This document shows, piece after piece, positions 1 to 26,404 of a stretch of 26,404 bases of DNA. Positions within the stretch are counted from its first letter, which is position 1; every line of letters starts with the position of its first letter. The stretch comes from a virus, in the IMG/VR virus record IMGVR_UViG_3300007765_000041, positions 1-26,404 of that record. One strand, written 5' to 3'. The notes beneath the pieces are model-generated. The model made no database searches, was not told where the DNA came from, and saw only the letters and a list, made by a program, of their open reading frames with translations. The translations under genes were made by a program, and so were the position numbers.

Positions 1-12
1 ATTGAGTGTCAT
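1..12 (-). CDS. 5' end of a further gene (first four codons only)
   Basis: An ATG at 12-10 followed by ACA CTC AAT gives Met-Thr-Leu-Asn before the window ends. It is preceded on the minus strand by a near-perfect Shine-Dalgarno, AAGGAGG, four bases upstream. That makes a real start likely even though only four codons are visible. It lies downstream of the endolysin gene, so another lysis or late gene is plausible, but the product cannot be inferred. Confidence 0.55.
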
Positions 13-100
13 GTAACCTCCTTGTTTAGACAGTTAATAAAATAGGCCCGTAAAGGCACCTATAAGCCTTATATAATGGTTTTTATAAGAAATGCAATAC
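13..100 (-). other. Intergenic gap after the endolysin, with weak hairpin
   Basis: This gap separates the endolysin stop from the next start. On the minus strand a 5-bp stem (ATAGG at 63-59 with CCTAT at 46-42) is followed by TTTATT, which could be a weak terminator. A competing hairpin pairs AAGGC with GCCTT around positions 52-69. A loose sigma70-like pair, TTGCAT and TATATA with a 16-base spacer, also falls here and reaches into the end of the endolysin gene. None of these is strong. The gap may simply reset transcription between the endolysin and the next gene. Confidence 0.25.
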
Positions 101-586
101 TTACCCTACAACTTTTCCACCTGACCATTTCATGTCTGGAAGGCCATTTTCGTAAGATTTACCGTCATAAGTAAGAACTTGTTTTCTGTTAGATCCTTTT
201 TCATTATAGCTGACATGCACCCAGCCGCCTGCTGGATCATCTTTTTTGTAAAACTCGAGTATCAATTGATCAAAATCTACGTTATTTTGTAGCCAATAAG
301 CAATCTTAATGTTTGGAACACCACCAATTTCAAAGTCAACCGCTTGGCCTTTTGCATGTTGCGACGTTTTTTTGCTGCCGATCGCCTCACACAGCGCCTC
401 GCTGCGATATCCCGATGTTATTGTAATTGGGCGGTCAAAATGGGCACGAACCGGTTCCAATATTTCATAACATACGTTCTCTAAATTTTTAATATCCCCA
501 GCTCCTGGAGAATTGTCTATCCCCTTCCTCGTGGCGGTCATTGACTTGGTCATCTCTTCAAGTTTGAAGTGTTTACTTAGTTGCAT
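101..586 (-). CDS. Peptidase M15 family endolysin (D-Ala-D-Ala carboxypeptidase-like)
   Basis: This 161-residue protein matches the single-domain M15A zinc peptidases that many marine phages use as endolysin, cleaving peptidoglycan stem peptides. The N-terminus MQLSKHFKLEEMTKS is typical of the family. The substrate motif SGYRS is at 58-62, the first zinc motif SQHAKGQAVDF at 75-85 (ligands His77 and Asp84), and the third zinc ligand His124 is in GWVHVSY. The acidic residue Glu111 lies in the LILEF strand. No signal peptide or membrane segment is visible, so export would need a holin or other route; no holin was recognised nearby. A GGGAGA ribosome site lies inside the last codons of the upstream 1543-residue gene, so the two are probably coupled. 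Length and motifs are intact. Confidence 0.9.
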   Translation of the reverse strand: MQLSKHFKLEEMTKSMTATRKGIDNSPGAGDIKNLENVCYEILEPVRAHFDRPITITSGYRSEALCEAIGSKKTSQHAKGQAVDFEIGGVPNIKIAYWLQNNVDFDQLILEFYKKDDPAGGWVHVSYNEKGSNRKQVLTYDGKSYENGLPDMKWSGGKVVG

Positions 587-591
587 GATTA

Positions 592-3500
592 TTATGTTCT
601 CCCAGCAATAATTTTTTCTGATGGTGATAGTAGTGCCTGTTCTGTCCGTGTCAAGTTAGTAATTGGATCTTTTGCGCTTGCCATTTGTGCATTATTTACC
701 ACGGGTTGAGGTGTTTGTGGTAATGGTGGCGTTTTAATTTTAGCCTGTTCCCATTTTATAGTACCTGTAGGTTTATCTTCTTTTTTTGGTTTATTAAATA
801 AGAATGGATCTACTTTTAAATTCCAATCTTGATTTAAAGCTTTACCCGACATCATTTGTCTCATTAAATCTATTTGTTCTAGTAAACGATCATCAATAGG
901 ATTTTTAAATTCTAATCCTTTTTCCATCTGATCTAATACTAAATTTTCAAATCCTTTTATAGCATTATCAGTTACAGCAAACGGAATAAATTCATTGTTC
1001 ATTAATGATTGATAAATTTTTCTTTTTCCTCTTCGATCAAACAGTTCTTCAATTTTTTCATCGTTCCAACCTAATAATTTTAATGCATCTATTTTTCTTC
1101 TCATTGTACTCATACTTTCATACTTTTGTTGGTTAGCTAACATAAAAGATCTAATTAAATCATCTTGATTAACCGGATCTCCTGTTCTGTATTCTGTTTT
1201 TAAAAATAAATTTCTTTCATTTCTAGTATTTCCTAATAAAAATTCATTAATAAAAACGTTCATAGATTTTCTAAGATTTAAAGGTGCAGGTCTTCCTCCT
1301 ATAAATCCTAATACTTCATCTGGTATTTCATATTGTATACCATCTAATGTTTTATCCATTACAGCTGAATAAAGTCTGTTAACCTGTTGAATAGAACCTG
1401 GTGAATATTTTTTAGATAAATACATAATAGTATCTTGAAGTTGATTTCCAAAAGTATCTCTTGGGTTAAAAACTTGTGAGCCACCTTCTGTTTCACCACC
1501 TCTTGCAAATATATCTAGTATACCTTCTACCCAAATTGCTGGAGCAATATAAGGTTCTACCATTCTTGCTGAAGCTTTTCCAAAACCATCAATTAGTTTA
1601 GGAATTAAAGCTTCGTGGTCCGTGTCTCTTCCTACTTCAGTAAGAATTGCTTGAGCCGGATTAATGATAGTGTCATAGAAATAAGCTCTACTAAAATCTA
1701 TATATTTATATTGACCATCTACATAGACAGGTAAAATGGTAGAGTCTTCTGAGAACCATGGTAAAAATTCTCTTAAAGCATTCATTTTTTCTTTAGTAAA
1801 TCCATATAGCTGTGAGAATCCCCACACTGCAAGAGGAGGTAAGGTTGCCCAAGCGGTAATCATTCCGCCCATTCTTTCCCAACCCATTCTTCTTAAAATT
1901 GGATCTTTAATTTCCGATCTAGCTTTAAGTAACATGTTAGTGCTACCCCTTATAATTTCTGAAGGCCAAGATACGAAATTAGATAAAGGTGCTCTTCTAA
2001 AACCTTGTACAAATTCTGATACGTAGTTATAGTTAGGCAACATATCTCTAACATTTTTAGTTGCCATCTTTAATATATCTACCGACTCTAAACTACCACC
2101 TGGTACATCTTTAATTTTAATTTTACCTGCTTTTAATGCATTAGAATAAGCTCTTCTTATACGATAAGATTCTGCCGCAAAGTTAAATATTTTCCAGACA
2201 TCATCTTCTGCTACGTACAATTCTTGCATCTTTCTTCCAAATTTTTTAAAGTATTTAAGAAGTTTAGCATCCATAACTTTACCAACCTTGTCAAAGAATC
2301 CTGCTTTAGATGTGTCATCAATTAGACCCATTAAATCTCTGTAAGTTGCACTAGCGTTAACCATTCCTTCGTCAAGTAAAAATCTATATAAAGATTGACC
2401 CCCTTCTTCTACAAATTCAGTGGCCGGTATTAATTTATTTGGGTCAGTAGTGTTAGCTCCTGGTCTAAATTTACCTGACATGGACGTATCGACAGCTACC
2501 TTTAATCCAGGTCTATTCTTTCCTAATATTTGTGGTTGAATAGATCTATAAGCTGTTCGCCATGCTTTAATTATTTCAGTAGGCGGGATAGCAATATTAC
2601 CTGTTGCAATAGTTGTAACTGCTCCTGATGTAAAGTTTCTTGTGTGAGTAAAAGGACCGAAGACTGTTTTACCTGCTTGAACTAATCCTTTCGGAATCAT
2701 TACTCCTATCTGATACCACATAGGCATATTCTTTCTTGATAAAGAAACTTCTGCTCCATATTTTAATCCATGTGCAATATTTTCTGTAGTCCACATTCCA
2801 TTTAATGGAACAGTGTATACTTCTTCAGCTAAACTTTGAGGAAGTTTTAAAGGAGTGTTTATAATTTTTTCACCCGAGACTGCACTATTAAATGCTTTAC
2901 TAGCTTTTAAAGGATCGTCATAAACTAAAGCGGGCTCTCCCATTTTTTCTAATCTTCTAGAGTCATCTGCAAGTTTATTATAAAATCTATCTCTAGCGGC
3001 AATTCCCGCAAGGTCCGTGGTTACATTGGCAATTACATTATTTGCTTGTTCATAACTACCAAACAATTTATTAAATGCTGCAAGATCTGATTTAGTTTGT
3101 ATTAATCCACCTTCTTTATCTGGTTTAAATTTTCCTCCGCCTGTAATATTTTCAGATAAATTTTTAGTAATCATTTTCTTATCGGATAAAGGATCATAAG
3201 TTGGCCACTTAAACACAGGTTTAGCGGTCATAGGATCTAACTCTACGTTTTTAATAATAAGATTAACAATTTCATCAGCTTGATTTTTTGTTAATTTATG
3301 AAGTGTTTTACTATTAGATGCATTCTTCATAAAGATTTGAGCTACTTCTTTTTTAACGTCAGCAGATGGTGCATATTCGTTTAAAACTCTGACTCCTTTG
3401 TCATTAAAAATTCTATATTGAGTAGTTAAATTATTTCTTATTCTACTAGACATATGCTCTACAAACTCTGTTAAAGTTTTAGTAGTAACATTACCACCTT

Positions 3501-5223
3501 TAAAAATAGTGTTTAGAAATTCAGCCCAGCTTCCATTAACTTTTATAAGTTCATCGATTAAAGCAACTGCATCATCTGGTTTTACTTTTAAGTCTTTAGT
3601 TAAAGACTTCATCATTTTATTTAATGTTTCTTTTTTATAACCGGTTACTACAACTTTTCCATTTTTAACTCCTAAGTTACCACTTCTAATTGTGTTAACA
3701 ATCCATGAAGATAATTCATCTGTCATTCCAGAAGCATTAGATGCCTTTTGAGTATACTTAGAAATTCTTTTGGTTACTTGATCTAAAGATTTTAAATAAT
3801 CATTAGCTAATAATTGAGAAGACATTTCTTTTCCTGTCATTCTTTGACCTGCTTCAAATATTTCTGAGGGGTTTTGATTTCTTGCTCTAAATCTTTTAGC
3901 TAAATGTTTATCAATAAATCTTTCAGTCCATTTATTACTGTAAGCATTATATTTATCTCCATAATAAATAATCTTTCCTAGTTTACCTAACCCAAAGATA
4001 GCTGGAATAATCGGAAATCCCATTTCTCCTCCAAACTTTAGTTTATTATAAAGCATACGAGTTGCTTCTTCTTTAGAACCTCCTCTTTTTTTTCTATCTA
4101 AAGCTGTGTATTCTCCTTTATCAAAAAACCAATCTCCAAAAGTTCCAATATCTTCTGTGTCATAAACTAAAGCTCCGGCTACTCCACCACCTATAGCTAC
4201 TGCAGTAAATTTTCTTGCTCCAGTTCCAATACTATTTAATCTCTTAGTTGTTTTAGCAGCTTCATATAAGTTTCCATTTTTGGCAGTTCTTACATACTTA
4301 CCACTTTTAACTCCTTTAATAGCTTTAGTAGCCATTTGAATAGCTTTATCAGTAACATTTACAGCATTTTTTCCCACTGCTTTCCAGTTTCCGTACATTT
4401 GAACCATAGCTTCTGTGATGTGTCCAATAGCACTTTCTCTTGCTCTGTCTTCTCCCCACGCCATAACAGTACCAAACATCGTATTGTCAAACCATCTTTC
4501 TAATTTAGCAACTCGACTTTGATCAAAAGGTACATCCTCTTTATCTGCCCAGTCCATTAACATTGCACTTAAGTTCGCCCATCCATAAGGAATTTTTATT
4601 CCCCCTGATACTACGGCTCCTAAAATAGATTCAGAAATACCTACTTCATTTTCAAAAGGATCATCTGCTCTTCCTGAGCTTTCCCATTTTATTTTTGGTT
4701 TTAAATCTTCTGGTTGTGATTTAGTGCTGGCTAGAACAATTTGATTTGAATAATGATCTTCTGATTTATCAGTCTCTCCATATTCCTGTCCTACAGTTTT
4801 ATATTTTTTACTTAATAATCTTTTTTGATTTTCATTTAAATCTTCTGGCCATATGGTATCTAAAGTTTTCCAATCCATGGTAACACCTTCGAAAAGGCCT
4901 TCCATTTTTTTAAATTCACCTCGATAGTATTCTTTATTTTCTGCGTCAGTATAGTCTCTAGGATCTCTATAGTTCGGATCTACAGATTTTTTAGCATCAT
5001 AGTATGCATCTTCACCATGATTTTTTAAAAATCTAAATTCACGAATGGCTCTAGTAGCAGAGTCTAAACCGTCTTTTAAATTACTATTTCTTCTTAAACT
5101 ATTTTCTTTATCAATACGTTTTTGATCTTCCAACTGTTGTTTCTTAACAGCATCATTTTCTTTTTCTTGCTCTAGTTTTTTTTGCTCTTCGACAAGTTTT
5201 CTAGGGTCAAATCCAAATACCAT
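592..5223 (-). CDS. Very large (1543 aa) putative internal/ejection virion protein
   Basis: No known catalytic motif was recognised. Residues about 1-60 are highly charged and helix-forming (KLVEEQKKLEQEKEN), as in a coiled coil. Hydrophobic stretches occur near residues 336-353 (AVAIGGGVAGALVYD), 399-421 and 1115-1142 (AWATLPPLAVWGFSQLYGF). A conserved-looking segment, FGPFTHTRNFTSGA, lies near 855 and resembles a type of sequence seen in large polyvalent phage proteins; this is only an impression. No lytic transglycosylase signature is evident. Being by far the largest gene, placed after the tail gene and before the endolysin, it best fits an internal virion protein that is ejected into the host envelope, like T7 gp16 by position only. 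A tape measure is the alternative but is less likely without other long-tail genes. The start has a strong AGGAGG site. Confidence 0.6.
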   Translation of the reverse strand: MVFGFDPRKLVEEQKKLEQEKENDAVKKQQLEDQKRIDKENSLRRNSNLKDGLDSATRAIREFRFLKNHGEDAYYDAKKSVDPNYRDPRDYTDAENKEYYRGEFKKMEGLFEGVTMDWKTLDTIWPEDLNENQKRLLSKKYKTVGQEYGETDKSEDHYSNQIVLASTKSQPEDLKPKIKWESSGRADDPFENEVGISESILGAVVSGGIKIPYGWANLSAMLMDWADKEDVPFDQSRVAKLERWFDNTMFGTVMAWGEDRARESAIGHITEAMVQMYGNWKAVGKNAVNVTDKAIQMATKAIKGVKSGKYVRTAKNGNLYEAAKTTKRLNSIGTGARKFTAVAIGGGVAGALVYDTEDIGTFGDWFFDKGEYTALDRKKRGGSKEEATRMLYNKLKFGGEMGFPIIPAIFGLGKLGKIIYYGDKYNAYSNKWTERFIDKHLAKRFRARNQNPSEIFEAGQRMTGKEMSSQLLANDYLKSLDQVTKRISKYTQKASNASGMTDELSSWIVNTIRSGNLGVKNGKVVVTGYKKETLNKMMKSLTKDLKVKPDDAVALIDELIKVNGSWAEFLNTIFKGGNVTTKTLTEFVEHMSSRIRNNLTTQYRIFNDKGVRVLNEYAPSADVKKEVAQIFMKNASNSKTLHKLTKNQADEIVNLIIKNVELDPMTAKPVFKWPTYDPLSDKKMITKNLSENITGGGKFKPDKEGGLIQTKSDLAAFNKLFGSYEQANNVIANVTTDLAGIAARDRFYNKLADDSRRLEKMGEPALVYDDPLKASKAFNSAVSGEKIINTPLKLPQSLAEEVYTVPLNGMWTTENIAHGLKYGAEVSLSRKNMPMWYQIGVMIPKGLVQAGKTVFGPFTHTRNFTSGAVTTIATGNIAIPPTEIIKAWRTAYRSIQPQILGKNRPGLKVAVDTSMSGKFRPGANTTDPNKLIPATEFVEEGGQSLYRFLLDEGMVNASATYRDLMGLIDDTSKAGFFDKVGKVMDAKLLKYFKKFGRKMQELYVAEDDVWKIFNFAAESYRIRRAYSNALKAGKIKIKDVPGGSLESVDILKMATKNVRDMLPNYNYVSEFVQGFRRAPLSNFVSWPSEIIRGSTNMLLKARSEIKDPILRRMGWERMGGMITAWATLPPLAVWGFSQLYGFTKEKMNALREFLPWFSEDSTILPVYVDGQYKYIDFSRAYFYDTIINPAQAILTEVGRDTDHEALIPKLIDGFGKASARMVEPYIAPAIWVEGILDIFARGGETEGGSQVFNPRDTFGNQLQDTIMYLSKKYSPGSIQQVNRLYSAVMDKTLDGIQYEIPDEVLGFIGGRPAPLNLRKSMNVFINEFLLGNTRNERNLFLKTEYRTGDPVNQDDLIRSFMLANQQKYESMSTMRRKIDALKLLGWNDEKIEELFDRRGKRKIYQSLMNNEFIPFAVTDNAIKGFENLVLDQMEKGLEFKNPIDDRLLEQIDLMRQMMSGKALNQDWNLKVDPFLFNKPKKEDKPTGTIKWEQAKIKTPPLPQTPQPVVNNAQMASAKDPITNLTRTEQALLSPSEKIIAGRT

Positions 5224-5231
5224 GGTACCTC

Positions 5232-6152
5232 CTACTCTTTATCAGGATCCGGTACTAATTCAAAAAATGCATCTGTTTCTGTAATTCTAATTCTATATAG
5301 ATTACCTGTTTTATAATCATATGTAAGACCACCATTATCCATTTTCCAGAATGGAATCATTTCATCTTTTATTTTGTACATAGTAATTTGACCTTCGTCA
5401 TTTGTTACAGGTTTAGCACTGATATCTATGTCTCCTGCCGTTGGACTATGATTTATCCAACTGTTTCTTCCAGTTACAATTTGAGCTTGTATAGATTCAG
5501 GATATAGACTCTGTGATATCTTATGTTTATGTTCAGCAACTTTTCTAATTACTTCACCTGGAGGTTTTCTAATACTGTCAGCTAATATATTGACTTGCAT
5601 GTCTATTTCATTTTGATATTTTTCTTCAGGTCTTACATGTCCTGACTTACTAAATTCAAATGTTTCCCACACTTCTTTGTAAGCTCTATCATTATAATCG
5701 CTATCAGATTCACCCTCTAAAGGTTTATGAGAATTTTTCCATAGATCAACTTTTCTATCTATCTCACTTAAAGTTTTATCATCAAACAAATCAGAAGCTA
5801 AATCCCCTATTAATTTTCTTCGGTCTGCTCCTTGTTGATACTCCATAGCTTTCTCTGTCATTCTTGTTTTTCGCATTCTGTCAAAAGGTTCTCTTGCTGA
5901 CATAGCTGCAGTTTGAATTATGTTTCCTTGCGGACTTCTGCTTGCTAAATCTAAACCAAAATCAATTAAAAAATCTGAACCTGCTGTACTTTTAGGAAGT
6001 TCTGGTTCAGGTGCATACGAATCCATAAGTGATAAAATTTTTTGAAGTTTAGCTGGACCTCCACTATTATATCCAGATCTTAATCCAGATGTAATACCTT
6101 CATTGGAGCTTCCTCCAGTTCTAAACATAGGTCTGTAAAATATTCTACTCAT
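5232..6152 (-). CDS. Hypothetical virion-associated protein with Gly-Leu-Arg-Ser-Gly-Tyr N-terminus
   Basis: This 306-residue protein was not recognised. Its N-terminus (FRTGGSSNEGITSGLRSGY, then NSGGPAK) carries the R-x-G-Y glycine motif shared with the 733-residue protein further upstream. The middle and C-terminal parts are mostly hydrophilic and helical, with no signal peptide or membrane span. Its start overlaps the stop of the preceding gene (TAATG), so it is translationally coupled, and it precedes the 1543-residue gene by eight bases. This placement suggests a second internal virion or ejection-complex component. That role is inferred from position only. Confidence 0.55.
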   Translation of the reverse strand: MSRIFYRPMFRTGGSSNEGITSGLRSGYNSGGPAKLQKILSLMDSYAPEPELPKSTAGSDFLIDFGLDLASRSPQGNIIQTAAMSAREPFDRMRKTRMTEKAMEYQQGADRRKLIGDLASDLFDDKTLSEIDRKVDLWKNSHKPLEGESDSDYNDRAYKEVWETFEFSKSGHVRPEEKYQNEIDMQVNILADSIRKPPGEVIRKVAEHKHKISQSLYPESIQAQIVTGRNSWINHSPTAGDIDISAKPVTNDEGQITMYKIKDEMIPFWKMDNGGLTYDYKTGNLYRIRITETDAFFELVPDPDKE

Positions 6153-7015
6153 TAGTTTTTAAAAGCTTGATATGCTCCTAGTCCTGTTGATAAAATACCT
6201 AACGCACTCTGCAACGGTGTCGGGTCAGGTCTTATTGTTGTTTGATATTGGCCGCCCATTCCTCCTAGAATATTTCCAAGTCCTGCTCCCATATATCCTA
6301 GTCTTTCATAAGGATCATAAGCTGCCATTCTATTTGCTTCTCTTTGTGCATCTAGGGTAGCTTGAGTCTGAGCCTGTTGGATCGCGCCCGCTGATCCTAA
6401 TCTAGAAATATCTTGACCATATAATCCTGGTACAAAGCCAGCCATTTGCATTTGATCTGCTCCTAACTGTCTTGCTTGACCGAATGCTGTTCCTCTTGCT
6501 TGTTGAGCTTGGCCAAAACCTTGTTGTAACATTTGAGCATTTAACATTGCTCTATTTAAATCTGATTGTGTTTGATATTCTGATCTCATTACACCTTCAC
6601 GTCCTCCACCTAAGTTTCCAGACTTAGCTGCAAGAGTTCCAATTCCAGTCATACCTTTTTGTGCTTGCTTATCGTATTCTGCTAATGTTGTATTTATAAC
6701 TTGTTGTTGATAAGGAGACATATAAGAAGCAATTGATCCTACTCCAGTTCCTGCTCCCGGTCCCGTTAACCCTGCAGCTTGTTGTTGATATGCTCCAGCT
6801 TGTGTTATGTACGGTTGATAAGCTCCAATACCTTGGCCTTGTGTTGTAGCCATTTGATATGCTGCTTGTTGAGCTGGATCTTGACCTGCAACCGTTGGCG
6901 CATAGGTTGCCGTTGGCATTTTCTTGGCAGTTAATGCCGTTAAATCTTTTCCGTACTGTTCACCTAGGGCCTCAATATAGGGGGCCTGTCTAGTTATCGA
7001 TGTTTCTGTTGCCAT
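6152..7015 (-). CDS. Gln/Ala/Gly-rich putative internal virion protein
   Basis: This 287-residue protein has strong Gln, Ala and Gly bias (QQAAGLTGPGAGTGVGS, AQMLQQGFGQAQQARGTAFGQ) and few charges. The middle section is likely helical. The C-terminus (GLGNILGGMGGQYQTT, then LGILSTGLGAYQAFKN) is glycine-rich and mildly hydrophobic, as in membrane-active phage ejection proteins. It is coupled by TAATG overlaps to genes on both sides. The composition recalls small internal/DNA-injection proteins of podoviruses, but no specific family is claimed. A tail or scaffold accessory is the alternative. Confidence 0.55.
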   Translation of the reverse strand: MATETSITRQAPYIEALGEQYGKDLTALTAKKMPTATYAPTVAGQDPAQQAAYQMATTQGQGIGAYQPYITQAGAYQQQAAGLTGPGAGTGVGSIASYMSPYQQQVINTTLAEYDKQAQKGMTGIGTLAAKSGNLGGGREGVMRSEYQTQSDLNRAMLNAQMLQQGFGQAQQARGTAFGQARQLGADQMQMAGFVPGLYGQDISRLGSAGAIQQAQTQATLDAQREANRMAAYDPYERLGYMGAGLGNILGGMGGQYQTTIRPDPTPLQSALGILSTGLGAYQAFKN

Positions 7016-7326
7016 TATACTTTTCCACCTTTTCTTAATTTAATTGGAGACATCCATTTATGTCCTTTTTGTTCAAATTTATCTTTTTTACTTTTTTGTT
7101 CTTTTATTATCTTTTTTTTCTGAGTTTTAGGTATTATTTTATTTGGTGTTTTACTAATCGTTTTTTTAAATTTTTTAAATGTTAAATTTGTTAACTTTTT
7201 ACTAGCCCCACCAGTGTGGCCTGCTTCAGTTAAACGAGCGGCTAATGGATCAATCTGTTTTACAGATAGACCTTCTTTAAAACCTACACGTGTAAGTTTA
7301 TTTCCTCTTAATGCTTTGTCTCCCAT
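7015..7326 (-). CDS. Small lysine-rich basic protein
   Basis: This 103-residue protein is extremely basic from about residue 43 on (KKLTNLTFKKFKKTISKTP, then PKTQKKKIIKEQKSKKDK). It ends in LRKGGKV. No domain was recognised. High positive charge suggests binding to DNA or to a negatively charged partner such as packaged genome or membrane; a DNA-associated internal head protein is plausible. It is linked by TAATG overlaps to both neighbours, which supports it as a genuine member of the operon. Confidence 0.6.
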   Translation of the reverse strand: MGDKALRGNKLTRVGFKEGLSVKQIDPLAARLTEAGHTGGASKKLTNLTFKKFKKTISKTPNKIIPKTQKKKIIKEQKSKKDKFEQKGHKWMSPIKLRKGGKV

Positions 7327-9527
7327 TACACTACCGCGCTTAGCCTTTCCGAAACTTCAAACATATCTTGAGCTCCTTGATTTTTTTTACCTTTTACTTC
7401 TAATGTTTCCATAAGATCTTCCATACGTTCTGCACCTTGATCTATATTTCCATCACCCATACCACGAACTGCATCCGCTGTCATTACAAATTCGTTAAGG
7501 CTTAATCTTGCTGGAACGTCATCAGCTTTTTCTTCTTTACCAATAGGAACAAACCCACCAGTTTCTCTGTAATCTTTTTCTACACCACCAAGGTCCATGA
7601 TTCCTGCTTCTTGAGTGGGTCCACCTTCAGCCATGTACATTTGACCTACGTCTCCTTGACGATATAAATCTGCTTGTTTCATTACTTCTGTAATGCCACC
7701 TAATCTATCTTGCATCGCTGTTTTTCTAGCATCTTCCATTGAGTTTTCTGATGGAATAGATTGACCACCTGCATAGTATCCTGCTCTTCCACCACTTGCC
7801 ATACCGGCTATAGCTTGAGCTCTAAATTCTTCAAAAGACATAGGTTGTAATCCCATTTCTTCCATTTCAAATACATACTTTTTATATTCATCTACTAACA
7901 TTGGATCTTCTGATCCACCACCAGCATAACCTATTCTTCCACCATCTTTAATTCCTTGATAAACAAATTGATTTGGATCTAAACTACCAGCTAAAGCACC
8001 TCTTTTAATTCTCATAAGTTCATTCATGTATGCATTCTTAGCTCCCTCATAATCGAAAGCTTTGTCTTGATCGTCATCTTCTTGACCACCCATGAAGAAA
8101 GGTAGAGTTGAAGCTGCAGCGATTCCTGTCCATGGATTTATTTTTTTGTACCATGGCAAAGCTTTAAATGCTGTTTCTGTCATGTCCCAACTTTTGGGTG
8201 CTTTGCTTCTAAGGAATAAAGCTCCTAAATTTTGTTTAGCATTACCCAAAGCAAATCTTCCTAATCCTGTTCCTGTTCCACTAGGCATAAAGGATCCTAT
8301 TCCAGTTCCTAAACCATACATTAAAGCAGCTTTACCAATAGGACTCTTAATAACTTTTTTCGCAGCTCTTCCTATCTTCTTAACTAATTTACCTAAGAAA
8401 TATCTTTGTCTGATTGGTCCACCTTCTGCCATGTACATAGTTCTTGGGTCGACTCCATATTTTTGTCCCCATGCTATGTTAGCAGCTGTTGGATTAGCTC
8501 CAACATAATAAGGAGAAAGTGCCTGTGCTGTTCCAGTATTCAATGATTTTTGAAAAGGGGATTCAGTTTCTACAACTTTTTCAGCAACAGTAGTGCCGCC
8601 TCCGCCGCCACCTTGTGCCGCTTGCCATGCTGCGTAACTAGGATAACCTAGTTGCATCCATAAAGGTTGATCGCCATCGCCCCCTGTAGTTGGTGTTTTA
8701 AATCTATCTCTAAAATCTGTGTATTCTTTGTGTGAAGCTCCTCTGTTAGCCATGTCAACATAAGTTCTAGCTGCATCTAAAGTATTTTGTGCTGTCACTT
8801 GTGTGTCTTTTCTAGTTGAATTTAAAAGAGAATTTAACAGACCGTAAGAAGTAGTAGGATTCACTGTGTATTTATTTGGTCTAGATGATTCTATACTAGT
8901 TCCAATATTACTTCTTAAGTTTGCTTTTCCTTTGTCTAACTCACTAAAATCATAACCATAGCTTGGATTTTTTGATACCAAGCCAGCAATCTCTTCTGCT
9001 GATAAACCATAATCATCCATCGGATCAACGTATTGTTCTATTCTTCCATACATATCCAAAGCAGATTTGTTTATTGCTTTTTTTGTTTGAGCATCGTGCC
9101 ATTTTTTATAAGAAAATTTTTCTTTTTTCTTTTTGGTATCTTTTTTAATACGTTCTTTGTGTCTTTTTTTCCTTGCTTTAGCTTCAGCTCTTTTTGCATC
9201 TTCGGCAGCTTTTTTTAAATCTGGTCGTGATTGAAAAACTCTGCGCGCATCAGCGTCAGAAATTTGTTGTCCATCACCTCCACGATCTACCTCAGTTGGA
9301 GTATAGGTTCCCATACTAGTTTTTTTTCCACCAATTGTATCACCCATATGACCTTCGTCAGCTCCATAATATCCTGGTCTAGAACCATCTGGCTTATTTT
9401 TAACTAGCTGTGATATCCCACCACTATTTTTTTCAATTCTACTTCCATAGGTATCCGTCCAGTCTCTTGCAATCTCTGGCTCGTTAGCCCATAAATATCT
9501 TCTTTGTTTTTCTGATTTGAATGGCAT
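7326..9527 (-). CDS. 733-aa putative virion protein with GGRxGY motifs and conserved C-terminal segment
   Basis: The N-terminus (MPFKSEKQRRYLWANEPEIA) is a segment common at the start of marine phage structural proteins. Residues 94-143 are Lys/Arg-rich. Glycine motifs recur: SRPGYY near 49, MYMAEGGP near 362 and again near 629, GGRIGYAGGG near 527 and GGRAGYYAGGQ near 577. Two stretches are hydrophobic/glycine-rich, near 395-425 (GKAALMYGLGTGIGSF) and near 465-480. The C-terminal segment near 671-693 (VPARLSLNEFVMTADAVRG) is a signature repeatedly present in uncultured marine phages. This looks like a mosaic of short modules. It lies in the putative ejection-protein block, coupled by TAATG at both ends. 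Function unknown. Confidence 0.65.
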   Translation of the reverse strand: MPFKSEKQRRYLWANEPEIARDWTDTYGSRIEKNSGGISQLVKNKPDGSRPGYYGADEGHMGDTIGGKKTSMGTYTPTEVDRGGDGQQISDADARRVFQSRPDLKKAAEDAKRAEAKARKKRHKERIKKDTKKKKEKFSYKKWHDAQTKKAINKSALDMYGRIEQYVDPMDDYGLSAEEIAGLVSKNPSYGYDFSELDKGKANLRSNIGTSIESSRPNKYTVNPTTSYGLLNSLLNSTRKDTQVTAQNTLDAARTYVDMANRGASHKEYTDFRDRFKTPTTGGDGDQPLWMQLGYPSYAAWQAAQGGGGGGTTVAEKVVETESPFQKSLNTGTAQALSPYYVGANPTAANIAWGQKYGVDPRTMYMAEGGPIRQRYFLGKLVKKIGRAAKKVIKSPIGKAALMYGLGTGIGSFMPSGTGTGLGRFALGNAKQNLGALFLRSKAPKSWDMTETAFKALPWYKKINPWTGIAAASTLPFFMGGQEDDDQDKAFDYEGAKNAYMNELMRIKRGALAGSLDPNQFVYQGIKDGGRIGYAGGGSEDPMLVDEYKKYVFEMEEMGLQPMSFEEFRAQAIAGMASGGRAGYYAGGQSIPSENSMEDARKTAMQDRLGGITEVMKQADLYRQGDVGQMYMAEGGPTQEAGIMDLGGVEKDYRETGGFVPIGKEEKADDVPARLSLNEFVMTADAVRGMGDGNIDQGAERMEDLMETLEVKGKKNQGAQDMFEVSERLSAVV

Positions 9528-10075
9528 TATTCTCCTCTACTATCAATCATGTCGAGAGCAATAGTATAAATTTCTATTTGTTTGTCTTGAGAAAGATCAT
9601 AAAAGTCTTTTCCATATTCTTCCTGTGCTAAATCTTCAGCTAGCATTTGAGCTTTCCAACCCCTGTCTCCACCACCTGCCATCTTCATAGTTTCATCTAA
9701 CGTTTCAATTCCTTGTGGAGTATCTATTGTTTCTCTCATACTTAATTCTTCCATGTCACCACCGAATCTTGCAGGAATTCTACCAGGTCCTTGTTCCATG
9801 TTCCGTGGTCCAAGGCTCCCGATGCCTCCTTGTTCTTGCATCTCATCTTGTTGTGCTTGTTGTAGTATTTGTTTCCAAACGCCACTTCTAAAAAATTCAT
9901 CAAAATTAGAAAACTGACCTTTTTCCTCTGGACCCATAGCATCCCATACTTGTTTAGCTATCATCATTTCTTCTTGTGATTGTGCTGGTGGTCTTGGCCC
10001 TTCTTTACCTTCGTACTTAATAGAAGGTGCTCCTGTTTCTAATTGTTCTGAAATATTAATATCTGTTATTGCCAT
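9527..10075 (-). CDS. Acidic Gln/Glu-rich hypothetical virion-associated protein
   Basis: This 182-residue acidic protein was not recognised. It contains a helical segment with an aromatic pattern (QFSNFDEFFRSGVWKQILQ, about residues 55-73). A Gln/Gly/Pro-rich linker follows (PRNMEQGPGRIPARFGG). The acidic C-terminal helix includes QMLAEDLAQEEYGKDFYDL. There is no signal peptide or membrane span. It overlaps the 733-residue gene by TAATG. Its own ribosome site is weak (AGGAAA about 18 bases from the ATG), so expression may depend on the upstream small gene. Its charge is opposite to the basic neighbours in the block, which fits a chaperone- or assembly-type role, but this is speculation. Confidence 0.6.
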   Translation of the reverse strand: MAITDINISEQLETGAPSIKYEGKEGPRPPAQSQEEMMIAKQVWDAMGPEEKGQFSNFDEFFRSGVWKQILQQAQQDEMQEQGGIGSLGPRNMEQGPGRIPARFGGDMEELSMRETIDTPQGIETLDETMKMAGGGDRGWKAQMLAEDLAQEEYGKDFYDLSQDKQIEIYTIALDMIDSRGE

Positions 10076-10106
10076 AATTTTGTCTTATTTCCTAGGGTTT
10101 ATTATA

Positions 10107-10277
10107 CTACTGTGTTTTTCCAAACAAATCAAGGCTTGGCATAATTACTTTTACGTCTCTTCGAATGTCCTTTTCCTCAACTCCTTTGGCTTTCCATTCC
10201 TCTTCATTTTTATATACTTCCCCGGTTTTAAGGTTAGAAATAGTAGTTATTATTTCTTCTGGTTCTATTACTCTCAT
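10107..10277 (-). CDS. Small conserved-type phage protein, 56 aa
   Basis: Translating from the ATG at 10277 gives 56 residues beginning MRVIEPEEIITTISNLKTGE and ending VKVIMPSLDLFGKTQ before TAG at 10109-10107. The ATG overlaps the stop of the upstream gene in a TAATG. The sequence has a balanced composition and a clean hydrophobic C-terminal motif (DVKVIMPSLDLFGKT). It fills the gap between two good genes. A plus-strand reading frame covers the same bases but is hydrophobic low-complexity sequence and is rejected. Function unknown; a small assembly or accessory protein is likely. Confidence 0.75.
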   Translation of the reverse strand: MRVIEPEEIITTISNLKTGEVYKNEEEWKAKGVEEKDIRRDVKVIMPSLDLFGKTQ

Positions 10278-10612
10278 TATGTTGTTACCTCTTTTTTAAT
10301 GTTTAGATAGCTTACACCAAATGTAAAAGCGTCTGCACTACCTGCTTTAATTGTAAGGGTATTTCCACCCTCAACTATTAACGGTTGAGTCAATAATTCT
10401 TTACTTTCATTAGCTGTTAATGCTGCTGATTGAATAACCACAATACCATCGTTTGTCACAGTAGGTGCAGGAGTTCCTGCAGATTTAACAATGATAGACT
10501 TAATAAGATAAGTCTCAGTTACCAAAGGATTACCACTTCCAAAAGGATTTTTTTCTGTGTTATCTGTATTAGCATTTAATCCTGCAAATTTATATATATT
10601 TACTACTGCCAT
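10277..10612 (-). CDS. Small beta-rich virion structural protein, 111 aa
   Basis: The protein begins MAVVNIYKFAGLNANTDNT and continues with alternating hydrophobic residues typical of beta strands (LIKSIIVKSAGTPAPTV, LIVEGGNTLTIKAG). Such short all-beta proteins are common minor tail or head components in marine phages. There is no signal peptide. Its start and stop are both in TAATG overlaps (with 10612-10776 and 10107-10277), so it is translated as part of a coupled chain of small genes downstream of the gp10-like tail gene. That position suggests a tail or fibre-attachment component. No exact family is claimed. Confidence 0.65.
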   Translation of the reverse strand: MAVVNIYKFAGLNANTDNTEKNPFGSGNPLVTETYLIKSIIVKSAGTPAPTVTNDGIVVIQSAALTANESKELLTQPLIVEGGNTLTIKAGSADAFTFGVSYLNIKKEVTT

Positions 10613-10776
10613 TAATCTAAAAAGAAACTTCTAGCTTCTATCTCCTGTTTTAATTCTTCTTGAAAAGTTGAGTTTAATTTCTCTAACACGGCGTCTAAGT
10701 CTCGCACAAGTGATTGAGCTACATCTTGCCTATAATCTTCACTAGCTCTAGTTAATGTTTGTACTATCTTTGCCAT
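10612..10776 (-). CDS. Small helical phage protein, 54 aa
   Basis: The minus-strand frame from ATG at 10776 gives 54 residues: it starts MAKIVQTLTRASEDYRQDVA, continues with a heptad-like helix (LVRDLDAVLEKLNSTFQ) and ends EIEARSFFLD. The start overlaps the stop of the 722-residue gene and the stop overlaps the next start, both as TAATG. The exact fit between two genes and the regular amphipathic helix argue that it is real. It probably forms a small coiled-coil or helical oligomer. Function unknown. Confidence 0.78.
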   Translation of the reverse strand: MAKIVQTLTRASEDYRQDVAQSLVRDLDAVLEKLNSTFQEELKQEIEARSFFLD

Positions 10777-12944
10777 TATCTTCTTCCTCCTGCATGTACA
10801 TCTAATCTAAAAGTTCCTAATTTCCAATTGGAATCTACTGCTGTATTTGCTATCTTAACAGCAACAGCTCTACCTCTAGCTCTACAAGATTTATATTGAG
10901 TAGAAGATGTAATGGTAAACGGTCCTAATGTTGAACTAGCTGCTGTGTCATTTGGAAAATTTCTAAGGTTTAATGTAACAGTTGTGTTTCCTGATTGGGT
11001 TATAAAGTCTGGTAAAAATCTACTGACTCTCATCATAAATTCTCCGTCTCCTCTAAACGTAATTCCTTGTCTTTGATCTTGAGTAATGTCAAAATCTCCT
11101 GAAGTAATGTTAGCTGGAATAGCAGTGGTTGTTCCACCCTTAACTTGATTGATGCCAGTCTCATGCTCATAGTAAGTTGAAACTCCATCTGTATTTCCTA
11201 CGGTATCACAGGTATCCGTATCTGCATCATAAGATGTAGCATGAGGTAAACCAAAGATAGCTGAGTCCACCCAAGTTGTTCTAGGAAAAAGAGAATTAGC
11301 GTTTGTATACCATATAGGTCTATTAATAGTAGAATCTAAATAACTATATACAACACATCTATCTATTACATTAGAACCTGATGTAGGATAAAACCACATT
11401 ACTTCTCCAAACAAGTTATTTAATCCACAGTAAATCATTTGATTAGAAGTTTTATTAAGATCATCATAAACATAATCTTCTACCAAACAGTCCATTGATT
11501 CTAGTTTACCAGTAAATCTAAAGAAACCATTTTCAGACATCCAATAAGCAGAACCATCCACTTCCGCCGCTGCATTTTTTCCAATTAAACCACAGTTGGT
11601 ACCTACTTGCTCATAAGCGAAAGTAAAAGGTTGACCTACAAAACGCATGGTAAATAATGAGGTATCTGTCCATACGTAAATAGTATTTCTACCTAGTTTT
11701 GCACCCATGATCCGTGATCCGGCAGCCAGTCTTTGTGTGCCAGCGGTATTGATTGCAGTAGGTGTCCAAGTGTTGATATCCTCTTGAGAAGAGAATCTTA
11801 TAAACATGTCATCTTGTGTTGTAGTATCACCAATTGTTGTTTCAGTTCCAAATAAAACTAAGTGACGATCGGGTGTTGAAACTAACATATCACGAGACGC
11901 GGTTGGTGCACCACTAACAATAGTTGCTCTGGTAGAAGTAGCAGTAGTTAAATCTGCGTCCCATTCAAAAACAGGACCATTAAAAATTAAAGCTAATAAA
12001 TTACTTCCTAAATTATCCAAGGACCATAGTCCAGGTTCAGCAACTTTGTCAGTTGTCGAAGAGGCTTGTCCCCATCCACTATAGTCAGTAATATTTGTAA
12101 TGGTTGCTCCATCTGAGTGAAGAGCAGCTGTTGTTCCATTAACTCCTCGAGCTACTCCAGTTAATACATTTGAACTAATTCCAGTATAAGTAAGATCCTC
12201 TGTGCCTATTCTTATTGTACTAGTTCCACTGGTAGGAAAACCTAATGAACTAGTTAATGTAATACCAGTCGTTGCAGCAGCATCGGTGATGGCTCCATTT
12301 AAAGTTGTCGTTTGAGGAGCGGTTACTGTTCCACTCCATTGAGATATACCCCATCCAAAAACTCCCACCTGTTCAGCCGGTCCTACAGGATAATACCATT
12401 TAACAGAAAGATCTCCATCCGTAGCGGTTCCACTAGCATTAGAGGCCATAGTAATTGTAACTGAAGTAGTGTTTACAACCTCAGTTATCATAAAAGTTTT
12501 ATTGTCAAAATCAGATGCAGAATAACCTGAACCCGTTGGTGGTGTAACATTTTCAAGATATAAAATATCTCCTGCCGTCATTCCATCTGTAGAGGATAAA
12601 GTAATTGTAAGAATAGCAGAGCCTGAAGTAGATGCGAGCTTATCTGTTAAGGCTCCGAAATCAGTTTTAATAGGGTGTATGTCATAATGGGCTTCCCCAG
12701 TATAAGCATATAAAATTCTATTGGTTCCAATAATGGAATATTTAATTCCATTTTTGTTGACCATTTGATGAATAGCTCGAGCCGAGCCTGTTAAAGCTGT
12801 GTCTCCTAGCTGTGACCATCCTCCTATTTTTTCAGGAGTACCATATCTAAAACGTACATTTTCCCCCTCTGTCCATTGAGCTTCTGCTCCTGTAGGGGTA
12901 ATCTGTTTATTAAATCCTGGTAGAAAACCTATTTTTTGTAGCAT
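10776..12944 (-). CDS. P22 gp10-like tail hub/stabilisation-type protein
   Basis: This 722-residue protein begins MLQKIGFLPGFNKQITPTG and continues WTEGENVRFRYGTPEKIGGW, a start typical of podoviral tail hub (P22 gp10-like, 'phage stabilisation') proteins. The body is all-beta, with features such as VDGSAYWMSENGFFRFTG and VMWFYPTSGSNVIDRCVVY. Residues about 105-270 carry inserted beta domains, including LGFPTSGTSTIRIGTEDLTY and LTGVARGVNGTTAALHSDGA, a small module seen in diverse phage structural proteins. The gene has an AAGGA site and a possible own promoter and hairpin upstream. Its product probably forms the tail tube or nozzle beneath the adaptor. The assignment rests on sequence impression; the fold should be confirmed. 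Confidence 0.65.
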   Translation of the reverse strand: MLQKIGFLPGFNKQITPTGAEAQWTEGENVRFRYGTPEKIGGWSQLGDTALTGSARAIHQMVNKNGIKYSIIGTNRILYAYTGEAHYDIHPIKTDFGALTDKLASTSGSAILTITLSSTDGMTAGDILYLENVTPPTGSGYSASDFDNKTFMITEVVNTTSVTITMASNASGTATDGDLSVKWYYPVGPAEQVGVFGWGISQWSGTVTAPQTTTLNGAITDAAATTGITLTSSLGFPTSGTSTIRIGTEDLTYTGISSNVLTGVARGVNGTTAALHSDGATITNITDYSGWGQASSTTDKVAEPGLWSLDNLGSNLLALIFNGPVFEWDADLTTATSTRATIVSGAPTASRDMLVSTPDRHLVLFGTETTIGDTTTQDDMFIRFSSQEDINTWTPTAINTAGTQRLAAGSRIMGAKLGRNTIYVWTDTSLFTMRFVGQPFTFAYEQVGTNCGLIGKNAAAEVDGSAYWMSENGFFRFTGKLESMDCLVEDYVYDDLNKTSNQMIYCGLNNLFGEVMWFYPTSGSNVIDRCVVYSYLDSTINRPIWYTNANSLFPRTTWVDSAIFGLPHATSYDADTDTCDTVGNTDGVSTYYEHETGINQVKGGTTTAIPANITSGDFDITQDQRQGITFRGDGEFMMRVSRFLPDFITQSGNTTVTLNLRNFPNDTAASSTLGPFTITSSTQYKSCRARGRAVAVKIANTAVDSNWKLGTFRLDVHAGGRR

Positions 12945-12961
12945 AAAAATCCTTTTTTATA

Positions 12962-12988
12962 ACTATAGCAGATTTTAGGGATAATCAA
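12962..12988 (-). promoter_or_regulatory. Possible sigma70-like promoter before the gp10-like gene
   Basis: On the minus strand an extended -10 element, TGCTATAGT (12970-12962), is preceded by TTGATT (12988-12983) with a 15-base spacer. It lies just before the AAGGA ribosome site of the gp10-like gene and after a hairpin, in a 102-base gap that is large for this region. The short spacer and AT-richness keep confidence low. Confidence 0.28.
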
Positions 12989-12997
12989 TAGATTTAA

Positions 12998-13030
12998 GCA
13001 AGGGGAATCTGTGGTGGAGTTTCCCCCTGC
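12998..13030 (-). other. GC-rich hairpin in the gap after the oxygenase gene
   Basis: The arms GGGGAA (13002-13007) and TTCCCC (13021-13026) are extended by GCA/TGC outside one mismatch, around a 13-base loop. In this AT-rich region a ten-position stem is conspicuous. It starts 16 bases beyond the stop of the 211-residue oxygenase. No U-tract follows on the minus strand (TTAAAT), so it may be an mRNA processing or stabilising structure rather than a full intrinsic terminator. Confidence 0.5.
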
Positions 13031-13046
13031 AAGCTTAATGTATAAA

Positions 13047-13682
13047 CTATTTTTTAGGTAATGTAAAGCCTTTATACCACGCAGGAAGTCCTAGAAATGG
13101 ACGTTTATCAAATTCATTTTCTTTAGCTACTTTAGAACCTTTTTTATTATAATGTAAAAATACTTGTCCACAGTCTTTACCAGTAAATTCTTCTCTCCAG
13201 TGTTCAAGTTCACAGCCAGAGTATATAAGCATATCTCCTGGTTTTAAATCTACTTTAATACCTGCTTGACCTGTCTTAGTTGTAGGATCAAGATAAATTG
13301 GCCAATCATCTCCTCCTAGATTTAAAGTAGTAGATATTTCACAAGAATATCTATCTTTATGTCTAGCAAGCACATCTCCTTTTTTATAAATTCTTGCATA
13401 GGAATATGTAGGACTTAATTTAAGTGAGGTATGTTTTTCCATAACAGGTTGAACTTTTTGTAATAAAGTTTCCATGACTAAATCTGCGTAATGAGAATAA
13501 GTATTAGGAACTTGGTCATCATTCCATACACCCCAGTACTCAGTAAAAGGGGATATATATTTTTGATCAAATAAAAATCTTGCTGCCTTTCTTTTATTTA
13601 AGAAATAAGCAAAACAAAAATCAGCCATTTCTCTATTAATAGCTCCTTTTAGTACTGTATATTTATTTTTTTTGAACGACAT
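13047..13682 (-). CDS. 2OG-Fe(II) oxygenase family protein (A)
   Basis: This 211-residue protein has the jelly-roll dioxygenase signature. The HxD iron ligands His108 and Asp110 are in VLARHKDRYSCEISTTLNL, and the distal His161 is in SGCELEHWREEF. KPGDMLIYSG just before it is the typical turn of the fold. The usual 2-oxoglutarate Arg/Lys about ten residues after the distal His is not obvious; Lys169 is the nearest basic residue, within GKDCGQVFLHY. Substrate unknown; related enzymes hydroxylate protein side chains or small molecules. Its start has an AAGGAG site and overlaps the 57-residue gene upstream by 20 bases. It is the last of four oxygenase genes interleaved with glycine-rich fibre genes, so a virion-protein substrate is possible by inference. 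Confidence 0.8.
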   Translation of the reverse strand: MSFKKNKYTVLKGAINREMADFCFAYFLNKRKAARFLFDQKYISPFTEYWGVWNDDQVPNTYSHYADLVMETLLQKVQPVMEKHTSLKLSPTYSYARIYKKGDVLARHKDRYSCEISTTLNLGGDDWPIYLDPTTKTGQAGIKVDLKPGDMLIYSGCELEHWREEFTGKDCGQVFLHYNKKGSKVAKENEFDKRPFLGLPAWYKGFTLPKK

Positions 13683-13836
13683 TTTTTGTCTCCTTTCTTT
13701 TATTTTCTATGATTTGTTCTACAAAATCATTAGAATATTTTCTAGGGTGGTGACCCAATAAATTTTGAACGTATGCTACTTGTGAAGCACATGTATTTTT
13801 TAAATGAGTAAGTTGAATCATTTTATTTTTGGACAT
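13663..13836 (-). CDS. Short unannotated-type gene, 57 aa, between two oxygenases
   Basis: An ATG at 13836 with a good AAGGAG site about seven bases upstream opens a 57-codon frame. It starts MSKNKMIQLTHLKNTCASQV and ends KRKETKNVVQKK at TAA. It overlaps the end of the upstream oxygenase by 14 bases and the start of the downstream one by 20. Met6 is an alternative start but lacks a ribosome site. The body (AYVQNLLGHHPRKYSNDFVE) has normal protein composition. It fills a gap of 140 bases that otherwise has no gene. Function unknown. Confidence 0.6.
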   Translation of the reverse strand: MSKNKMIQLTHLKNTCASQVAYVQNLLGHHPRKYSNDFVEQIIENKRKETKNVVQKK

Positions 13837-14569
13837 TTAATACTCCTTTCGGTATAGCTTGACAGTTCCAATGAATAAACCTAAATGGTTCATACCCCAT
13901 ATCTACTATATATTGATGAGGCATGTAAGAGGGGAAAAAAATCATTCTTCCTGGTTTTACTTCATAATTAATTTGATGACTAGCATAAGTTACTTTTGTT
14001 TTATCTTTTTCGGGTAAAAGATTCATCATATTCCCTGCTCTAGGGTCTTCAAATAAAGGTCGTGATGTTTTTTCACTGCATTTTAAAAAATAAAAACCGG
14101 ATATATGACCATTCCAATGTGTGTGTAATGTATGATGACCTCCTCCTTTTTTAGCAAATTCTTGTACCCACATTTCTGTAATAAATACTTGATAATTAGT
14201 TAAGTCAAAACCCATTTCTAATAATAAATTATTTGCGGTTGCCCCTATATAATTTGTAAGTTCTAAAAAATTAGGATCTCCCACTAAAGTAGTTGAATGA
14301 AATACGTTACCCATATCTCCTTTATCTCCAAATTTTTTATTTCTTTTATCTATATCTTTTTTTAAATTATTTTTAGCTACTTCAATATATTTATCTGAAG
14401 CTCTATTTAAATCATCTACAAATGCAGGTTCATCAGCAAACCATACAGGACATTTAAAAAGGTCTTCTCTATTTAATTGTTGTGGAAATGATTTTGCACT
14501 TCCACAGGATATCTTATCCAATTCTTTTTGAGTTTTTACTTTTCTTGCTTTTTTTTGTTTCTTTTTCAT
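13823..14569 (-). CDS. 2OG-Fe(II) oxygenase family protein (B), TIGR02466-like core
   Basis: This 248-residue protein starts with a Lys-rich tail (MKKKQKKARKVKTQK). The core motif GGHHTLHTHWNGHISGFYFL at about 143-162 resembles the 'H-x-H...SG-x-Y-Y' motif of putative 2OG-Fe(II) oxygenases (TIGR02466-like). Distal His218 is in YMPHQY and Arg230 in PFRFIHWN, at the expected spacing for metal and 2-oxoglutarate binding. KPGRMIFFPS precedes the distal His as in active enzymes. Its ATG overlaps the TGA of the upstream oxygenase by four bases, so the two are translationally coupled. Substrate unknown. The basic N-terminus, absent from the other three, could bind nucleic acid or an acidic partner. 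Confidence 0.8.
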   Translation of the reverse strand: MKKKQKKARKVKTQKELDKISCGSAKSFPQQLNREDLFKCPVWFADEPAFVDDLNRASDKYIEVAKNNLKKDIDKRNKKFGDKGDMGNVFHSTTLVGDPNFLELTNYIGATANNLLLEMGFDLTNYQVFITEMWVQEFAKKGGGHHTLHTHWNGHISGFYFLKCSEKTSRPLFEDPRAGNMMNLLPEKDKTKVTYASHQINYEVKPGRMIFFPSYMPHQYIVDMGYEPFRFIHWNCQAIPKGVLNVQK

Positions 14570-15195
14570 TTATATGGCCACCCTAAATTCCAGATTACTA
14601 AACTATGTCTTGATCCTTTTTTAACTGGACATACTCTATGCCAAACAAATCCAGGGAACACCACTAAAGATCCTTTAGGGAGTACCTCTTTACATTTTCT
14701 AATGTTTGGTTTTTTATCTGGATCTAAATTTCTAAAATCAAATTCTAATTCGCCTCCCGTATAATCTTTACCTCCTTCTGATAAAGACACAGTTACCGAT
14801 AATTTTCTAATTTTACCATGAGTAGGAGTATTAGGAGCATGATAAGATTTATCCCAACCATCACAATGCCAATCATAGTATTGGCCTTTATTATATTTTG
14901 TAAATTGACAAGACTCAGAAAAATCCCATTGAAAATTCCAACCTGCAGATGTATTAGCTTGATGGACATAAGGTTGTATTTCTTTATATATCCATCTATC
15001 GTTCATCCATACAATATCTGAATCTCTTTTCTTTTTTAAATCTTTAAGTTGTTTTTGATTTAATCTTTTAGGATCACCATACCCACCTGTAGTGGCTAAT
15101 TGATCTTGTAAAGATTTTCCATACTTAACAATATCATCACAAATTCTGTGAGGAATTGCTGATTGAAAATACCAAAAATAGTTTGTTAAATTCAT
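14566..15195 (-). CDS. 2OG-Fe(II) oxygenase, prolyl 4-hydroxylase-like (C)
   Basis: This 209-residue protein fits the P4H-type dioxygenase fold. The HxD ligands His110 and Asp112 lie in GQYYDWHCDGWD, with Tyr107 in the usual 2OG-pocket position. A core strand follows (IRKLSVTVSLSE, then YTGGELEFDF). Distal His186 is in PGFVWHRVCPV and Arg196 is exactly ten residues later, the canonical 2-oxoglutarate anchor. All catalytic residues appear intact, so this is the best candidate for an active enzyme of the four. Phages with similar genes are known from marine T4-like cyanophages; substrates are not established. It lies directly downstream of a glycine-rich fibre gene, and a possible promoter with palindromes precedes it. 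Confidence 0.87.
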   Translation of the reverse strand: MNLTNYFWYFQSAIPHRICDDIVKYGKSLQDQLATTGGYGDPKRLNQKQLKDLKKKRDSDIVWMNDRWIYKEIQPYVHQANTSAGWNFQWDFSESCQFTKYNKGQYYDWHCDGWDKSYHAPNTPTHGKIRKLSVTVSLSEGGKDYTGGELEFDFRNLDPDKKPNIRKCKEVLPKGSLVVFPGFVWHRVCPVKKGSRHSLVIWNLGWPYK

Positions 15196-15213
15196 AAGCT
15201 TTCGTATATTAGT

Positions 15214-15247
15214 TTATACTTTAAATATATTATAATGTAAAGTATAA
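15214..15247. repeat. 10-bp perfect inverted repeat upstream of oxygenase C
   Basis: TTATACTTTA (15214-15223) and TAAAGTATAA (15238-15247) are perfect reverse complements separated by 14 AT-only bases apart from one G. The right arm contains the candidate -10 of the promoter described at 15241-15270. It could be an operator or an mRNA hairpin in the leader. Chance is not negligible in such AT-rich sequence. Confidence 0.45.
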
Positions 15248-15270
15248 TACAAAGCATTGATCTGGATCAA
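15241..15270 (-). promoter_or_regulatory. Possible promoter for the downstream oxygenase group
   Basis: On the minus strand TTGATC (15270-15265) and TATACT (15246-15241) are separated by 18 bases, a fair sigma70-like pair. It lies in the 90-base gap between a fibre gene and oxygenase C, 46 bases before the ATG. A second -10-like TATAAT follows a few bases downstream. Two inverted repeats overlap the two elements. Confidence 0.35.
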
Positions 15271-15271
15271 T
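15256..15271. repeat. Palindrome ATTGATC-tg-GATCAAT
   Basis: The two seven-base arms are perfect reverse complements around a two-base centre. It overlaps the candidate -35 element at 15265-15270 and lies 14 bases beyond the stop of the glycine-rich fibre gene. It could be a binding site for a dimeric regulator. No U-run follows, so it is a poor terminator. Confidence 0.45.
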
Positions 15272-15285
15272 TATGAAACTGTCAA

Positions 15286-17067
15286 TTATTGATATTTATA
15301 TCTAAGAATAACAACACCTGGACCACCTGCTGCACATGCACCACCACCACCTCCAGTGTTTGTTCCTCCAGCTACTCCACTTGCTCCACCACCAAAACCT
15401 ACAGGAGGTCCAGCTGGACCACCACAACCATTTCCATTTCCTCCACCTGCTCTTCCAACAGGACTTGCTGTAATACAAGAAGTTGCACCTGCTCCACCTT
15501 TTCCAGAACCAGGAGCGCCACCTGTAGCACCAGCCGCAGTTGCACCACCTCCACCACCAGCTGAGAAATATCCCCCTGGGTGAACACCACCACCACCAGG
15601 AAAACCTTGATCTGGTGTTGTATTAGGTGTATCTCCAGCTCCACCGGCTCCTGGTCCTGTCGGTGGTGCTGGCGCAGCTCCTCCACCTCCGGATCCACCG
15701 GCAGCTCCATTATAAATTGGTGTACCTGCACCACCACAAAATGTTCCACCACCTCCACCACCTGCTGATGTAATTGTACTAAATGTTGAAAGAGAACCAT
15801 TTTTAGAGGAAGAAGTTCCGGGTCCATTTGGTCCACCACCACCAACAGTTATAGCATAAGTTTGTTTAGAAACTGCTAATGCAGCAACACATGCTCCTAA
15901 AGGTGATCTTGTATAACAACCAGAAGCTACACCAGAAGATTCTCTATATCCACCAGCTCCACCACCACCTGAGCTACTTGCATGTCCACCGCCTCCACCA
16001 CCACCTACTACTAAGTAATCAACTGTTGTTGAACCAGCAGGAGTTCCTGCTGCAGAAACTATAAAGTCAGCTGAAGCTAAAAATGTATGAATTTTGTAAT
16101 CCCCTGAATAACTTATACATCCACCTGTAGCAGTTACAAAATTAGGTGGGGTTTCTGGCCATGTCCCTGCTGATTGATTTTGAAATTGAGAGTCCATTGA
16201 CCACATACCACTTGCTTTGTTTAATTCTTTTACGATAACTATTCCTGAACCACCTGCAGCACCAAGACAATAGTTTCCTGAATAGCCGCTTGCACCACCA
16301 CCGCCGCCTCCAGTATTTACAGTTCCAGCTACAGCACAAGAAACATTATTTGCTCCTCCTGCTCCACCGCCGCCTGGTCCACCCACTGCTGCAGTTCCAC
16401 AATTCCAAGCTCCACCTCCGCCACCACCTGCATAAAGTGTACAATTTATTGGACTTGTTGCTCCAGCACCTCCAGCTCCCCCTGTTGATTGGGAAGGATT
16501 ATTTGCTCCGACTGCTCCGGCACCTCCACCGCCTGCGCCTGCTGCGTCATTTGTTGCTGGTTGTGATTGATCGCCTCCGTCATTTCCTTGACAGGCCACA
16601 CCTGTTCCACCACACCCACTATTAGAAGTTCCACCTCCGCCAGACCCACCTGGTTTTCCGTCAGCAATACCTGGACTAGCTCCATCACTTGCTCCACCAC
16701 CACCTCCACAAGATGTAACACAAAATCCAGTTGAATTAGTTCCAGTAGTGCCTTGTGCACCTGGAGTACCTTCGCAAGTTGCTCCACCTTTAGCTCCTCC
16801 TCCACCTACTGTGACAGGATAGGCTGTTGATCCACAAACTGAAAGATTAGTGCCCGACTGCATTCCGCCTGCTCCGCCGCCACCTGAATAATATCGTCCG
16901 CCACCACCCCCGCCACCAGCGACTATTGAATAATCAATAACTCTAGTTCCTGATTGTGTTGTAAAACAACCTGTAGCTGTGATTGATGTAACAGTATCTT
17001 TACCGAAAGAAGTTTTATTACTTGCTCCGATTATGCCGCCGTTTGTTGATCCTACTGGCTGTGCCAT
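15286..17067 (-). CDS. Glycine-rich tail fibre/adhesin with two repeated domains (593 aa)
   Basis: After a short N-terminal segment there are two copies of one glycine-rich domain, about residues 45-281 and 349-590. Each opens with a strand then poly-Gly (IDYSIVAGGGGGGG; DYLVVGGGGGGG) and closes with GSGIVIVKEL or GPGVVILRYKY. A beta-type linker (282-348) lies between. Poly-Gly stretches suggest a polyglycine-II-type packed domain as in T-even adhesin tips; that comparison is by analogy. The loops contain Pro motifs such as DTPNTTPDQGFPGG and GPAGPP. There are about 18 cysteines, unusual for a fibre. It is probably a receptor-binding structural protein. Its ribosome site (AAGGAGA) overlaps the upstream stop, and oxygenase genes lie on both sides. 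Confidence 0.75.
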   Translation of the reverse strand: MAQPVGSTNGGIIGASNKTSFGKDTVTSITATGCFTTQSGTRVIDYSIVAGGGGGGGRYYSGGGGAGGMQSGTNLSVCGSTAYPVTVGGGGAKGGATCEGTPGAQGTTGTNSTGFCVTSCGGGGGASDGASPGIADGKPGGSGGGGTSNSGCGGTGVACQGNDGGDQSQPATNDAAGAGGGGAGAVGANNPSQSTGGAGGAGATSPINCTLYAGGGGGGAWNCGTAAVGGPGGGGAGGANNVSCAVAGTVNTGGGGGGASGYSGNYCLGAAGGSGIVIVKELNKASGMWSMDSQFQNQSAGTWPETPPNFVTATGGCISYSGDYKIHTFLASADFIVSAAGTPAGSTTVDYLVVGGGGGGGHASSSGGGGAGGYRESSGVASGCYTRSPLGACVAALAVSKQTYAITVGGGGPNGPGTSSSKNGSLSTFSTITSAGGGGGGTFCGGAGTPIYNGAAGGSGGGGAAPAPPTGPGAGGAGDTPNTTPDQGFPGGGGVHPGGYFSAGGGGGATAAGATGGAPGSGKGGAGATSCITASPVGRAGGGNGNGCGGPAGPPVGFGGGASGVAGGTNTGGGGGACAAGGPGVVILRYKYQ

Positions 17068-17077
17068 TTGAGTCTCC

Positions 17078-17545
17078 TTATGCGGATACCCAAGCTAATG
17101 TTGATGCATCCCAATTGAAATTATTGACTGGATCTGAATTATCCGTTGCAGTCCATCTTAGATTGTCTTCGTCCCACGTTATATTTTTATCTGTAGTATC
17201 AGTTGGATATGTGACTGGTGCTTGCCAATCATCATTACCATCTAAAGACCAAGATGCAAAAGGTTGAGGACTTAAAAATTTATCTTTTGCAGCGTCATAT
17301 ACATAACCTTTACCGCAATATTGTTTTCTAAAATTATGATTGTAAGAAGTTTGTTTCCAAGTTCCACCTTTAAAAAAATTAACGCACCATGTTTCTCCAT
17401 CAACATGCATGTCATTATCTCCTAAAGGACCTGCTGCTGTAGAAACATCATTGCCTACAACGACAACTTTTTGTACTACTTGATGTGAATCTGACGTAAA
17501 TCCAGTAGGATCTGTCATTGATTTTAGTTCTGCGAAATGTGCCAT
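17078..17545 (-). CDS. Conserved marine-phage protein of unknown function
   Basis: This 155-residue protein begins MAHFAELKSM and contains GGTWKQTSYNHNFRKQYCG (61-79), SPQPFASWSLDG (92-103) and repeated Trp-Asp-type motifs near the C-terminus (WDEDNLRW, WDASTLAW). This architecture is familiar from cyanophages and other marine phages, where it is frequently next to tail fibre genes and has no assigned role. Its aromatic, mostly beta character fits a small structural or fibre-associated protein. It has a good AAGGAG site and is followed after ten bases by the glycine-rich fibre gene. Functional assignment is open; a fibre chaperone is one possibility. Confidence 0.75.
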   Translation of the reverse strand: MAHFAELKSMTDPTGFTSDSHQVVQKVVVVGNDVSTAAGPLGDNDMHVDGETWCVNFFKGGTWKQTSYNHNFRKQYCGKGYVYDAAKDKFLSPQPFASWSLDGNDDWQAPVTYPTDTTDKNITWDEDNLRWTATDNSDPVNNFNWDASTLAWVSA

Positions 17546-17581
17546 ATTTATACTCCTTAAAAGTTATTTTATATTAAAATT

Positions 17582-18160
17582 TTAACTTATTGTCAACTTG
17601 CCTATATTAAATGATATTACAGTTTTTTTACCTTTTTTCTTGGTTCCTGTATTATGATTTAAATTGCTTTTAAATATCAATAATTGACTTTTTTTGCAAG
17701 GATATTGTATGTACCTATTGGAAAGATAGGTAGGATTAGAGGGAGGTAAGGTCATATCATCTTCTCTATAAAAGTATATATGGTCTAATGGGTCAGATTC
17801 TACATAAAAAGCTCCTGAGACAAAGGACCCAGGATGGATATGTTTAGCTAGATTATCATTCTTAAAACTTAAATTAAACCAAGAACTTTCGACAAAACAT
17901 TGATTAAGAAAGGCTTGATCATACCCTAATTCTTTAAGAAATACTTTAGAATGATTCAAAAACTCATTCAATAAAGGTTTAAAAAAATCATCTTTAACTA
18001 AATCATAGACATTATGTGATGTGTCTACATTTAAAATTTCGTTTCTATTTAATTTATATTGTTTAGCTATTTTAGAAATGTGTTTTTTAATAGATTTTAA
18101 ATCTACATTTAAAGAAGTTTTATATAGAGGAACAGGAAAAAGACTGTCTATTTCTTTCAT
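17582..18160 (-). CDS. 2OG-Fe(II) oxygenase family protein (D), TIGR02466-like
   Basis: This 192-residue protein opens with the SLFPVPLYKTSL segment typical of TIGR02466-like putative 2OG-Fe(II) oxygenases. The metal-site motif LAKHIHPGSFVSGAFYVE (105-121) includes His107 and His109. Distal His169 lies in KSNLNHNTG, and a basic pair Lys178-Lys179 in KKTVISFNIG takes the place of the usual 2-oxoglutarate Arg. The fold elements are therefore in the expected order. It begins 17 bases after the stop of the 638-residue glycine-rich fibre gene, and its ribosome site is weak (AAAAAG), suggesting dependence on read-through from the fibre gene. It is similar in type to oxygenase B but distinct in sequence. 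Substrate unknown. Confidence 0.8.
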   Translation of the reverse strand: MKEIDSLFPVPLYKTSLNVDLKSIKKHISKIAKQYKLNRNEILNVDTSHNVYDLVKDDFFKPLLNEFLNHSKVFLKELGYDQAFLNQCFVESSWFNLSFKNDNLAKHIHPGSFVSGAFYVESDPLDHIYFYREDDMTLPPSNPTYLSNRYIQYPCKKSQLLIFKSNLNHNTGTKKKGKKTVISFNIGKLTIS

Positions 18161-18177
18161 TAGGACTTTTTACTATA

Positions 18178-20094
18178 CTATAATGTTATAGTTCCGTCTA
18201 CCGTAAATGTAGCTACTTTACAACCACCTGCGGGTGCCGGCAAAGTTGTTATTGTATTAGTTCCCGGAGCGGCTGCTAAACATGCTGGCGCACAAGCTGC
18301 TGCAATTCTAAGAATAACAATTCCTGAACCTCCATTACCTCCACCTGAGTTAGGTGTTCCACCACCTCCTCCACCACCACCAGTATTAACTGATCCTGCT
18401 GTACCTGCTCCACCACTTGAATTACCGGCTCCACCACCGCCAGCTCCACCAGAACCTGCACCAGATCCACCTGGTTCAAGCCCACCTCCACCACCACCTG
18501 CGTAAGTGACTGAAGCTCCTGATATTGAGTTTGCTGTTCCTGCTCCACCAGCACCACCAGCATTAGACGGACTTGGTCCACTTCCTGGTGTAGTTGCATT
18601 TGCTCCTGCACATGAAGCTCCACCACCTCCACCACCACCTGATGGTGGAAAGTCAACTCCCAGTCCTCCTGGATTTCCTTGTGGAGGACTTACAGGAGGA
18701 GTATTACCTGCTCCTTTGTAAGATGCATCCGTTCTCATATCTGAAACACCACCACCTGATCCTCCTGGATGACCTGCTCCTGCTCCTGCTGTAGGAGAAT
18801 CAGTTGGTCCAGGTGTTCCGCCTCCACCACCACCAGTTGATGTAATCATTCCTACATATGAAGGCTCTCCACTTGCACATGCAACTGGTCCTCCTGAAGG
18901 AGCTGGAGTTGCCGTTCCACCGGCTCCTACCTGAACCGTATTAGATCCCGGACTTAAATATAATTTTGTTCCACCTGGAAAAGATGTTCTGAATCCACCA
19001 GCTCCACCTCCACCACCTTTATGTCTACCACCAGCTCCACCAGCACCAACTACTAGATAATCGAATGCTATAAATGGATTGGTTGTACCTAAATTTATGT
19101 TTGTTGATGCTTTAAATGTTCCTATATAATTTGTTCCGTCATATGCTACAGGGGCACATGCACTACATGTTGTGAAAGGAGTAGTTGTTTTTACAACTAC
19201 AATTCCTGATCCACCTGCTCCACTTGCTCCAGCAGGACCTGGACTACCAGCAGGACCTGATCCACCTCCACCTCCTCCAGTGTTATTTGTACCATTTGTT
19301 GCTGAGCAACAACCTCCAGCTCCACCGCCGCCAGCTCCACCAGCTCCAGCAGATCCTGTAGGTATGTCTGAACCTCCACCACCACCTGCGTATGTTACGT
19401 CAGAGCCTGTAATTGTATTTGGAGCTCCAGCACCTCCTGCTCCTGAATTATTATCTCCGTTTGATCCTTTTTCTCCAACAGCAGTAGCTCCACCACCTCC
19501 TCCAGCGGCGTTATCATAAGTTGGGCCAGGTGTAGGAGAAGTTCCACCATCAAAACCTTGAGGTGGAGCTGTAGGGGGCGTATTACCTGAACCTCCAGCT
19601 GTGCTTCTTGCACCTCCACCAGCTCCGCCACCTGAACCTCCAGGTCCACCAACACCAGCTGGGTTTCCTGCACTACCATAACCACCACCTGCTGATGTGA
19701 TAGTTGAAAAAATTGAATTAGTTCCTGCATTACCATTATTATGAGTTCCTGAACCAGGATTTCCTCCTGCCGCAGCGCCTCCAGCTCCAACTGTAATTGG
19801 ATAAGTTCCCCATTTTGTAGATATAGAGCATCCTTGTAATGGACTTGGTCCATACCCTGATGCACGATAACCTCCAGCTCCACCACCACCTGCTCCATTA
19901 TATTGTGCTGCACCACCAGACCCACCACCAGCGACTACCATGTAATCTTGAGTTGCGAAATTATAAACCCAATCTGAATTTTTTACATAAGAATATACGG
20001 TGTTCATTTGCCAAACACCTGGTGCACTGCCACACGCTGCACAGCCGTTAGTTACAGTATTAGGGGGTCCGATTATTCCGCCATTGCCAGCCAT
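18178..20094 (-). CDS. Glycine-rich tail fibre/adhesin with two repeated domains (638 aa)
   Basis: This is a paralogue of the 593-residue fibre. Two glycine-rich domains lie at about residues 49-302 and 344-598, opening QDYMVVAGGGSGGA and FDYLVVGAGGAGGR and closing GSGIVVVKTTT and GSGIVILRIAA. Proline loops recur (GNTPPTAPPQGFDGG and GNTPPVSPPQGNPGG). Residues 280-297 form six uninterrupted Gly-X-Y triplets (GPAGSPGPAGASGAGGSG), collagen-like, with one Pro in the Y position. The C-terminal ~35 residues end in a beta-type tail (KVATFTVDGTITL). It is a likely receptor-binding fibre or tip. There is a strong AGGAGG site, and the product is encoded directly before oxygenase D. Confidence 0.78.
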   Translation of the reverse strand: MAGNGGIIGPPNTVTNGCAACGSAPGVWQMNTVYSYVKNSDWVYNFATQDYMVVAGGGSGGAAQYNGAGGGGAGGYRASGYGPSPLQGCSISTKWGTYPITVGAGGAAAGGNPGSGTHNNGNAGTNSIFSTITSAGGGYGSAGNPAGVGGPGGSGGGAGGGARSTAGGSGNTPPTAPPQGFDGGTSPTPGPTYDNAAGGGGGATAVGEKGSNGDNNSGAGGAGAPNTITGSDVTYAGGGGGSDIPTGSAGAGGAGGGGAGGCCSATNGTNNTGGGGGGSGPAGSPGPAGASGAGGSGIVVVKTTTPFTTCSACAPVAYDGTNYIGTFKASTNINLGTTNPFIAFDYLVVGAGGAGGRHKGGGGGAGGFRTSFPGGTKLYLSPGSNTVQVGAGGTATPAPSGGPVACASGEPSYVGMITSTGGGGGGTPGPTDSPTAGAGAGHPGGSGGGVSDMRTDASYKGAGNTPPVSPPQGNPGGLGVDFPPSGGGGGGGASCAGANATTPGSGPSPSNAGGAGGAGTANSISGASVTYAGGGGGGLEPGGSGAGSGGAGGGGAGNSSGGAGTAGSVNTGGGGGGGGTPNSGGGNGGSGIVILRIAAACAPACLAAAPGTNTITTLPAPAGGCKVATFTVDGTITL

Positions 20095-20106
20095 AATTTA
20101 AACCTC

Positions 20107-20502
20107 CTAAGCGTCGTCTAAGACTTCATATGATATGAATAGTTCTAAATCAGATGCAGCACTCGCTCCACCTTTGAGAATATCACCTTCCATTAAATAA
20201 ATGGGAGTGTCAGATACTACTAAAGATGCATCTGCGGGCACTGAAATTGTTTTTGCTAAATATGTTGTGGCTGATGCACCTGTTGGTGTTAGACCATTTG
20301 CAGCTGCTGTACCCATACCGTCAACATATAAATTTAAATCTGCTGCATTTGTTCCATCAACATTTGAACATACTATTCTATTAATTTTTAATAGTTTTTC
20401 TGCATCAACTGTTAATAAAGTTGTTGTTAAAGTGTTGGTTAAAGCCCAACCATAATTACCACCATAAATACTTGTAACTGATACTATATTTGGATTTGCC
20501 AT
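20107..20502 (-). CDS. Small virion structural protein, 131 aa
   Basis: The protein begins MANPNIVSVTSIYGGNYGWA and consists of alternating hydrophobic beta strands (LLKINRIVCSNVDGTNAADL, DASLVVSDTPIYLMEGDIL). Such proteins are common in marine phage structural operons, just before fibre genes, and may be tail or fibre-attachment subunits. There is no signal peptide. Its stop is inside the ribosome site of the following fibre gene, linking the two. No named family is claimed. Confidence 0.65.
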   Translation of the reverse strand: MANPNIVSVTSIYGGNYGWALTNTLTTTLLTVDAEKLLKINRIVCSNVDGTNAADLNLYVDGMGTAAANGLTPTGASATTYLAKTISVPADASLVVSDTPIYLMEGDILKGGASAASDLELFISYEVLDDA

Positions 20503-20522
20503 AATTTAATTCCTTTTGTTTT

Positions 20523-21206
20523 TTATCCGAAAATCATTGCCATTGCAATAGCTTTCCCTGTTGATATACCAAAAGTTGAGGTTGCTGTCCACTGAGTATT
20601 TCCAGACCCATCTGAAGTAGTTAAAGCATAATCTGCTGCTGCTCCCACTGCTGCGGGTAAAGTAAGAGTATAAGAACCACTAACTGTTGTAGGGACATCT
20701 ACAGTAACAGCTGCTGAGTTATCAGCGTCATTGAATACAAGAGCATTATTATTAACTAAAGTTATCTCTGAAGATGTAGCTAATACATCCACCATATCAG
20801 GATTAGTGCCATCATTAGCAGTGGCATAAATAATTTTAGTTCCTTTATCTGTAGCAGACCATTGTACCGTGGATCCTGAACCTGAAACATATTTAAATGT
20901 GACTGTGTATGCACCTGATGAGTTATTTTTAATTATATACCAATCTTGAACATCTAGAGGAATTGTTACCGTAGTAGCTTCCGCAATTGTTCCTGTAAAT
21001 TCTATAGTTCTGTGTGCAAGAGTTGCACCAGTTGATCCGTCTGAAACAGATAAAGTAGTAGGAGTTGATGTTATAGCTTGTGTAGTATAACCACCTGCAA
21101 TTTGTTCTATAATTTCTAAGTTTGTATTAGTTTTTGTTCCCCATGTACCGGCGTTTTCACCAGTAGCCATTTTTTCAACACCTAAAGGTGTGTACGTTGA
21201 AGCCAT
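20523..21206 (-). CDS. Putative tail/fibre structural protein with conserved N-terminus
   Basis: The N-terminus MASTYTPLGVEKMATGENAG, followed by TWGTKTNTNLEIIEQ, is the phage tail-structural signature 'P-x-GE-x-x-x-TWG-x-x-x-N-x-N'. The rest is beta-rich (VQDWYIIKNNSSGAYTVTF, VSGSYTLTLPAAVGAA) and ends ISTGKAIAMAMIFG. SDGSGNTQWTA near the C-terminus resembles the junction used at the end of such proteins. It is likely a tail or fibre component, possibly anchoring fibres by its N-terminus. It has an AGGAGA site and follows the repeat protein gene by a 66-base gap that carries a small inverted repeat. Confidence 0.7.
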   Translation of the reverse strand: MASTYTPLGVEKMATGENAGTWGTKTNTNLEIIEQIAGGYTTQAITSTPTTLSVSDGSTGATLAHRTIEFTGTIAEATTVTIPLDVQDWYIIKNNSSGAYTVTFKYVSGSGSTVQWSATDKGTKIIYATANDGTNPDMVDVLATSSEITLVNNNALVFNDADNSAAVTVDVPTTVSGSYTLTLPAAVGAAADYALTTSDGSGNTQWTATSTFGISTGKAIAMAMIFG

Positions 21207-21272
21207 AATTTATCTCCTGCTTAATTCTTCATTTTTATTTTGTTTTATACATAATGTCAACATTATATATTA
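21207..21272 (-). promoter_or_regulatory. Short gap with inverted repeat and TTGACA
   Basis: The minus strand contains ATAATG-TTGA-CATTAT, a small inverted repeat in the 66-base gap after the repeat-protein gene. The loop overlaps a perfect -35-like TTGACA (21260-21255). Only a weak -10 (TAAAAA at 21237-21232) is found 17 bases away. A weak terminator or promoter is possible; nothing stronger is seen here. Confidence 0.2.
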
Positions 21273-22403
21273 TTATGGTGGTGTAACTTTACTCCAACTA
21301 CCACCTTGTGTAGCTGTTTTTTTACTCCAACTTCCGCCTTGTGTAGCCGTTTTTTTACTCCAGCTACCGCCTTGTGTAGCTGTTTTTTTACTCCAGCTAC
21401 CGCCTTGTGTAGCTGTTTTTTTACTCCAACTTCCATCTTGTGTAGGAGTATATTTTTCCCAGGCTATTGGACCACCAATTTGACCTAAAGTAGTTGTTGC
21501 AGATTGTCCTGTTAATCCCATAACTTGATCTGCTGGTGTAATTGCACCTACAGAAGAAGTTGCTCCTACTCCAGTGATAGGGTATTTAGATTCACATATA
21601 ACACTACCTACACCAGTGCTTGCAGATACACCTGTTATTCCTGTTACAGTAGCTGGAGAAAGCTCTCCAACTGATGCTGTAGCCCCTAAACCTGTTAAAC
21701 TTACATCTTCATTTGGAACAACAACTGTACCTAAAGAAGAAGTAGCATTTACTCCTGATGGAGCAACTACTACTCCTGATTCAATAACAAATTCTCCAAC
21801 AGAAGAAGTTGCACCTTGGCCTGTTAATGGAACACCTACGTTTGGTATTACTACTTCTCCAGTTGAAGAGGTAGCTTCTAAACCTGTTAATCCCATTACT
21901 TGATCTACTGGTGTAATTGCACCTACAGAAGAAGTTGCACTTTGACCTGTTAAGCCCATCACTTGATTTGCTGGTGTGATAGCACCTACAGAAGCAGTTG
22001 CGCCTTGACCTGTTAAAGATAAACTAACCGAAACATCAATAGTTGGTGTTCCTAAAGAAGAAGTAGCACCTAAACCTGTTAAAGAAAGTGAAACAGATGT
22101 AATAGCTGATAACGAACCATTTGCAGAAGTTGCACTTAGCCCCGTTGGAAGAACGGTAACATTATATGTACCACCCCAAACTTGAGATCCCCATGTATCA
22201 CGACCCCAACCTGTATCGTAGTAATCAGCATCACCCCAATCAGCTTGGCCCCATGCCGGGTGACCCCAACCTTGTAAAATATTTTCATCAACATAGCCAC
22301 CAATGTTATATGTACCTTGGCCCCATCCCATACGAGAGGCATTCCACTCCGTTGGGTTAACAATGGCCTGAAGACCCGTTACCGAAACTGTAACGTCAGC
22401 CAT
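21273..22403 (-). CDS. Repeat-containing virion protein with Trp-Gly region and tandem repeats
   Basis: This 376-residue protein has three parts. Residues 26-78 are Trp-Gly rich (GWGHPAWGQADWGDAD, GWGRDTWGSQVWGG). Residues 86-307 contain eleven copies of a T-G-x-x-A-T-S-S-x-G unit about every 20-22 residues (positions 88, 110, 132, 153, 174, 195, 217, 238, 258, 278, 299). Residues 315-376 are a tandem 11-residue repeat (GGSWSKKTATQ) encoded by 33-bp DNA repeats. The eleven-copy section is strongly beta-forming, with an Ig-like or solenoid look. It is probably a tail spike, fibre shaft or capsid appendage. Repeat number probably varies between relatives. The TAGGAG site is good. Function is inferred from composition and operon position. 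Confidence 0.7.
   Translation of the reverse strand: MADVTVSVTGLQAIVNPTEWNASRMGWGQGTYNIGGYVDENILQGWGHPAWGQADWGDADYYDTGWGRDTWGSQVWGGTYNVTVLPTGLSATSANGSLSAITSVSLSLTGLGATSSLGTPTIDVSVSLSLTGQGATASVGAITPANQVMGLTGQSATSSVGAITPVDQVMGLTGLEATSSTGEVVIPNVGVPLTGQGATSSVGEFVIESGVVVAPSGVNATSSLGTVVVPNEDVSLTGLGATASVGELSPATVTGITGVSASTGVGSVICESKYPITGVGATSSVGAITPADQVMGLTGQSATTTLGQIGGPIAWEKYTPTQDGSWSKKTATQGGSWSKKTATQGGSWSKKTATQGGSWSKKTATQGGSWSKVTPP
21285..21455. repeat. 33-bp tandem direct repeats (about five copies)
   Basis: Units begin ACTCCA at 21291, 21324, 21357, 21390 and 21423, each 33 bp. The middle copies are nearly identical (e.g. CTTGTGTAGCTGTTTTTTT) and the last has diverged. Each encodes 11 residues of the C-terminus of the repeat protein. 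The period is a multiple of three, so copy-number changes preserve the frame. There are no spacers, so this is not a CRISPR array. Confidence 0.95.
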
Positions 22404-22412
22404 GTTTTACTC

Positions 22413-22853
22413 CTATGCTATTCTGATAATTGCTGTAGTTGCTGCCGCTGCTGGAAATTGAATTGTAAAAGTTCCACTAGTGGCTGTTTTATCTCCACCG
22501 AAATCTATCGCACAAACTGAAGCATCTGTAGCATGTGAATCATTAAAAATTAAACATCCTCTTGCTGTGAATGAAGCTGATGTCCAAGAGACATCAGAAA
22601 AATCACAAACGGCAGTTGATGAATCTAATGTTGGTGTAACACTTGTTAGAGCTGCTCCTTTTGCAGTATAAGCAGTTCCTGAAGTATTTGTTATTTCTTC
22701 AGTACTTGTGTAAGCAGTCGTTGATGCTCCTAAAGTTGCAGAGCTAGTGTATAAAGCTAAATTAAAAGTGTTTCCAGTAGAAGCTGTAAAATTATGTTCT
22801 GCTTCTAGGATTTCTTGTTTAAAGCTATTACAAATTGCCGATGTTATTGCCAT
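22413..22853 (-). CDS. Conserved marine-phage virion protein, 146 aa
   Basis: The start MAITSAICNSFKQEILEAEH followed by NFTASTGNTFNLALYTSSAT is a recurring marine phage structural protein type. The middle part (VTPTLDSSTAVCDFSDVSW) and the end (GTFTIQFPAAAATTAIIRIA) complete an all-beta subunit. It lies between an adaptor-like gene and the repeat protein gene with short gaps. It probably forms part of the tail, neck or fibre attachment. The upstream stop falls next to its ribosome site. A specific role is not known. Confidence 0.7.
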   Translation of the reverse strand: MAITSAICNSFKQEILEAEHNFTASTGNTFNLALYTSSATLGASTTAYTSTEEITNTSGTAYTAKGAALTSVTPTLDSSTAVCDFSDVSWTSASFTARGCLIFNDSHATDASVCAIDFGGDKTATSGTFTIQFPAAAATTAIIRIA

Positions 22854-22864
22854 AATTATCTCCC

Positions 22865-23596
22865 TTATTGAGGCGGCGATTCGATTGGTATACGAACAGT
22901 ACCATCCGTATAGTCGTCTCTTCTTCGTCTCCCAATTTGCACACTTGCAAATTTTTGTAGTTCAATTTTATACTTATTTTCATATAGTGTCAACATATCC
23001 GTTGGACCTTTTAAAAATGCATAAGCTTCCACCAGGGTGGCATATAGTAGACCTTGAGGAAAATATTTACTAATATATGTGCCCGCAGTGTCTGTTTCTA
23101 ATCCTGTTGGTACTATATTTCCATGAATATTTATTAAATAATTAGCGTCAGGTGTAGGAGCCATTATAATATTTCCTGATGTAGTTGAGCCAGTTCCAGT
23201 CGCTCCTCCAAACATAGCATAATATTTAGGTAATCCTGTAGTATCTTGCCCTGTAGATCCACCTTCAGGACCAGTTAATTCTCCAACATACTCACTTATA
23301 AAAGTTCTGTCTCTTTTTTGAAGCCAATATGTTCTACCTGTTCTAGAAGAAGTAGAATTAAAAAGTTCAATACCTCTTACAAAAACCATACCTGCAGGAA
23401 CTCTAACAGTTTGCACATCTGCAGCTAGTGTTCCTTCATATTCAACTCTATCTGAATCCATAGGAATATCATAAAAAATTCTATATTCTGCATTTTCTAT
23501 AAATCTATTTAACACAGCAGCAGTAAAAACAGTACTGTCTACTTCAGTATAGTTTCTAATATCTGTTTGTAAGTTTGATAAAGTGTATCCAGCCAT
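22865..23596 (-). CDS. Adaptor-like (SU10/P22 gp4-type) connector protein
   Basis: This 243-residue protein opens MAGYTLSNLQTDIRNYTEVD and continues LNRFIENAEYRIFYDIPMD, helices typical of phage adaptor proteins below the portal. The middle is a beta section (VRVPAGMVFVRGIELFN, KYYAMFGG, IIMAPTPDANYLINIHG). The C-terminal helix (GLLYATLVEAYAFLKGP, then MLTLYENKYKIELQKF) and basic end (IGRRRRDDY) match the second helical element of the family. It probably forms a ring that joins portal and tail. A second adaptor-like protein is encoded at 24443-25204. It overlaps the upstream gene by TAATG. Confidence 0.72.
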   Translation of the reverse strand: MAGYTLSNLQTDIRNYTEVDSTVFTAAVLNRFIENAEYRIFYDIPMDSDRVEYEGTLAADVQTVRVPAGMVFVRGIELFNSTSSRTGRTYWLQKRDRTFISEYVGELTGPEGGSTGQDTTGLPKYYAMFGGATGTGSTTSGNIIMAPTPDANYLINIHGNIVPTGLETDTAGTYISKYFPQGLLYATLVEAYAFLKGPTDMLTLYENKYKIELQKFASVQIGRRRRDDYTDGTVRIPIESPPQ

Positions 23597-24177
23597 TATT
23601 TTTGTATAGTTACCGGTCCAACGGACATCGGGTAACCTCCTCCTGTTGCGACACTTGTCGCGTTTGTATCAGCGCTAAAATAAAACCAATCTGTTCCATA
23701 AATTCCCGTACCATTTGGTCCATCTGTATCAGTTGCACCGCTGACGTATTTACCTACAGTTATAGTATATCCTGCAGCTTTTGCAATCGTTGCTCCTGTA
23801 ATACCACCAACTTCTTCTGGATTACCATATGTTCCACCAGCTCCTAAAGGACCTCTAAATCTTTTTGTATTTCCAGTAGTATAACCGTGACCTGGTAAAT
23901 TAACATTTATAATTGCAGAACCTACTTGATATGTTTCTAAAGGATCATTTTCTAATAAATCAGTTACTGCAAACTCTGTTCTTGCAGGTTTTGCATGTTG
24001 TAAAGCTTGTGGGTCGGAACCATGTGGTCTTGGTGAAACTTGAGGTTGTTTAGGTTCATATTCAGATCTATGTACCCAGGCACCAGTCCATTCTTGAACC
24101 ATTTCTCTATATGGAAATGCTGCACCTGATCTATCTGAAATCATTAATGCATATCTACCTTTTGAAAATTGTCCCAT
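23596..24177 (-). CDS. Conserved structural protein beginning 'SDRSG...YREMVQEW'
   Basis: The N-terminal 45 residues include ALMISDRSGAAFPYREM and VQEWTGAWVHRSEYEPKQPQ, a strongly conserved stretch in marine and other phages, usually located among tail or neck genes. The C-terminal half is glycine- and threonine-rich beta sequence (GHGYTTGNTKRFRGP, TGATIAKAAGYTITVGKY). It contains no signal peptide. Its function is not established; a tail or neck accessory is likely. It is linked by TAATG overlaps to neighbours on both sides, between the two adaptor-like proteins. Confidence 0.7.
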   Translation of the reverse strand: MGQFSKGRYALMISDRSGAAFPYREMVQEWTGAWVHRSEYEPKQPQVSPRPHGSDPQALQHAKPARTEFAVTDLLENDPLETYQVGSAIINVNLPGHGYTTGNTKRFRGPLGAGGTYGNPEEVGGITGATIAKAAGYTITVGKYVSGATDTDGPNGTGIYGTDWFYFSADTNATSVATGGGYPMSVGPVTIQK

Positions 24178-24443
24178 TATTCTTTAAACCCTTTATGTTT
24201 TAACCATGCTTTCACTTCCTTATCTGGTGCGGAAGAAACATTAGCATGAGTATCTGGATCCATAACATGTTGATCACTCTTATATTCTTTGCCTTCTATT
24301 TTTACTTTTTTATTTCTAAGTTTTTTTGGAAGCCTTTTATTTCTGCTTTTTCTTATAGTATCTAATACTTGATCTTTTCTTCCAGCCTTAGTCTTAGCCA
24401 TTATTTTTTTAACAACTCCCATTCCTTTAGTTAATAATGTCAT
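24177..24443 (-). CDS. Small basic protein, 88 aa
   Basis: This 88-residue protein is highly basic in its first half (MGVVKKIMAKTKAGRKDQV, RKSRNKRLPKKLRNKKVK) and acidic/neutral towards the C-terminus (DPDTHANVSSAPDKEVKAW), ending LKHKGFKE. The composition suggests nucleic-acid or capsid contact, but no motif is recognised. It is joined by TAATG overlaps to both the adaptor-like gene upstream and the conserved structural gene downstream. It may help join genome and connector; that is speculation. Confidence 0.6.
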   Translation of the reverse strand: MTLLTKGMGVVKKIMAKTKAGRKDQVLDTIRKSRNKRLPKKLRNKKVKIEGKEYKSDQHVMDPDTHANVSSAPDKEVKAWLKHKGFKE

Positions 24444-25204
24444 TATATATTTGGATAATAAGTTTTCGGTGTAATATACGTACTCGCCGCTGATCCATCC
24501 TCCGCTAGTGCTCTTGCTAATTCATCTTCATAATATAGTTTTAATTCTTGAGATCTTTGTGGTGCATATTTTTGTGATAAATAAAATGCTAGACCTGCCG
24601 TCATAGAAGGAACAAATCTATAAGGAGCATCAGTTGCATTAGTATAAGCTCCTGCGTCTTGAATTCTTTTAACAAAATAAATGTGCATATCTTTAGATGC
24701 AGCTGTAGAATTAGGTGTTGGGTAAATGGTTACCGTAACTTTGTCCACGAATCTTTGAACCCAGAATTGACTTGGAGTTCCTTTAGTTAATTTATTAGAG
24801 AAAGCTGCATAGGTTGATCTTGCAACTTTTGTCATTGGTAAATCTGTTTGATCTGTAGAGGTTCTATCTGTTCTATATTGAGCAGATAAAATATCTGATA
24901 ATCCATAAGTAGAAGCACCGGAAGTTCCACCTACTGTAACAGAAGATGTTCCATCACCTGTTGATCTATAAAAAGTATATTCAGCTTGACCTTCAATTAA
25001 GTCAATATTAGTATCACCTACTTCCCAAAAATGAATTCCTCTATTTCCCCATTCTTGAAATAAAATATTTAAAGATCTTCGAGCGCTATGTATTTGATGT
25101 CCAGCAGTTCCTACTAGACCAATACGCTCGTACGCTTCTGCAATGATATCGTCAATTGCAAAATTCTTTTCAAATGTATAAGAGCCCGATGTTGTATTTG
25201 CCAT
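24443..25204 (-). CDS. P22 gp4-like adaptor/head-tail connector protein
   Basis: This 253-residue protein contains FEKNFAIDDIIAEAYERIGL, then SARRSLNILFQEWGNRGIHF, which is the family signature of P22 gp4-like head-completion proteins (helical bundle followed by 'W'-rich strand). The mid-section is beta (QAEYTFYRSTGDGTSSVTVG). The C-terminal helices are FVPSMTAGLAFYLSQKYA and LKLYYEDELARALAEDGS. Such proteins attach to the portal and provide the tail binding surface. The ribosome site is AGGAG. It lies downstream of a terminator and a small structural gene. Together with the protein at 22865-23596 it gives two adaptor-type proteins. Confidence 0.8.
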   Translation of the reverse strand: MANTTSGSYTFEKNFAIDDIIAEAYERIGLVGTAGHQIHSARRSLNILFQEWGNRGIHFWEVGDTNIDLIEGQAEYTFYRSTGDGTSSVTVGGTSGASTYGLSDILSAQYRTDRTSTDQTDLPMTKVARSTYAAFSNKLTKGTPSQFWVQRFVDKVTVTIYPTPNSTAASKDMHIYFVKRIQDAGAYTNATDAPYRFVPSMTAGLAFYLSQKYAPQRSQELKLYYEDELARALAEDGSAASTYITPKTYYPNI

Positions 25205-25212
25205 CTAAACTC

Positions 25213-25515
25213 CTATCCATAAAATACGGTAACTTTATCTACGCCACTTAAAGTTGCATATCCACTTGTTGCACAATAAAGACCATTTCCTGGAATTATA
25301 ATATTACCCGATAATGGTTCTCCCGCACTTGTTCCGCCAATTCCAATATCAAAAACAGCAAGTGAAGTTCCAGATCCACCGCCATCTTTAATTGTAATAC
25401 TGCCAGCGGTTCCATCACTTACGTACCAAATTCCTAAAATTCTACAAGGTCCAGCAAAAACTGTAAAAGAAGTTGTTCCTCGAGTAGTTTTTACGTTACT
25501 TATATATGTTCCCAT
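25213..25515 (-). CDS. Small structural protein, 100 aa
   Basis: The protein begins MGTYISNVKTTRGTTSFTVF and continues with short beta strands (GPCRILGIWYVSDG, SITIKDGGGSGTSLAVFDIG) and ends LSGVDKVTVFYG. It is an all-beta, weakly hydrophobic protein of the kind found near connector genes in marine phages. It could be a head decoration or neck subunit. It starts after an intrinsic terminator, with AAGGAG next to it. The precise role is unknown. Confidence 0.65.
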   Translation of the reverse strand: MGTYISNVKTTRGTTSFTVFAGPCRILGIWYVSDGTAGSITIKDGGGSGTSLAVFDIGIGGTSAGEPLSGNIIIPGNGLYCATSGYATLSGVDKVTVFYG

Positions 25516-25530
25516 TTTTTCTCCTTAATA

Positions 25531-25552
25531 AAGTGCTCCCGAAGGAGCACTT
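25531..25552 (-). terminator. Intrinsic terminator with UUCG tetraloop
   Basis: On the minus strand AAGTGCTCC pairs perfectly with GGAGCACTT around a TTCG loop, closed by C-G, a particularly stable cUUCGg tetraloop. It is followed by TATT, making a TTTATT tract. It lies in the 50-base gap between the 184-residue gene and the next. The ribosome site of the next gene begins just after. It probably attenuates transcription out of the highly expressed head gene. Confidence 0.75.
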
Positions 25553-25565
25553 AATTATTTATTTA

Positions 25566-26120
25566 TTAACTCCAAGCAGCTGCGCCTGTATCTGCAGTAT
25601 TGCTTGTTGACAAGTCATGAGCAAAATTCCAAATGCCTTTTTCAAAACAAGTAAAATACAGATAACAACCATGAGTTAAACTATTGGTTGCTGCATTCGC
25701 AGGTGTGTACGTTAATACCGTTTCATCTGCTATCGATGTATCTATAGTTTGAACTGTTCCAGTGGCTCTACTTTCCACTTTTGATCCAGTTCTAAAAACA
25801 TCACTTCCTGCACATGTAAAAGTCAAAGTAAGTACTCCACCAGTTGTATCATCTGATTGAGCATGAACTACATAAGTTCCTACTGTTGCTGCCGGTAATG
25901 TTACCGCTTGTGCAGCTGCTCCTGTGTAGTTGTTGACCGTAATTACATTAGCCGCATAAGTTAATGTTGCTGATGTTGCTACTACAGTTGCAGTTAAACT
26001 AGTTAAATCAGGTTTCGTTCCTAAAAACCTTGATGTTATAACTCCTGTACTAGCTGCTTTATTGATCTGTTGAAATCCTTTTTCGGATCTAACCGGACCA
26101 TTAAACGATGTGTTTGCCAT
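25566..26120 (-). CDS. Putative capsid decoration/head fibre protein
   Basis: The 184-residue protein opens MANTSFNGPVRSEKGFQQIN, a pattern typical of phage head decoration or fibre proteins encoded close to the major capsid gene. It continues with TATVVATSATLTYAANVITV and VNNYTGAAAQAVTLPAATVG, and ends ENAHDLS-like beta segments (GIWNFAHDLSTSN). All-beta composition, no signal peptide. It has the strongest ribosome site in the window (AGGAGGAAT), a structured leader, and its own terminator, consistent with high expression. A capsid decoration protein is the preferred reading. Confidence 0.65.
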   Translation of the reverse strand: MANTSFNGPVRSEKGFQQINKAASTGVITSRFLGTKPDLTSLTATVVATSATLTYAANVITVNNYTGAAAQAVTLPAATVGTYVVHAQSDDTTGGVLTLTFTCAGSDVFRTGSKVESRATGTVQTIDTSIADETVLTYTPANAATNSLTHGCYLYFTCFEKGIWNFAHDLSTSNTADTGAAAWS

Positions 26121-26140
26121 AATATTCCTCCTAGAATATC

Positions 26141-26188
26141 TTAAATGTAGTCCCCAGGGGCATGTCGACTATACGCGTCTACATTTAA
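26141..26188 (-). other. 10-bp stem-loop in the 5' leader of the decoration gene
   Basis: TTAAATGTAG (26141-26150) and CTACATTTAA (26179-26188) pair perfectly around a 28-base loop. The loop itself holds CCCCAGGGG, GTCGAC and ACGCGT. It sits just upstream of the AGGAGGAAT ribosome site. It could stabilise the mRNA or regulate translation. The palindromic sub-elements in the loop are GC-rich compared with the flanks. Confidence 0.65.
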
Positions 26189-26216
26189 TAGTTATTATTA
26201 ATTGTATAGTAATTAT

Positions 26217-26245
26217 TTTATATATGAGATTTTAGTAGAGTGCAA
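26217..26245 (-). promoter_or_regulatory. Possible promoter for the decoration gene
   Basis: On the minus strand TTGCAC (26245-26240) and TATAAA (26222-26217) lie 17 bases apart, about 100 bases before the decoration gene ATG. The gap of 169 bases here is the largest in the window, which supports a control region. The -35 match is poor and the sequence is AT-rich, so confidence is low. Confidence 0.3.
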
Positions 26246-26289
26246 GAGATCCTTACAGAAATATACGATTTCAGCGATGTGGCGTTTAT

Positions 26290-26404
26290 TTAAGTAGCCA
26301 CAGAAACTTCGGGGGCAGCACTATTAATTGCATTTTCTCGATCTGCAATTTTAGATTCTTCGGCTTTAATCTCATTGATAGTGTCTTTAATAGCATTATC
26401 AATT
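26290..26404 (-). CDS. 3' end of an upstream gene (last 37 residues)
   Basis: An open minus-strand frame enters from the window edge and ends with TAA at 26292-26290. The visible C-terminus is charged and helical (IDNAIKDTINEIKAEESK) and ends INSAAPEVSVAT. There is no stop in the 37 visible codons. It is upstream of the decoration gene and most likely encodes another head protein or assembly factor. Too little is present to identify it. Confidence 0.6.
   Translation of the reverse strand, partial: IDNAIKDTINEIKAEESKIADRENAINSAAPEVSVAT

Follow-up and report, generated by a model that had tools for sequence, protein, structure and literature searches.

A predicted tail-fibre locus with four 2OG-Fe(II) oxygenase genes in an ocean phage, and a proline loop as candidate substrate

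2OG-Fe(II) oxygenases are common in marine phages. In the sections of two studies drawn on here, the oxygenases of SAR11 phages are read as AMGs with a 'ferrochelatase' partner (PMC9599517, PMC11561400), and in part of a third T4-GC615 is labelled 'ferrochetalase domain' (PMC3037559). According to portions of two further papers, Mimivirus encodes a collagen lysyl hydroxylase together with viral collagens (PMC5802723, PMC9546862). Here we analyse a stretch of 26,404 nucleotides (IMG/VR record IMGVR_UViG_3300007765_000041; hereafter, the window). The host of this virus is a bacterium that abounds in the ocean, and the set of oxygenase genes in the window adjoins glycine-rich, putative tail-fibre genes.

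Oxygenases and glycine-rich proteins of the window

All features described below are encoded on the minus strand, and the module has the gene order small protein, F2, P4, U7, F1, P3, P2, P1. A first-pass annotation had claimed four minus-strand oxygenase genes here, and all four open reading frames are present and of the 2OG-Fe(II) oxygenase type: P1 (13047..13682), P2 (13823..14569), P3 (14566..15195) and P4 (17582..18160), the last between F2 and U7. In this phage group, the cassette is followed by the gene of a virion structural protein, P8 (phrog_3287; 10776..12944).

P2 matches PF13759 (1.6e-14) and exceeds the TIGR02466 cut-off (67.7 versus 62.5 bits). P4 also matches PF13759 (8.4e-11), whose cut-off both proteins pass, and its TIGR02466 score is below the cut-off (46.3 versus 62.5). 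P3 belongs to PF13640 (3.4e-15). Among proteins of known structure, the P3 profile is nearer to PiuC/PKHD (3dkq, 2.5e-19) than to prolyl 4-hydroxylases (P4H; 2.5e-11). P2 matches 3bvc (1.1e-5) and P4 does so weakly (0.031). The metal motifs are H149-x-H151...H218 in P2, H110-x-D112...H186 with R196 in P3, and H107-x-H109...H169 in P4; the HxH...H of P2 and P4 departs from the canonical HxD. Across P1, P2, P3 and P4, the motif residues are 95–100 per cent conserved in 174, 150, 175 and 64 aligned sequences, respectively, the P4 alignment mixing in distant relatives. On family profile and conserved metal residues, and for P3 also its Arg, P2, P3 and P4 belong to the 2OG-Fe(II) oxygenase superfamily. 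The earlier reading of an HxD or HxH motif with a distal His in every protein thus holds, as does its claim that the genes are not recent copies of one another (the best BLAST E-value between any two is 0.002) and include at least two sequence types, here the TIGR02466 type of P2 and the PF13640 type of P3, with prolyl 4-hydroxylases among its profile relatives. Median dN/dS values of 0.14 for P1 (n = 158), 0.17 for P2 (n = 147) and 0.16 for P3 (n = 178) indicate purifying selection; the value for P4 (0.68, n = 34) is unreliable because its sequence set is too divergent.

P1 forms a family of its own, PHROG_2954 (1.8e-51), which carries the name 'ferrochelatase' in PHROGs. It has no match in Pfam at E ≤ 1, the ferrochelatase family PF00762 included, and the best hit of its sequence in the PDB has an E-value of 0.26, which gives it no confident relative there. 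PF00762 likewise has no match at E ≤ 10 in any of 16 phage records, with a positive control signal in 10 of 14 genomes. The AF2 model of P1 (pLDDT 93.9) has a prolyl-hydroxylase/PiuC fold: its neighbours in structure comparison include Pseudomonas putida P4H, PHD2 and PiuC (Z about 16), 888 of the 1000 compared chains reach Z ≥ 8, and the best 50 rows are all 2OG oxygenases. In this predicted structure, P1 has the double-stranded beta-helix fold of the 2OG-Fe(II) oxygenase superfamily. Its metal triad, H108-x-D110...H161, is conserved at 1.00 for each residue in 174 sequences. With respect to the basic residue for 2OG expected on the last strand, P1 has a conserved Gln173 twelve residues beyond the distal His, close to the position of Arg196 in P3; basic residues are conserved elsewhere, at R97, R111, R163 and H177. 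The first-pass reading of P1 as an oxygenase is borne out by the predicted fold, and we dropped the ferrochelatase identity, the database name being wrong. Judging from a note in the S-P4 record, T4-GC615 is probably the same family as PHROG_2954.

F1 (15286..17067) and F2 (18178..20094) consist of 31–32 per cent Gly, and each matches PF21722 (Gly_rich_2) in two stretches (6e-34 and 2.7e-36; 118.4 and 126.1 bits against a cut-off of 24.3). This domain may resemble gp38-type polyglycine adhesins. The fold matches of F2 are weak (Bxb1 tail tip, 3.6e-3; Pam3 fibre, 2.5e-2); together with gene order, they suggest that F1 and F2 are parts of the tail fibre. Inside the glycine-rich domain of the fibre sits a proline loop, GNTPP[TV]xPPQG (also written GNTPPxSPPQG). 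The loops of the first and second domains of F2, NTPPTAPPQG (19555..19584) and NTPPVSPPQG (18676..18705), are the proposed target sites. In F1, the second-domain loop, DTPNTTPDQG (15604..15633), is of the Pro form, and the first-domain loop, GTGVACQG (16585..16608), is a short, Cys-bearing form. The small protein U7 (phrog_7759; 17078..17545) is a usual neighbour of glycine-rich proteins with either loop form (37/45 Gly-form and 59/70 Pro-form loci).

Exchange of the module and its tie to the fibre locus

A full-length copy of the virus genome (G001; 65 ORFs, 99.8–100 per cent identical over the window) was compared with other phages. Of its 65 ORFs, 47 match HTVC023P, 023Pt_psg01 or HTVC027P. 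Only 11 of the 65 match HTVC033P, an HMO-2011-type phage, and six of these fall, in conserved order, within eight consecutive module genes, in a segment opened by the small protein (20107..20502; 47 per cent identity). Here P3, P2 and P1 are 79, 81 and 82 per cent identical and three neighbouring genes 47–58 per cent; outside this common segment, the two backbones are nearly unrelated. In another contig (L034), the same cassette precedes T4-like neck and terminase genes (78 per cent for a partial P3, 76 and 87 per cent). The P3-P2-P1 cassette is, judging from these comparisons, part of a mobile fibre module that can be transferred along with fibre genes. In the lake phage DSL-LC04, the order is glycine-rich gene, small ORF, PF13759 oxygenase, U7.

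The first-pass annotation had linked the oxygenases to the fibre genes by their clustering and proposed to test whether they co-occur with glycine-rich fibres in related contigs. A tie to the fibre locus is supported: among P8-anchored loci where 4 kb or more of sequence precedes P8, oxygenases lie upstream of it in 28 of 29, and backbones that are otherwise unrelated share them along with fibre genes, as described above. A tie to glycine richness as such is not supported. A Gly-rich ORF lies within 8 kb in 16 of the 29 loci and anywhere upstream in 17; since nearly all of these loci have oxygenases, the set is unfit to test co-occurrence. Eleven of the 28 oxygenase-bearing loci have no Gly-rich ORF upstream in the available sequence, so glycine richness alone is not the key to the presence of the enzymes; the 69 oxygenase-free Gly-form loci described below speak against it as well. 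Rotation tests of proximity at 5 kb gave no strong signal either (P-values of 0.06–0.27 across seven records of pelagiphage type; 0.19 for DSL-LC04). Of the four cyanophages tested, three lack an oxygenase at that distance from the glycine-rich domain. A tblastn search with F2 found no match in the phage collection, probably through the low-complexity filter.

Loop form and oxygenase presence

In four scans anchored on the glycine-rich domain, 48 of the 100 loci with a Pro-form loop have an oxygenase within 5 kb, against none of the 69 with a Gly-form loop. Oxygenases were counted in stop-to-stop frames; ATG-start ORFs give 45/100 and miss one in L264. Of the 190 loci, the table omits 12 that lack a typed domain and nine typed 'other', that is, with intermediate loops, three of which (L277, L285 and L443) have oxygenases; placing 'other' in the non-Pro class gives a pooled P-value of 8e-12. 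Duplicate contigs (e.g. L286, L337 and L374) were kept in locus counts and merged only in lineage counts. The scans differ in what they contribute. Oxygenases were found at 26/30 Pro-form, 0/14 Gly-form and 2/5 other loci in the first (scan 92, DSL-LC04 query), at 0/5, 0/22 and 0/1 in the second (101), at 21/30 Pro-form loci in the third (102), which has no Gly-form loci, and at 1/35, 0/33 and 1/3 in the fourth (103, Gly-form query). A within-scan contrast is present only in the first and absent from the fourth, and the pooled table therefore leans on the first. The DSL-LC04 query was picked before the loop association was noticed and the other three (two Gly-form fibres and one Pro-form fibre without oxygenase) after it.

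With lineages of the first scan collapsed at 60 per cent identity, oxygenases accompany 9/10 Pro versus 0/9 Gly lineages (P-value = 1e-4). Collapsing the pooled set at 55 per cent leaves six lineages, among which the association is not significant and has no power. The domain tree holds three and five supported independent pairs. Under a four-state model, loop form and oxygenase evolve dependently (LR 21.3, P-value = 2.7e-4; one FastTree tree with a midpoint root), and a restricted model, with the loop affecting nothing but oxygenase turnover, is not significant (P-value = 0.11). None of the 16 mixed-form loci with sufficient room has an oxygenase. Among 137 cassette-anchored loci with an oxygenase and a glycine-rich domain, duplicate contigs included, 124 have at least one loop with at least two Pro, and 95 fit the strict Pro-loop pattern. 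For a whole-record control, 54 long records were hand-picked; five without a typed domain and two 'other' (L327 and L428) were dropped, leaving 47 to search, one of them 'other' (L443). In the record of L414, which has the Pro form, PF13759 gave a weak and partial match that was left uncounted.

HTVC008M-type phages contradict the link to the Pro loop: their cassette adjoins a Gly-form fibre at seven typed loci of one lineage (entered as eight Gly-form loci in one loop-form tally), and a scan with the HTVC008M glycine-rich protein returned nine loci, essentially of one virus group, with oxygenases present. The association is thus one-sided but lineage-dependent, being seen overall and in scan 92 and absent in scan 103 and in HTVC008M-type phages, and phage group is a confounder. 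The Pro loop, rather than glycine richness alone, may be the key to the oxygenase tie.

Candidate function and comparison with known systems

We propose that a late, exchangeable module of tail-fibre genes lies in the window, and that its P1–P4 would be hydroxylases dependent on 2OG and Fe(II), with phage virion proteins as their substrates late in infection. Their most likely substrate would be the glycine-rich fibre at its proline loop; hydroxylated proline could stabilise or tune the fibre, and different enzymes may target different residues or neighbouring virion proteins. We hold the chances for and against this proposal to be about balanced. Activity of the enzymes is an inference, as are hydroxylation of the fibre and any part of it in host recognition or stability, which the first-pass annotation had suggested.

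The oxygenases could instead be AMGs that act on host metabolism (2OG and nitrogen signalling, iron or small molecules), with the fibre locus a mere recombination hot spot. This is the reading in print, where the 'ferrochelatase' forms part of it, and the consulted part of PMC3037559 proposes a link between 2OG and nitrogen. It also accords with the further oxygenase genes that the myophages HTVC008M and S-SCSM1 carry elsewhere in their genomes, with the halogenase, sulfotransferase, carbamoyltransferase and methyltransferase genes that occupy the slot between fibre and P8 in relatives (the myophages searched have no carbamoyltransferase in the region of their cassette), with the inverted cassette of L161 and HTVC027P, and with the mostly oxygenase-free Pro-loop loci of scan 103. 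The fold of P1 and its missing PF00762 match, however, remove the ferrochelatase leg, and a pure hot spot leaves unexplained both the 69 oxygenase-free Gly-form loci, most of which have a U7 neighbour, and the segment common to this virus and HTVC033P, in which the cassette genes are about 80 per cent identical. We regard a metabolic role as doubtful, if the strongest of the competing accounts. It is less probable, and in our view unlikely, that the enzymes modify other virion proteins (U7, P8 or other fibres) and that the Pro loop is no more than a marker of the fibre subtypes that some phage groups have. Oxygenases that persist without a visible Gly-rich ORF, the Gly-form loop of HTVC008M, the lack of association within scan 103 and the few tree pairs would fit such a role; the association in scan 92 survives lineage collapse, however, and the four-state model on its one tree favours dependent evolution. 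Action on nucleic acid, as AlkB/TET-like repair or hypermodification, is very improbable. Weak profile matches to a Tet-like dioxygenase (0.26 for P1 and 3e-4 for P3) and a suggestion of DNA repair in the same portion of PMC3037559 point that way, but protein hydroxylases match P1 and P3 much better, the genes stand among virion genes, and the segment shared with HTVC033P has no recognised DNA-metabolism gene.

Compared with the hydroxylating module proposed above, a broader picture is more tentative, and in our view doubtful: a modular decoration of tail fibres in ocean phages, in which several 2OG hydroxylases would act on a defined Pro-loop substrate in a glycine-rich adhesin, extended in some relatives by a same-slot tryptophan halogenase, sulfotransferase, carbamoyltransferase or methyltransferase, so that receptor-binding proteins would be chemically tailored and not just varied in sequence. 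Fibre hydroxylation by the proposed module, if true, would be, to our knowledge, the first phage-encoded tail-fibre hydroxylation, in a widespread marine virus group. The analysis links the cassette and the fibre genes in one unit that can be transferred, puts forward a short peptide loop as a candidate substrate open to testing, and removes the ferrochelatase partner from the metabolic reading of SAR11-phage oxygenases in the cited sections of PMC9599517 and PMC11561400.

Among known systems, PiuC/YbiX PKHD-type hydroxylases and prolyl 4-hydroxylases (PHD2, P. putida P4H and collagen-type P4H) resemble P3 by profile and P1 by fold; P1 differs from them in its conserved Gln173 and in having no confident PDB relative by sequence. 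P2 and P4 are like the TIGR02466/PF13759 structures 3bvc and 2rg4, both titled uncharacterized, by profile and in their HxH...H motif, P4 less so given its sub-cut-off score and weak 3bvc match. P1 is a member of the PHROG_2954 'ferrochelatase' of cyano- and pelagiphages, for which no relation to PF00762 was found in the 16 records searched. The glycine-rich domain may be akin to those of the Pam3 fibre and the Bxb1 tail tip, within the weak fold matches of F2. The Mimivirus collagen system, as described in the cited portions, differs in that the present virus is a phage of bacteria, its fibre is not a collagen (GXY) and its enzymes are known from genes alone; the two are alike in combining a virus-encoded 2OG hydroxylase with repetitive, glycine-rich structural proteins.

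The fibre locus and its oxygenases

The window, a virus record of 26,404 bases, corresponds at 99.8–100 per cent identity to a portion of G001, a 64,920-base record that is a full-length copy of the same virus and in which 47 of 65 ORFs match HTVC023P, 023Pt_psg01 or HTVC027P. All genes discussed here lie on the minus strand and encode, in transcription order, a small protein (20107–20502), the glycine-rich fibre-like protein F2 (18178–20094), the oxygenase P4 (17582–18160), the small protein U7 (17078–17545; phrog_7759), a second glycine-rich fibre-like protein, F1 (15286–17067), the oxygenases P3 (14566–15195), P2 (13823–14569) and P1 (13047–13682; PHROG_2954), and the virion structural protein P8 (10776–12944). 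The four oxygenase genes claimed by the first-pass annotation are real, and three of the four pass curated Pfam cut-offs. An additional PF13759 match is located far from the fibre locus (G001:59097–59393), and a 376-residue protein (21273–22403) carries several GSWSKKTATQG repeats at its C-terminus.

The P1 family is labelled 'ferrochelatase' in PHROG_2954 and in the records of HTVC023P, HTVC033P, HTVC008M and cyanophages. We reject this identity. An HxD...H motif is invariant in the P1 alignment. The AF2 model of P1 (pLDDT 93.9) has a prolyl-hydroxylase-like predicted fold, with a Pseudomonas putida prolyl 4-hydroxylase as the top Foldseek match (4e-9) and Z of about 16–17 against SnoN, PKHD-type oxygenases, P4H, PHD2 and PiuC. 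The ferrochelatase family PF00762 matched none of 16 phage records (some of them fragments) at E ≤ 10, in a search whose positive control was found in 10 of 14 genomes. The P1 and P3 profiles are related (hhalign probability 89 per cent, E = 2e-6), and, with respect to 2OG binding, Gln173, conserved in P1, is situated near the position of Arg196 of P3. Because PHROG_3531 covers one P1-like and one P3-like half, and S-SCSM1 has both types of match within one 455-residue frame, the two enzyme types seem to occur also as fusions.

The cassette in related phages

Among relatives, the gene order Gly-U7-Gly-P3-P2-P1-P8 is recurrent. A scan with P1 gave at least 600 candidate stretches, at least 597 of them confirmed, of which 80 were retained. 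At 60 P1 loci there is room to look for P8, and in 57 of them it comes next to P1 at a distance of no more than 3 kb on the downstream side; the 20 further loci are too short. The co-occurrence of oxygenases and glycine-rich fibres, which the first-pass annotation put forward as a check, is borne out in part. Among unique P3 cassettes, 135 extend far enough upstream to be assessed (29 further cassettes are too short), and 116 of these have a glycine-rich ORF no more than 1.5 kb away, although most of these loci were located via the oxygenases themselves. With P8 as the anchor, an oxygenase is present at 28 of the 29 loci that retain 4 kb or more of upstream sequence, but a glycine-rich ORF was found within 8 kb in only 16 and anywhere upstream in 17; 11 of the 28 oxygenase-bearing loci have none in the available upstream sequence, which in some contigs of this set stops at 4–6 kb. 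The cassette is inverted in L161 and HTVC027P and opposite to the fibre genes in HTVC008M, and in four cyanophages 3.5–9.2 kb separate the glycine-rich domain from the nearest oxygenase. Selection on P1, P2 and P3 is purifying, with median dN/dS of 0.14, 0.17 and 0.16, respectively. One relative's P2-type gene is about double in length (489 aa; L081:4189–5655). The unit of DSL-LC04 type, which has a single oxygenase, is the simplest arrangement.

HTVC033P, whose host, like that of HTVC023P, is HTCC1062, is described as an HMO-2011-type phage (PMC9038755). Only 11 of the 65 G001 ORFs match it, six of them collinear within eight consecutive genes: the small protein (47 per cent identity), F2 (48 per cent over 165 residues), U7 (58 per cent), P3 (79 per cent), P2 (81 per cent) and P1 (82 per cent). 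The remaining five matches are scattered, at 26–46 per cent with one short match at 72 per cent, and P4 and F1 have no match in HTVC033P. In another contig (L034), a cassette like that of the window (78 per cent for a partial P3, 76 per cent and 87 per cent) precedes T4-like neck, sheath-stabilizer and terminase genes. Given the segment shared with HTVC033P and this T4-like context, closely related cassettes serve three backbones, as judged from sequence comparison.

In several relatives, the slot between fibre and P8 holds genes of a natural-product-like tailoring kind: a tryptophan halogenase (L117; PF04820, 5e-110), sulfotransferases (L133, 1.3e-11 and close to the contig end; L120, barely above cut-off), carbamoyltransferases (L156 and L098) and methyltransferases (L157; L162, below cut-off). 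In L162 the slot also holds a gene for a JmjC_2-like protein. Halogenase genes are also close to oxygenases in HTVC008M, syn9 and S-CREM1, and S-SCSM1 has a partial halogenase match (94 of 458 positions). In the myophages searched, no carbamoyltransferase is near the cassette, their copies being located elsewhere. A gene within or beside oxygenase cassettes (L043:1511–2008, part of a 30-member cluster in cassette loci) matches PHROG_274, 'DNA endonuclease V' (8.3e-47), and weakly PF13640 (0.0019, below cut-off); it is possibly a further misnamed 2OG oxygenase.

A proline loop and its association with oxygenases

The unique glycine-rich ORFs of cassette loci number 188, and 98 of them carry the motif TPxxxPxQG, with 118 occurrences in all (0.23 in shuffles). 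A loop with at least two prolines is present in 124 of 137 cassette-set loci (95 with the strict pattern) and lacking in eight, with five untyped. When glycine-rich proteins were instead used as anchors (four scans, 190 loci), the homologous loop could be typed in 178: 100 have a Pro form (GNTP[PS][VT]SP[PSA]QG), 69 a shorter Gly form ([AST]GT[SAV][GN]QG) and nine another loop. Of the 100 Pro-form loci, 48 have an oxygenase within 5 kb, whereas none of the 69 Gly-form loci does (P = 2.5e-14); three of the nine others have one. Where there is room on both sides, the counts are 36/70 and 0/45. The contrast persists when lineages are collapsed at 80 (23/47 versus 0/35), 70 (20/42 versus 0/30), 65 (16/33 versus 0/22) or 60 per cent identity (8/14 versus 0/14), with P-values from 1.4e-7 to 0.002. 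The first scan, whose query was picked prior to discovery of the association, by itself gives 26/30 versus 0/14 loci, and 13/14 versus 0/9 (70 per cent) or 9/10 versus 0/9 (60 per cent) lineages with room. Mixed-form loci have no oxygenase (0/16), compared to 36/54 pure Pro loci. U7 serves as an internal control for the neighbourhood, since it lies beside both the Gly form (37/45) and the Pro form (59/70; 96 of 115 loci with room together); it probably accompanies fibres of this type in general. Across 46 whole long records, PF13640 or PF13759 is matched in 11 of 25 with the Pro form and two of 21 with the Gly form, and near the fibre in 9/25 and 0/21.

The scans differ, however, in this contrast. 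In the fourth, Pro-form and Gly-form loci are equally frequent, and 34 of 35 Pro-form loci lack an oxygenase, as do all 33 Gly-form loci; the second has oxygenases at 0/5 and 0/22, and the third has no Gly-form loci. For the second to fourth scans pooled (60 per cent collapse, with room), the contrast is not significant (3/11 versus 0/8). The Pro loop is therefore insufficient for oxygenase presence, and phage group is a confounder of the association. A fifth scan, with the HTVC008M glycine-rich protein, runs counter to it: of nine loci, eight have a glycine-rich ORF, all eight with oxygenases nearby, and the seven that could be typed are all Gly form. Adding these eight loci changes the comparison to 48/100 versus 8/77 (P = 4.5e-8), or, counted as one lineage, to 20/42 versus 1/31 (P = 1.7e-5). 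A domain tree with the loop removed has just three to five supported independent pairs. On one weak, midpoint-rooted tree, a dependent model of two-trait evolution is favoured (LR 21.3, P = 2.7e-4), in which the Pro loop is lost more slowly with an oxygenase present.

Candidate fibre hydroxylation and reported phage systems

We hypothesize that the substrates of P1–P4 are late virion proteins, with the Pro loop as the first site of hydroxylation. The enzymes would act ahead of fibre assembly and draw their 2OG, Fe(II) and oxygen from the host. By analogy with prolyl hydroxylation elsewhere, hydroxyproline might stiffen the loop or supply extra hydrogen bonds at an exposed surface. In the C-terminal domain of F2 (18181–19137), the loop, of NTPPxxPPQG type, falls within the confidently modelled part (block pLDDT 92–96); the fold matches of note are weak and all to phage tail proteins. 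The 188 glycine-rich ORFs are enriched roughly fourfold in cysteine relative to other ORFs of the same contigs (1.6 versus 0.4 per cent), and many of their short loops read GTACQ, both unusual for a fibre assembled within a cell.

The searched titles and abstract openings, a coverage outside which most subscription journals fall, hold no proposal of fibre hydroxylation in these phages. Published accounts interpret the 2OG oxygenases beside 'ferrochelatases' of HTVC023P-type phages as auxiliary metabolic genes (PMC9599517), report phrog61 and phrog2954 as enriched in seasonal viruses (PMC11561400), and propose 2OG/nitrogen-related functions or DNA repair (PMC3037559). They also describe a pelagimyophage host-recognition cluster (PMC7029224), mention a phage tryptophan halogenase (PMC2984593), report marine phages with prolyl-hydroxylase-like folds (PMC12774648), and mention hydroxyproline in connection with collagen-like prophage proteins of Escherichia coli (PMC3368898).
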